Assembly (NCBI GenBank): GCA_003141555.1
Contig: PLMN01000006.1
Coordinates: 1 to 51,121, forward strand
DNA length: 51,121 bases
Direction of reading: 5' to 3'
From: Candidatus Aminicenantota bacterium
Lineage (GTDB): Bacteria; Acidobacteriota; Aminicenantia; Aminicenantales; UBA4085
Shown: piece by piece, positions 1 through 51,121 of the stretch
How positions within the stretch are numbered: position 1 is the stretch's first letter
Layout of the letters: each line of letters begins with the position of its first letter
Notes under the pieces: model-generated
The model's database searches: none
Seen by the model: the letters and a program-made list of their open reading frames with translations, nothing else
What the model was told of the DNA's origin: nothing
Translations under genes and position numbers: made by a program

Positions 1-293
1 CGCTATCATGCTACCTTTTTCCGTCCCATTCGCTTCGGCCGCCGGGGCGCCCCGGCCGACGCCACCCGCTTAGTAGCCAGGGCCGAGCACCTCGCTAGTC
101 TCCATCCCTTTCGCCGGGCCAAAGTCGTCGTCCAGGAGGCGAGGGGGGAGAGGGCAAGGCGGCCGGTGTGGAGGCGAGCCGGCATGGACCAGCGACGCGA
201 AGCGGCGCTGGCGGCGAGCCGTAATCCCGAGCCGGTTTCCGCGCGGGGGAAACCGGCCGCCGTGCCGACGGCCCCCTCCCCCCGCGCCTCAGA
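1..293. other. Gene-free stretch at window start
   Basis: I see no supportable gene here on either strand. The long minus-strand open frame that crosses it is a GC-rich antisense shadow of the acyl-CoA dehydrogenase gene and its translation resembles no protein family. The stretch ends at the promoter of the next gene. Confidence 0.5.
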
Positions 294-323
294 TTGACAG
301 TTCGGATCGGTTTTATGTAGAAT
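294..323 (+). promoter_or_regulatory. Sigma-70 promoter of the acyl-CoA dehydrogenase gene
   Basis: TTGACA (294-299) is separated by 18 bp from TAGAAT (318-323). Transcription would start near 330. This places the in-frame ATG at 324 inside the promoter and supports the ATG at 381 as the true start. Confidence 0.75.
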
Positions 324-380
324 ATGGCACAATTTTTGTTTATCCCGCAGAGAAGGGACGAACGCCTGGAAGGAGTTGCG

Positions 381-1532
381 ATGATTGACTATACGCTGAC
401 CGAAGAGCAGGTCGCTTTGACCGAGATGGCCCGCGATTTCGCCAAGAATGAGATGGCCCCGAACGCGGCCAAATACGATCAGGGCCACGATTTTCCGTGG
501 GAGATCATGCAAAAGGCGTTCGACGCCGGCTTCATGACCTGCAACATTCCCGAGGCCTACGGCGGGGGCGGGCTGAGCAACTTCGACATGGCCCTTCTCA
601 GCGAAGAGCTGTCCGCGGGCTGCGCGGGCATGTTCACAAGCATCATGGCCGTCTCCCTGGCCACGACCCCGATTTGTCTCTTCGGCTCTGAAGAGCAGAA
701 GAAAAAAATTCTCTTGCCCCTGTGCAAAAAAATGGCCTTGGCCTCCTTTTGTCTCACCGAGCGGGAGTCCGGGTCGGACGCGGGCTCGATCAAGACCAAG
801 GCGATCAAGGACGGCGGCGACTACGTCCTCAACGGCTCGAAGTGCTTCATCACGAACGCCGGCGTCGCCGACCTGTTCACGGTTTTTGCCAAGACCGCGC
901 CCGAGAAGGGGGCGCGCGGGATAAGCGCTTTCATCATCCCCAAGGGGACGCCGGGCCTGGCCATCGGCAAGGTCGAGGACAAGATGGGCCACCGCGCCTC
1001 GAACACGGCCGAGATCTTTTTCGAGGACTGCCGCGTGCCGGCGGAGAACGTCCTCGGGAGGCCCGGCTTGGGGTTCATCGTCGCCATGAAAACCTTCGAC
1101 AAGACGCGCTCCTCCGTCGGGGCGGCCGCCGTGGGCATCGCCCGGGCAGCCATGGAGCATGCCATCGCCTACGCCAAGATCCGCCGGCAGTTCGGCCGGC
1201 CGATCGCCCTGTACCAGATGACCCAGTCCAAGATCGCCGATATGGCCATGGAGATTCAAGCCGCCCGCCATCTCGTCCGGCACGCCGCTTGGCTGTCGGA
1301 CCAGGGCAAGCCCTGCGGCAACGAGTCGGCCATGGCCAAGTGCTACGCCACGGACATGGCCATGCGCGTGACCACCGAGTCCCTCCAGATCTTCGGCGGC
1401 TACGGCTACATGCGCGATTATCCCGTGGAGAAGCTCATGCGCGACGCGAAGCTCCTCCAGATCTATGAGGGGACGAACGAGATCCAACGGCTGGTCATCG
1501 CCAACGAGACGATCGGCCCGGTCAAGGAGTAA
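381..1532 (+). CDS. Acyl-CoA dehydrogenase
   Basis: This FAD-dependent enzyme puts a trans-2,3 double bond into acyl-CoA thioesters and passes electrons to electron-transfer flavoprotein. The 383 residues match the usual family length. The N-terminal helical domain opens with MIDYTLTEEQ. The flavin/substrate signature CLTERESGSDAG lies in the middle domain. The C-terminal QIYEGTNEIQR carries the likely catalytic base Glu363. The start at 381 follows AAGGAG-like bases 5 nt upstream, whereas the earlier ATG at 324 lies within the promoter. It is transcribed alone. The chain-length class (short, medium or branched) cannot be fixed from sequence by eye. It may work with the membrane Fe-S oxidoreductase at 24280-26301, by inference from family knowledge rather than linkage. 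Confidence 0.95.
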   Translation: MIDYTLTEEQVALTEMARDFAKNEMAPNAAKYDQGHDFPWEIMQKAFDAGFMTCNIPEAYGGGGLSNFDMALLSEELSAGCAGMFTSIMAVSLATTPICLFGSEEQKKKILLPLCKKMALASFCLTERESGSDAGSIKTKAIKDGGDYVLNGSKCFITNAGVADLFTVFAKTAPEKGARGISAFIIPKGTPGLAIGKVEDKMGHRASNTAEIFFEDCRVPAENVLGRPGLGFIVAMKTFDKTRSSVGAAAVGIARAAMEHAIAYAKIRRQFGRPIALYQMTQSKIADMAMEIQAARHLVRHAAWLSDQGKPCGNESAMAKCYATDMAMRVTTESLQIFGGYGYMRDYPVEKLMRDAKLLQIYEGTNEIQRLVIANETIGPVKE

Positions 1533-1756
1533 AATCCGGGCCGGGTAGCCGGGGGGGATTCGGCGGCCGGCTCCAGGGGAGTCCGAGGCGGCTTCAGCGG
1601 GCGCTGACGGCCGCAAAATCAAGGGCGATGATGAAAATCCCGTCGGGTTTCAGCAAGCCTGACATTTCCCGAAGGTGAACGTACCGCCCGTTTTCCGGGC
1701 AGAGAACGACTCGGGCCCTTGATCGAGAAATTTCGAAGGAATGCCGCGGGACGCGT

Positions 1757-2146
1757 TTAGTCGGTGAAATACTCGGGGACCAGGCCCAGCGTCTCCACGC
1801 CGGCCGCCTTGCAGATGTCGATCAGGTCCACAACTTTGCTATACGGGACTTTCGCGTCGGCCCGGAGGAAAATGGTCTTGTCGGCCTTGGTGGCATAGAT
1901 GCGGCGCAATTCATCGCCCGCGGTCTTGAAGTCGGGATAGTTGTCCTTCTGGATGTCGATGGTCATGTCCTTCTTGAGGGTCACGACGATGAGGCTCGAG
2001 GACGGGCCAGCAGACGTATCGGACGAGGTTTCGGGAAGCTTGACGTCGATGCCTTTCTGGACCAGGGGGGTGATGACCATGAAGATGATGAGCAGCACCA
2101 GGAGAACGTCGCACAGAGGAACGACATTGGGTTCAGCTTTTGCCAT
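1757..2146 (-). CDS. exbD: ExbD/TolR-family biopolymer transport protein
   Basis: This is an inner-membrane proton-channel partner of the ExbB/TolQ family, which energises TonB-dependent transport or Tol-type envelope functions. The 129 residues comprise a very short cytoplasmic N-terminus, one membrane segment (about 11-30, CDVLLVLLIIFMVITPLV) and a periplasmic domain. Asp13 at the membrane entry corresponds to the essential Asp of E. coli ExbD. The start is supported by GAAGGAGG about 6 nt upstream. No exbB/tolQ gene lies beside it, so its partner must be elsewhere. It may serve the TonB receptor at 26322-29057, but that is inference. TolR is the main alternative. Confidence 0.9.
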   Translation of the reverse strand: MAKAEPNVVPLCDVLLVLLIIFMVITPLVQKGIDVKLPETSSDTSAGPSSSLIVVTLKKDMTIDIQKDNYPDFKTAGDELRRIYATKADKTIFLRADAKVPYSKVVDLIDICKAAGVETLGLVPEYFTD

Positions 2147-2241
2147 ATCAGGCCTCCTTCACGTAGTCCGTGCGGAAGATACATTTTAGGACAATTGCTT
2201 TTGTCCTGTCAACGTGTTTATTGCCGCCCGGGCGGCGGGGC

Positions 2242-4095
2242 TCAGGCCTCCCCGAATTCGGGAGGGGAGAACCCCGGGTCGTCGGCTGAGACCGGGCGGC
2301 CCTGGACGGTGTATCGGCCGCGGGCGATGACGCTGTAGGCCCTCCGCCCCGTCTCAATGATGACGAGGATCAAGCAAGCCATGATGATCACAGTCAAGCC
2401 GATGTTGATCACCGCCAGGGACGCCTTCCCCGGCTGGGAGAGCATCGGGCCGTAGTTCTGGACGATGTTGAGGACGGCGGCGTAGAGCGTCGTGACCGAG
2501 ACGAAGGCCAGGGGAATGAGGCTGACCCACAGGTAGCGCACTTTTCCGGCGTTGATGATGGCCGCCGAGGCGATCGCCAGGGCCACCCCGGCGAGCAGCT
2601 GATTGGCCGTGCCGAACATCGGCCAGATCGAGCCGATGTTGCCCGTCCAGATGAAGTACCCCCAGGCGAAGACCACCAGGAACGTGGCCAGGAAGGCGCC
2701 CGGCATCCAGTCGGTCCGTTCAAAGGGCTTGTAGATCCGACCCCCGAACTCCTGGACGAGGAAGCGGGCGATGCGGGTCCCGGCGTCGATCGTGGTCAGG
2801 ATGAACAGGGCCTCGAACATGATGGCGAAGTGGTACCAGTACGACATCAGGCCGCGCAGGCCCGGGATCCCGGAGAAGATCTGGGCGAAGCCGACGGCGA
2901 GCGACACCGCGCCGCCCGGCCGGCCGACCACGTTTTCCCCGACCTGGGCGGACAGGGCGGTGATGTTCACCGGCGGAACGCCCAGCGCGGCGAACTTGTC
3001 GGGGCTTAGGTTGATGGCGAAATAGTCTCCGGGGTGGAGCGAACAGGCGGCGATCAGGGCGATGATGCTGATCACTGATTCGACGAGCATGGCCCCATAG
3101 CCGATCATCCGGGTGTCGGATTCCTTGATCACCATCTTGGGCGTCGTGCCCGACGAGACGAGGGCGTGGAATCCCGAAATCGCGCCGCAGGCGATGGTGA
3201 TGAACAGAAAGGGGAAGAGCTGACCCGGGATGATCGGGCCGTTGCCGTGGACATACGGCGTGAAGGCCGGCATCTTGAGCGAAGGATGGACGATGAAGAC
3301 GCCGACGATGAGGATGAGGATCGTCCCGATCTTGAGGTACGAGCTGAGGTAGTCGCGCGGGGTCAGCAGAAGCCAGACGGGCAGGACGGAGGCCACAAAG
3401 CCATAGAGGGCCAGGGCGATCGTGATGCCGTGGCGCGAGAAGGTGAATGCTCCCGCCAGCGAAGAATGGGCGATGGCATTGCCCAGGATGACCGCGGCCA
3501 GGATGCCGACGACGCCGATGACGCTGGCTTCCGCGATCTTCCCCGGCCGGATCTTCTGCATCCAGAGGCCGACGAAGATGGCGATGGGGATGGTCATGGC
3601 GATCGTAAAGGTGCCCCAGGCGCTTTCGGACAGCGCGTTGACGACGGCCAGCCCCAGCCCGGCCAGGGCGACGACGATGATGATCAGGATGGCGACCGAG
3701 GCTACGGCCCCGGCGAGCGGGCTGACTTCGTGGCGGGCGATCTCGGCCAGGGACTTGCCCTTGCGCCGGATCGAAGCCACGAGAATCAGGAAGTCGTGGA
3801 CGCCCCCGGCGATGACCGCTCCGAGGAGCATCCAGAGGAGTCCCGGAGCGTAGCCGTACTGGGCGGCCAGGACGGGGCCGATGAGGGGGCCGGCGCCGGC
3901 GATGGCCGCGAAGTGATGCCCGAAGAGGACGAGCTTATTGGTCGGGTGATAGTTCTGGCCGTCGTTCATGGTCACGGCCGGCGTGGGCTTGAGGTCGTTC
4001 AGGGTCAGGACCTTGGCGGCCAGGAAGGCGCTGTAATAGCGGTAGGCGAGGGCGAAGAACAGAATGGCTACGAGGACAATGGGAACGGAATTCAC
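2242..4095 (-). CDS. cstA: CstA-family carbon starvation protein, pyruvate/peptide transporter
   Basis: This is a polytopic inner-membrane transporter. Characterised members (E. coli CstA, BtsT) import peptides and pyruvate. The 617 residues are shorter than E. coli CstA (about 700) but typical of many bacterial members. The hallmark region [16 protein letters not shown] is at residues 59-74, after the first membrane helix and the [11 protein letters not shown] loop, and many further hydrophobic helices follow. Translation starts with GTG at 4095, preceded by GGGGAG 7 nt upstream. It lies 22 nt downstream of the ACT-domain gene, so the two are probably one transcript and functionally linked. 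Confidence 0.95.
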
Positions 4096-4117
4096 GGCAG
4101 GACTCCCCGGCGTCCCA

Positions 4118-4513
4118 TCACTTCAGGGTGTCGTAGGCTTTCTTGTTGTTGTTGGTCTTGAAGACCAGGAGGGCATGGTCTTTGCCCGCCGAGCTCCCGT
4201 AGAGGTAATCGACGTCGATGACCGCGTTGCCGAGCAGCGCCCCGATCTCGGCTCCGGCGCCGATCCGGTCGCTGATCTCGACCGTGATCACCCCGTTCGT
4301 CTTCACCTTGTAGCCTAGGGCGCGGAGCGATGTCTCGGCCTTCTTGTTGTTCGACGTGAGGAGGCGGAAATGGCCCTCATTTTTTTCTGAGTAAACGGAC
4401 AGGGCCCGGAGATTGACACCGCCATTGGCCAGGGTCCCCAGGACGCGCCCCAGGATGCCGGGCTCGTTGGGCGTGATCACGTGGAGTTCGGTTTCGTTGT
4501 TGACGTTATGCAC
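4118..4513 (-). CDS. Tandem ACT-domain protein
   Basis: This is a small soluble protein of 131 residues made of two ACT modules (about 8-70 and 75-131). The first shows the typical [20 protein letters not shown] pattern and the second [22 protein letters not shown] domains bind amino acids or related ligands and usually control a partner. No catalytic domain is present. Translation starts with GTG at 4513, with GAAGGAG 7 nt upstream. As the first gene of a two-gene unit with cstA, it is a plausible ligand sensor for the transporter or its expression, which is inference from context only. Confidence 0.85.
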
Positions 4514-4538
4514 CTTCGGTCTCCTTCACAATTTCTGA

Positions 4539-4544
4539 ATTATA
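4539..4544 (-). promoter_or_regulatory. -10 element upstream of ACT-cstA unit
   Basis: A consensus TATAAT lies on the minus strand, 25 nt before the GTG start. No good -35 hexamer is visible at 16-18 bp, so the promoter may be activator dependent. Confidence 0.5.
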
Positions 4545-4584
4545 GCAGAAGGAAGGGACGCAAGGAAGGGGGTTCCCGCGGTCA

Positions 4585-4618
4585 GGTCCGGCAGCCCCGC
4601 GCCGGGCCTTTTCTTTTT
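4585..4618 (+). terminator. Terminator-like hairpin without an upstream gene
   Basis: GGTCCGGC (4585-4592) pairs with GCCGGGCC (4601-4608) through one G.T pair, with an 8-nt loop, and is followed by TTTTCTTTTT. It points rightward although no plus-strand gene precedes it. Confidence 0.45.
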
Positions 4619-4913
4619 CCGGGGGATTCGCCGTCGAAGCGGCGCGCGAAATCCTGTCCGGATTCGGCGGGATCTTTCCCCGCATTCGACCGCTCTGCGA
4701 GCGGGCCTTGGGCATGGAGCCCCTGGATTCCGGGCTTATCCTTAAAATCGTCGACGCTTTCCTTACGATTCCCTCGGAAAGCTCTTCGGACGCGGACCGG
4801 GATTCCTCGAAGGGCTGAATTCACCCCGTCGGGACGAAGAGGGCTGACTTGCTCCCAAGGAATTGTCATAAAAAGCCGTACATTTCCCGTACTACAGCAC
4901 ACAAGGGCGGCCG

Positions 4914-4928
4914 CATTTTGTCAAAATG
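4914..4928. promoter_or_regulatory. 15-bp palindrome, possible activator site
   Basis: CATTTTG-T-CAAAATG is a perfect inverted repeat centred about 130 bp upstream of the start predicted from the sigma-54 promoter. That is a usual position for enhancer-binding protein sites. The binding protein is unknown. Confidence 0.45.
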
Positions 4929-5026
4929 TTCGCGGGGGACAAGCCATCCTTTGCCTTTTTTCGATAGCAGGCAGGAGGGCCTTGGAGGCTGATCGACGAT
5001 ATTAAATATGAAATATAAAAAATGAC

Positions 5027-5044
5027 TTGGCACGCGGCTTGCAT
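5027..5044 (+). promoter_or_regulatory. Sigma-54 (RpoN) promoter
   Basis: TTGGCACGCGGCTTGCAT has the invariant GG (-24, 5029-5030) and GC (-12, 5041-5042) with 10 bp between them. It matches the YTGGCACG-N4-TTGCW consensus. It points at the PKD-domain outer-membrane protein, giving a leader of roughly 100 nt. Confidence 0.75.
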
Positions 5045-5093
5045 AGTAATTGAACATGAATGCGGCCCCCCCTTGACAAATACCTGATAATTG

Positions 5094-5113
5094 ATAACCT
5101 ATGAGCAGGTTAT
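5094..5113. repeat. Inverted repeat in the leader
   Basis: ATAACCT, 6 nt and AGGTTAT form a perfect 7-bp inverted repeat between the sigma-54 promoter and the gene. It could be an operator or a leader hairpin. A TTGACA at 5073-5078 lies just before it but lacks a well-spaced -10. Confidence 0.4.
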
Positions 5114-5156
5114 TTATTGAAAAAGGAAGCGTTTTTTTATTGAAGGAGAGAATGGT

Positions 5157-6635
5157 ATGAGAAAAAAGAGATTCCTTTGTCTTCTGGCGATGTTCTTACT
5201 CGTCCTTTCGGTCGCCTCGTTTGCCGCGACGCATAAGCTGACGCGGATCGGGGTGAACACGTTCGCCCAGATCCGGGGGAACGTCCCGACCGCCCAGGTC
5301 ATGAAAACCATCGCCCAGAACTATGCGGGCGACATCAAGATCGGCTTGGACAAGGTCGGCCAAGGCGATATGTATCTGCCCTTCATGGATCAGCTGAAAG
5401 CGGCCGTGTTCGTCGACAAGAGCATCCCCGTGGGCGACAAATTCATCTGGATGTTCTTCCGAACCGGCGGCAAGGTGCAGGTCTGGGAGGACGTGGAATG
5501 GGACGGCAAGAAGCCCTTGGACGTTTTTTCGTTCAGCGTGACCAAGGATAACAAGATCTATGAATACGTGATTCCCAAGCCTTGCGGCAACATCGCCCTT
5601 TACAAGATTTCCGACGCCAAGCTCCCCACCCCGCCGGCCATGTGCTCGGTGGTCGTATCTCCCGCCAAGGCGAACGTCAATGAGCCCATCACGATCGACA
5701 TGAGCGGCTCGAAAAATGCGACGGCCATGGATGTCGATGTCTTCACCGCCCAGGGCGCCAAGGTCGGGACGCATGCGTTCACCCCCTCCGCGCTCAAGTG
5801 GCAGACGAAGTTCGACAAGCCCGGCGAGTACGTGTTCAAGGCCAGGGCGGTCAACGTCGACGGCCTGCCCTCCGACAACCCCTGTCAGGCCAAGACCTAC
5901 ATCAACTTCCCGCCCGTCTGCAAGCTGTGGACGTCGTGCCTGCCCTGCGAGGACTATGTCGGCAAGCCCATCACCTTCGACGCCTCCGGCTCCACGGACG
6001 CCGACGGCCAGATCGTGAAGGCCAGTTTCCAGATCACGGACGACGCGGGCAACGTCATCGACAACTTCACGAAGACGGAAAAGCCCTTCGCCTGGGAGAA
6101 GATCTTCAAGAGGGCCGGCAAATACGCGATCAGCGTCCTCGTCTTCGACGACATGGGCGCGGTCTCCTCCGCGGGCGATCCCTGCAAGTTGGCTTTCGAG
6201 GTCACCCAGAAGCGGTTCTTTTATCTCGCCGAATTCGGCGGCCTCCTGGCGCGCGGCACGTACACTGGCTACGTCTTCGGTCGTCTGGGCCTGATGTTCA
6301 ACCTCGCCCCCGACGTCCTCGATTTCATCGTCCGGGCGGGCGGCGCGCTTCCGACCCAGGGCTCGCCCTGGAAGTTCGTCTGGATGGCCGATGCCCTCCT
6401 GAACCTCCACCTCGGCGACGCGGCCTACATCGACGGCGGCCTGGGCTACAGCACCAAGGAGAAGCCCGAACGCCTCAGCGGCATCGACCTGATCGGCGCC
6501 TTCGGAGTGAACCTCTTCAACAACTACACTTCGGCGGGCTCGGTCTTCGCCGAAGTCCGGGTGCCGGTCATCACTGCCGACCGCGACTGGGACAACCACC
6601 ACAAGCTCTTGCTCGGGTTCCGCTACATCTTCTAA
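5157..6635 (+). CDS. PKD-domain outer-membrane beta-barrel protein
   Basis: This is a secreted protein of 492 residues. It has a signal peptide (MRKKRF plus a hydrophobic core, cleavage near residue 23), a domain I do not recognise (about 25-155), and two PKD/Ig-like domains (about 163-250 and 255-350; the second has ITFDASGSTDADG). The C-terminal segment (about 355-492) has alternating strands and ends in LLGFRYIF, a terminal-Phe signature for BAM insertion. Seven Cys in and around the PKD domains could form disulfides. The start is supported by AAGGAG 8 nt upstream. A sigma-54 promoter precedes it and a strong terminator follows, so it is a single-gene unit. Its function is unknown; an adhesive or structural envelope role is a guess from the PKD domains. 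Confidence 0.8.
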   Translation: MRKKRFLCLLAMFLLVLSVASFAATHKLTRIGVNTFAQIRGNVPTAQVMKTIAQNYAGDIKIGLDKVGQGDMYLPFMDQLKAAVFVDKSIPVGDKFIWMFFRTGGKVQVWEDVEWDGKKPLDVFSFSVTKDNKIYEYVIPKPCGNIALYKISDAKLPTPPAMCSVVVSPAKANVNEPITIDMSGSKNATAMDVDVFTAQGAKVGTHAFTPSALKWQTKFDKPGEYVFKARAVNVDGLPSDNPCQAKTYINFPPVCKLWTSCLPCEDYVGKPITFDASGSTDADGQIVKASFQITDDAGNVIDNFTKTEKPFAWEKIFKRAGKYAISVLVFDDMGAVSSAGDPCKLAFEVTQKRFFYLAEFGGLLARGTYTGYVFGRLGLMFNLAPDVLDFIVRAGGALPTQGSPWKFVWMADALLNLHLGDAAYIDGGLGYSTKEKPERLSGIDLIGAFGVNLFNNYTSAGSVFAEVRVPVITADRDWDNHHKLLLGFRYIF

Positions 6636-6662
6636 TTCTAGGAGCGGCCGAGCCGACGATCC

Positions 6663-6694
6663 AAGGCCGGGGACGGTTCCCCGGCCTTTTTTTT
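6663..6694 (+). terminator. Intrinsic terminator
   Basis: AAGGCCGGGGA (6663-6673) and TCCCCGGCCTT (6678-6688) form a perfect 11-bp stem with a 4-nt loop, running into eight T residues (6687-6694). It closes the PKD-protein transcript. Confidence 0.93.
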
Positions 6695-6707
6695 GCGGGC
6701 TGCCGCC

Positions 6708-6736
6708 TTGTGCCGGGCGCCCAAAACTCCTACAAT
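6708..6736 (+). promoter_or_regulatory. Promoter of the rmlD-like gene
   Basis: TTGTGC (6708-6713), 17 bp, TACAAT (6731-6736). The -10 ends 6 nt before the ATG at 6743, so the transcript would be leaderless or nearly so. No ribosome binding site is visible. Confidence 0.5.
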
Positions 6737-6742
6737 GCTCCC

Positions 6743-7600
6743 ATGAAGATCGCTTTGATCGGGGCCGACGGCCAGCTGGGAACGGAGCTTCTCGGGACTC
6801 TGTCCGGGCATGAGGTCGTCCCGCTCGTTTTCCCGGCGTTCGATGTCACGAAGCCGGAGACCGCGCGGGCGGTCCTTGCCGGGATGAAGCCCGAGGCGAT
6901 CGTCAACACCGCCGCCTTCCACCGGGTCGATGAATGCGAGGACAAGGCCGAGACGGCTTTTCGGGTGAACGCCTTTGCCGTCCGCGATTTGGCCCTTCTG
7001 GCCGGAGAGCTGGGCGCGACGCTCATCCACTTCAGCACGGATTATGTGTTCGACGGCCGGAAAACGGAGCCCTATCTCGAGGATGATCCGCCGTTTCCCC
7101 TGAGCGTCTACGGCGCCTCGAAGCTCGCCGGGGAGTTCTTCATCCGGGCCCTGTGCCCGAACCACGTCGTCATCCGGACCTGCGGCCTCTATGGACCGGC
7201 CGGCTGCCGGGAAAAGGGCGTGAATTTCGTCGAGGCCATGCTCCGGGCCGCCGAGCGGGGCGGGCCGGTCCGCGTGGTCGACGACCAATGGGTGACCCCG
7301 ACCTCCGCGGCCGAGCTCGCGGCGTGCATCGCCGACCTCCTGGCCCGGCGGGCGTTCGGGCTATTCCACCTGACCAACGAGGGCCGGTGCACCTGGTATC
7401 AATTCGCTCGGGCCGTCTTCGACCTGGCGGGGAGGACCGTGGATCTCCGGCCGATCGATTCCGCGACGCTTGCGGCCCGGGCCCGCCGGCCCGCGTTCTC
7501 GGTCCTGGAGAACGGGCGGGCGAAGGCGATCGGGCTCCGGGGCTTTTCGGATTGGCGGGACGCGCTCCGGGATTACTTGAGGCGGATGGGAATTGTCTAG
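6743..7600 (+). CDS. rfbD: dTDP-4-dehydrorhamnose reductase family protein (RmlD-like)
   Basis: This NAD(P)-dependent short-chain dehydrogenase/reductase of the RmlD type in 285 residues makes the last step of dTDP-L-rhamnose synthesis in characterised members. It shows the nucleotide-binding GADGQLG (7-13), FSTDYVFDG (97-105) and the catalytic pair Tyr123/Lys127 in YGASK. The ATG at 6743 is chosen because the Rossmann strand MKIALIGADG begins there; the frame remains open far upstream but only as a shadow of the PKD gene. No rmlA/B/C genes adjoin it, so the sugar substrate is not certain. It is convergent with the thioesterase gene, and the two stop codons share the CTAG at 7597-7600. Confidence 0.88.
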   Translation: MKIALIGADGQLGTELLGTLSGHEVVPLVFPAFDVTKPETARAVLAGMKPEAIVNTAAFHRVDECEDKAETAFRVNAFAVRDLALLAGELGATLIHFSTDYVFDGRKTEPYLEDDPPFPLSVYGASKLAGEFFIRALCPNHVVIRTCGLYGPAGCREKGVNFVEAMLRAAERGGPVRVVDDQWVTPTSAAELAACIADLLARRAFGLFHLTNEGRCTWYQFARAVFDLAGRTVDLRPIDSATLAARARRPAFSVLENGRAKAIGLRGFSDWRDALRDYLRRMGIV

Positions 7601-8058
7601 CGGCGGCCGATGACGGCCACCACGTCCTCGGGCATCGAGGTCACGGCCCCGGCCCGGTTCACCGCGACATGGACGGTATAGCCTTGGGCCATGAGCGAGG
7701 CCCCGTCGATCGTCCGGATCTCATAGGCGAAGACGACCTTTCGGGAGGCGATGTCTTGAAGGGCGGTCCGGACGATGAACCGGTCGTCGTAGCGAAGCGG
7801 CTTCCGGAAGCGGCAAAGGGATTCCGCGACCACGAGATAAATTCCCCGCTCCTCGATCTCCCGGTAGGACAGGCCCCGGCGCCGGCAGAATTCGGTCCGG
7901 CCGAGCTCGAACCACTCGTAATAGATCTTGTTGTGGGCGACGCCCATCGCGTCGGTCTCGGAATAGCGGACGCGCAGCTCAACGTCTTCGGTGGGCGGGG
8001 CGAGGGGACCGAGGGGGCGGCTATTCGGCGAGCTTGCCGAGCTTGGCGAGTTCGTCAT
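7597..8058 (-). CDS. Acyl-CoA thioesterase, YbgC/FadM hotdog family
   Basis: This is a hotdog-fold thioesterase of 153 residues that probably hydrolyses acyl-CoA or acyl-ACP thioesters. The family signature RYSETDAMGVAHN followed by YYEWFELGRTEF is at about 31-57, with the likely catalytic Asp36. The ATG at 8058 lies 38 nt inside the upstream DUF507 gene. No better start exists before the conserved core, so the N-terminal 25 residues (Ser/Pro-rich) are an overlap-derived extension of doubtful function. It is the last gene of a three-gene unit with two DUF507 genes. The true substrate cannot be read from sequence. Confidence 0.87.
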   Translation of the reverse strand: MTNSPSSASSPNSRPLGPLAPPTEDVELRVRYSETDAMGVAHNKIYYEWFELGRTEFCRRRGLSYREIEERGIYLVVAESLCRFRKPLRYDDRFIVRTALQDIASRKVVFAYEIRTIDGASLMAQGYTVHVAVNRAGAVTSMPEDVVAVIGRR

Positions 8059-8311
8059 TGTAATATTTCCGGTACAGGATTTCCCATTCTCGGCTGCCTT
8101 CCTCGATGGCCTTTTTCTGGGACTGGATCTTCTCGATCGCCTTCTTGTCGAGGGCCTCGTAGAGGCGCATCTCCTCCTCGATCGACTTGACGATGTTCAG
8201 CCGGATCTCGTTCGGGTCGTCCAGGAATTCGACCTTGTCGTTTTTGGTCAGGGCTTCGAGGATCCTCTTGGAGAGGAAATTGATCTTTTCGCGCGACAGG
8301 CGGCTGCTCAC
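8021..8311 (-). CDS. DUF507 family protein, second of a pair
   Basis: This small protein of 96 residues is rich in charged helices (FLSKRILEALTKNDKVEFLDD, then KSIEEEMRLYEALDKK and a basic, aromatic tail). It resembles its upstream neighbour in length and pattern, and both match my recollection of DUF507, a family of unknown function often found as adjacent pairs. Translation starts with GTG at 8311, overlapping the stop of the first copy as GTGA, so the two are translationally coupled and may form a heterodimer (inference). No signal peptide, membrane segment or metal motif is visible. Confidence 0.8.
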   Translation of the reverse strand: MSSRLSREKINFLSKRILEALTKNDKVEFLDDPNEIRLNIVKSIEEEMRLYEALDKKAIEKIQSQKKAIEEGSREWEILYRKYYNDELAKLGKLAE

Positions 8312-8586
8312 AGGACGATATTCCTTTCCTTGGCCAGCTTGGTCTTGATCATGCGGAACATCGTCTGGTATTCCAAGTTTTCCCGGCGGATCTTCTCCAT
8401 GTGCTTGCTGAGGAGTTCGCGGACCTCCTGATCGAGCTGGTCTTCCTTCTGGAATTCGTCGGTGATCAGGGAGATCATCTCGTCGAGGAGGGCGGTCCGT
8501 TCATCGATCAACACTTTGCCTTCTTTTTGCAGATTGCGGAGGATGAGAAATCCCAGGTGATCGATTTGATTCTTGTTCAGCCTCAT
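8308..8586 (-). CDS. DUF507 family protein, first of a pair
   Basis: This 92-residue helical protein begins MRLNKNQIDHLGFLILRNLQ, contains KVLIDERTALLDEMISLI, and ends in a basic segment with TMFRMIKTKLAKERN. The overall plan (N-terminal helix, short strand-like KVxxxD, long acidic then basic helices) is shared with the downstream gene. Its function is unknown. It starts with ATG at 8586, only about 10 nt from a -10 element, so the message may be nearly leaderless. It heads the unit DUF507-DUF507-thioesterase. Confidence 0.8.
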   Translation of the reverse strand: MRLNKNQIDHLGFLILRNLQKEGKVLIDERTALLDEMISLITDEFQKEDQLDQEVRELLSKHMEKIRRENLEYQTMFRMIKTKLAKERNIVL

Positions 8587-8595
8587 AACCTAAAT

Positions 8596-8624
8596 AAAAT
8601 ACAACATATGGGGCGAAATTTCAA
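8596..8624 (-). promoter_or_regulatory. Promoter of the DUF507 unit
   Basis: On the minus strand TTGAAA (8619-8624), 17 bp, TATTTT (8596-8601). The predicted start, about 8589, leaves almost no leader before the ATG at 8586. Confidence 0.6.
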
Positions 8625-8642
8625 GAACGGAGTGAATTTCTT

Positions 8643-9545
8643 TTAGGCGAAGACGAGAAACGGGGCCAGGAGCGAGGGCGGCGGGGCGGGCCGGGCGAGC
8701 GCCAGCAGCGTTCCGTCCGGGCCGAGCAGTCGGACGGTGATTCCAGGCTCGGGCCCGGTGGCGGCCGGATCGGCGATGTGTTCCGGCTCCAAGGGCCGGC
8801 CGTCCTTGATCCTCAGGGCGCCCTCGGGGGTCAGGCTGAACCCGGGCAACTCCGGGAGCAGGGCTTCCATGGGGATCAGGAATCCGTCCGGTTCGCCGCG
8901 CTCCGTCAGGGCCTGGATGGTCTCGAGGGCGAAGGCCCCGTCCAGGGAAAATTCCCCGATCCTCGTCCGCTCGAGGGCCGCCAGGTGCCCCCCGCAGCCC
9001 AAGACCGTGCCGAGGTCATGGGCCAGTGAGCGGACGTAAGTCCCGGAGGAGCAATCCACCCGGAAATCCAGAAAAGGAGGGGCGTAGGACCGGATCTCGA
9101 AGGCCGTGACGGTCACGGGAACCTCGGCCGAGGCGACGGATTCCCGGCGCCGGGCGTAGGCGTACATCGGTTGGCCCCGGACTTTTTTTGCCGAGAACGC
9201 GGGGGGCTTCTGCCGCAGGTCGCCGACCATGGCCGCCATCGCCGACCGCGCCTCATCGACCGTCGGAAAGCGGTCGCTCGCCTCGCCCGTCGGCTGCCCT
9301 TCGGCGTCATAGGTGTCGGTGGCGAAGCCGAAGCGGATGCGCCCCTCGTAGCTCTTGTCCCGCTTGCCGTAGAAGGGGAAGAGCCGGGTCGCCTTCCCGG
9401 CGGCGATGAGGAGCAGGCCCGCGGCCAGGGGATCGAGCGTTCCGAAATGGCCGATCTTCTTCTGCCCGAGGATGCGTCGGAGGCGGGCGACGACGTCGTG
9501 GGAGGTGCAGCCGGACGGCTTGCGGACCGGAATCAGGCCGTCCAT
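8643..9545 (-). CDS. truB: tRNA pseudouridine(55) synthase TruB
   Basis: This enzyme makes pseudouridine at position 55 of the T-loop of tRNAs. The 300 residues match the usual size. The catalytic motif GHFGTLDPLAAGLL contains Asp38. The following KSYEGRIRFG, GTYVRSLAHDLG and HLAALERTRIGEF segments are typical of TruB. The C-terminal part (about 240-300) would be a PUA-like or short substrate-binding extension. It is the last gene of the nusA-infB-DUF503-rbfA-nrnA-truB cluster, 3 nt after nrnA, a gene order widely conserved in bacteria. Confidence 0.96.
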   Translation of the reverse strand: MDGLIPVRKPSGCTSHDVVARLRRILGQKKIGHFGTLDPLAAGLLLIAAGKATRLFPFYGKRDKSYEGRIRFGFATDTYDAEGQPTGEASDRFPTVDEARSAMAAMVGDLRQKPPAFSAKKVRGQPMYAYARRRESVASAEVPVTVTAFEIRSYAPPFLDFRVDCSSGTYVRSLAHDLGTVLGCGGHLAALERTRIGEFSLDGAFALETIQALTERGEPDGFLIPMEALLPELPGFSLTPEGALRIKDGRPLEPEHIADPAATGPEPGITVRLLGPDGTLLALARPAPPPSLLAPFLVFA

Positions 9546-9548
9546 CGC

Positions 9549-10541
9549 TCAGGCGGACGGGGCGGGGCTGGGGCCGCGGCGAGAGGAGAGCAGCCGGGCG
9601 ACGGTCTCGGGGACTTCGCGGATGAGGTTCTCGTAGGGGCCGACCACGGTAAATCCGGCGGCGTGGGCATGGCCGCCGCCGCCGAAGTGCTCGGCGATCG
9701 CGGCCGCGTGGGCGTCGCCCTTGGAGCGGATGCTGACTCGGAAGACGCCTGGCTCCATTTCCTTAAAGAAGAGGACGGCCTGGACGCCCCGGATCGAGCG
9801 CGCCTGGGTCGTGATGTCCTCGGTGTCGACCTCGAGGAGGTTCATCTCCTGGAGATCCCGCTTGAACAGGCTGATGACGGCGATGGCCCCGTCGGCGCGC
9901 ATCTCGAGCGAGGACAGGACCCGGCCGAGCAGCTTGATCTTCCCCGGGCAGGCGTTGTGGTACAGGGCCTCGCTTGTCTTGATCGGATCCGCGCCGGCCA
10001 GGACGAGCCGGTGGCAGGCGTCGAACGCCCGGGCCGTCGTATTGGAGAACTGGAAGGATCCGGTGTCCGAAACGATCGCGCAATAGAGGAGGTTCGCGAT
10101 GCGGGGCGTGACCTGGGGCAGGAGGCGCTCGCACAGCTCGAGGGCCATCTCGCCCACGGCCGAGGCGGCCGGGTCGACCCAGTTGATGTCGGCGTAAAAG
10201 TCGTTGGAATAGTGATGATCGATGTTGATCTTAAAATAGCCGTCCAGGCCCTCCTGGCCAGATCGGGAGACATCCGCGCATTCGAGGAGGATGACCGCAT
10301 CGAAGCCGCGCGCCGGAATCTGTCCGATCATGATCCGGGCGCAGTCGGGGAACTCGACGAAGGGGAAGGGCGTCTTGTCCTTGTTGACGACCGCCACTTC
10401 CTTGCCCAGCTCCTCGAGGGTGAAGGCGATGGCCAAGCTGGTCGATAGGGAGTCCCCGTCGGGCCGGAGGTGGGAGGTGATGGCCAGGCGGCGGCAGTCC
10501 GCGAGCTTGCGGACGATTTGGTCAAGAGGCGGAGCGCTCAT
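9549..10541 (-). CDS. nrnA: Bifunctional oligoribonuclease/PAP phosphatase NrnA (DHH-DHHA1)
   Basis: This is a cytoplasmic phosphoesterase; characterised members degrade nanoRNAs and/or dephosphorylate pAp. The 330 residues have an N-terminal DHH domain with metal-binding HLRPDGDS (24-31), the name-giving DHH at 108-110 and SDTGSFQ (158-164). The C-terminal DHHA1 domain carries GGGGHAHAAG (about 288-297), which binds substrate phosphate. The gene overlaps the end of rbfA by 20 nt and is followed 3 nt later by truB. The DHH gene in this exact position between rbfA and truB is common in bacteria. Confidence 0.93.
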   Translation of the reverse strand: MSAPPLDQIVRKLADCRRLAITSHLRPDGDSLSTSLAIAFTLEELGKEVAVVNKDKTPFPFVEFPDCARIMIGQIPARGFDAVILLECADVSRSGQEGLDGYFKINIDHHYSNDFYADINWVDPAASAVGEMALELCERLLPQVTPRIANLLYCAIVSDTGSFQFSNTTARAFDACHRLVLAGADPIKTSEALYHNACPGKIKLLGRVLSSLEMRADGAIAVISLFKRDLQEMNLLEVDTEDITTQARSIRGVQAVLFFKEMEPGVFRVSIRSKGDAHAAAIAEHFGGGGHAHAAGFTVVGPYENLIREVPETVARLLSSRRGPSPAPSA

Positions 10542-10884
10542 GTTTCTCGTTCGGGCGAAGCAGCCGCTCGATCCGATCGTTCAAATCCGCGCTCGGATCG
10601 AGGGCGAAAAATAGTTGCGGATTATACTTCAATCGGGCCGAGGAGGCAAGGCTGCGCCGGATCGCCCCGCCCCGCTGGGCGAGGAGCGCCAGGACGCGGG
10701 CCGGCTCGTCCGGCCCGTAGGCGCTGACGTAGACCCGGGCGGTCTTCAAGTCGGCGGGGATGTCGACCCGGGTCACGGCCACGATGTCCTCGGTCGCGCC
10801 GTGGAGCTCGTCGATCAGGATCCGGCCGAGGGCCTCCTGGAGTAGGCTGCCGATCCGTTTCTGGCGGCGGCTTTCGACCTTCAT
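10522..10884 (-). CDS. rbfA: 30S ribosome-binding factor RbfA
   Basis: This is a small KH-like protein that binds the 30S subunit and helps mature the 16S rRNA 5' end. The 120 residues begin MKVESRRQKRIGSLLQEALGRI, the usual RbfA opening. They continue with VTRVDIPADLKTARVYVS and a C-terminal stretch with RLKYNPQLFFALDPSADLNDRI, matching the family's PxLxFxxDxS pattern. The gene lies 11 nt after the DUF503 gene and overlaps nrnA by 20 nt. Confidence 0.94.
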   Translation of the reverse strand: MKVESRRQKRIGSLLQEALGRILIDELHGATEDIVAVTRVDIPADLKTARVYVSAYGPDEPARVLALLAQRGGAIRRSLASSARLKYNPQLFFALDPSADLNDRIERLLRPNEKHERSAS

Positions 10885-10895
10885 TTCATCGGCCT

Positions 10896-11177
10896 TCAGT
10901 AGTAGCGGATCTCGGCACTCAGAAGCTCGCCATTGAGGTGCCCGAAAACGTCTTCCCGGATCTTGGATAGGACCTGCTCGACGAGGGCCTGGTGGCCGCT
11001 GAGGGTGACGATGCCGATCCGGGAGCGCTGCCAGACGTCCTGGAAGTCGAGCTCGGCCACGGCCACATTGTGCCGGTTGCGGATCCGGTCCTTAATCCCG
11101 GCCAGCTCCCGGCGCTTGTCCTTGAGGGATCGGGCTTGGGGGAAGTGCAGGTCGAGCTCGAGGTAGCCGATGACCAT
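10896..11177 (-). CDS. DUF503 family protein (YlxP-like)
   Basis: This 93-residue protein begins MVIGYLELDLHFPQARSLKD, the DUF503 signature, followed by KRRELAGIKDRIRNRHNVAVAE. The family (Bacillus YlxP) sits between infB and rbfA in many genomes and is linked to ribosome assembly or translation, but its molecular role is poorly defined. The ATG at 11177 is supported by GGAGGAG a few nt upstream; the frame is open further upstream, but that sequence belongs to the end of infB in another frame. The gap to infB is 22 nt and to rbfA 11 nt. Confidence 0.9.
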   Translation of the reverse strand: MVIGYLELDLHFPQARSLKDKRRELAGIKDRIRNRHNVAVAELDFQDVWQRSRIGIVTLSGHQALVEQVLSKIREDVFGHLNGELLSAEIRYY

Positions 11178-11199
11178 GGGCTCCTCCGCGCCGGGCGCG

Positions 11200-13023
11200 T
11201 CAGATGGCGGACACCTTTTCGATGACGTAGGCTTCGATGATGTCGCCCTCCTGGACATCCTTGAAGTTGGCCAAGCCGATCCCGCACTCGTAGTCCTTCT
11301 TCACCTCGTTCACGTTCTCCTTGACGTGCTTGAGGGAGGAGAGCTTTCCTTTGTGGACGACCTCGCCGGCCCGCAGGACCTTGATGTCGGCGTTGCGGGG
11401 GATGCGGCCGTCGACGACGTAGCAGCCGGCGATCGTGCCCACTTTCGGGATCCGGAAGACCTTGCGGACCTGAGCCCGGCCGAGGAAGGTCTCCTTGATC
11501 ACGGGCTCGAGCATCCCGACGACGGCCTTCTTGAGCTCGTCGGTGAGCTGATAGATGATCTTGTAGGTCCGGATCTCCACGCCCTCCTTCTGGGCCAGCT
11601 CCTGGATCTTGGGCGAGGGCTTGACGTTGTAAGCCAGGATAATGGCCTTCGAGGTCGAAGCAAGGATGACGTCGGACTCGGAAATTGATCCGGTCGCGGC
11701 GCTGATGAGCTTGATCCTGACCTTTTCGGTGCTGAAGGAGGGGATGAGCCCGCTCAGGACCTCGACCGATCCCTGGACGTCGGCCTTGAGAATGATCGGG
11801 AGCTCCTTGAACTCGCCGTCCTCGATCTGCTTGAAGAGGTCGTCCAGCGTCACGGCCGCCGATTTGGGCGCTTCGGCCTTGGGGGCGGTGGCCAGGCGGT
11901 GGGCGGCGACGGCCCGGGCTTCCTCGAGCGAGTCCAAAACCTGGAAGAAATCGCCTGCGCGGGGCACGTCCGAGAAGCCCAGGATCTCGACGGGCACGGA
12001 CGGGCAGGCCGTCTTCAGCGGCCTGCCGTTCTCGTCGTTCAGGGCCCGGACCTTGCCGTAGGTCGTCCCGGAGAGGAAAGCCTCGCCCAGGCCCAGGGTC
12101 CCGTTCTGGACGATGACCGTCGCCAGCGGCCCCTTCTTGGCGTCCATGCGCGCTTCGAGGACGACGCCCTGGGCCCGGCCCTGGGGGTTGGCCTTGATAT
12201 CGAGGACGTCGGCCAGGAGGAGGATCATCTCCAGGAGCTCGGAGATGTTCTTCTTCTCCTTGGCCGAGACGGAGACGCTGATGACCTCGCCGCCCCATTC
12301 CTCGACCAGGATGCCTTCCTTCTGAAGCTCGCGCTTGATCTTGTCGGCGTTGGCCTCGGCCTTGTCGATCTTGTTGATGGCCACGATCATGGGCACGCCC
12401 GCGGCCTTGGCGTGGCTGATGGCCTCGCGCGTCTGGGGCATCACCGCCTCGTCGGCCGCCACGACGAGGATGACGATGTCCGTCACCTTCGCCCCGCGGG
12501 CCCGGAGCTGGGTGAACGCCTCGTGGCCCGGCGTGTCGATGAACGTGATCCAGTGCTTATTGAACAGGACGCGGTAGGCGCCGATGTGTTGGGTGATGCC
12601 GCCGGTCTCCTTGTCCACGAGATGCGAGGATCGGATGGCGTCGAGAAGGGTGGTCTTGCCGTGGTCGACGTGGCCCATGATGGTCACCACGGGCGGCCGG
12701 GTGACGAGGTCGGCCTTGTGGCTCTCGGCCTCCTGGCGCAACGCCTTCTCAAGCGACAGGGGCTCGATGACGATCCCCAGGGCGGCGGCCACGCGGGGGA
12801 TGAGGTCGGCGTCGAGGATGTCATTGACGCCCATCCGGAAGCCGCGCGCCTCGAGCTTCTCAAGGACGTCCTTGGGCCGGGCCTTGATCTTCTCCGCCAG
12901 GTCCTTGATCGTCGAGCCTTCCCGGAGGGCGACGGGGGGTCGGGGCTTGTGGGCCTCCTTGACCGGTTTTGCAGGTTTGGTTGTTTTGGTGTCCGTCACG
13001 GGCCGATCCTTTGTGTTTGGCAT
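11200..13023 (-). CDS. infB: Translation initiation factor IF-2
   Basis: This GTPase brings initiator fMet-tRNA to the 30S subunit. The 607 residues form a compact version: the N-terminal region is only about 110 residues, with a Lys/Pro-rich lead and one IF2-N-like module (about 35-85). G1 GHVDHGKT is at 117-124, G3 DTPGH at 163-167 and G4 NKID at 217-220. Domains II to IV follow, ending with the fMet-tRNA-binding C-terminal domain ([17 protein letters not shown]). It starts 7 nt after nusA and precedes the DUF503 gene by 22 nt. Confidence 0.97.
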
Positions 13024-13030
13024 TGTCGTT

Positions 13031-14062
13031 CTACGGCTGTTTGATGCCGATCTTCCATCCCACCAGCTTCGAGGCCAGCTTGACGTTGGTCCCGGCCTTG
13101 CCGATGGCCAGGGCCAGCTGGTCCTGGGCCACGATCGCCTGGAGGACCTTCTCGATCTTGTCGACGATGACGACGTTCTCGATCCGGGCCGGGCTCAGGG
13201 CGGACTTGGCGTAGGCCTGGGGATTGGCCGACCAGACGATGATGTCGATCTTCTCTCCGGCCAGCTCCCGGCTGATGGCCAGGATCCGGCTGCCTTTGAC
13301 GCCGATGCAGGCCCCGACGGGGTCGACGTCCCGCTCCCGGCTGAGGACCGCCACCTTGGACCGCTCGCCCGGCTGGCGGACGATGTCCTTGATCTCGATC
13401 GTCCCCCCGGCGATCTCGGGGATCTCGAGCTCGAGCAGCTTTCCCAGGAACTGGGGGCTCGTCCGTGAGACGATCACCTGGGGGTCCTGTCCCTTGTAAC
13501 CGCGCTTGACCTGGGTGATAACCGCCTTGATCTGGTCGCCCCGCCGGAAGTCCTCGTTGAAGAGCTTCTCCCGGAGGGGGAGGATCACGTCGGTCTTGTT
13601 CACCTCGAGGATGATCGCCCCGTTTTCCGTCCGGCGGTAGGTCCCGGTGACGATTTCGCCGGTGCGGGGAGCGAACTCGCCGAAGATTTTCTCCTGCTCG
13701 GCGTCCCGGACTTTCTGGAAGATCACCTGTTTGGCCGCCTGGGCCGCGATCCGGCCCAGCGTGTCGGAGGGGAGGTCGATCTCCAACTCATCCCCGACGG
13801 CGGCGCCGGGCGTGGCCAGGCTCGCCTCGGCCAGGCTGATCTCCCGGGCTGGGTTCTCGGGGCGTTCCATCACCCGCTTCAGGGCATAGACCCGGAGGTC
13901 GCCCTTTTCGGCCCGGAACTGGACCCGGATATCCTCATCATGGGTGTAGTATTTCGCGGCCGCGACCTTCAGGGACTCCTCGATTGCCCCGATGATCAAG
14001 GCCGGCTCCACGCCCCGCTCCTTGCTGAGCTGGAGGATAGTATTCCAGACATTGATCTTCAT
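13031..14062 (-). CDS. nusA: Transcription termination/antitermination factor NusA
   Basis: This RNA-polymerase-binding factor acts in pausing, termination and rRNA antitermination. The 343 residues contain the N-terminal domain ([20 protein letters not shown]), an S1 domain (about 134-200, beginning [10 protein letters not shown]), and KH1 and KH2 domains with [14 protein letters not shown] and [18 protein letters not shown]. The C-terminal acidic repeats of the E. coli protein are absent, as in many phyla. The rimP gene that usually precedes nusA is missing; miaB is upstream instead. No clear ribosome binding site precedes the ATG. Confidence 0.96.
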
Positions 14063-14103
14063 TTCGTGGGCCTCTGGTGTCGCGCCGCGCGGACAGGTCC
14101 CCG

Positions 14104-14132
14104 ATTATAGCGGAATCAGGGATGATAATCAA
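14104..14132 (-). promoter_or_regulatory. Promoter of the nusA-infB cluster
   Basis: On the minus strand TTGATT (14127-14132), 17 bp, consensus TATAAT (14104-14109). The -35 lies inside the last codons of miaB. The predicted leader is about 35 nt. Confidence 0.75.
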
Positions 14133-15474
14133 CCGAGCGGGGCGGGAGGGGTTCGAAAGCCTCGGCCTCGCCGCGGAGGCTGTAGGGCCCGGCGCTCGTG
14201 ATGCGGACCCGGACGAAGCGGCCGACCGGGTCGTCCGCCGCGGAGAAGTTGACGACCTGGTAGCCCTCGCTCCTTCCCGAGAACACGGCCGGGTCCTTGC
14301 GGCTCCGGCCCGTTCCCAGGACCCGGATCGTCCGCCCGACGAAGGACTGATGGATCCCGGTCTGGATTGTCTTTTGGAGGGCCTGGACCTCGGCCAGCCG
14401 GCGCCGCTTGACCTCGAGCGGGATATCGTCCCCCATCCGGGCGGCGGACGTCCCCGGGCGGGGCGAGTAGCGGAAGGAGAAGATGTTCGAGAACCGGATC
14501 TCCGCCAAGGCGCTCATCGTCTCCCCGAATTCCTCTTCGGTCTCTCCCGGGAAGCCGACGATGATGTCCGTGCTCAGATGGATTCCGGGCATGGCCTCCC
14601 GGAGGCCGCGGATCTTGGCGAGATAGTCGGCCCGCGAGTAGCCGCGGTTCATCCTCCCGAGGACGGCGGAGGAGCCGGACTGGAGGGGCAGATGGAGCTG
14701 GCGGCAGACGGCCCGGGACCGGGCCATAGCCGCAATGATCTCCGGGCCGAAGCTCCGGGGATGGGAGGTGAGGAACCGAATCCATTCCGGTCCGGGGATC
14801 GCGGCGGCCCGGTCGAGAAGGTCGGGAAAGGCCGCCCCGGCTTCCGCGTCCCGATAGGCGTTGACGTTCTGGCCGAGGAATTGGATTTCGCGATATCCGG
14901 ACCGGGCCAGGGTTTCGACGTCGGCGAGCACGGCCCGGAGCGGCCGGAACTTCTCCCTCCCCCGGGTGAAGGGGACGATGCAGTAAGAACAGAAGTTGTT
15001 GCAGCCCTCCATGATCGTGACGAAAGCGCTCGTCGGACTCGCGCGGACCAGGAGCCGCCGCTCGTCCTCATTCCAGCCGTCCGACCAGGCGGTCAAGGCG
15101 CGTGCGCCCGTCCCTCCGGCGGCGAGGAGCTCGGGGAGGCGATGATAGTTGTCGGGGCCGATGACGATATCGACGAACGGGCGTTCGGCGTTGAGGTCGT
15201 CGCCGCGCAGTTGGGCGACGCAGCCGGCGACGGCGATGACCAGCCCCCGCGTTTTTTTCATGCCGCGGAGGCGGCCCAGGTAGGAGTAGAGCTTCTCTTC
15301 GGACTTGGCCCGTACGGCGCAGGTGTTGACGATCACGAGGCCGCTCGTCTCGGCCGAGGCCGCCCGGCGGCCCCCCGCCGCGTCCAACACGCCCGCGATG
15401 CGCTCGCTGTCGTTCTCGTTCATCTGGCAGCCGAACGTCTCGATGTAATAGGCGAGATGGGAAAGGTTGGTCAT
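14116..15474 (-). CDS. miaB: tRNA-2-methylthio-N6-dimethylallyladenosine synthase MiaB
   Basis: This radical-SAM methylthiotransferase modifies A37 of tRNAs. Counting from the ATG at 15474 gives 452 residues, close to E. coli MiaB. The N-terminal MTTase domain starts YYIETFGCQMNENDSER and holds auxiliary-cluster Cys16, Cys52 and Cys85. The radical-SAM triad CNNFCSYC is Cys158, Cys162 and Cys165. A TRAM-like domain follows near 380-445. The Q-M-N-x-x-D-S-E pattern favours MiaB over RimO or MtaB. The frame is open 50 codons further upstream, but that part is a shadow of the next gene. It is the last gene of the long run that begins with the PASTA gene. Confidence 0.94.
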   Translation of the reverse strand: MTNLSHLAYYIETFGCQMNENDSERIAGVLDAAGGRRAASAETSGLVIVNTCAVRAKSEEKLYSYLGRLRGMKKTRGLVIAVAGCVAQLRGDDLNAERPFVDIVIGPDNYHRLPELLAAGGTGARALTAWSDGWNEDERRLLVRASPTSAFVTIMEGCNNFCSYCIVPFTRGREKFRPLRAVLADVETLARSGYREIQFLGQNVNAYRDAEAGAAFPDLLDRAAAIPGPEWIRFLTSHPRSFGPEIIAAMARSRAVCRQLHLPLQSGSSAVLGRMNRGYSRADYLAKIRGLREAMPGIHLSTDIIVGFPGETEEEFGETMSALAEIRFSNIFSFRYSPRPGTSAARMGDDIPLEVKRRRLAEVQALQKTIQTGIHQSFVGRTIRVLGTGRSRKDPAVFSGRSEGYQVVNFSAADDPVGRFVRVRITSAGPYSLRGEAEAFEPLPPRSVDYHP

Positions 15475-15526
15475 GGGAAGCTCGCGGTTCGGGGATGCCA
15501 CTCCGGGATACGAGGGGCGGATCCCC

Positions 15527-15961
15527 TTAGAGGATCTCGTCCAGGATCTCGGCCGCGCTCCGGACGTAGCCGGCGCAGAGGGTCTTGAACAGGTTTTTCT
15601 CCCGGGCGCGAGCCAGACCCTCATCGGTGCCGAGGTCCAGCCCGAGCAGGCCGGAGCAATGGAGCGAGCCGTGGAGGCTCTTGAACCTCTCGGCGAAGCG
15701 GTGCTGGAGGGCGTAGGTTTTGTCGCGCGCCTCGAGGTCCTCCGCCCGCGTCCGGCCGTATTTGAGGCCGATGACCATGAAGGCCCCGGTCACGGCGCCG
15801 CAGGCTTCGCCGAGGTGGGCCATCCCGCCCCCGAACGGCTGGGCGAGCTTCAGGGACGTTTCCGGCGCCAGGCCGAAGTCCCCGCTGAAGGCCGTAAAAA
15901 CGGCTTGGGAACAGCTGAATCCCTCGGCGTACAGCTCGGCCGCGCGGTCCGCTTTGGACAT
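15527..15961 (-). CDS. C_GCAxxG_C_C family protein
   Basis: This 144-residue protein has four conserved Cys: GFSCSQAVF (Cys17), EACGAVTGA (Cys54), SLHCSGLLG (Cys102) and TLCAGYVRSAAEIL (Cys129). The family is named for this pattern, and the spacing suggests redox or metal/cluster binding. It also has the glycine-rich QPFGGGMAHLGEACG segment typical of the group. No function is established. The start ATG at 15961 has AAGGGAG upstream. It lies 20 nt after recN and 52 nt before miaB, so it is probably in the same transcript. Confidence 0.88.
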   Translation of the reverse strand: MSKADRAAELYAEGFSCSQAVFTAFSGDFGLAPETSLKLAQPFGGGMAHLGEACGAVTGAFMVIGLKYGRTRAEDLEARDKTYALQHRFAERFKSLHGSLHCSGLLGLDLGTDEGLARAREKNLFKTLCAGYVRSAAEILDEIL

Positions 15962-15981
15962 GGGGTCTCCCTTCGCCGGCC

Positions 15982-17655
15982 TCAACCCCGGCCGGCCTTC
16001 CCGATTCCGGTATTGTGGCGGATCATGTCCCGGGCGCTCTCGAGCGCCGCGTCCGTGATCCGGCTGCCCGACATCAGCCGGGCGATCTCGTCGACCCGCT
16101 CGTCGAACGCGAGCTTCTGGACGGTGGTGTAGGTCCGGTCCTTCTCGACGCTCTTCTCGATCTTGAAGTGCTGGTCGGCGAAGGAGGCGATCTGGGGAAG
16201 GTGGGTGATGCAGATGATCTGGTGCGTCCGGGCCAGGCTCCTCAGCTTCTGGGCGATGAACTCCGCGGTCTTGCCCCCGATGCCCGCGTCGATCTCGTCG
16301 AAGATCAGGGTTTCGGCCCCGCTCGATTCCTTGCCGACGGCCTTCAGGGCGAGCATGATCCGGGACAGCTCGCCGCCGGACGCAATTCTCCGCAACGGCC
16401 TGAGCTCCTCGCCCGGGTTGGGGCTGATGAGGAACTCGACGTCGTCGATTCCCCCGTCCTTCGCCCGTTCGGGGGCGTCGACCGGGCCGCCTTCGACCCG
16501 GATGTGGAATCGGGCCTTCTTCATGCCGAGCAGTCCGATCTCCTTCTCGATCCGCTCCTCGAGCTCCCGGGCCGCGTCTCTCCGCCGTCCCGAGAGCGCC
16601 CGGGCGCGGGACGCGTACGCGGCGAACGTCCGGGCGATGTCCGCCTCGACCTGGGAGAGCTTGTCCTGGATGCGGGCCAGGTCTCCGGATTCGGACTTGA
16701 TCGAGGCGAGGTAGGCCCGGATGTCCTTGATGTCGCCGCCGTACTTGCGTTTGAACGACTCGATGAGGCTGAGCCGTTCTTCCACGGCCTCCGGGCTGTC
16801 GGCCGTCCCGTCCCGCCCGTCCCGGTATTTGGCCAGCGCGTCGGCCAGCTCCCCGACCACGATGGAAAAAGGGCCGAGGGCGGCGCTCCACTCGTCGAAC
16901 GAGGGATCGATCGCCGCGATCTCGGAGATCGCGTGCTGGAGCCCGGCCAGCTGCCCGGCGATGGCCGGGTCGCCGGTGTAGGCCAGCTCGAGGGCCCGGT
17001 CGACGAGGGCTGAAATCTTCTCCGCGTTCTTGAGAATGTTCCGGCGGGCGCGGAGATCGTCCTCCTCGCCGGGCTTGAGATCCGCCTTCTCGATCTCCGC
17101 AATCTGGTATCCCAGGAAATCGAGCCGCTGGCGCCGCTCGCGCTCCTTCGCCGTCCATTCGGCTTTCAGCTTGGCCAGCCGCCGAAGCTCCTGCGCGGCC
17201 TCGGCCGTCTCGCGGCGGAGGGGCCCGGCGCCCGCGTAGGCGTCGAGGTAGTCCAGATGGCTTTCGAGGCGGAGGAGGAAGATGTGGTCATTTTGCCCGT
17301 AGATATCCACCAGACCGGCCGCGGCCTCGCGAAGCTTCTTGGCCGGGGTCAAGACCCCGTCGAAATAGGCCCGCCCCGTCCCGTCGGTCGTGATCTGCCT
17401 CTGGAGGACGAGATCCCCGGAGCCGTCCAAGGCGGGGGCGTCGGGGCGGGTGAAAATCGCTTCGATCGACGCCTCGGCCCGGCCCGTGCGGATGAGATCG
17501 GCCGAGCTTTTTTCGCCGCAGACGAGACGGATGCTGTCGATGATGATCGATTTACCGGCGCCCGTCTCGCCGGTCAGGACGGAAAACCCGGGATCGAGGT
17601 CGAGGCGGATATCCTCGATGGTCGCCAGATTCCGGATTCGCAGGAATTTGATCAT
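15982..17655 (-). CDS. recN: DNA repair protein RecN
   Basis: This SMC-like ATPase acts in double-strand break repair and chromosome cohesion. Its 557 residues are the normal RecN size. Walker A GETGAGKS is at 29-36. A long coiled-coil region spans about 150-375. The ABC signature ASGGELSR is at 425-432 and Walker B with D-loop at about 450-460 (LIFDEIDAGIGG). The N-terminus MIKFLRIRNLATIEDI is a textbook RecN start. It follows the protease gene by 13 nt. Confidence 0.96.
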   Translation of the reverse strand: MIKFLRIRNLATIEDIRLDLDPGFSVLTGETGAGKSIIIDSIRLVCGEKSSADLIRTGRAEASIEAIFTRPDAPALDGSGDLVLQRQITTDGTGRAYFDGVLTPAKKLREAAAGLVDIYGQNDHIFLLRLESHLDYLDAYAGAGPLRRETAEAAQELRRLAKLKAEWTAKERERRQRLDFLGYQIAEIEKADLKPGEEDDLRARRNILKNAEKISALVDRALELAYTGDPAIAGQLAGLQHAISEIAAIDPSFDEWSAALGPFSIVVGELADALAKYRDGRDGTADSPEAVEERLSLIESFKRKYGGDIKDIRAYLASIKSESGDLARIQDKLSQVEADIARTFAAYASRARALSGRRRDAARELEERIEKEIGLLGMKKARFHIRVEGGPVDAPERAKDGGIDDVEFLISPNPGEELRPLRRIASGGELSRIMLALKAVGKESSGAETLIFDEIDAGIGGKTAEFIAQKLRSLARTHQIICITHLPQIASFADQHFKIEKSVEKDRTYTTVQKLAFDERVDEIARLMSGSRITDAALESARDMIRHNTGIGKAGRG

Positions 17656-17668
17656 GCCCGCCCGCTGC

Positions 17669-19003
17669 TTACTTGGTTATCTTGATGGGGACGAGCGCGT
17701 TCTCCATGTTGATCCGGCCGTAGCCGAGAAAATCGTCCCGGCCGGCGTACGTGCTCGCGTTGACGTCGTCGGACGAGTACCGGATAATGGCCTGGATTTC
17801 GGCCGGGGTGAGCCACGGCTTCGCCCCCTTGAGCAGGGCGGCCAGGCCGGCGACGTGGGGGGTGGCCATGGACGTCCCTGAACCGTAGGCATAGGCGATG
17901 AACCCCAGCGGGGTGAGGGCCTGGGGATAGGGGGCCAGGATGCGGTCTCCGGGCGCGGCGACGTCTACCTCGGGCCCGAAATTCGACCAGGATGCCCGCA
18001 GGTCATTATAGTCCGTCGCGGCGACGGTGAAGCAGTAGGGATGGTAAGCGGCCGGGTAGTCCACCGCGGTGTTGGAGTTGCCGGCGGCGGCCGCGATGAA
18101 GACGCCCTTGTCATAGGCGTATTTGACCGCGCTCTGGAGGGTCAGGCTGGGCGATTCGGAACCGAGGCTGAGGTTGATGACATTGGCCCCGTTGTCCGCG
18201 GCCCAGATGATGCCTTGGGCGACCACGTCGCTCGGGCCGTTCCCGGAGGCATCAAGGACCTTGACCGGGAGGATCATGGAGTTCCAGGCCACTCCGGCGA
18301 TGCCTTCATTATTGTCGGTTGCGGCGGCGGCGATGCCGGCGACCATCGTCCCGTGGCCGTTGTCGTCCGAGGCGTCCAGGTCGCCGTTGATGAAATCGCG
18401 CCCGCTGGCCTTGATCTTGGATTGGAGGTCGAGATGGGTGAGATCAACGCCCGTGTCGACGATCCCGATGACGACGGTCGCCAGGCCCTTCGTCTCCTCC
18501 CAAGCCTGGGTCGCCTTGATGTCGGCGCTCGGCTTGCCCTGGGGGCTGCCCGGGACCTGGCCGATGATCTGGCCGGTGTTGGCGAGGGCGTACTGGTATT
18601 TGAACAGCGTGTCGTTCGGCGTCACGAGCGCCCGGCAGATGACATTCGGCTCCGCATATTCCACGTCCGGGCTTCCCCGGAACGCGGCGACGGTCTCGTC
18701 GACCGTGGCCGCGCCTTCGATCCGGATGATATAGACGTCGAGCTGGGGGATGCGGGCGACGGTCCGCGTTTCGAATGCGGCCAGGGCCGAGGCCTTCATC
18801 ATGACCGAGACGGCCGGCTTGAACTTGACCAGAACCTCCCCGGCGACGCAAGGGGGGGGGGCCGACGGCCCGGACGGCCCCGGCACGAAGCTGACGGCGA
18901 GGATGGTCGAGGACCGGTAGCGCGCGCCGAAGCTCAGGAGGACGGCCGCGACCGCGAGGCCGACGAGGCCGATAAGCCGGGAACGAGAGCGGTGGACTGA
19001 CAT
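17669..19003 (-). CDS. Secreted subtilisin-like (S8) serine protease
   Basis: This is an exported S8-family peptidase of 444 residues. It has an N-terminal signal or signal-anchor (about 9-27), an inhibitor-I9-like propeptide (about 55-122, GEVLVKFKP to VEYAEPN), and a catalytic domain with Asp183 (VDTGVD), His217 (NGHGT), oxyanion Asn309 (AAGNS) and Ser378 (GTSMATPHVAG). All catalytic residues are present. A run of ten C (ten G on the plus strand, 18852-18861) encodes Ala-Pro-Pro-Pro at the end of the linker before the propeptide; slippage there would abolish the protein. It sits 17 nt after a barrel-protein gene and 13 nt before recN. Its substrates are unknown. Confidence 0.93.
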   Translation of the reverse strand: MSVHRSRSRLIGLVGLAVAAVLLSFGARYRSSTILAVSFVPGPSGPSAPPPCVAGEVLVKFKPAVSVMMKASALAAFETRTVARIPQLDVYIIRIEGAATVDETVAAFRGSPDVEYAEPNVICRALVTPNDTLFKYQYALANTGQIIGQVPGSPQGKPSADIKATQAWEETKGLATVVIGIVDTGVDLTHLDLQSKIKASGRDFINGDLDASDDNGHGTMVAGIAAAATDNNEGIAGVAWNSMILPVKVLDASGNGPSDVVAQGIIWAADNGANVINLSLGSESPSLTLQSAVKYAYDKGVFIAAAAGNSNTAVDYPAAYHPYCFTVAATDYNDLRASWSNFGPEVDVAAPGDRILAPYPQALTPLGFIAYAYGSGTSMATPHVAGLAALLKGAKPWLTPAEIQAIIRYSSDDVNASTYAGRDDFLGYGRINMENALVPIKITK

Positions 19004-19020
19004 CGCGTGTGCCTCCTCGG

Positions 19021-19836
19021 TCAGAAGGATAAGACCGCCTTGAGCGATCCGCCCAGATCGAAGCCCAGGCCGCTTCCGGAGATTTTCTTGTAGGGGATGG
19101 CCCCGACCTCGCCCCGGAAGCTCAGGTTGGCTAAGGGCTCATAGACGACCCCGAAGGCGGCGCCGATCGAGCCCTCGCCCGCGATTTTCTTGTCCTCGGT
19201 GCCGCTGAGCTCTTTGACGGTTTCGGTCGTGGTGAACGTCCCCCACAGCCGGTCGTACATGAGGGCGAGATAGGGGGTGAAGTCCTGGTATCCCATGTAG
19301 CGGACGACCGGCCCGGCCTGGACCCTCATCCAGAGGGCTCTCGCGTCGGCCGTTCCGCTCGCGTTCAGACCGGAGATGGCGAGCGTCTTTGTTCCTCCCA
19401 GGGAAATGACGTAGCGGCCCAGGACTCCAATCTCAAAATCGCCGATCTTGAACGGGTCCGCCTCGCCGTCGATCCCCGCCAGGAAGCTGCCGGACGTGCC
19501 CGCCTCGTAGTCCAGCGAGAAAGGCAGGTTCCGGAACACGAGCCCGTTGAAGTTCGACAATCCGTAGCCCAGGCAGGCGCCGAGGGTGAAACCCTTCCTG
19601 AGCTCGACTTCGAGGCGGGCGACGCCGAAGGCGGCCGTCATGGGGGACGAGCGGAGGCCGTCGTCCCAGGAGAGCGTCCTCGAGAAGTATTCGAGGCCGA
19701 GCCCGAGCTTCATGACGGGTCCCGTTGCCGCGGGAACGGCATCCTGGGCGTCCTGGGCCCCTAAGTCCGCCGGGCCGAGGAGGGTCCAGGCGAGAAGGAT
19801 GAACGCCGCGGACGTCAAGGTCCTGCTGGTTCTCAT
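19021..19836 (-). CDS. Outer-membrane beta-barrel protein
   Basis: The 271 residues begin with a signal peptide (MRTSRTLTSAAFILLAWTLL, cleavage near the AQDAQ at 28-32). They continue as alternating amphipathic strands with aromatic girdles and end in LKAVLSF, a terminal-Phe outer-membrane signature. No catalytic motif is visible. AAGGAGG precedes the ATG. It lies between the BamD-like lipoprotein and the S8 protease genes, with gaps of 15 and 17 nt. A small porin-like or structural barrel is likely; the exact function is unknown. Confidence 0.78.
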   Translation of the reverse strand: MRTSRTLTSAAFILLAWTLLGPADLGAQDAQDAVPAATGPVMKLGLGLEYFSRTLSWDDGLRSSPMTAAFGVARLEVELRKGFTLGACLGYGLSNFNGLVFRNLPFSLDYEAGTSGSFLAGIDGEADPFKIGDFEIGVLGRYVISLGGTKTLAISGLNASGTADARALWMRVQAGPVVRYMGYQDFTPYLALMYDRLWGTFTTTETVKELSGTEDKKIAGEGSIGAAFGVVYEPLANLSFRGEVGAIPYKKISGSGLGFDLGGSLKAVLSF

Positions 19837-19851
19837 GTCCGGGCCTCCTTG

Positions 19852-20646
19852 TTATTTCTTTTCGGTCTTGGGTTTCGGGGTCTCGCTGATTTGCTTCAGC
19901 CGGGCCTGGGCCTTGAGAGCGAACTCGCTCTTCGGATAGTCCGAGACGAGCTTCGTGAAGAACGGGACGCTCTGCTCGGGCTTGGAGAACAGGAAATTGC
20001 TCTCGCCGAGGTAGTAATAGACGGCGGCCATGCCCGAGTAGAAGGGGTAATTGGCCAGCACGTCGTTCAGCCGGCTGATCGCGGCCTTGTAGGATTCCAC
20101 CTGGAAGTAATAGTACCCGATCCCAAAGGTGTGCTCGGCCAGCCGTTCCTCGCATTCCTTGATCTTCTCCCGGGCCTGCTGGGCCTCCTCGCTCAAGGGA
20201 TAAAGGGACAGGACCTTCTTGAACTCGCCGAGGGCCTGAAGGCTCTTGGCCTGGTCCCGGCCCGGCTTGAGCGTTTTATCGAAAAAGCTCAGGGCGATCC
20301 GGAACTGGGCGTACGACGCGGACGGGCTATAAGGATAAAGGCTGATGAACTCCCGGTACTCGGAGGCGGCGAGGATCATGTTGCTCTCGTCGCCGTCATT
20401 GTAGAACGAATCGGCGATGGCCAGTTTCGCCCGTTGGGCGAAGAAGCTCTTGGGGAAAGAATCGATGACCTGCCGGAAATAGAGGCGGGCCCTTTCCGGG
20501 TCCTTTTTCAGGTAGCTTTCGCCTTCCTTGAACAGGGCTTCGTCGGAGGAGCTGGCCGGGGCGGTCACTTCGGTCTTGGGGGCCCGGCACGAGACCGCCG
20601 CCAGGCCGGCCAGGACGATCAACGCGAAGACGAGGGTTTTCTTCAT
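19852..20646 (-). CDS. BamD/YfiO-like outer-membrane assembly lipoprotein
   Basis: This 264-residue lipoprotein has signal MKKTLVFALIVLAGLAAVSC, with the lipidated Cys at position 20. The mature part is built of tetratricopeptide-like helix pairs (ALFKEGESYLKKDPERARLYF, then EYREFISLYPYSPSASYAQFRIA). The repeat pattern, first repeat position and size fit BamD, the lipoprotein partner of BamA in beta-barrel insertion. The ATG overlaps the epimerase stop as ATGA (20643-20646). The next gene encodes a beta-barrel protein. A general tetratricopeptide lipoprotein is the alternative, and a second BamD could exist elsewhere. Confidence 0.8.
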   Translation of the reverse strand: MKKTLVFALIVLAGLAAVSCRAPKTEVTAPASSSDEALFKEGESYLKKDPERARLYFRQVIDSFPKSFFAQRAKLAIADSFYNDGDESNMILAASEYREFISLYPYSPSASYAQFRIALSFFDKTLKPGRDQAKSLQALGEFKKVLSLYPLSEEAQQAREKIKECEERLAEHTFGIGYYYFQVESYKAAISRLNDVLANYPFYSGMAAVYYYLGESNFLFSKPEQSVPFFTKLVSDYPKSEFALKAQARLKQISETPKPKTEKK

Positions 20647-21635
20647 GAGTGTTTTCCTTTGGAAAGGCGGGGCGCCGGGCGGCGCTCCCGTCGGGAGGCA
20701 TAGAGGCTCCGGATCCAGTCCCACTCGCGTTCCAAGCCTTCCCGGAGCGCCGTCCGGGGCTTGAAGCCGAGTTCCCTGCGGGCCTTGTCGAGCTTGGCCG
20801 CGGTATGGAGAACGTCGCCTTTCTGGGGCTCGGCCCGCTCGATGAGGACCGGCCGGCCGCTGATCTCTTCGAAGAGGGGGATGAGGTTCCGCAGGGTTTC
20901 GCGGTGCCCGCCCCCGATGTTGTAGACCTGTCCGGTCCGGCCCCGGGTGAGCGCGGCCAGGTTGGCTTCGACGATGTCGTCGACGAACGTAAAATCCCGA
21001 GTCTGGCGCCCGTCCCCGTAGACGGTGATGGGCGTGCCCTCGAGGATGGCTTTGAAAAACTTGTGGAAGGCCATGTCCGGCCTTTGGCCGGGACCGTACA
21101 CGGTGAAGAAGCGGAGGGCGATGGTGGGGGTCCCGTAGCATTCGTGATAAAGGAAGCACAGCTGCTCGGCGGCGAGCTTTGAGACGCCGTACGGCGAGAG
21201 AGGGAGGAGGGGGCTCTTTTCGGTCATCGGAATGTCGGGCGTCAGGCCGTAGACCGAGGACGAGGAGGCGTAGATGAATTTCTTGAGAGGCAGCCCCTTG
21301 GCGGCTTCGAGCAGGGATTGGCTGGCCTGGATGTTGTTCTTCACATAGACGGAAAAGCTCCGGCCCCAGCTGGCCCTCACGCCGGCCTGGGCGGCCAGGT
21401 GGTAGACCGCCCCGTGCTCCCGGAGGATGCCGGGCAGGGGCAGGTCGTTCAGGTCCTTGTCGATCAGGCGGAAACGCTTGGACCGGAGGAGGGGAGCGAT
21501 GTTCCGCTCCTTGATCCAGCGCGGGTAGTAGTCCGAGAAGCAGTCGATCCCGGTCACGGTGCAGCCCTCGGCGAGCAGGCGGCGGCTGAGATGGGCTCCG
21601 ATGAATCCGGCCGCTCCGGTGACGAGGACTTTCAT
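20643..21635 (-). CDS. NAD-dependent nucleotide-sugar epimerase/dehydratase
   Basis: This extended short-chain dehydrogenase of 330 residues probably acts on a UDP-sugar. It has the nucleotide-binding GAAGFIG (7-13), Ser124-126 (ASSSSVYG) and the catalytic Tyr149/Lys153 in YGVSK. The C-terminal substrate region has YGDGRQTRDFTFVDDIV. The resemblance to UDP-glucuronate 4-epimerase and UDP-glucose 4-epimerase is strongest (GIDCFSDYYPRWIKERN). The substrate cannot be fixed by eye. It overlaps rpe upstream and the BamD-like gene downstream by ATGA, so expression is coupled. Confidence 0.9.
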   Translation of the reverse strand: MKVLVTGAAGFIGAHLSRRLLAEGCTVTGIDCFSDYYPRWIKERNIAPLLRSKRFRLIDKDLNDLPLPGILREHGAVYHLAAQAGVRASWGRSFSVYVKNNIQASQSLLEAAKGLPLKKFIYASSSSVYGLTPDIPMTEKSPLLPLSPYGVSKLAAEQLCFLYHECYGTPTIALRFFTVYGPGQRPDMAFHKFFKAILEGTPITVYGDGRQTRDFTFVDDIVEANLAALTRGRTGQVYNIGGGHRETLRNLIPLFEEISGRPVLIERAEPQKGDVLHTAAKLDKARRELGFKPRTALREGLEREWDWIRSLYASRRERRPAPRLSKGKHS

Positions 21636-22303
21636 CGGCCGCCGGCTTCTTCCGCCGCGGCTTTCAGCCGCCGGACGGCGTCGGATGGATCGGGGGCGTT
21701 GAAGATCGCGTTCCCGGCGACGAGGATCTCGGCCCCGCTTCGGACCAGGCTCGGGGTGTTCGCGAGGTTCAGCCCGCCGTCGATCTCGATCCGGGGCCGG
21801 TCGCCGCTAAGATCGTTCCGCCAGCGGCGCAGGGCCCGGATCTTCTCGTGGGAGGCTTCAATGAACGGCTGGCTGCCGCGGCCGGGGTCGACGCACATGA
21901 GGAGGACGTAGTCGAGGTCCCGGAGGATCTCCTGGAGGACGACGAGCGGCGTCGCCGGGTTCAGGGCGACCCCGGCCTTGCGGCCGGCGGCCCGGATGAC
22001 CGACACATCCCGGTGGAGATGGCGGGTCGCCTCGGCATGGATCGAGATCCAATCGGCCCCGGCGTCGAGGAACCAGGGAATGACCTCGTCCGGACGATCG
22101 ACCATCAGATGAACGTCGAGCGGCAGGGCGGTCTTCGTCTTGAGCAGCTCCACCACCCGCGGCCCGACGGTCAGGTTGGGGACGAAATGGCCGTCCATGA
22201 CATCGACGTGGATGACGTCGGCCCCGGCCTCTTCGACGAGCCGGACCGCCTCGGCGAGTCGGGTGAAATCCGAGGACAGGAGCGAGGGCGCGATCTGGAT
22301 CAT
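21632..22303 (-). CDS. rpe: Ribulose-phosphate 3-epimerase
   Basis: This TIM-barrel enzyme interconverts ribulose 5-phosphate and xylulose 5-phosphate in the pentose phosphate pathway. The 223 residues carry the metal ligands and acid/base residues His32, Asp34, His65 and Asp175 (VDVMDGHFVPN and EIDGGLNL), and the phosphate-binding AGNAIF loop near the end. It starts 1 nt after the PASTA gene stop and overlaps the epimerase start by ATGA. Linkage of rpe to a PASTA-domain protein recalls the kinase-rpe gene order of Firmicutes, but no kinase is present. Confidence 0.96.
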   Translation of the reverse strand: MIQIAPSLLSSDFTRLAEAVRLVEEAGADVIHVDVMDGHFVPNLTVGPRVVELLKTKTALPLDVHLMVDRPDEVIPWFLDAGADWISIHAEATRHLHRDVSVIRAAGRKAGVALNPATPLVVLQEILRDLDYVLLMCVDPGRGSQPFIEASHEKIRALRRWRNDLSGDRPRIEIDGGLNLANTPSLVRSGAEILVAGNAIFNAPDPSDAVRRLKAAAEEAGGR

Positions 22304-22304
22304 G

Positions 22305-23051
22305 TTATTTGCTGACCTCGAGGGTGATCTGGTTGCGCTTCTGGATGCGATAGCCGGGCACGGGCGATTGCTTGATGATGATGCCCGGGCCGAGGCCGGG
22401 ATAATACGAGTAATGAATCTCGGTCACCTGGAATTGGAGCTCCTTCAGGCGCTGGAGGACGGGCGCGAGGCTCTTCTCGATCAGGTCGGGCATGATATAG
22501 CGGCCCTCCCGGGCTCCTTGGCTGACGAGAAGATCGACGGCGGCGGTCTTCGCGACGACCTGTTCGGCCGGCGGGGACTGGGCGATGACCCTGCCCGCCG
22601 CGTATTGAGGGGTATGGATCTGCGAGACGCGGCCTTTGCGCAAGCCCGCGATCTTGAGCGTCTGGCCCGCCCATTCCAGGCTCCGGCCCACCAGGGCCGG
22701 CACGGCCAGATTTTCACTGCCTTCGCTGACGATCACGCTCACCGCCCGGTTCGCCTTGATCCGGGAGCCCGCCCCCGGTTCCTGGGAGATGATCCGGTCC
22801 CGCTCGATCCGGGTGTCGAACTGGCGGTCCAGGACGATGAGGGCCGTCCTTTTTTGGGTGAGCTCGGCCCGGGCGGCCTCCAAGCTTTTGCCTTTCAAGT
22901 CAGGGAGGGTGATCAGCTCGGCACTGAGGATGAACTGAGCCGCCAGGTCGGCGGCCAGGAAAAAGAGCACCAGATAGACCAGGGGATAAACCGCCCGTTC
23001 GATCAAGATCTTTTTAGGCATAACAATAGTATCGGGCCTTTCCTTCGCCAT
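22305..23051 (-). CDS. Membrane-anchored protein with three PASTA domains
   Basis: The 248 residues comprise a short cytoplasmic tail, one membrane helix (about 22-42, VYPLVYLVLFFLAADLAAQF) and three PASTA modules (about 45-112, 113-180 and 182-248), each starting with a VPxLxG-like turn (LPDLKGKS, VPALVGRS, MPDLIEKS). PASTA modules of kinases and penicillin-binding proteins bind muropeptides or act as spacers. Neither a kinase nor a transpeptidase domain is attached here. It heads the long minus-strand run. The start may be the ATG at 23051 (nearly leaderless) or the Met at codon 11. Confidence 0.88.
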   Translation of the reverse strand: MAKERPDTIVMPKKILIERAVYPLVYLVLFFLAADLAAQFILSAELITLPDLKGKSLEAARAELTQKRTALIVLDRQFDTRIERDRIISQEPGAGSRIKANRAVSVIVSEGSENLAVPALVGRSLEWAGQTLKIAGLRKGRVSQIHTPQYAAGRVIAQSPPAEQVVAKTAAVDLLVSQGAREGRYIMPDLIEKSLAPVLQRLKELQFQVTEIHYSYYPGLGPGIIIKQSPVPGYRIQKRNQITLEVSK

Positions 23052-23060
23052 TTATACCAC

Positions 23061-23066
23061 ATTATA
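23061..23066 (-). promoter_or_regulatory. -10 element of the PASTA-rpe run
   Basis: Consensus TATAAT on the minus strand, 9 nt before the ATG at 23051. No convincing -35 is visible. The predicted leader is only a few bases. Confidence 0.5.
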
Positions 23067-23151
23067 TAAACATGGTAAACTGCCCGAAGGTTGCGGGGCT
23101 TGCCCTCGGTGAGGCCGTCCCGAGGCGGAGCGGCGGCTCTTCCTCTCCGGA

Positions 23152-23180
23152 TTGCCCGGTTCGTCCCTTTCCCCTATAAT
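23152..23180 (+). promoter_or_regulatory. Promoter of the threonine aldolase gene
   Basis: TTGCCC (23152-23157), 17 bp, consensus TATAAT (23175-23180). It lies back to back with the PASTA promoter. Confidence 0.7.
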
Positions 23181-23214
23181 GGGAGCCATTCCGGTTCCGA
23201 AGGAGATGCCGCCC

Positions 23215-24252
23215 ATGGAGCGACCGTCAGATTTTCGCAGCGACACGGTAACAACGCCCACCCCGAATATGCGCCGGGCGATGGCCGAGGCCGAAGTCGG
23301 CGACGACGTCATCGGCGTCGATCCGACGGTCCGGAAGCTCGAAGCCCTTGCCGCCCGGACGATGGGCAAGGAAGCCGGGATGTTCTGCCCGTCGGGGACC
23401 ATGGGCAATTCGATTGCCGTCAAGGCCTGGACCCGCGAGCTTCAGGAGGTCATCGTCGAAGCCCGGTCCCATGTCTACAACCTGGAATCGACCCATATGA
23501 CCTTTATCTCCCGGGTGACGCCCCGGCCCGTGCCCTCGGTCCGCGGGGCCATGGATCCGGCGGACGTCGAGCGGGCTATCAAGAAGCCCAATGTCCACAC
23601 GCCGGAGACGAGCCTGATCTGCGTCGAGAACACCCACAACAACTGGGGCGGGGCGGTGATCCCGCTCGAGAATCTGGTCGCCTTGCGGGGCGTTGCGGAC
23701 CGTCACGGGCTTCGTCTGCACATGGACGGCGCCCGGATGTTCAACGCCAGCACGGCCTCGGGCGTCCCGGTCATCGACTACGCCCGGCAGGCCGATTCGG
23801 TGATGTTCTGCCTCTCGAAGGGGCTGTCCGCCCCGATCGGGTCGATGCTCGTCGGCCCGCGGGATTTCATCGATTACGGCCGCCGGATCCGGAAAGCCCT
23901 CGGCGGCGGAATGCGCCAGGTAGGCGTGATCGCGGCCGCGGGGCTCATTGCCCTGACCGAGATGACGGGGCGGCTGGGCGACGACCATCGGCGGGCCAAG
24001 GCGCTTGCCCGGGGCATCGCCTCGTCTCCCGGGGTCGAAATTGATCCCGACTCCGTCGAGACGAACATCATCATCTTCGGCTTTGAGCACCCGAAGCTCA
24101 CGGTCCCGGCGTTCCTTGACGAGCTGCTGAAGCGCGGGGTGCTCGCCTTGGCCGCCCCGGGCGGATCCGGCATCCGGATGGTCACCCACAAGGACGTGGA
24201 CGACGCCGACGTCGACCGGGCGATCGAGGCCTTCAAGGCTCTTCTGGCCTGA
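23215..24252 (+). CDS. ltaE: Low-specificity L-threonine aldolase
   Basis: This PLP enzyme cleaves L-threonine or L-allo-threonine to glycine and acetaldehyde. From the ATG at 23215 it has 345 residues and starts MERPSDFRSDTVTTPTPNMR, the classic RSDTVTxP opening. Lys202 in FCLSKGLSAPIGS binds PLP, Asp171 (HMDGARMFNA) would hold the pyridine nitrogen, and His86 stacks on the ring. GAAGGAG lies 9 nt before this ATG; the in-frame ATG at 23206 directly abuts it and upstream codons overlap the promoter. It is convergent with the Fe-S oxidoreductase operon, with 27 nt between them. Confidence 0.93.
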   Translation: MERPSDFRSDTVTTPTPNMRRAMAEAEVGDDVIGVDPTVRKLEALAARTMGKEAGMFCPSGTMGNSIAVKAWTRELQEVIVEARSHVYNLESTHMTFISRVTPRPVPSVRGAMDPADVERAIKKPNVHTPETSLICVENTHNNWGGAVIPLENLVALRGVADRHGLRLHMDGARMFNASTASGVPVIDYARQADSVMFCLSKGLSAPIGSMLVGPRDFIDYGRRIRKALGGGMRQVGVIAAAGLIALTEMTGRLGDDHRRAKALARGIASSPGVEIDPDSVETNIIIFGFEHPKLTVPAFLDELLKRGVLALAAPGGSGIRMVTHKDVDDADVDRAIEAFKALLA

Positions 24253-24279
24253 GGACGGCGAAAAGCGCCGGGCTGCGGA

Positions 24280-26301
24280 TCAGCCGGCTAAGCTCTCCTC
24301 GAGCAAGACGGCGATGTCCTTGACGGCGATGGACTCGCGGCCCTTGTCCTTCAGCGCGTCGCGGAGCATCGTCTGGCAGAAGGGACAGGCCGTCGCGACC
24401 GCCCCGGCCCCGGAGCCGATGATCTCCTCGGCCCGCAGGTGATTGATCCGCTGCCCCAGCGATTCCTCGGTCCACATCAAGCCGCCGCCCGCGCCGCAGC
24501 AGAAGCTGTGTTCGCCGTGGTTCGGCAGCTCGATGGGCTTTCGGCCGGCGAGAGCGGCCAGCAGCTCCCGCGGAGGGTCGAGGATGCCGTTATGCCGGCC
24601 GAGGTAGCAGGGATCATGGTATGTCAGGGAGCTCGGAGCGGCCGGAGGACGGAGGGTCAGCTTCCCGTCGGCGACCAGGGTCCGCAGAAACTCCGTATGG
24701 TGCAGAACCTCGATTTCTCGGAAATGGGCTTTTGCCGCGTCGCTCAGGCCGCCGACGACATCGAGCAGCTTCGGGTATTCATTCTTGAAGGTGTTGAACC
24801 CGTGGGGGCAGATCGTCAGCACCTTGCGGATGCCGTAGCGGTGGAAGGCCTCGATCGTCTCGGAAGCCAGCGCTTGGAAGAGATACTCGTTGCCCAGGCG
24901 GCGGGCCGAGTCGCCGCAGCATTTCTCCTCGGTTCCGAGGATGGCGAAGTCCACGCCCGCCTTCTTGAGCAGGGCGGCGAATGCCCGGGCGATCTCCCGG
25001 CCCTGGTCGTCGAAGGAGCCGGCGCAGCCGACCCAGAACAGGTAGTCCGGCGCCGGGTGGTTCTGGGCGAGGGGGATGCCCAGGCCCTCGGCCCAGTCCG
25101 CCCGCTTGGAGAATCCGACGCCCCACGGGTTGGCGTTCGTCTCCATGTTCCGGAACGTGGCCGCGAGCTCGGCCGGGAACTTGCTTTCCATGAGAACCCG
25201 GCTCTGGCGGAGGCCCACGATCTTCGGGATGTGCTCGATTTCGACCGGGCAGACGTGCATGCAAGCCCCGCAGGTCGTGCACGCCCAGATTTCGCCCTCG
25301 GCAAAGACCTGCGGCACGAGCGCCGGCAGATCGTCGCGGCGGCCGGCGGTGAGGGGCGTTCCCCTTTCGAGGAGATGGCGTTCCATATTAATAAGGATCA
25401 TCTTGGGCGACAGCGGCTTGCCGCTGGCGAAAGCCGGGCAGGCGTCCTGGCAGCGGCCGCATTCCATGCAGGCGAAGGCGTCCAGGTTGTCCTTCCAGGT
25501 GAAGTCCAGGGCTTTCTCGATCCCGAAAGTCTCCGATGCTTCGAGGTCCAGGGTCCGCACGGCGCGACCCGAACCCGGCGCGCGGAAAACCAGGTTGAGG
25601 GACCCCGCAAACATATGCAGGTATTTGGAGTGGGGCACGTAGGCGATGAAGGCATAGACGAGAAGAATATGGAGCCACCAGCCGATTTTGTAATGGAGCG
25701 CGGCGACGGCGGGAGCCGGGCCCGCGGCGGCGATGAAGCGGGCCAGGGCGGAGCCCAGGAACGACAGGCGGGCCGCCTCGGGATGGAGGACGATGGCGAA
25801 AGCCTCGAAATAGAGGTAGCTCAGGGTCACGAGGATAAGGGCCGTGTAGATGACCGCCGAGTCGGCGCGCGTGGTGGCGTAAGCCTTCGGCCTCACCACG
25901 AAGCGGCGGAAGGCGAAATAGGCGACGCCGATCAGGACCAGGACGGCGAAGGCGTCGACCATCAAGGAGAAGACGGACCCGGCGGCCGACCGGCCGAAGA
26001 GTTGGAAATCCGGGATAAATCCCTCCAGCGTATGGTTGAGGGTTATGGTGTCGAATGTCAGGGCGCCATAGAAGATGAGGACGTGCATCAAGCCGGTGAA
26101 CGGCCGCTCGTTCTTCAGGGTGCAGCGCTGGAGCAGGATCTTGCCCAGGGCGTAGAGGACGCGCCCGGCCATCCGGTCGAACCGGTTCTCGGGCCGGCCG
26201 GCCCGCACGATCCGGTAGCGGCGGATGAGCGGCTGGAGAAAGAGGACGGCGGTGGCGAGGATCGCCAGGGCGAAGGCGAATTTTTCGGGAGTCGAGAGCA
26301 T
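24280..26301 (-). CDS. Membrane-bound Fe-S oxidoreductase (HdrD/DUF224-like, possible ETF:menaquinone reductase)
   Basis: This 673-residue protein starts at the ATG at 26301 with GAGGAG 6 nt upstream. The N-terminal half has about five to six membrane helices resembling a NarI-type cytochrome b module (His residues in LMHVLIFY, LNHTLEG and LHYKIGWWLH). Two [4Fe-4S] motifs follow (Cys278, 281, 284, 288 and Cys341, 344, 347, 351), then two CCG domains (EEKCCGDSARR, 461-462; HSFCCGAGGG, 601-602) as in heterodisulfide reductase HdrD. Proteins of this build pass electrons from electron-transfer flavoprotein to menaquinone in fatty-acid oxidisers, which is inferred here. It lies 20 nt after the TonB receptor gene. 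Confidence 0.88.
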   Translation of the reverse strand: MLSTPEKFAFALAILATAVLFLQPLIRRYRIVRAGRPENRFDRMAGRVLYALGKILLQRCTLKNERPFTGLMHVLIFYGALTFDTITLNHTLEGFIPDFQLFGRSAAGSVFSLMVDAFAVLVLIGVAYFAFRRFVVRPKAYATTRADSAVIYTALILVTLSYLYFEAFAIVLHPEAARLSFLGSALARFIAAAGPAPAVAALHYKIGWWLHILLVYAFIAYVPHSKYLHMFAGSLNLVFRAPGSGRAVRTLDLEASETFGIEKALDFTWKDNLDAFACMECGRCQDACPAFASGKPLSPKMILINMERHLLERGTPLTAGRRDDLPALVPQVFAEGEIWACTTCGACMHVCPVEIEHIPKIVGLRQSRVLMESKFPAELAATFRNMETNANPWGVGFSKRADWAEGLGIPLAQNHPAPDYLFWVGCAGSFDDQGREIARAFAALLKKAGVDFAILGTEEKCCGDSARRLGNEYLFQALASETIEAFHRYGIRKVLTICPHGFNTFKNEYPKLLDVVGGLSDAAKAHFREIEVLHHTEFLRTLVADGKLTLRPPAAPSSLTYHDPCYLGRHNGILDPPRELLAALAGRKPIELPNHGEHSFCCGAGGGLMWTEESLGQRINHLRAEEIIGSGAGAVATACPFCQTMLRDALKDKGRESIAVKDIAVLLEESLAG

Positions 26302-26321
26302 GGCGAACTCCTCGGAAAGGG

Positions 26322-29057
26322 CTAGAACTCGAAATTCAGCCCGGCCCGCACGACCCGGGGCGACTGGATTTCGGTGGCGTTGCGGAGCGGATAATCCGGG
26401 CCGGTCCATTCGTTCTGGGCCGTGGACAGGTTCCGGTTCAGGATGTTGAACCCGTCGAGGAAGAGGCGGAGCGTCCCCTTCTTCCAGGTGAGGGTTTTCT
26501 CGAGACGCAGGTCGACGGTCATGTTGTATTCGAAGCGGGACACGCCGCGGGGATGGGCCTGAATATAGAACAGCCCCTGGTTCAGGCCCTCGACGACGAT
26601 CTTCCGGGCGAACGGCTGCCCGTCGTAGTACTTGGCGACGGCCCCGATCCTCGTCCCGAACGGCCCACGGAAGCTCGTCCCGATCCGGGCCGTGTAGGCC
26701 CGGTCGAACCGCGGCCGGCCTTTGGCGTTGATCGCGGCGTTGGGGTTCTCATAGAGGGTTCCGAGGACGCCGTCGTCGTTTTCCCATTCGGTGTTGCCGG
26801 GATTCGTCACGGCGACGGCATGGGTCGCGGTCAAGGCCAAATAGAACAGGAAGTCCGGCCCGGCCTTCTTTAGGAGCGTCAGGTCGAACCCCTGGTACCG
26901 TGAGACGCGCGATCCGGCATTCGTGAGTTGATAGGCGTCCTGGCCGAGGGTGGCCGGGTCCTGGTTATAGACCGTGAAAGTCAGGTCGTCCGGCGTGCCC
27001 GGGATGCGGTCGTCGCCGTCGTCTCGGATCGCCACCGGGGTGTATGCCGAATCCGGGACGCCCGTATTGACAACGGCGACGAGATCGCGGGTTTCCTTCT
27101 GGAAGGCGGCCGTCATGAGGAACCAGCCCCGGCCGAGGTCGTTCGTCAGGGAGGCCGTGATTTCATCGGTATAGGGCCGGCGGATGTTCGGATCGATGCC
27201 GCCATAGAGCGGACCTTCGCGCCGGAGCAGGATCCCCTCCTCGCCGGGCTGGTACATCAGGTCGTGATTGGCATCGTTCCAGGAGTACACCCGCCGCCCC
27301 GGCGCGTCCGGATTGCCGTAGGCCAGGTAGGAGAGGGGGAGCGGGGAATAATAGCGGGCTACCGTGAGGCGGATGACGGATTTGCCCTTCGCGCCCAGGG
27401 GGAGGCTCAACCCGAGATGCGGCCCCAGGTTGGTCCAATGCAGGCTGTCCCGGGAGTTGGACGCCCGGCTGATGCCGAGATTGACCCCGAAGAACAGCGA
27501 GAGGTGCCCGACACGGAGCGTCTCGCGGCCGTAGACGTTGAGCGTGAATCCGCTTTCGCGGTGCTCTTTCCCCGCGTCGGCAAAGACCACTTCCGCCGGT
27601 TCGTTGAGGTACGTCAAGAGGTACATGTCGTCCCGGACGTCGGGCCGGGTGGCCGCGGATTCGAAGGAGACACGGGCCCCGTATTCCAACAGGTGGTCGG
27701 CGCCGAGGATGTTCGTGAAGAGGGATTCGCCTTCGAGGAATCCCGAGAATCTCCGGCGGCTCTCGGTTCCCGCCCGCAAGGATCTCTCGGCGGCGTCGAG
27801 CTGGAAGATGTCGAACGTCATCGGACCGTCGAGGCCGCTCTGGAACTCCCCGGTCGAGTCATGTCCGGCATAGCCGAGCCCCGCCCGGAACCGATATGTT
27901 TCCTGGGGCGCGGTCTCCCAGGTCGCCTGAAGGACGTTGTAGGCCTCTCCTCCGCGGACCGTGGAAAAGAAGGGGACGGACCGGCCCGCGCCCCGCGTCG
28001 GATCCGTGACCATCTGTCCGGTCCAGAAAAGGCGGAGCGTGGAGCCGGGCATGTCGTATTGGACGTTGACCAAGCCCGAGAGAAGGACGGACGTGTCGTC
28101 ACGCTCGAAGTCGGCCATGTCCCGATTGACCGACTGCATTGTGGCCGAAGCAAAGAACTTGAGGTTGGGACCGGCCAGGGGGCCGGAAAAATGGAGGTTG
28201 ACGTCGGCCAGGCTGTTGAACGTATGGCTCTGGGACAGGCCTTCCTTTTGCAGGTCGGAAATGATATTGGACGCGGACATGCTCTTGTCGATGTAATAGC
28301 CGGAAAAGCCGCCCCGGTATTCACTCGTCCCCTCCTTGGGGACGAGCGTGAACAGCCCGCCGGGATAGAACGCCCCGGCCGGATGGTCGGCGTTGCTCAT
28401 CTGGGTGGCGGCGAGGGCGAAGATATCCGGCAGGAGCAGGGGGAGCCCCGGCGTGTAGGGATCGGAAACGTCCATTCCGTTCAGCAGATATTGGTTCTGG
28501 GTCCACGAGGTCGCGCCGCGGGCGCTGAAGAGGGCCGGGCTCGTTTCCCAGAGACCGCCGACATCGATCCTGTTGGTCGTCGCCGCGAAGTCCTGGTTCT
28601 CGATGAGCGACCAGACCGAATGGGCCGTCGGCAGGTTCTCGATCTGGTCCAAGGAAATCGTCGTCCGGGTCACGAGGGGCGACTCATCGATGACGACCGG
28701 GTCCTCGGAAGGCAGGGGAGGCTTGCCGAGGGGCTGCAGGACGAATCGGGCGAACAGGCGGGAGGCGGGCTCGACGGTCAGGTGGTCGATCCGCTGGGGC
28801 ACGAAACCCACCGCTTCGACGAGGACGATATATGCGCCCGTTGGAATTCCGGCCAGGGCGAAGGCCCCGTCCGTATCGGATTCGGCTGCGATCCGGGACC
28901 TTCCTTCCAGGGTTACGACCGCCCCCGAAACAGGGGCGCGGCCCGGGTTGAGAATGCGGCCGCGCAGGACGGAGGTCACATCCGCCCGGACTGCGGGGAC
29001 GGCGGCCAGGAGGAAAAACCAGGCGGCCGCTGGGCCGAGGATCTTCAAGGGCTTCAA
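26322..29057 (-). CDS. TonB-dependent receptor with N-terminal carboxypeptidase-regulatory domain (Oar-like)
   Basis: This outer-membrane transporter has 911 residues when started at the TTG at 29057. An earlier TTG at 29108 lies inside the promoter; a third option is 9 nt downstream. After a signal peptide (AAAWFFLLAAVPAVRA) come a carboxypeptidase-regulatory-like domain (about 28-95, LRGRILNPGRAPVSGAVVTL), a plug domain with the NQYLLNGMDVSDPYTPG segment, and a long beta-barrel ending in GLNFEF. This build is that of Oar-type receptors, which import or export peptides and other large substrates. The substrate is unknown. The gene is first in an operon with the Fe-S oxidoreductase, a surprising pairing. 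Confidence 0.88.
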   Translation of the reverse strand: MKPLKILGPAAAWFFLLAAVPAVRADVTSVLRGRILNPGRAPVSGAVVTLEGRSRIAAESDTDGAFALAGIPTGAYIVLVEAVGFVPQRIDHLTVEPASRLFARFVLQPLGKPPLPSEDPVVIDESPLVTRTTISLDQIENLPTAHSVWSLIENQDFAATTNRIDVGGLWETSPALFSARGATSWTQNQYLLNGMDVSDPYTPGLPLLLPDIFALAATQMSNADHPAGAFYPGGLFTLVPKEGTSEYRGGFSGYYIDKSMSASNIISDLQKEGLSQSHTFNSLADVNLHFSGPLAGPNLKFFASATMQSVNRDMADFERDDTSVLLSGLVNVQYDMPGSTLRLFWTGQMVTDPTRGAGRSVPFFSTVRGGEAYNVLQATWETAPQETYRFRAGLGYAGHDSTGEFQSGLDGPMTFDIFQLDAAERSLRAGTESRRRFSGFLEGESLFTNILGADHLLEYGARVSFESAATRPDVRDDMYLLTYLNEPAEVVFADAGKEHRESGFTLNVYGRETLRVGHLSLFFGVNLGISRASNSRDSLHWTNLGPHLGLSLPLGAKGKSVIRLTVARYYSPLPLSYLAYGNPDAPGRRVYSWNDANHDLMYQPGEEGILLRREGPLYGGIDPNIRRPYTDEITASLTNDLGRGWFLMTAAFQKETRDLVAVVNTGVPDSAYTPVAIRDDGDDRIPGTPDDLTFTVYNQDPATLGQDAYQLTNAGSRVSRYQGFDLTLLKKAGPDFLFYLALTATHAVAVTNPGNTEWENDDGVLGTLYENPNAAINAKGRPRFDRAYTARIGTSFRGPFGTRIGAVAKYYDGQPFARKIVVEGLNQGLFYIQAHPRGVSRFEYNMTVDLRLEKTLTWKKGTLRLFLDGFNILNRNLSTAQNEWTGPDYPLRNATEIQSPRVVRAGLNFEF

Positions 29058-29099
29058 AATGGGCTCTCGTTCCTTATTCGGCGTTCGGAAAGTCGTAGT

Positions 29100-29128
29100 A
29101 TTTTCCAATCATTCCCCCGGCAAGTCAA
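29100..29128 (-). promoter_or_regulatory. Promoter of the TonB receptor operon
   Basis: On the minus strand TTGACT (29123-29128), 17 bp, GAAAAT (29100-29105). It overlaps the TTG at 29108 and so argues for a start further downstream. Confidence 0.6.
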
Positions 29129-29301
29129 GCGGCAGGGGCGGGCCCTTGGCCCGCACCCCTTCGGCACGGCCGCCTTGCCCTCAACTCCTTCTTGTTTGGG
29201 CAGGCAAGATGAAAAATAGGGAATCTATTTGAATGCTTCCCCGCATGCCCTGATTTTAAAGGAGGAGGCGGAAACGGGCCTGCATATTCCCGGGGAATTT
29301 A

Positions 29302-29310
29302 TGGTAAAAT
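29302..29310 (+). promoter_or_regulatory. Extended -10 promoter of the lipoamide dehydrogenase gene
   Basis: TGG followed by TAAAAT (29305-29310) forms an extended -10. No strong -35 is visible. The start codon at 29344 has GGGAGG 7 nt upstream. Confidence 0.5.
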
Positions 29311-29343
29311 CGGACTCCTCGATTTGCTCCGGGAGGCCGAATC

Positions 29344-30747
29344 ATGGTCCTGAAGAAAGATGTCGCCGTCATCGGCGGAGGCCCGGGCGGATACGTGGCC
29401 GCCATCCGATGCGCCCAGCTCAAGAAGTCCGTCGTCCTGTTTGAAGAAGACGCCGTCGGCGGCACCTGCATGAACTACGGCTGCATTCCCACGAAACACC
29501 TCCTTCACCAGACCAAGGTCTGGCGCGACGTCCGGGCCGACCGGTGTCTAACCGGCCCGGTCGATGCGATCGGCTGCGACTGGGCCAAGGTCCAGGCGGA
29601 CAAGGCCAAGGTCGTGGATCGGCTCGTGCGGGGCGTCGAATTGCTCCTCGAGCGCAACGGCGTCGAGGTCGTGAGGTCCCGGGCTCTGCTCCGCGACGCC
29701 CGGACGGTCGTCGTCCGGACGCAGGCGGGGGAGAGCATCTACGAAGTCGGTGCGGTCATCCTGGCGACGGGCAGCCGGCCGGCGGATCTTCCGTTCCTCA
29801 AGCCGGACGGACGGATGGTGGTGACCAGCCGCGAAGCGCTCGACTGGGCGGAGTTGCCGAAGACCCTGCTTGTCATCGGCGCGGGCGCAATCGGCATCGA
29901 GATGGCCACGATCTGCGCCCGCATGGGAACGGCCGTGACCGTCCTCGAGATCCTGCCGTCCGTCCTCCCCGGCTGCGACCGGGAGATGGGCGTCCGGCTG
30001 CAGCGCGTCCTCAAGATGCAGGGCCTGAATGTCCTCACCCAGATGCGGATCGAGAGCGTCCGGTTCGCGGAGGGGCAGGTCGCCCTGGCGGGCACGGACC
30101 TGAAGACCCAGGTCCGCTTCGAATTCGCGGCTGAGCGGGCGCTCCTCGCCGCCGGCCGCCGTCCGAACTCGGGGGCGATCCAAGAGGGCGACCCGTTCGT
30201 GGCCCTTGACGGCCGGGGCTTCGTCACGGTCAACGAATATCTCGAGACCAACGTTCCCGGCGTCTATGCCATCGGCGATCTCGTCGGGGGCAAGCTCCTA
30301 GCCCACAAGGCTTCGCACGAGGGACTGGCCGCCGCGGCGGGGATCGCCGGCCGCCGGACTTCGATCGATCTTACCGCGGTGCCGATGGCCGTTTTCACCG
30401 AGCCCGAGTTCGCCTCGGTCGGTTGGACCGAGGAGGAGGCGCGGCAGAGGACCGACAAGGTTCGCATCGGGAGCTTCTCCTTCCAGGCGAATGGGAGAGC
30501 GCTGACGATGAACAGTCCTGACGGCCTGGTCAAGATCGTGGCCGACGACCGGGATCGGATCCTGGGGGCCCACATCCTGGGACCCTCGGCGAGCGAGCTC
30601 ATCGCCGAGCTCACCCTGGCGATGCGGCGGGGCCTGACCGTCGCCGACGTGGCGGACACGGTCCATATCCATCCGACGCTCTCTGAAGCGGTGATGGAGG
30701 CGGCTCTCAAGACGCGGGGCGAAGCGATCCACGCCTTGAACGGCTGA
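29344..30747 (+). CDS. lpdA: Dihydrolipoyl dehydrogenase
   Basis: This FAD flavoprotein reoxidises dihydrolipoamide of 2-oxoacid dehydrogenase or glycine-cleavage complexes and reduces NAD. The 467 residues have FAD-binding GGGPGG (11-16), the redox disulfide GGTCMNYGCIPTK (Cys42, Cys47), an NAD Rossmann motif (GAGAIGIEMA) and the C-terminal catalytic His443 with Glu448 in HPTLSE. No E1, E2 or glycine-cleavage genes adjoin it, so which complex it serves is open. A related pyridine-nucleotide disulfide reductase is the alternative, but the CxxxxC and HPTxSE pair fits E3 well. Confidence 0.92.
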   Translation: MVLKKDVAVIGGGPGGYVAAIRCAQLKKSVVLFEEDAVGGTCMNYGCIPTKHLLHQTKVWRDVRADRCLTGPVDAIGCDWAKVQADKAKVVDRLVRGVELLLERNGVEVVRSRALLRDARTVVVRTQAGESIYEVGAVILATGSRPADLPFLKPDGRMVVTSREALDWAELPKTLLVIGAGAIGIEMATICARMGTAVTVLEILPSVLPGCDREMGVRLQRVLKMQGLNVLTQMRIESVRFAEGQVALAGTDLKTQVRFEFAAERALLAAGRRPNSGAIQEGDPFVALDGRGFVTVNEYLETNVPGVYAIGDLVGGKLLAHKASHEGLAAAAGIAGRRTSIDLTAVPMAVFTEPEFASVGWTEEEARQRTDKVRIGSFSFQANGRALTMNSPDGLVKIVADDRDRILGAHILGPSASELIAELTLAMRRGLTVADVADTVHIHPTLSEAVMEAALKTRGEAIHALNG

Positions 30748-30779
30748 CGCGGGCCGGTCCGGCGGGGGCGAATCGAGGA

Positions 30780-30806
30780 TTGCAAAATAAGCAGGCTTCA
30801 TATAAT
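30780..30806 (+). promoter_or_regulatory. Promoter of the nuo operon
   Basis: TTGCAA (30780-30785), 15 bp, consensus TATAAT (30801-30806), 26 nt before the nuoA ATG. The spacing is short, so the strong -10 carries most of the evidence. Confidence 0.5.
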
Positions 30807-30832
30807 ATGAACGCCCGCGGAAAAGGATTCTG

Positions 30833-31174
30833 ATGGAGCTTGTATTCGTCATACTGATCTTCGGACTCCTGGGCGCCGTCCTCATCTCGATGAACGCCCT
30901 TCTCGGCCCGAGGAAAACGAACCCGGCCAAAGAACAGCCGTTCGAGTGCGGAAGCCCGTACCTCCAGCCCGAGATCAAGCCCTTCCCGATCAAGTTCGCC
31001 CTCGTCGCCTTCATCTTCCTCCTGTTCGACGTCGAGGTCATGTTCTTCTTCCCGTGGGCCTTGATCTTCCGGGAGATGAAAGGCCCGGCCCTCGTCCTCA
31101 TGGCGTCCTACGGGGCCGTGCTCGTCGCGGGCTTCGCCTATGCCTGGAAGAAGGGCGCGTTCGTCTGGGATTGA
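30833..31174 (+). CDS. nuoA: NADH-quinone oxidoreductase subunit A
   Basis: This small membrane subunit of complex I has 113 residues with three membrane helices (about 2-22, 58-80 and 86-106). The conserved [14 protein letters not shown] loop and the [15 protein letters not shown] segment are hallmarks of NuoA. AAGGA precedes the ATG by 5 nt. It opens an operon nuoABCDEFGHI in the standard order, followed 4 nt later by nuoB. Confidence 0.96.
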
Positions 31175-31178
31175 GCCG

Positions 31179-31658
31179 ATGCCGGGAAATTTCATCACGA
31201 CTTCGTTCGAGGCGATGCTCGGCTGGGGCCGCAAGTACTCGCTCTTCCACTATCCGTTCATCACGGCCTGCTGCGGGATGGAGTATATGTCCGCGGCCTG
31301 CGCCCATTTCGACATCGACCGCTTCGGCGCCGGCTGGACGCGCTTCTCGCCCCGCCAGGCCGACCTGATCTTGGTCGTCGGCACGGTCACCCAGAAGCTG
31401 GCTCCCGTCCTCCGGACGGTCTATGATCAGATGGCCGAGCCCAAGTGGGTCATCGCCGTGGGAGCCTGTGCCGTGAGCGGGGGCATCTACGACAATTATG
31501 CGGTCGTCCAAGGGATCGACCAGATCATCCCGGTCGACATCTTCGTCCCCGGCTGCCCTCCGCGGCCGGAGATGATCCTCGAGGGGCTTCTGGCCCTCCA
31601 GGGCAAGATCCAGAAGGAAGGCCACGATTGGCGATGGAAGAAGAAAAAGACGTCCTGA
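31179..31658 (+). CDS. nuoB: NADH-quinone oxidoreductase subunit B
   Basis: This subunit carries the terminal [4Fe-4S] cluster N2 next to the quinone site. From the ATG at 31179 it has 159 residues. The ligands Cys31, Cys32 (TACCGMEY), Cys97 (GACAVSGG) and Cys126 (PGCPPRPE) keep the spacing of E. coli NuoB. The frame is open further upstream, but that part overlaps nuoA and is not conserved. Its 3' end overlaps nuoC by 25 nt. Confidence 0.96.
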
Positions 31659-32116
31659 GTTCGCTTCGGGCCGCCTACCCCGGCGATGTCCTCGAGGCCG
31701 GCGCGCCGTTCGGCGACGAGACGATCGTCATCCGCCCCGCCGCGCTCCCGGCGATCATGGCGGCCCTTCGCCAATCCCCCTACGAGTTCACGATGCTCCT
31801 CGACCTGACGGTCGTCGATTATCCCGACCGGCCGGAGCGATTCGAGGTCGTTTATCATCTCCTCTCGATCCCGCGGAACCGGCGGATCCGGATCAAGCTG
31901 TCGGTCCCGGAAAGCGCGCCCGTCGTCGCCTCGCTCACCGGGCTCTGGAAGAATGCCGAATGGCTCGAGCGCGAGGCGTTCGACATGTTCGGCGTCCGGT
32001 TCGAGGGACATCCCTACCTGAGGCGGATCTTCATGTACGACGGCTTCGAAGGGCACCCGCTCCGCAAGGACTACGGCCTCCGCCATCGCCAACCGCGCAT
32101 TCCGCTGAGGAAATAA
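31634..32116 (+). CDS. nuoC: NADH-quinone oxidoreductase subunit C
   Basis: This peripheral-arm subunit has 160 residues from the ATG at 31634. The family signature [20 protein letters not shown] (about 114-133) is intact, preceded by [22 protein letters not shown]. The start lies inside the last codons of nuoB. It is separate from nuoD, unlike the fused NuoCD of E. coli; the stop and the nuoD ATG are 2 nt apart. Confidence 0.95.
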
Positions 32117-32118
32117 GG

Positions 32119-33459
32119 ATGCCGGACCAGAGCCCGCCGACCCGTTTCGCGGCCGCCGCCCGGCCCGAAAGCCTCCTGATCAACATGGGGCCGTCCCATC
32201 CGGCCATGCACGGCACGATCCGGATCATGCTCGAGCTCGATGGCGAGCGGATCCTCAACTCCGAGGTCGAGGTCGGCTATCTCCACCGCGGCTTCGAGAA
32301 GACGTGCGAGGCCCGGACCTGGTTCAACCTCCTGATCTACACCGATCGGCTGAACTACGTCTCGCCCCTGATCAACAACCTCGGCTACGCCATGACCATG
32401 GAGAAGATGCTCGGCCTGGCCGTGCCCGAGCGGGCCCAGGTCATCCGGGCGCTCATGAGCGAGGTCTCGCGCGTCTCGGACCACCTGACCTGCCTCGCGG
32501 CCATGGCCATGGAATGCGGCGCCTTCACCGCCTTCCTCTACACGATGAAGGCCCGTGAGTTTCTGTGGGACGTGATCGAGCAGACCTCCGGCGCCCGCAT
32601 GACGACGTCCTACATCCGCATCGGCGGCGTGCGGGCCGACCTGCATCCCGATTACGCGGCGCACGTCGCGAAGGCGCTCGTCGAGACGCGGAAGGTCCTC
32701 AAGGACGTCCACGGCCTGCTCGACAAGAATAAGATCTTCCTCAACCGGACGCGAGACGTGGCCGTGATGTCGCAGGAGGACGCGATCGCCTACGGTTGGA
32801 CCGGCCCCTGCCTCCGCTCGACCGGCGTCCGCTACGACGTCCGCAAAGCCCAGCCCTACCTCGTCTACGACCGCGTCGCCTTCGACGTGCCGCTCGGCGA
32901 GCGGGGCGACAACTTCGACCGCTACATGGTCCGGATGCTGGAGATGGAACAGAGCCTCCGGATCATCGAGCAATGCGTGGCGCTTCTCCCCAAGGCCGCG
33001 CCCGGCCTGATGGCCGACGGGATGCCGCCGGCCGAGGCCATCTCCGAGGCGCGCCGCCAGAAGTCCGGCCGCCCGATTCGGCTGTCGCCCAATCTCGAGG
33101 GCTCGGAGAAGGCCGTCTATAAGGACATCCTGGCCGCGGACGGGGGAGCGGTCATTCCGCCGAAGGAGGAGACGTACACCTCCATCGAGGGCCTGATCAC
33201 CCATTTCAAATTCTTCATGAAGGGCCACGGCATCCGGCCGCCCAAGGGCGAGGTGTATTTCGCCGTCGAGGGCGGCAACGGCGAGCTGGGCTTTTACATC
33301 GTCTCGGACGGGAGCGATCGGCCGTATCGGCTGCACCTGCGCGGTCCGTGCTTCCACATCGTCTCCGCCCTGGAGTCGCTGATCAAAGGCCGCCTCATCG
33401 CCGACGTCATCCCGACGTTCGGCTCGATGAACATGATCGGCGGGGAGCTCGACCGATGA
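32119..33459 (+). CDS. nuoD: NADH-quinone oxidoreductase subunit D
   Basis: This 49-kDa-type subunit helps form the quinone pocket. It has 446 residues from the ATG at 32119. The conserved INMGPSHPAMHGTIR segment contains the quinone-site His, followed by EVEVGYLHRGFEK. The C-terminal PTFGSMNMIGGELDR ends as in typical NuoD. Its stop overlaps the nuoE start as ATGA. Confidence 0.96.
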   Translation: MPDQSPPTRFAAAARPESLLINMGPSHPAMHGTIRIMLELDGERILNSEVEVGYLHRGFEKTCEARTWFNLLIYTDRLNYVSPLINNLGYAMTMEKMLGLAVPERAQVIRALMSEVSRVSDHLTCLAAMAMECGAFTAFLYTMKAREFLWDVIEQTSGARMTTSYIRIGGVRADLHPDYAAHVAKALVETRKVLKDVHGLLDKNKIFLNRTRDVAVMSQEDAIAYGWTGPCLRSTGVRYDVRKAQPYLVYDRVAFDVPLGERGDNFDRYMVRMLEMEQSLRIIEQCVALLPKAAPGLMADGMPPAEAISEARRQKSGRPIRLSPNLEGSEKAVYKDILAADGGAVIPPKEETYTSIEGLITHFKFFMKGHGIRPPKGEVYFAVEGGNGELGFYIVSDGSDRPYRLHLRGPCFHIVSALESLIKGRLIADVIPTFGSMNMIGGELDR

Positions 33460-33929
33460 GCGCCGCATTCTCGCCCGAGCTCATCGGAAAAATCGAAGCC
33501 CTGGCCGGGCGCTACCCGGTCAAGGCGGCCTCGCTGCTCCCCGTGCTCCACCTCGTCCAGAGCGAGCGGGGTCATGTGTCCGCCGAGGACGAGCGGGCCG
33601 TGGCCGGCCTCCTCGGAATGCCGCCGGTCAAGGTCCGCGAAGTCATGACTTTCTATACCATGTTCCGGCGGATTCCCGTGGGTCGGTATCACATCCAGGT
33701 CTGCACCAACCTGAGCTGCGCCCTCGCCGGCGGTGACAGCCTGGCCGCCCACCTCGAAACCAAGCTCGGGGTGAAGCTGGGCGGGACGACGGCCGACGGA
33801 AAATTCACCCTCACCGGCGTCGAGTGCCTGGGAGCCTGCGAGACGGCGCCCTGCCTGATGATCAATTTCGACTACTACGGAAACCTCGATGCCGCCCGGA
33901 TCGACGACCTCTTGGGGAGCTTGACATGA
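33456..33929 (+). CDS. nuoE: NADH-quinone oxidoreductase subunit E
   Basis: This subunit of the NADH-input module is a thioredoxin-fold ferredoxin with a [2Fe-2S] cluster. The 157 residues carry Cys83, Cys88 (CTNLSC) and Cys124, Cys128 (CLGAC) as ligands. MTFYTMFRRIPVGRYHIQVC is characteristic. It overlaps both neighbours by ATGA. Its presence shows the complex takes electrons from NADH rather than F420H2 or ferredoxin alone. Confidence 0.95.
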   Translation: MSAAFSPELIGKIEALAGRYPVKAASLLPVLHLVQSERGHVSAEDERAVAGLLGMPPVKVREVMTFYTMFRRIPVGRYHIQVCTNLSCALAGGDSLAAHLETKLGVKLGGTTADGKFTLTGVECLGACETAPCLMINFDYYGNLDAARIDDLLGSLT

Positions 33930-35194
33930 CGAAGGCGCCCCAGGTTCTGACCGAATTCTTCTGGCTGGAACAGCTCCCTCGGATCGAGGCCTATGTCGCC
34001 CGGGGCGGCTACGAGGCCCTGAAAAAAGCCCTGGCCCAAATGAAGCCCGACGAGGTCCACGACGAAGTCAGGAAAGCCGGCCTCCGGGGCCGGGGCGGGG
34101 CCGGATTCCCGGCAGGGGTCAAATGGGGCTTCATCCCCAAGGGAACGGACAAGCCCAAGTATCTGTGCGTCAACGCCGACGAAGGAGAGCCGGGGACGTT
34201 CAAAGATAGATCCATCCTGAGCCACGATCCCCATCTCCTCATCGAAGGCATCGTCCTGACGTCGTACGCCGTCGGCATCCACGCCGCGTATGTTTATATC
34301 CGGGGCGAGTATGAGATGATCGCCCGCCGGCTCGAGGGGGCGATCGACGAGGCCCGGCGGGCAGGCTTCCTCGGCCGAAACATCTTCGGGAGCGGGTTCG
34401 ACCTCGAGATCGTCGTCCACCGCGGGGCGGGCGCCTACGTCTGCGGCGAGGAGACGGCCCTCCTCGAGTCGCTCGAGGGCAAGCGGGGGAATCCCCGGCT
34501 CAAGCCGCCCTTCCCGGCCGCCGTCGGGCTGTTCCAGTGCCCGACCGTCATCAACAACGTCGAGACGCTGGCCAACGTCCCGTTCATCATCCGGAACGGG
34601 GCTCCGTGGTTCCTGGACCTGGGGGTTCCCAAGGACGGGGGAACCAGGATCTTCGGGGTGAGCGGGGCCGTGGCCAAGCCCGGCCTTTACGAGCTGCCCT
34701 CCGGGACGAGCCTGCGCGAGATCATCTTCACTCACGCCGGCGGAATAAAGGACGGCCGCAAGCTCAAGGCCGTCATCCCGGGGGGAATGTCGTCGCCCAT
34801 CCTCCGGGCCGACGAAATCGACGTCCATATGGACGTGGACTCCGTCGCCGCCGCCGGGTCCATGCTTGGATCGGGGGGAATTATCGTCATCGCCGACGGC
34901 ACGCCGATCCTCCAGGTCCTGCGCAAAGTCGCCGCGTTCTACGCCCATGAATCCTGCGGCCAGTGCACGCCTTGCCGGCTCGGCACCTCCTGGATCCACA
35001 AGACCGTCGAGCGCATGGCCGCCGGCCGCGGACAGGCGGGCGATGTGGACGCGCTCCTCCGTCTGGCGGCTAACATCCAAGGCCGGACGCTGTGCCCCCT
35101 GGGCGACGCGGCGGCGATGCCGGTAGCGGCCATCGCCCGGAAGTTCCGGACGGAGCTCGAAAGCGGGCTCGACCGGGCCGGAGTGCGGCCGTGA
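33926..35194 (+). CDS. nuoF: NADH-quinone oxidoreductase subunit F
   Basis: This 422-residue subunit binds NADH, FMN and one [4Fe-4S] cluster. The glycine-rich GLRGRGGAGFPAGVKW (52-67) and VNADEGEPGTFKDR segments bind FMN and NADH. Cys344, Cys347, Cys350 (ESCGQCTPCR) and Cys390 ligate cluster N3. Start ATGA and end GTGA overlaps couple it to nuoE and nuoG. Homology to hydrogenase HndC/HoxF exists, but the full nuo context settles the assignment. Confidence 0.95.
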   Translation: MTKAPQVLTEFFWLEQLPRIEAYVARGGYEALKKALAQMKPDEVHDEVRKAGLRGRGGAGFPAGVKWGFIPKGTDKPKYLCVNADEGEPGTFKDRSILSHDPHLLIEGIVLTSYAVGIHAAYVYIRGEYEMIARRLEGAIDEARRAGFLGRNIFGSGFDLEIVVHRGAGAYVCGEETALLESLEGKRGNPRLKPPFPAAVGLFQCPTVINNVETLANVPFIIRNGAPWFLDLGVPKDGGTRIFGVSGAVAKPGLYELPSGTSLREIIFTHAGGIKDGRKLKAVIPGGMSSPILRADEIDVHMDVDSVAAAGSMLGSGGIIVIADGTPILQVLRKVAAFYAHESCGQCTPCRLGTSWIHKTVERMAAGRGQAGDVDALLRLAANIQGRTLCPLGDAAAMPVAAIARKFRTELESGLDRAGVRP

Positions 35195-36750
35195 TCAAGC
35201 TCTTCATCGACGGCGCCGCGGTCGAGGTGCCCGAGGGCACGACCGTCTTCAAGGCCGCCGAGCAGGCCGGGATCGCTCTGCCCCATTTCTGCTTCCACCC
35301 CGCGTTCGCCCCGGAGGGCACCTGCCGCCTCTGCCTCGTCCAGATCGAGGGCAGCCCCAAGCTCGAGCTCAGCTGCTCGACGGTCATCCGCGAAGGGATG
35401 AAGGTCGTGACCCAGTCGCCCGCGGTCGGGGAGGCGCGCCGGGGCGTCCTCGAGTTCCTCCTCGCCGAGCATCCGCTGGACTGTCCCATCTGCGACAAGG
35501 CCGGGGAGTGCAAGCTCCAGGACTATAGCCGGGACTACGGCCTGACCGAGAGCGCGTTCCGCGAATTCAAGGAGAAGCGCGACAAGAAGGTCGCGATCGG
35601 AGAGAAGCTCCTCCTCGACCGCGAGCGCTGCATCCAGTGCACGCGTTGCGTCCGGTTCCTGGCCGAGGTCACCAAAACCCACGAGCTGGGCGTCTTCGAA
35701 CGGGGCGTCCGGACCGAGATCGGGATCCTGGACGGGGTCCCGGTTCAAAACGGCTATTCCGGCAACCTGGTCGATCTCTGCCCGGTCGGGGCGATCACGG
35801 ATACGGATTTCCGGTTCAAGACGCGGCCCTGGTTCCTGTCGCGGGCCGAATCGGTGTGCCCCCACTGCGGGCGGGGCTGCAACATCTACGTGGACTACCA
35901 TCCGGGCCTTCCCCGCGTCCCCGGCTCGGCCAAGGTCTTCCGGATCCGGCCTCGGACGAACGAGGCGGTCAACGGCCCCTGGATCTGCGACGTCGGCCGC
36001 TACGGATACGTCCGGGCCCAGAACGCGGGCCGAAGCGACCGGCCCTTCTGGAACAAGGACGGGGCGAAAACCGAGCTCGGCTGGGACACGGCGATGGCCA
36101 TCCTAGGCGATAAGCTCCGCGCCCTGGTCGACGCCGGCCGGGCGGACCGGGTCGCCGTGGCCGCGACGTCCTGGCTGACGAATGAAGAGCTGTTCCTGGT
36201 GAAAAAGATATTCCGGGACGATTTCGGCTCCGGACGGATCGTCCTGTGCGACCCGCGGCCCGGCGAGGGGGATGATTTCCTGCGCCGCCCGGACCGGACT
36301 CCGAACGCCCGCGGCGCCCGCGAGCTCGGATTCGATCCGGCTCCGCCGGCGCTCGAGGCGCTGGCCCGCGGGACCGAGGTCCTGATCCTCTTCGGACCGC
36401 ACATCGCCGAACACTTTAGGCCGGCCGAGCTCCGCGCGGCCTTGGACGGGATCGCGGTCAAGGTTCTCGTGACGCCGCACCTCACGGGCCTCGAAGGCCT
36501 CATGGACGGCGTCCTCGCCTCCGCGACCCCCGCCGAGAAGGACGGGTCGTTCACGAACTTCGAGGGCCGGGTCCAGCCATTCGCCGCGGCCGCCCGGCCG
36601 TGTCCGGACGTCCGGTCCGAGCTCGAGATCCTCGCCGCGCTCGCCGGTTCTCTCGGCCTGCGGCCGGATTATTACGGCCGCCTGACGACCGCGGCGGCCG
36701 TCCGCCGCGAGCTCGCCAAGGAGATCCCATTCTTCGGGGCCCGGGCATGA
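35191..36750 (+). CDS. nuoG: NADH-quinone oxidoreductase subunit G (short form)
   Basis: This Fe-S subunit of the peripheral arm starts with GTG at 35191 and has 519 residues, well short of the roughly 800-900 of E. coli-type NuoG. It keeps the [2Fe-2S] ligands Cys34, 45, 48, 62. The His94/Cys98, 101, 107 cluster and Cys147, 150, 153, 197 are also intact. Cys223, 226, 230, 266 match the off-path N7 cluster of the molybdopterin-like domain. The rest of that domain is shortened (about 300-519). It overlaps nuoF by GTGA and nuoH by ATGA. Confidence 0.93.
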   Translation: MIKLFIDGAAVEVPEGTTVFKAAEQAGIALPHFCFHPAFAPEGTCRLCLVQIEGSPKLELSCSTVIREGMKVVTQSPAVGEARRGVLEFLLAEHPLDCPICDKAGECKLQDYSRDYGLTESAFREFKEKRDKKVAIGEKLLLDRERCIQCTRCVRFLAEVTKTHELGVFERGVRTEIGILDGVPVQNGYSGNLVDLCPVGAITDTDFRFKTRPWFLSRAESVCPHCGRGCNIYVDYHPGLPRVPGSAKVFRIRPRTNEAVNGPWICDVGRYGYVRAQNAGRSDRPFWNKDGAKTELGWDTAMAILGDKLRALVDAGRADRVAVAATSWLTNEELFLVKKIFRDDFGSGRIVLCDPRPGEGDDFLRRPDRTPNARGARELGFDPAPPALEALARGTEVLILFGPHIAEHFRPAELRAALDGIAVKVLVTPHLTGLEGLMDGVLASATPAEKDGSFTNFEGRVQPFAAAARPCPDVRSELEILAALAGSLGLRPDYYGRLTTAAAVRRELAKEIPFFGARA

Positions 36751-37820
36751 CCGACATCTGGGTCGTCCTCATCAAGATCGTGCTGGCCCTCGTCTGGTTC
36801 TTCGTCCTGACGCTCTACCTGACCTGGGCGGAGCGCAAGGAAAGTGCGGTCATCCAGGACCGCGTCGGGGCGAACCGGGCCAGGATCCTGGGCATGACGG
36901 TCATCGGGCTCTTCCAGCCGATCGCCGACGCGATCAAGATGTTCTTCAAGGAGGACTTCGTCCCGGCTTTCTCCCGCAAGGCCCTCCACACGATCGCCCC
37001 GTTCGTCTCGTTCTTCTTCGTGGCCATCACGATCTCGGCCGTGCCTTTCGGCGACGACATCCGGATCGGGGGCAAGGCGATCAGCCTCCAGGTCTTCGAC
37101 GCCAACGTCGGCCTGCTTTTCGTCCTGGCCATGCTCTCGCTGGCCATCTACGGGATCCTGATCAGCGGCTGGGCCTCGAACAACCGCTTCGCCCTGCTCG
37201 GCGGGATGCGGGGCGCCGCCCAGCTCATCTCCTACGAGGTCGCGCTCGGCCTGTCGCTCGTCGGCCTGATCATGGTCTTCCCCTCGCTGCGGATGAGCGA
37301 GCTCGTCCGGGCGCAGGGCGCCCTCCTGTTCGGGTTCCTCCCCAAGTGGGGCGTCTTCCTCCAGCCGCTCGGCTTCCTCGTGTTCTTCTTCGCCGCGCTG
37401 GCCGAGACCAAGCGCGTCCCGTTCGACATGCCCGAGGGCGAGTCCGAGATCATCGGCTTCTTCACCGAGTATGGCGGGCTCAAGTGGGGCCTGTTCATGT
37501 TCACCGATTTCATGGAGATCCTCATCATCTCCACCCTGCTGACGTCGCTATACTTCGGCGGCTGGCAGGTCCCCTGGCTGGGGGCGAACGGATTCTCGTT
37601 CCCCTGGGGCGGGGCCTGGCATCTCGCCCCGTGGCTCGTGACCGTGTTCCAGGTCGCGGCCTTCAACGTCAAGGTCTTCTTCTTCTGCTGGCTCCAGATC
37701 CTCATCCGGTGGACGTATCCCCGGTTCCGCTACGACCAGGTCATGGACCTGGGCTGGAAGCTCCTCGTCCCCCTGAGCCTCCTTAATATCGTCGGGACGG
37801 CGGTCCTGCTGAGCCTGTGA
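36747..37820 (+). CDS. nuoH: NADH-quinone oxidoreductase subunit H
   Basis: This membrane subunit connects the peripheral and membrane arms and forms part of the quinone channel. From the ATG at 36747 it has 357 residues and about eight membrane helices. Family hallmarks are LTWAERKESAVIQDRVGANR, LGLFQPIADAIKMFFKED-like sequence at about 50-70, and the loop ETKRVPFDMPEGESEIIGFF. It starts in an ATGA overlap with nuoG and is followed 1 nt later by nuoI. Confidence 0.95.
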   Translation: MTDIWVVLIKIVLALVWFFVLTLYLTWAERKESAVIQDRVGANRARILGMTVIGLFQPIADAIKMFFKEDFVPAFSRKALHTIAPFVSFFFVAITISAVPFGDDIRIGGKAISLQVFDANVGLLFVLAMLSLAIYGILISGWASNNRFALLGGMRGAAQLISYEVALGLSLVGLIMVFPSLRMSELVRAQGALLFGFLPKWGVFLQPLGFLVFFFAALAETKRVPFDMPEGESEIIGFFTEYGGLKWGLFMFTDFMEILIISTLLTSLYFGGWQVPWLGANGFSFPWGGAWHLAPWLVTVFQVAAFNVKVFFFCWLQILIRWTYPRFRYDQVMDLGWKLLVPLSLLNIVGTAVLLSL

Positions 37821-37821
37821 C

Positions 37822-38295
37822 ATGCTGAAAGCGATCGGGTACTTCTGGGAGCTGCTGAAGGGCGGCTGGATCACGACCCGCCACTTCATGACCAACATGT
37901 TCCACCACACCTTGAGGCTCTTCCACATCAAGACGAAGCGCCCGGGAGCGGTGACATATCAGTACCCTGAGGTCAAAAAGCCGCTCGCCGCCCGCCACCG
38001 CAGCCTTCATCGCCTGATGACGCGCGAGGACGGGAAGCCGCGCTGCGTGGCCTGCATGCTCTGCGCCACGGTCTGCCCCTCGGAATGCATCGTCATCGAG
38101 GCGGCCGAGGACGCGGACCCGGAAATCCAGAAGGTCCCGAAATCCTTCACCATCGACCTCAACCGGTGCTGCTTCTGCGGCTTCTGCGTGGAAGCCTGCC
38201 CCGAGGACGCCATCCGCATGGACACGGGCGTCATCGACCTGGCCCGCCGGTCCCATGACGACCTGATTTTCGGCCTCGACAAGCTCCTGAAATGA
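37822..38295 (+). CDS. nuoI: NADH-quinone oxidoreductase subunit I
   Basis: This ferredoxin-like subunit carries two [4Fe-4S] clusters (N6a, N6b). The 157 residues have Cys75, 78, 81, 85 and Cys116, 119, 122, 126 as ligands, after an N-terminal amphipathic part with the FHIKTKRPGAVTYQYPE segment. It is the last nuo gene here. The next gene, overlapping by ATGA, is a metallo-beta-lactamase-fold protein rather than nuoJ. Confidence 0.95.
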   Translation: MLKAIGYFWELLKGGWITTRHFMTNMFHHTLRLFHIKTKRPGAVTYQYPEVKKPLAARHRSLHRLMTREDGKPRCVACMLCATVCPSECIVIEAAEDADPEIQKVPKSFTIDLNRCCFCGFCVEACPEDAIRMDTGVIDLARRSHDDLIFGLDKLLK

Positions 38296-39152
38296 CCCCC
38301 CGGGAGCTCATCCTGGGCGGGGTTCGCGTCCGCTGCCTCGAGGACGGACGATTCACGATTCCGCGAGGGGCGATGTATGTCCGTCCCCCGACGGAGGCGG
38401 GGACCCGAAATCAGGGGCCTCCGCCGGCATCCGGGCCGGACCGTTTCGTCCTGGCGATGAACATTTTTCTCGTCGAAAGCCCGGACGCGCGCATCGTGAT
38501 CGATACCGGGATCGGGACGAAAGCTTCGCCGGCAGCTTCCGAGCTCGGGGATCTTGCCCGCGGGCCGGGGCTGGAAGCCCTTCTCGGCGGCTTCGGGATC
38601 GGGCCAGGCGACATCGACATCGTCGTCAACACCCATCTTCATTTCGACCATTGCGGCGGCGACACGGCCTCGTCGCCGGACGGCAGGCTCCGCCCCGCCT
38701 TTCCCAACGCCGTCTATGTCATCCAAAAAGGGGAGTGGGAGACGGCCCTCCATCCTCCGGCTCGCGACGAGGCGAGCTATGTCGCGGCGGATTTCGAACC
38801 CCTGGCCGCCTCGGGCCGTCTCCGGCTCGTGGAGGGCGAGGCCGTCATCGCGGCCGGCGTCGAGGTCGTCCTGACGCCGGGGCATACCGCCCATCACCAG
38901 AGCGTCATTGTGCGGTCCGGGGGGGCGGCCATGCTCTTCGCCGGAGACCTTATCCCTACGGCGGCCCACGCCGGCTTTTCGTTCGTCATGAGCTATGACC
39001 TCGATCCCCGCCTCAGCCTTAAAACAAAGAGGGCGATCTACGGCCGCTCGGTCCAAGAAGGGTGGATCGTCGCTCTGGCTCACGAGACGGATCGCCCCTT
39101 CGGGACGATCGACCGGGACGGAGTCGGGTTCGCCTTTCGACCGCTTGCCTGA
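38292..39152 (+). CDS. Metallo-beta-lactamase-fold hydrolase
   Basis: This 286-residue protein of the MBL superfamily has the zinc-binding motif THLHFDHCGG (His115, His117, Asp119, His120), a second His in PGHTAHHQS and Asp in FAGDLIPT. The group resembles lactonase or glyoxalase-like quinone-degradation enzymes rather than RNases, but the substrate cannot be told. The start overlaps the nuoI stop as ATGA, so it is translated with the complex I genes. No signal peptide is present. Confidence 0.9.
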   Translation: MTPRELILGGVRVRCLEDGRFTIPRGAMYVRPPTEAGTRNQGPPPASGPDRFVLAMNIFLVESPDARIVIDTGIGTKASPAASELGDLARGPGLEALLGGFGIGPGDIDIVVNTHLHFDHCGGDTASSPDGRLRPAFPNAVYVIQKGEWETALHPPARDEASYVAADFEPLAASGRLRLVEGEAVIAAGVEVVLTPGHTAHHQSVIVRSGGAAMLFAGDLIPTAAHAGFSFVMSYDLDPRLSLKTKRAIYGRSVQEGWIVALAHETDRPFGTIDRDGVGFAFRPLA

Positions 39153-39181
39153 CGGCCCGAAGGCGAGGCGTTCCTCCCAAG

Positions 39182-39209
39182 TTGACTTTCATGGCCCTAG
39201 AAATATAAT
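39182..39209 (+). promoter_or_regulatory. Promoter of the malic enzyme gene
   Basis: TTGACT (39182-39187), 16 bp, consensus TATAAT (39204-39209). Predicted start near 39216. Confidence 0.75.
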
Positions 39210-39251
39210 TAGGTCTTTATGACTGCTTCATTTTCAGGAGGAACCATCATC

Positions 39252-40601
39252 ATGAACAAGGTCGATGTCGAGCAGCTGCTCAAGAAAGCCGCCGAGCCTT
39301 CGCTGAAGGCGCCACTCCTTCACAAGTTCTACAAAGGCAAGGTCGGGGTCTCAGTCAAGTGCCGCGTCCGGGACTTCAATGATTTCGCGATCTGGTACAC
39401 GCCCGGCGTCGCCGCCGTGTGCAAGGAAATCGCCCAGGATCCCGAAAAGGCCTATGACTATACCAACAAGCAGAACATGGTGGCCGTCATCAGCGACGGC
39501 ACGCGCGTGCTCGGCTTGGGCGATATCGGCCCGCTCGCCGGCTTGCCGGTCATGGAGGGCAAGGGCCTGCTCTACAAGTATCTGGGCGGCGTGGACGCCT
39601 TTCCCCTCTGCCTCGACGAAAAGGATCCGGACAAGTTCATCGACATCTGCAAGGCCCTTCAGCCGACGTTCGGCGGGTTTAACCTCGAGGACATCTCCCA
39701 GCCGAAGTGCTTCAGGATCCTCGACACGCTCCGCGAGGAGTGCGTCATCCCGGTCTGGCATGACGATCAGCAGGGGACGGCCTGCGTTACGGTGGCCGGG
39801 ATCATCAATGCCCTGAAGCTCGTCAAGAAGGACATGGCCTCGGCCAAGTGCACGGTCGTCGGGTCCGGGGCCGCGGGCATCAACATCGCCCGCCTCCTCA
39901 TCAAGGCCGGCATCAGTCCCGAAAACCTGCTCTCGGTCGATTCCAAGGGCATCCTCTCTCGCGACCGGGCGGACCGGGCGACGCTCCAGGAAAAATACAA
40001 GGAGAAATGGGACCTCTGCCTGCGGACCAACCTCAAGTGCCGGCAGGGTCAGGTCCCGGACGCCATAAAGGGCGCCGACATCCTGATCAGCGCCTCCAAG
40101 CAGGGGCCGGGGACGATCCTCCCCGAGTGGGTAAAAACCATGGCCCCGAATTCCATCGTCTTTGCCGAAGCCAATCCGGTGCCCGAGATCTGGCCCTGGG
40201 AGGCTATCGAGGCGGGCGCCAGGGTCGTCGCTACGGGGCGGTCGGATTTCCCGAACCAGGTCAACAACTCGCTCGGCTTCCCAGGCATCTTCCGCGGGGC
40301 GCTGGACGTCCGGGCCAAGACCATCACCGATGAGATGTGCATCGCCGCGGCGCGCGAGCTGGCCAAAGTAGCCGAGGACAAGGGCCTCCGCGAGGACTAT
40401 ATCGTCCCCAACATGGACGAATGGGAAGTCTTCCCGCGCGAGGCTGTCGCCGTCGGCTCGAAGGCCATCGAGCAAGGCGTAGCCAAGTTCGATTTTCCGC
40501 CCGACGTGCGGTTCAAGATGGCCGCGGACATCATCAAAGCCGCGCGTGAGGAAGTCCAGTGGAAAATGAAGGAAGGCTTCATCGCCAACCCGGATAAATA
40601 A
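39252..40601 (+). CDS. NAD(P)-dependent malic enzyme
   Basis: This enzyme oxidatively decarboxylates malate to pyruvate. From the ATG at 39252 (AGGAGG 10 nt upstream) it has 449 residues. It has the bacterial-type malic N-domain ([30 protein letters not shown]) with catalytic Tyr and Lys in these segments, [11 protein letters not shown] with the metal-binding Asp pair, and a Rossmann NAD domain ([15 protein letters not shown]). No phosphotransacetylase-like C-terminal domain is attached. Whether it prefers NAD or NADP is not clear. It is transcribed from its own promoter. Confidence 0.93.
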
Positions 40602-40626
40602 TCGGCCGAAAAATTTCATTTTCCCA

Positions 40627-40655
40627 TTGACTTTCCGTTGGGAATTTGGTAAATT
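40627..40655 (+). promoter_or_regulatory. Promoter of the lipoprotein/L,D-transpeptidase unit
   Basis: TTGACT (40627-40632), 17 bp, TAAATT (40650-40655) with TGG directly before it (extended -10). A second overlapping set, TTGGTA (40646-40651) and TATATT (40670-40675), is possible. The leader is over 100 nt and AT-rich. Confidence 0.6.
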
Positions 40656-40769
40656 TAGTCTTAGTCCAGTATATTATTTCGTTTTATCCCAAACGGAAAA
40701 CGAGTATTTTTCTGGATGAATGTGGAATTTTTTTCGCGTGCATCATTTCATGAAAAGGAGGAACAGATC

Positions 40770-41369
40770 ATGAAAGGCATCAAAAAGCAAGTCGTCCTTG
40801 TGTTGGCCATCGCCGTGGTGCTTGCCGCCTGCAAGCAGCCCACGGAGCAGATCAACAACGCCAAGGCCGCCCTCGAATCCGTGATGAAAGCCGGTGCGGA
40901 CAAGTACGCTGTCGACGAATACAAGAAGCTCGACGGCGACCTGAAGGCCGCCCTGGACGAAGTCGCCGCCCAGGACAAGAAGTTCTTCAAGAAGTTTGGG
41001 ACCGCCAAGGAAATGCTGGCCAAGGTTCTGACCGACGCCGACACCCTGAAGGCCGCTCTCCCCGCGAAGATCGAAGCCGCCAAGAATCTGGCCGTTTCGC
41101 TTCAGGGCGAAGCCCGCAAGGGTCTGGACGCCGCCAAGGCCCTCCTCGACAAGGCTCCTAAGGGCAAGGGCACCGCGAAGGACCTCGAGGCTCTGAAGGG
41201 TGATCTAGCCGGCGCCGAAACTTCGTTCGCCGACATCCAGAAGGCCATTGACGCCCAGGACTACATCGTCGCCCAGGACAAGGCCAAGTCCGTTTCGGCC
41301 GCCGCCGCCAAGGTGTCCGAGCAGGTCCAGGCCGCGATCGACAAGATCAAGGGCATCGTCCACAAGTAA
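40770..41369 (+). CDS. Helical Ala/Lys-rich lipoprotein with C-terminal Lys, possible Braun lipoprotein analogue
   Basis: This 199-residue lipoprotein has lipobox VLAAC with lipidated Cys21 and Lys at +2, which would not retain it in the inner membrane by the E. coli rule. The mature part is predicted to be almost wholly alpha-helical, rich in Ala, Lys, Asp and Glu (NNAKAALESVMKAGADKY and similar), and may belong to the DUF4398-like group. The last residue is Lys (GIVHK). The next two genes encode YkuD-domain enzymes. In E. coli the C-terminal Lys of the helical lipoprotein Lpp is joined to peptidoglycan by such enzymes, so an analogous tether is a strong hypothesis. AAAAGGAGG precedes the ATG at 40770 by 8 nt. 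Confidence 0.85.
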   Translation: MKGIKKQVVLVLAIAVVLAACKQPTEQINNAKAALESVMKAGADKYAVDEYKKLDGDLKAALDEVAAQDKKFFKKFGTAKEMLAKVLTDADTLKAALPAKIEAAKNLAVSLQGEARKGLDAAKALLDKAPKGKGTAKDLEALKGDLAGAETSFADIQKAIDAQDYIVAQDKAKSVSAAAAKVSEQVQAAIDKIKGIVHK

Positions 41370-41389
41370 GGGAATCCTCGACGATTCCC
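41370..41389 (+). other. Intercistronic hairpin
   Basis: GGGAATC (41370-41376) and GATTCCC (41383-41389) form a perfect 7-bp stem immediately after the lipoprotein stop codon. There is no T-run, so it is more likely a partial terminator or mRNA end-protecting structure than a full terminator. Confidence 0.5.
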
Positions 41390-41409
41390 GGTTCGGACAG
41401 CGGTTCCCG

Positions 41410-42522
41410 TTGAGAGTGTTCGATCGATCAACGGGGGCTTTGCTGGTCGGACTGTGCTTTTTCAGCGCAGCGTGTAGCACGCCGCCGGTCCCGCCGGAGT
41501 TCTCCCAGGCCCAGCGTCTGGACGAGGAGCTCCGGGGGATCGGCGTTTCTTTTTATGCCTCCCAGGATCTCGAGCGCTTCGAGGTCGGACTGAAGTCCGC
41601 CAAGGCCAGGATCGGGGCCGAGCGGGCAAAATTCGGCTGGTTCCGCGACTACGGTCCGGCGACATCCGACTTGCGGAAAACCCTCGACGAGGGCGAAGCC
41701 CTGCGGCGGAGGATCGTGTCCCTCAAGACGTCCAAGACCGAGACCTTCCGCGCCCGGGCGGACTCGCTGACCGAACGTGTGGCCAAGATCAAGCGGATGA
41801 CCGGATTTTTCAACGAAAGCGCTCCGGTGCGGATGAACCTTTCCCAGGCCGAGATCAAGCTGTCCGAGGCCGACTTTCTGCTCAAGAAGGAAGAGTACGA
41901 CGCCGGCTCCAAGGATCTGGCCGAGGGGGAATTCCATGCCCGCGCGGCCGAACAGGCCATCGCCGACGTCCTGAGCCGCTACCGCGACAGGAACGAGATC
42001 GCGAAGTGGCGGACATGGGCCCAGGAGACGATCGAGGAGTCCCGCCAGCGCGGAACCGTCGTCTTCCTCGTCAGCAAGCTCGAGCGGAAGATCACGATCT
42101 ACAGGGCCGGGGCCGCGATCGGGTCGTTCGACATCGGCCTCGGCCGCTACGGGCTGTCCGACAAGCTCTATGCGGGCGATGAGGCCACACCCGAAGGAAG
42201 GTACAAGGTCATCCAGAAGTTCCCGGCGAGCGATTTCTACAAGGCCCTCTTGATCAACTATCCCAACGATGAGGATCGGAAGGCGTTCGCCGAGGCTCGG
42301 CGGAAAGGGCTGATCCCCGGCCAGGCGGGGATCGGCGGGGCGATCGAGATCCACGGCGGGGGCAAGGACAGCCTGACGAAGGGCTGCGTCGGCCTGGAAA
42401 ACAGGGACATGGATCGCGTCTACGATTACGCTCGGGAGGGGACGGCCGTGACGATCGTCGGGTTCGTGTCGGTCGAGAACACGATCCTGGCTGAAATCGA
42501 GAAGCTCAACATCCATGACTGA
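41410..42522 (+). CDS. YafK/DpaA-like YkuD-domain lipoprotein
   Basis: This 370-residue protein (from the TTG at 41410; GTG at 41416 is the alternative, and no good ribosome binding site is seen) has a lipoprotein signal ending FFSAAC with Cys22. A long charged helical or coiled-coil stalk (about 45-205) precedes a YkuD catalytic domain (about 215-355). His315 and Cys326 (IHGGG, TKGCVGL) are the catalytic pair. The short His-Cys spacing, a Lys where canonical enzymes have the His of S/T-H-G-C, and the preceding TPEGRYKV and FYKALLINYPNDEDR segments resemble E. coli YafK (DpaA/LdtF), which releases Lpp from peptidoglycan. It overlaps the next gene by 8 nt. Confidence 0.85.
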   Translation: MRVFDRSTGALLVGLCFFSAACSTPPVPPEFSQAQRLDEELRGIGVSFYASQDLERFEVGLKSAKARIGAERAKFGWFRDYGPATSDLRKTLDEGEALRRRIVSLKTSKTETFRARADSLTERVAKIKRMTGFFNESAPVRMNLSQAEIKLSEADFLLKKEEYDAGSKDLAEGEFHARAAEQAIADVLSRYRDRNEIAKWRTWAQETIEESRQRGTVVFLVSKLERKITIYRAGAAIGSFDIGLGRYGLSDKLYAGDEATPEGRYKVIQKFPASDFYKALLINYPNDEDRKAFAEARRKGLIPGQAGIGGAIEIHGGGKDSLTKGCVGLENRDMDRVYDYAREGTAVTIVGFVSVENTILAEIEKLNIHD

Positions 42523-43168
42523 AAAGAAGAGGGGCCGGGTTTTCATTGTCGTTCCAGCGGTTCTGGTCGTTGTCCTCGCCGGACTGGAGATCGGCGGGAG
42601 GCTCGTCGAGCGGAGCCTGCGGAGGACGGCCGCGGCCGAAACGGCGGCTTTGGCGGAGGGGAAGAGTCCCCGTGAAATCGCGGCGCACGCCGCGCAGCTC
42701 GAGGCCCGGCTGAAATCGCTCGCGCCTTGGGGGCTTTACGTGGTGATCGACACCGCGGCCAACCGGCTGTACCTGGTCCGGGACCAGAAGGTCAAACGGG
42801 AAGTCGTGGTCTCGTGCGGTTCGGGCGACGTCCTCGAGGAAACGGGCGGGAGCCGCAAGTGGATCTTCGATACGCCGCGGGGCGAATTCAGACTGACGTC
42901 GAAGCTCGTGAAGCCGACCTGGATCAAACCGGATTGGGCCTTCATCGAGGAAGGGGAGAGGCCGCCGACGAATTTCAACGATCGGGTGGACAACGATTCC
43001 CTGGGCGATTACGCCCTCGGTTTCGGGGACGGGTATTTCATCCACGGAACGCTTTACACGAGACTCCTGGGGCGAAACGTCACCCACGGCTGCGTCCGCG
43101 TAGGCGACAAGGACCTGAAGGAGCTCTATCAAATCGTCCCCATGGCCACGAAAGTCTATATTTATTAG
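42515..43168 (+). CDS. L,D-transpeptidase (YkuD domain)
   Basis: This 217-residue membrane-anchored enzyme has an N-terminal membrane helix (about 9-27), a short helical linker and a YkuD domain (about 73-217). The canonical motif is complete: FIHGTLY (His177) and, 16 residues on, THGCVRVG (His191, Cys193). Such enzymes make 3-3 cross-links or attach proteins to the diaminopimelate of peptidoglycan. The start codon lies 8 nt inside the upstream YafK-like gene, so they are translated together. With the Lys-terminated lipoprotein two genes upstream, a role in attaching that protein is plausible but unproven. Confidence 0.92.
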   Translation: MTEKKRGRVFIVVPAVLVVVLAGLEIGGRLVERSLRRTAAAETAALAEGKSPREIAAHAAQLEARLKSLAPWGLYVVIDTAANRLYLVRDQKVKREVVVSCGSGDVLEETGGSRKWIFDTPRGEFRLTSKLVKPTWIKPDWAFIEEGERPPTNFNDRVDNDSLGDYALGFGDGYFIHGTLYTRLLGRNVTHGCVRVGDKDLKELYQIVPMATKVYIY

Positions 43169-43181
43169 CGGGAGCCGGGGC

Positions 43182-43835
43182 ATGAAGGCGAAAATAGCGG
43201 CGATTTTGGCGGTGGCGGGCTTGTCTCTCGCCGTCATGATCTTCGCCCAGGATGCCGCGAATATCGCCGCGAAAACCCGGATTCTTGAAAGCGAAGGGGC
43301 CCTGGCTAAGAATTCCGCGTCGTACATGGTCATCGACCTGCCGGCGCGAATCATCCAGCTGAAGGCCAGGGGATTCGTCCTGAGGAGCTGGGAAATCATG
43401 AGCGAGCGTGTCTGGGGCAAGCCCGTCGAGCCCAAGACTTTCAAGCTCGTCGGCAAGTCAGCCCTCTCGAAGCCGGAGCGCAAGAACATCACGCCCGGCA
43501 AGAAGGACCCGAATAGCGCCAAGGCTAAGAAACCTTCTTCGGAGCCCGATATCCTTGAGCTCAAGGATATGCCGATCCATTACAGCTTGATATTCGGGGA
43601 CGATATCCGAGTTTCGATCAGGCCCAAGACATCGCGCTTCTGGCCGTCGGTCGTGAACTTCGCCAAAGGGGTGTCGTGGTTCGGATATCTACCCTTGAAG
43701 ACTCTCTGGTTGTCGCTGAAGCATAGAACGTTCACGGAGATCGAAATCCTGATGCCGACGGAAAATGATGCAAAAAGCTTATATTGGGCTTTTCTTGAAG
43801 GGCTAGGCGCAATTATAATAAGTCCTTCAAAATAG
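43182..43835 (+). CDS. Exported protein of unknown function, possible catalytically dead YkuD-like protein
   Basis: The 217 residues have an N-terminal signal peptide (MKAKIAAILAVAGLSLAVMIFA) and no recognised domain. The segment YMVIDLPARIIQLKARGFVL (48-67) resembles the first strands of YkuD domains, but no HG...GC motif follows, so a degenerate or regulatory relative is possible. A basic, Pro/Ser-rich linker lies near 95-122 and a strand-rich end follows. It starts 13 nt after the L,D-transpeptidase and is the last gene of the unit. Its 3' end is more AT-rich than its neighbours. Confidence 0.7.
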   Translation: MKAKIAAILAVAGLSLAVMIFAQDAANIAAKTRILESEGALAKNSASYMVIDLPARIIQLKARGFVLRSWEIMSERVWGKPVEPKTFKLVGKSALSKPERKNITPGKKDPNSAKAKKPSSEPDILELKDMPIHYSLIFGDDIRVSIRPKTSRFWPSVVNFAKGVSWFGYLPLKTLWLSLKHRTFTEIEILMPTENDAKSLYWAFLEGLGAIIISPSK

Positions 43836-43877
43836 ATTCTGTCTTCGATAACAAAAATCATTTATTTTAAATGAATT

Positions 43878-43886
43878 ATAATAGAT
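43878..43886. repeat. Left 9-bp target-site duplication of the IS element
   Basis: ATAATAGAT directly abuts the left terminal repeat and is repeated exactly at 45206-45214. Confidence 0.88.
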
Positions 43887-43901
43887 CACGGCTGTCTAAT
43901 C
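43887..43901 (+). repeat. Left terminal inverted repeat of the IS
   Basis: CACGGCTGTCTAATC. The last nine bases are the exact reverse complement of the inner part of the right repeat. The transposase stop codon (43900-43902) overlaps this end. Confidence 0.85.
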
Positions 43902-45069
43902 ATAAGTTGAGCAAAAGTAATTGGTTACAGTCATCGGCTATCGAATCATGATCGTCCGAAAACGTAAGCAGTTGATTCAATGGGATTTTCTCGAACGCAG
44001 TCACGCTCAAAATCTGCAAAAAATTGTAGAGCGGAAGCTCCATGGCCAGATTCTTCTTGATGATCGCGACGAGCGCATAAACCGTGATGGCCACCCAAAT
44101 CTGCGTCCGCACAGCGTTCTCCGACGTTCCATAAAACGACTTGATGCGAAGATTTTGCTTAATCCAGCGGAAAAACAGTTCGACGCGCCAGCGGAGTTTG
44201 TAGAGTTGGGCGATTGTCAGCGCAGGCTGAAGAAAGTTGTTGGTCAGAAACGTGAAGTGACGATCATTCTCCCGATCGTAAAAACGGATCCGACGAAGAG
44301 TCTCAGGATAATCGGTTTTAGATTTGTGGCCGGCCAGAACGATCGTTTGATCAGAGGTCAGGTCCATAGTTTTATCGACGGGTCGAGACGAGAGTCGTCG
44401 CGATTGAAGATTCGATTTGGCCCGGATGACGAAAAATGCGCTGTGCCGATGAAGAGTGTAGAGCCGGGCATAGTCCAGATAGGCACGGTCCAGGATGTAG
44501 AAGGCACCAGGCTCGAACAGAAGGTCGTCGAGGATTCGGACATCGTGCGTTTTTCCATCCGTCATCTGGATAAAAGTTGGGATCGAGCCCCTCATGTCGA
44601 GAAGGGTATGGAGCTTGATGGCGCCTTTGCGTTTGCGGAACTTGGCCCAAGGAAAAAGCGAGAGGCACAAGTCGATCGTCGTGGAATCGAAGGCGAAGAC
44701 TGTTTCCTTGAGCTTCAAGCCGATGTCCTCGTCGTGGTCAATTCGCCGGGCTTCGGTGATGAGCACTTGGGCGAAATCGGCATAGATCCGCCAATCGCGG
44801 GTTTCGTTGGCGTTGGCCAAGTTGCATCGAGAGACGCGGCCCCGGATGCCCATGTGGTAAAGCCGATTCTTCATGGTCAGAAGACAAGCCTCGATATCGC
44901 GGAGGCTTTCCCGGTAAGTCAGTTGGGCGAAAGCCAGACACAGGAACTGATCAAGACAAAAGAAGCGTTTGATTTTGTAATCCCCGCGGTAGCGCCGCAC
45001 GCATTTTCGGAATTCGTGCATTGGCAAAAAGGCCATGATCTGGGCGAAGACGGTCGGCTGAGTGTTCAT
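43900..45069 (-). CDS. IS4-family transposase
   Basis: This DDE transposase of 389 residues has an N-terminal region of the DUF4372 type (QIMAFLPMHEFRKCVRRYRGDYKIKRF, then FAQLTYRESLRDIEACL). The catalytic core has first Asp in VFAFDSTTIDL, second Asp in YILDRAYLDY, and the IS4 signature Y-(2)-R-(3)-E-(6)-K in YKLRWRVELFFRWIKQNLRI. All catalytic residues are present and the frame is intact, so the element may still be active. A ribosome binding site (AAGGAGCG) lies before the ATG. Confidence 0.93.
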   Translation of the reverse strand: MNTQPTVFAQIMAFLPMHEFRKCVRRYRGDYKIKRFFCLDQFLCLAFAQLTYRESLRDIEACLLTMKNRLYHMGIRGRVSRCNLANANETRDWRIYADFAQVLITEARRIDHDEDIGLKLKETVFAFDSTTIDLCLSLFPWAKFRKRKGAIKLHTLLDMRGSIPTFIQMTDGKTHDVRILDDLLFEPGAFYILDRAYLDYARLYTLHRHSAFFVIRAKSNLQSRRLSSRPVDKTMDLTSDQTIVLAGHKSKTDYPETLRRIRFYDRENDRHFTFLTNNFLQPALTIAQLYKLRWRVELFFRWIKQNLRIKSFYGTSENAVRTQIWVAITVYALVAIIKKNLAMELPLYNFLQILSVTAFEKIPLNQLLTFSDDHDSIADDCNQLLLLNL

Positions 45070-45190
45070 CGGTCGCTCCTTGGAGTGCGAAAGAGCGCCG
45101 ATTATACAAAATCGCGTTCAAATCGATTACGGTCGAAATCGGACGTATCCTCTGTATTACGTGCATGATGGAAGGCTTTTCATTTTTCTC

Positions 45191-45205
45191 GATTAGACAC
45201 TACTG
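45191..45205 (-). repeat. Right terminal inverted repeat of the IS
   Basis: On the minus strand CAGTAGTGTCTAATC, pairing with the left repeat at 11 of 15 positions. Confidence 0.85.
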
Positions 45206-45214
45206 ATAATAGAT
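45206..45214. repeat. Right 9-bp target-site duplication of the IS element
   Basis: ATAATAGAT, identical to 43878-43886. It lies 8 bp upstream of the dnaK -35 hexamer. Confidence 0.88.
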
Positions 45215-45222
45215 AATTTTAC

Positions 45223-45251
45223 TTGACAATATCATGCTAAGATTATATATT
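45223..45251 (+). promoter_or_regulatory. Promoter of dnaK
   Basis: Consensus TTGACA (45223-45228), 17 bp, TATATT (45246-45251). The -35 lies within an imperfect inverted repeat CTTGACA-N6-TGCTAAG (45222-45241), a possible repressor contact. Confidence 0.75.
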
Positions 45252-45282
45252 AACAAGGAACTTAATTAAGGAGGATTGTGAA

Positions 45283-47208
<1,926 letters not shown>

Positions 47209-47255
47209 GGCCCCCAAGCCTCAGATCCTAAGAATAAGATGAAAATGCGACCGCT

Positions 47256-47286
47256 CCCGTAGGCCGGAGGAAATCCGGCCTACGGG
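47256..47286 (+). other. Strong hairpin between dnaK and dnaJ
   Basis: CCCGTAGGCCGGA (47256-47268) pairs perfectly with TCCGGCCTACGGG (47274-47286) across a 5-nt loop, a 13-bp stem. No T-run follows. Its right arm abuts the dnaJ ribosome binding site (GGAAGGG just after 47286), so it may protect the dnaK mRNA end or tune dnaJ translation. Confidence 0.7.
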
Positions 47287-47297
47287 GAAGGGCGATC

Positions 47298-48419
47298 ATG
47301 AGCAAAGACTTCTATCAGGTTCTCGGCGTCGAGCGGAAGGCGTCGATTCCTGAAATTAAGAAGGCTTATCGCAAGCTCGCCCGCAAATATCACCCCGATC
47401 TCAACCCCGGCGACAAGTCGGCCGAGGCAAAGTTCAAGGAGATCCAGGAAGCCTACGCTGTCCTGAGCGACACGAAGAAAAGGGCCCAATACGACCAGTT
47501 CGGGTTCGCCGGCGACGTCCCGCCCGGGCCGGGGCAGCGGCCTCCGGGAGCCGGCGGGGGATTCGAAGGATTCAATTTCTCCGATATGGGGACGTCCTCG
47601 TTCCAAGATCTCTTCGAGAACCTGTTCGGGGGGCGGGCCTCAGGGCGCGGCCAACGGCCCGGTGCGGCGCCCGAGCGGGGCGAGGACCTGACGTACACCA
47701 TGAAGATCGGGTTCGAGGACGCCGTCCGCGGCGTCCAAGCCAGGATCAAAGTGAACCGCTTGGTTCCCTGCGACGGCTGCGGCGGGACGGGCGAGAGCCG
47801 GGTCGGAGGCCCGCACGCCTGCCCGTCCTGCGGCGGGACCGGACGGTCCTCGATGAAGCGCGGCGCGATGAAGTTCTCGTCGGCCTGCCCTTCCTGTGGC
47901 GGAACCGGGACCGTTCCCGGGGAGGCCTGTCCGACGTGCCGCGGCCAAGGTCTCGTCGAAAAAGCCGAGCTGATCAATGTCCGAATTCCGGCGGGCGTGG
48001 ATTCCGGTTCGAAGGTCCGGGTCCCGGAGAAGGGGAATGCCGGCCCCGCCGGCAGCCCGGCCGGCGACTTGTATATCAATATCGAAGTAGCTCCCCATCC
48101 GACGTTCAAGAGGGAGGGTCCCAGCCTCTTCGTCAAAGTCCCGATCACCGTGCCGGAGGCGACTCTGGGGGCCAAGATCGACGTCCCGACCCTCGAGGGG
48201 ACATCGACGATCCGGATCCCTCCCGGAACGAAGTCGGGTCAGAAGTTCAGGCTGCGGGCACAGGGCGCGCCCCTTCCCGGCGGCCGGACGCGGGGGGACG
48301 AGATCGTCGAAGTGTATATCGTTCCTCCGCCGTTCGCCGACGAGCGGGTGCGCGACCTGATGAAAAAGCTCGAGGCGATCGCCGGCGACAATCCGCGGGT
48401 GTCGCGGGAGGGAGCGTGA
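47298..48419 (+). CDS. dnaJ: Chaperone protein DnaJ (Hsp40)
   Basis: This co-chaperone stimulates DnaK ATPase activity. The 373 residues comprise a J domain with HPD (32-34), a Gly/Phe-rich region (about 75-115), and a zinc domain with four CxxCxGxG repeats (Cys158/161, 175/178, 197/200, 211/214). C-terminal substrate-binding domains follow. It follows dnaK after an 89-nt gap that contains a strong hairpin, and is followed 1 nt later by hspR. Confidence 0.97.
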
Positions 48420-48420
48420 C

Positions 48421-48828
48421 ATGAAGCGCAAGGCCGGGTCTCCGGACGCCAAGGCGACGTACCACATCAGCAGCGTTGCCAGCCGCTACGCCATCCATCC
48501 CCAAACGTTGCGGCTGTATGAGCGGGAAGGTCTGCTCAAGCCCTCCCGAAGCGAGGGGAATACCCGCCTCTACACGGACGAGGACCTCAAGCAGCTTGAG
48601 TTGATCTTGGCCCTCGTCCGGGACCTGGGCGTCAACCTCGCCGGCGTCGAGGTCGTGCTGAACATGCGGCAGAAGATCGAGCAGATCGAGGCCGGGGTCA
48701 ACGAGCTCCTGGCGTTCGTCAAGCGGGAATTCTATTCGGGGAGCGAGGAAGAGTTCGCTCGCCGTCGAACGGGGCTGGTCCCGGTCCGGCCGATGAAGAT
48801 GATCAAGGTCGAGAAGTCCGCCAAATAG
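48421..48828 (+). CDS. hspR: MerR-family heat-shock repressor HspR
   Basis: This 135-residue transcriptional regulator has a winged MerR-type helix-turn-helix (about 13-60; YHISSVASRYAIHPQTLRLY, then EREGLLKPSRSEGNTRLYT) followed by a dimerisation coiled coil (NMRQKIEQIEAGVNELLAF). HspR represses dnaK operons in other bacteria, usually through HAIR inverted repeats and with DnaK as co-repressor. Its position directly after dnaJ supports autoregulation of this unit. A perfect HAIR element was not found at the dnaK promoter. Confidence 0.92.
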   Translation: MKRKAGSPDAKATYHISSVASRYAIHPQTLRLYEREGLLKPSRSEGNTRLYTDEDLKQLELILALVRDLGVNLAGVEVVLNMRQKIEQIEAGVNELLAFVKREFYSGSEEEFARRRTGLVPVRPMKMIKVEKSAK

Positions 48829-48888
48829 GGAGGACCGGAGCTTTCCCGCCGGCGCCGCCGCGGATCCGGCCGGCGTCAGGACGACAAC

Positions 48889-49731
48889 ATGCAATATCAG
48901 GATTACCTGGAATCGCGCAACCTGCGCCTTTATCTGGGGCAGATCGCGAAGTTCACGATGCTGACCGAGGCCCGGGAGAAAGCCCTGGGCGAGCGGATCC
49001 TGGGCGGAGACGAGGACTCCCTCCGGGAGCTCATCGAGGCCAACCTCAGGTTCGTCGTTTCCTACGTCAAGAAATACCAGGGCATGGGGCTCGGCCTCCT
49101 CGACCTGATCAATGAAGGCAACCTGGGCCTCATCGAGGCGGCCAAGCGCTTCGACCCGCAGCGCAACGTCAAATTCATCTCCTACGCGGTCTGGTGGATC
49201 CGGCAGGCGGTCATCCACGCCCTGACCCAGAACTCCCGGATCACGCACATTCCCCAGAAGCTCTCCGACCAGGTCCTGCAGCGCAAGCGCAAGGCCGTCC
49301 AACTCAAGTCGGAGCTCGGCCGCGAGCCGACCCGCGAGGAGGTGGCCGCGGCCATGGGCCTCACGGTCGAGGACGTCACGGACCTGGAGATCCTCGAGGA
49401 GAGGGACGTGTCCCTGAGCTCCCGGGCGACCGAGGACGACCTGGAGATGGAGGAGAAGATCAGCGATGAGCTCTCGCCCTCGGTCGAGTACCAGATCATC
49501 AAGAGCTCGATCGAGCACGAGATCCGGGACAGCCTCCATGAACTGGAAGAGAAGGAGGCCCATGTGCTAAAATTGCGCTTCGGGCTGGACGACGACCAGC
49601 CGCGGACGCTGCAGGAAATCGGGGACGCCCTGGGCCTCACCCGGGAGCGCATCCGGCAGATCGAGCAGAAGGCGATGCGGAAGCTGAGCCGTTCGCGCAA
49701 GATCCAGCAGCTCCGGGGCTATCTCAACTGA
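48889..49731 (+). CDS. Sigma-70-family RNA polymerase sigma factor
   Basis: This 280-residue sigma factor has region 1.2 (1-35) and region 2 (about 50-115, with LLDLINEGNLGLIEAAKRFD and SYAVWWIRQAVIHAL). Region 3 (about 120-200) and region 4 with the helix-turn-helix GLTRERIRQIEQKAMRKL (249-266) follow. Region 1.1 is absent, so it is a group 2 or RpoH-like alternative factor rather than the housekeeping sigma. It follows hspR by 60 nt with no visible promoter between, so it may be part of the heat-shock transcript. That role is inference. Confidence 0.9.
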   Translation: MQYQDYLESRNLRLYLGQIAKFTMLTEAREKALGERILGGDEDSLRELIEANLRFVVSYVKKYQGMGLGLLDLINEGNLGLIEAAKRFDPQRNVKFISYAVWWIRQAVIHALTQNSRITHIPQKLSDQVLQRKRKAVQLKSELGREPTREEVAAAMGLTVEDVTDLEILEERDVSLSSRATEDDLEMEEKISDELSPSVEYQIIKSSIEHEIRDSLHELEEKEAHVLKLRFGLDDDQPRTLQEIGDALGLTRERIRQIEQKAMRKLSRSRKIQQLRGYLN

Positions 49732-49770
49732 CGTCCCCGGGGGAGCCTGGGGACATCGAAGGGACACGCC

Positions 49771-50538
49771 ATGGCGACGAGCACGACGGTTTCCTGTCCC
49801 CGTTGCGGGGACACGGGCTGGATCACGGACGAGGCCGGCGGCCCGGCCCGGCGCTGCCCCTGCCTCCTCGAGCGCGAGATCGCGCTCCGCGCGGAGCGGG
49901 CCCGGCTCCCGAAGCGCTACCGGGCCTGCACCTTCGGGAATTTCGACGTCCGCAATGATTCGCTCCGGGACGCCTTGAAGATCGGGAAGCAGCTCGTCAA
50001 GAACTTCCCGCGCCAGGACGTCGGCCTCCTGTTCATCGGGCCCTGCGGCGTGGGCAAGACCCATCTGGCCGCGGCGATCCTCCGCGAGCTCATGGAGGCC
50101 AAGGACGCGACCTGCCTGTTCTATGATTTCCGGGAGCTCATCCGCGACATCCAGGCCACGTTCACTCCGGATTCGGGGCTGACCGAGTCCGACGTCCTGG
50201 CCCCGGTGTTCGAGAGCGACGTCCTCGTCCTCGACGAGCTCGGGGCCAAGCGGTCCTCGGCCTGGGTCGAGGAAACTATTTTCCTCATCATCAACCACCG
50301 CTACAACCGAAAGCGCCTGACGATCTTCACCTCGAACTACCCCGACTCGGAAGGGGACGAGGAAGACGTTCGCCCGGAATTTTTCAAGAAGGGCGGCTGG
50401 GCGAAAGGCGGGGGAGATACGCTCATCGACCGGATCGGCGTCCGGCTCCGGTCTCGGATCTATGAGATGTGCAAGGTCGTTCCCCTGGAGGGGGAAGATT
50501 ACCGCAAGATCGCCAAGCAGGCGAGCTATCGGTTCTGA
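49771..50538 (+). CDS. DnaC/DnaI-like AAA+ ATPase with N-terminal zinc ribbon
   Basis: This 255-residue ATP-binding protein begins with a small Cys cluster (CPRCGDTGW, Cys9/12; RRCPC, Cys29/31) as in DnaI-type helicase loaders. The AAA+ core has Walker A GPCGVGKT (90-97), Walker B VLVLDE (151-156) and sensor TSN (187-189). The final Arg-rich segment (RIGVRLRSRI) would give the Arg finger. A role in loading the replicative helicase is likely. IstB of IS21 elements is related, but this gene lies upstream of the IS21 end, has a zinc ribbon and its own ribosome binding site, so it is most probably a chromosomal gene. Confidence 0.83.
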   Translation: MATSTTVSCPRCGDTGWITDEAGGPARRCPCLLEREIALRAERARLPKRYRACTFGNFDVRNDSLRDALKIGKQLVKNFPRQDVGLLFIGPCGVGKTHLAAAILRELMEAKDATCLFYDFRELIRDIQATFTPDSGLTESDVLAPVFESDVLVLDELGAKRSSAWVEETIFLIINHRYNRKRLTIFTSNYPDSEGDEEDVRPEFFKKGGWAKGGGDTLIDRIGVRLRSRIYEMCKVVPLEGEDYRKIAKQASYRF

Positions 50539-50548
50539 CGAGGTGGAA

Positions 50549-50619
50549 ATGGTAAGCTGACTTCCTAGGGTCATGGTAAACGGAAATCCCATAGGCACGG
50601 TAAATAGATTTCCCAGGGG
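50549..50619 (+). repeat. Three 24-bp-spaced terminal repeats of an IS21-type element
   Basis: Three degenerate copies begin at 50549, 50573 and 50597, exactly 24 bp apart, each of the form A-Y-GGTAA...TCC...AGG. Multiple terminal repeats are typical of IS21 ends and bind the transposase. The outer tip of the element probably lies in 50539-50549 but I cannot place it exactly. Confidence 0.75.
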
Positions 50620-50628
50620 CTGAGAGTT

Positions 50629-50656
50629 CCTGTAAGGTGGGAGAAAACCTTACAGG
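50629..50656 (+). promoter_or_regulatory. Hairpin covering the istA ribosome binding site
   Basis: CCTGTAAGGT (50629-50638) and ACCTTACAGG (50647-50656) form a perfect 10-bp stem with an 8-nt loop. The right arm includes part of the AGGAG at 50654-50658 that serves the ATG at 50664. Folding would block initiation on transcripts entering from outside. Confidence 0.65.
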
Positions 50657-50663
50657 AGCCGGG

Positions 50664-51121
50664 ATGATCAACAAAGCGATGTTCAGACAGGTTCAAGTTT
50701 TCAAGCGGCAGGGATATTCCAAGGGGGCGATCGGGCGGGCCTTGAAGCTCGATCCCAAGACCGTGGCCAAATACTTCGCCATGGAGGAAGAGGACTTCAG
50801 GGCCTACCGCCAGGAGCATCTATTCCGGGACAAGGCCTTCGATCGATTCCGAAGGGAGATCCTCGAGGTTTACGAAGCCAACGACTTCCGGGGGCTCCAG
50901 GTCTCGTCGGTCTACGATTATCTGGAGGAAAGACACGGCGCACTGTCGGCGAACGAGCAGACGCTGCGCAATTATATCGGCTATCTCATCCGGACCGACG
51001 GCTTGCGCTTGGAAGACAGCGTCCGGCTTTACAGCAAGGTGCCCGAGCTGCCGTTCGGCCGGCAGATGCAGCTCGATTTTGGGCGGCACCGCTGCCGGGG
51101 CGGACTCGTTCTTCATATCTT
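50664..51121 (+). CDS. istA: IS21-family transposase IstA, 5' part
   Basis: The frame is open from the ATG at 50664 to the window end (152 full codons). It starts MINKAMFRQVQVFKRQGYSK, continues through an N-terminal helix-turn-helix (KGAIGRALKLDPKTVAKYF, about 20-38), and reaches ELPFGRQMQLDFGRH, the segment holding the first catalytic Asp of the DDE core. AGGAG lies 5 nt before the ATG. The plan is that of IstA, which transposes together with the ATPase IstB. The remainder is not visible, so completeness cannot be judged. Confidence 0.85.
   Translation, partial: MINKAMFRQVQVFKRQGYSKGAIGRALKLDPKTVAKYFAMEEEDFRAYRQEHLFRDKAFDRFRREILEVYEANDFRGLQVSSVYDYLEERHGALSANEQTLRNYIGYLIRTDGLRLEDSVRLYSKVPELPFGRQMQLDFGRHRCRGGLVLHI

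Follow-up and report, generated by a model that had tools for sequence, protein, structure and literature searches.

A recurrent lipoprotein–YkuD gene cassette of Aminicenantia as a candidate outer membrane–peptidoglycan tether module unrelated to Lpp

The window analyzed here is a stretch of 51,121 nucleotides from a Candidatus Aminicenantota bacterium (contig PLMN01000006.1). An ORF check placed P1, P2, P3 and P4 as four consecutive plus-strand ORFs at 40770–43835, at the coordinates first given for them. The following features were used in the analysis:

40770..41369, + strand: P1, helical DUF4398-like lipoprotein, proposed tether (ORF, lipobox, paralogy to the P2 stalk)
41343..41345, + strand: codon of P1 Lys192, the sole C-terminal Lys invariant in all aligned homologues (Lys in 75/75)
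41364..41366, + strand: codon of P1 Lys199, given as the last residue in the sequence-only reading (terminal-residue survey)
41416..42522, + strand: P2, lipoprotein stalk (residues ~20–212) and DpaA/YafK-like YkuD domain (214–348; PF03734, E 1.6e-16)
42163..42165, + strand: codon of P2 Lys250, counterpart of essential DpaA Lys83 (Lys in 75/75; 8ikr alignment)
42352..42354, + strand: codon of P2 catalytic His313 (His in 75/75)
42385..42387, + strand: codon of P2 catalytic Cys324 (Cys in 75/75)
42515..43168, + strand: P3, N-terminal membrane anchor and canonical L,D-transpeptidase domain (PF03734, E 3.4e-23)
43182..43835, + strand: P4, exported, helix-anchored, predicted pseudo-YkuD protein without catalytic Cys/His (AlphaFold2 model, fold search)

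The same four-gene order was found again in about 40 Aminicenantia loci, and nearly every one of 80 named loci in Acidobacteriota, Nitrospirota and former Deltaproteobacteria keeps it; the two sets overlap, and the prevalence outside Acidobacteriota comes from a sample of genomes. This recurrence is far above chance and bears out the gene set observed in the sequence-only reading (an earlier interpretation of the DNA letters), in which the genes had been placed in one operon. The survey of P1 and YkuD genes which that reading had proposed tied them together: among 94 genomes of the window's order, P1 always occurred with a YkuD gene (46/46; 46/0 versus 11/37, Fisher p 1e-16). P2 and P3 are the sole YkuD proteins of their own genome; the number is likewise two in three non-acidobacterial genomes. 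Counting against a tether module, some Nitrospirota have P1 homologues without an adjoining P2, and YkuD was not found in one 1.7-Mb genome with P1. Lpp (PF04728) was absent from 15/15 cassette genomes searched, with a positive E. coli control, and DAP epimerase is encoded in the window's own genome. Among the titles and abstracts retrieved in a literature search on YkuD, Braun lipoprotein and Aminicenantes peptidoglycan, none described this cassette.

P1 comprises 199 aa with a lipobox (LAAC, Cys21) and a mature part of 179 aa containing 39 Ala and 30 Lys (Lys content of P1 17%), and its last residue is Lys199, in agreement with the Ala/Lys-rich helical lipoprotein described before. The accompanying claim that it shows no evident kinship to Lpp and is about three times longer also held, as a profile search gave no match of P1 to the LPP profile (PF04728). 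The lipobox Cys is present in 75/75 homologues, and A129-P130 and K133 are invariant among those aligned. A profile match to the P2 stalk (E 4.5e-11) revealed a relation that is new here and was missed by the first reading: by this comparison, P1 is a paralogue of the stalk of P2. DUF4398 (PF14346) matches were obtained for 17/37 Aminicenantia P1 members at E ≤ 0.1 (best 6.4e-6), while four other P1 homologues scored 17–24 bits and the divergent L219 24.8 bits, all below the 27.9-bit cut-off. Fusions to LysM, a peptidoglycan-binding domain, occur among relatives of the P1 stalk domain and were counted in favor of a tether module.

Three further ideas about P1 were considered and rejected. A single continuous long helix is unlikely because of a conserved APKGKG break and because the homologous P2 stalk is modelled as several helices. 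Strong expression like that of the abundant Lpp was not indicated by codon usage, which ranks P1 12 of 33 window ORFs and so counts against a tether module, and a P1/P2 intergenic hairpin with a 7-bp stem in the window, considered as an expression device, is not conserved.

The chain end of P1 was surveyed at 77 loci. The last residue is Lys in 49, Arg in 24 and another residue in four, so that 73/77 chains have a basic end, though the tail after Lys192 spans 2 to 14 residues; two tails of the window's clade end in KKIG or KKIV. Control proteins end in Lys or Arg in 19/80 (P2), 0/76 (P3) and 8/72 (P4) cases. Outside Acidobacteriota, 24/28 distinct tails end in Lys, above the Lys content (p 6e-8), whereas in the window's clade this applies to 8/19, no commoner than expected (p 0.33), and close relatives swap Lys and Arg. 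In both groups, chains end in Lys/Arg more often than the basic composition of their tails would predict (p 2e-5 and 7e-10, uncorrected for relatedness). As judged from the aligned homologues, the conserved feature of P1 is the basic chain end together with the invariant Lys192. The sequence-only reading had proposed Lpp-like attachment through the terminal Lys and had named loss of this residue in homologues as its own refutation. Such loss was found, with 24/77 homologues ending in Arg and four otherwise, and a conserved terminal Lys does not describe the window's clade. The window's own P1 does end in Lys199, and Lys is strongly favored outside Acidobacteriota. Owing to the Lys/Arg interchange, classical terminal-Lys attachment cannot be general in the window's clade, and a terminal Lys says little by itself, since it is found in more than 20% of the periplasmic proteins and lipoproteins of E. 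coli (PMC12274547).

P2 starts at GTG 41416 or TTG 41410, as ATG is absent, and ends at 42522. Its nearest PDB match is DpaA (8ikr, 3.8e-10). Structure predictions cover P2 and P4; the P2 model (pLDDT 90.9) shows a stalk of several helices, the longest with 50 residues. The NCBIfam DpaA model (NF040599 equivalog) hits 75/75 P2 members and the carboxypeptidase ElsL 15/75, the window's P2 scoring 30.8 bits against a NF040599 cut-off of 365, which is not reached. Key residues of DpaA and Csd6 were taken from PMC10653827. The residue at Cys+2 is Ala in 38, Ser in 22 and Gly in 15 of 75 sequences and never Arg, which is hydrolase-type, and the column of DpaA Tyr109 holds Tyr or Phe in 75/75 (Phe in the window). 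DpaA Tyr131 has no counterpart, its column in the P2 sequences being mostly Leu with Tyr in three. Together with the Lys83 counterpart, the Cys+2 and Tyr109 columns agree with the original assignment of P2 as a YafK/DpaA-like YkuD lipoprotein. From the lipidated Cys to the catalytic domain, P2 has 194 residues, compared with 179 for the whole mature P1.

For P3, the L,D-transpeptidase assignment was confirmed by the YkuD match; H177, H191, C193 and R195 are present in 45/45 sequences, including the His177/Cys193 pair named before and the transpeptidase Arg at Cys+2. The best NCBIfam match of the window's P3 is PRK10260. P4 gave no match in a Pfam YkuD search or in a PDB sequence search, and no conserved Cys was found among P4 sequences. 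The best PDB matches of its AlphaFold2 model (pLDDT 90.6) are YkuD enzymes (1y7m, Foldseek 7.7e-4; 4a1i, VIA Z 9.3), so that according to the predicted model P4 is a YkuD fold without catalytic residues, as its strand pattern had first suggested. A weak profile match to P3, also new here, weakly suggests kinship of the two proteins.

In the best reading, to which we give a probability of about 50%, the four genes would form one module joining the outer membrane to peptidoglycan in diderms without Lpp, unrelated to Lpp, with P3 as the attaching and P2 as the releasing enzyme. The conserved gene order, the homologies, catalytic motifs and co-occurrence and the predicted P4 fold are computed results; covalent attachment, the assignment of enzymes to reactions and the stalk geometry are inferred, and the outer-membrane location of P1 is assumed, as the Lol sorting rules of enterobacteria may not apply. 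The substrate would be P1, an outer-membrane lipoprotein whose helical stalk is folded and whose chain end is basic and in most cases bears Lys, and P3, anchored in the inner membrane, would link an amine of its tail to meso-diaminopimelate by L,D-transpeptidation. Outside Acidobacteriota the attachment residue would probably be the terminal Lys, while Arg-ending P1 may be attached via a nearby internal Lys such as Lys192; internal-Lys tethering is known from Coxiella LimB (PMC8263019, PMC12729407). P2, which has a DpaA-like hydrolase domain at the end of its own copy of the P1 stalk, would be a releasing enzyme held near the level of the P1 tail, and P4, as a catalytically dead relative of P3, may regulate or position P3. 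More tentatively, and with the odds somewhat against it, such a covalent tether may extend over several phyla, with a duplicated stalk shared with the releasing enzyme that keeps the hydrolase at the layer of attachment, and a live/dead L,D-transpeptidase pair at the inner membrane controlling attachment.

Possible but doubtful is a role of the cassette in peptidoglycan editing, in which P3 forms 3-3 cross-links, P2 acts as an L,D-carboxypeptidase of the Csd6/Pgp2/Bd1075 kind or an endopeptidase, and P1, a non-catalytic partner of P2 with the same stalk, serves the enzymes as scaffold or activator and meets peptidoglycan only electrostatically with its basic tail. Csd6, Pgp2 and Bd1075 are indeed further matches of the P2 domain, both in sequence and in fold; its Lys250 and T-x-G-C motif are common to L,D-carboxypeptidases too, which counts against DpaA-type release, and some DpaA homologues may be such enzymes (PMC8263019). 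Moreover, the paralogous P1 and P2 stalk could pair, and Lys/Arg swaps at the P1 end fit charge rather than chemistry. However, the D-Ala-pocket Trp of the carboxypeptidases (Csd6 Trp158, aligned with 4xzz) is replaced by Glu311 in 75/75 P2 sequences, DpaA is favored by the top sequence match and by the NCBIfam counts, and terminal Lys outside Acidobacteriota is in excess of the Lys content.

A basic end kept whether Lys or Arg, tails such as VKQAKKSSKKK and the non-covalent binder LysM on relatives of the stalk domain would also suit a P1 that spans from outer membrane to peptidoglycan and is bound there by charge, while the YkuD enzymes work on the surrounding peptidoglycan; this is unlikely, as it leaves unexplained why P1 is so strictly linked to both a transpeptidase and an enzyme of the DpaA type. 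Very improbable is that the Lys-rich end merely reflects a Lys/Ala-rich helical protein and that the cassette's role is unrelated to tethering: the 17% Lys of P1 and the frequency of terminal Lys in E. coli (PMC12274547) fit this, but the terminal Lys/Arg excess over tail composition, uncorrected for relatedness, speaks against it.

Lpp is confined to a subset of Gammaproteobacteria, yet many diderms without Lpp, Acidobacteria and Deltaproteobacteria among them, have DpaA-like proteins, whose substrate there was not known and whose role was left open (PMC8263019). For these enzymes, the cassette offers a candidate substrate to which they are genetically linked, together with a candidate for the attaching enzyme. 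If the tether reading is true, covalent tethering by lipoproteins has more than one origin, and the shared stalk hints at how release is directed to the right periplasmic depth.

Among known systems, Lpp with LdtA/B/C and DpaA of E. coli is similar in its basic-ended helical lipoprotein, for which P3 and P2 would be the candidate attaching transpeptidase and releasing DpaA-like YkuD enzyme. In contrast to Lpp, P1 lacks a PF04728 match, is three times longer and has a stalk homologous to that of the putative releasing enzyme; the four genes lie together, a dead YkuD included, and the terminal Lys is not invariant. P2 resembles DpaA (YafK, LdtF; 8ikr) in the catalytic core, the Lys83 counterpart, the aromatic residue at Tyr109 and a Cys+2 other than Arg, but differs as a lipoprotein with a helical stalk, contains T-x-G-C, has no counterpart of Tyr131 and scores 30.8 bits against 365. 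With Csd6, Pgp2 and Bd1075 it shares the YkuD subfamily and the mDAP-binding Lys, T-[KR]-G-C occurring in Csd6 and Pgp2, and differs in the invariant Glu311 in place of the D-Ala-pocket Trp. Coxiella LimB and Legionella Lpg1810, likened here by description, are outer-membrane proteins joined to mDAP via a Lys other than the chain end; we found no account of a dedicated cassette of this type for them. Finally, DUF4398 (PF14346) lipoproteins have a helical domain related to P1, and members such as those with LysM carry a peptidoglycan-binding domain where P1 has its Lys-rich tail.

The cassette comprises four successive ORFs on the plus strand of a 3.79 Mb genome:

40770-41369, plus strand, P1, helical Ala/Lys-rich lipoprotein of 199 residues
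41416-42522, plus strand, P2, lipoprotein stalk with a C-terminal DpaA/YafK-like YkuD domain
42515-43168, plus strand, P3, membrane-anchored L,D-transpeptidase
43182-43835, plus strand, P4, exported putative YkuD-fold protein

P2 and P3 overlap by 8 bases. In 41 Aminicenantia loci, P2 starts with GTG (23) or TTG (17) and never with ATG (one copy is truncated), unlike P1 and P3, for which ATG is near-universal; across all groups, ATG starts were found in 20/76 named P2 loci. The P1-P2 gap is wide (111–117 nt) and contains hairpins in L144 and L153 (stem of 17 bp in L153), which suggests separate transcript ends after P1 at these loci.

P1 was present in 46 of 94 genomes of the order, a search placed P2 in largely the same genomes, and the order P1-P2-P3-P4 was seen wherever the contig was long enough (40 of these loci read out). 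Scanning genome contigs with the P2 alignment yielded 206 relatives, 80 of which were retained. There the order was near-exceptionless, contig ends allowed for, in loci titled Aminicenantes, Acidobacteria, Nitrospirae/Thermodesulfovibrionia, Syntrophales, Desulfobacteraceae, Geobacteraceae, Desulfuromonas and others. The assemblies behind the named Aminicenantes loci and the G-numbered genomes largely coincide, and chain-end statistics were computed for named loci only. In related Aminicenantia, the cassette is followed by DnaK in 27 loci and preceded in 25 by a second conserved gene, which in the window is malic-enzyme-like. A minus-strand ORF at 43900-45069, transposase-like as judged by eye, separates P4 from dnaK in the window. 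Outside Acidobacteriota, 22 loci have a membrane-sensor-kinase-like ORF (judged by eye) close to the cassette, in most cases downstream of it (e.g., L117:12300-13745); this ORF is possibly its regulator.

All 46 P1-bearing genomes of the order carry at least one YkuD gene, while 37 of the 48 P1-less genomes have none (Fisher p 1.2e-16 for 94 genomes, kinship ignored); the window's own genome has two YkuD genes, both in the cassette. In the class of the Nitrospirota genome G142, P1 homologues occur without P2 within 1.5 kb, and most such genomes have 1–3 YkuD genes elsewhere, but a search of one P1-bearing 1.7-Mb genome found none. These P1 homologues (L216-L222) still end in Lys or Arg.

The last residue of P1 in 77 named loci was Lys (49), Arg (24) or G, V, S or Q (1 each), and closes a tail that runs 2 to 14 residues beyond the invariant Lys192. 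Outside Acidobacteriota, 24/28 distinct tails end in Lys (p 5.6e-8 against a Lys share inside tails of 0.35, kinship ignored). Among Aminicenantia and Acidobacteriota relatives, Lys ends 8/19 distinct tails (p 0.33) and Lys or Arg 17/19 (p 2.2e-5; kinship ignored in both). The rule is absent from P2, P3 and P4 (Lys or Arg last in 19/80, 0/76 and 8/72), and the basic P1 chain end is therefore real. The outgroups favour a terminal Lys, proposed as a Braun-lipoprotein-like attachment point, but Arg freely replaces it in the clade of the window. A tandem pair of P1-like genes (L152:8438-9100 and 9138-9746) has Lys at both chain ends. In Dickeya, attachment of Lpp (Braun lipoprotein) drops about 50-fold once the last Lys is lost, while the last Lys of OutB, which ends in Lys-Lys, is dispensable (PMC12274547). 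P1 may possibly use an internal Lys, for example Lys192, since LimB and Lpg1810 are attached through a Lys other than the chain end (PMC12729407, PMC11841132).

Cys21, the lipoprotein residue of P1, is present in 75/75 members, with Asp never adjoining, and the mature protein has 179 Ala- and Lys-rich residues. Profile-profile comparison aligned P1 7-177 with P2 6-172 (E 4.5e-11), and P1 and the P2 stalk are thus paralogues, a relationship new to this analysis. In the P2 model (pLDDT 90.9), the stalk is built from several helices of at most 50 residues, and P1 therefore probably folds into a helical stalk instead of forming one long helix. Weak DUF4398 matches are seen in P1 members, and this domain is joined to LysM, a peptidoglycan (PG)-binding domain, in relatives from the class of Geobacteraceae.

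The nearest solved relative of P2 was DpaA (8ikr, 3.8e-10), the Lpp-releasing amidase of E. coli, followed by Bd1075, Csd6 and Pgp2 (A6 profile). The NCBIfam DpaA model matched 75/75 P2 members, the window copy far under the cut-off. DpaA Lys83, whose loss abolishes activity (PMC10653827), corresponds to P2 Lys250 (75/75), and the Tyr109 position is Tyr or Phe in 75/75; Tyr131 has no counterpart. As Lys83 has a Csd6 counterpart (Lys107), it does not discriminate amidase from carboxypeptidase. The residue at catalytic Cys+2, mostly Ala/Asn in DpaA-like proteins and Arg in transpeptidases (PMC8263019), is Ala/Ser/Gly in P2 and Arg in P3 (45/45). In all P2 sequences, Glu311 takes the place of the Trp lining the carboxypeptidase D-Ala pocket (PMC10653827), a difference that argues against a carboxypeptidase of the Csd6 type. 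From profile matches and residue comparison, P2 is predicted to be a YkuD enzyme of the hydrolase type that resembles DpaA without being its equivalog.

In P3, a membrane helix at the N-terminus precedes a canonical L,D-transpeptidase domain. Its top NCBIfam score in the window is PRK10260, and the PRK10260, PRK10190 and LdtE models each match 45/45 members. PRK10260 and PRK10190 correspond to LdtB and LdtA, the Lpp-attaching enzymes; because the lead of PRK10260 over LdtE is small, the scores are weak evidence for an LdtB/LdtA-like P3. Sequence search gave no PDB match for P4. Profile comparison aligned it with P3 (E 9.1e-6, 83% probability), and its predicted model matched the YkuD enzymes 1y7m (Foldseek, 7.7e-4) and 4a1i (VIA Z 9.3, 98 residues, rmsd 3.2). 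Its alignment has no conserved Cys column, and P4 is a pseudo-YkuD protein, in agreement with the initial description as YkuD-like without a catalytic motif. At one locus (L092:7956-8946 and L157:11781-12771), P4 is broken across two frames, possibly by a frameshift.

The cassette looks like two pairs, with membrane assignments inferred: lipoproteins P1 and P2, which share a stalk that carries an enzyme in P2 and none in P1, and inner-membrane proteins P3 and P4, of which P3 is live and P4 dead. We give a probability of about 0.5 to a tether module, in which P3 would join P1 on and P2 would free it. A PG-editing module, with P1 as the non-catalytic partner of P2, is a less likely alternative. 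A tether module would not be the sole contact between outer membrane and PG, since the window's own genome encodes three OmpA-type PG-binding domains. DAP epimerase is present, and a search of 15 cassette genomes turned up no member of the Lpp family. DpaA-like proteins without an identified substrate are known from Lpp-less bacteria (PMC8263019), and the finding matters because here the neighbouring gene supplies a candidate substrate for such an enzyme.
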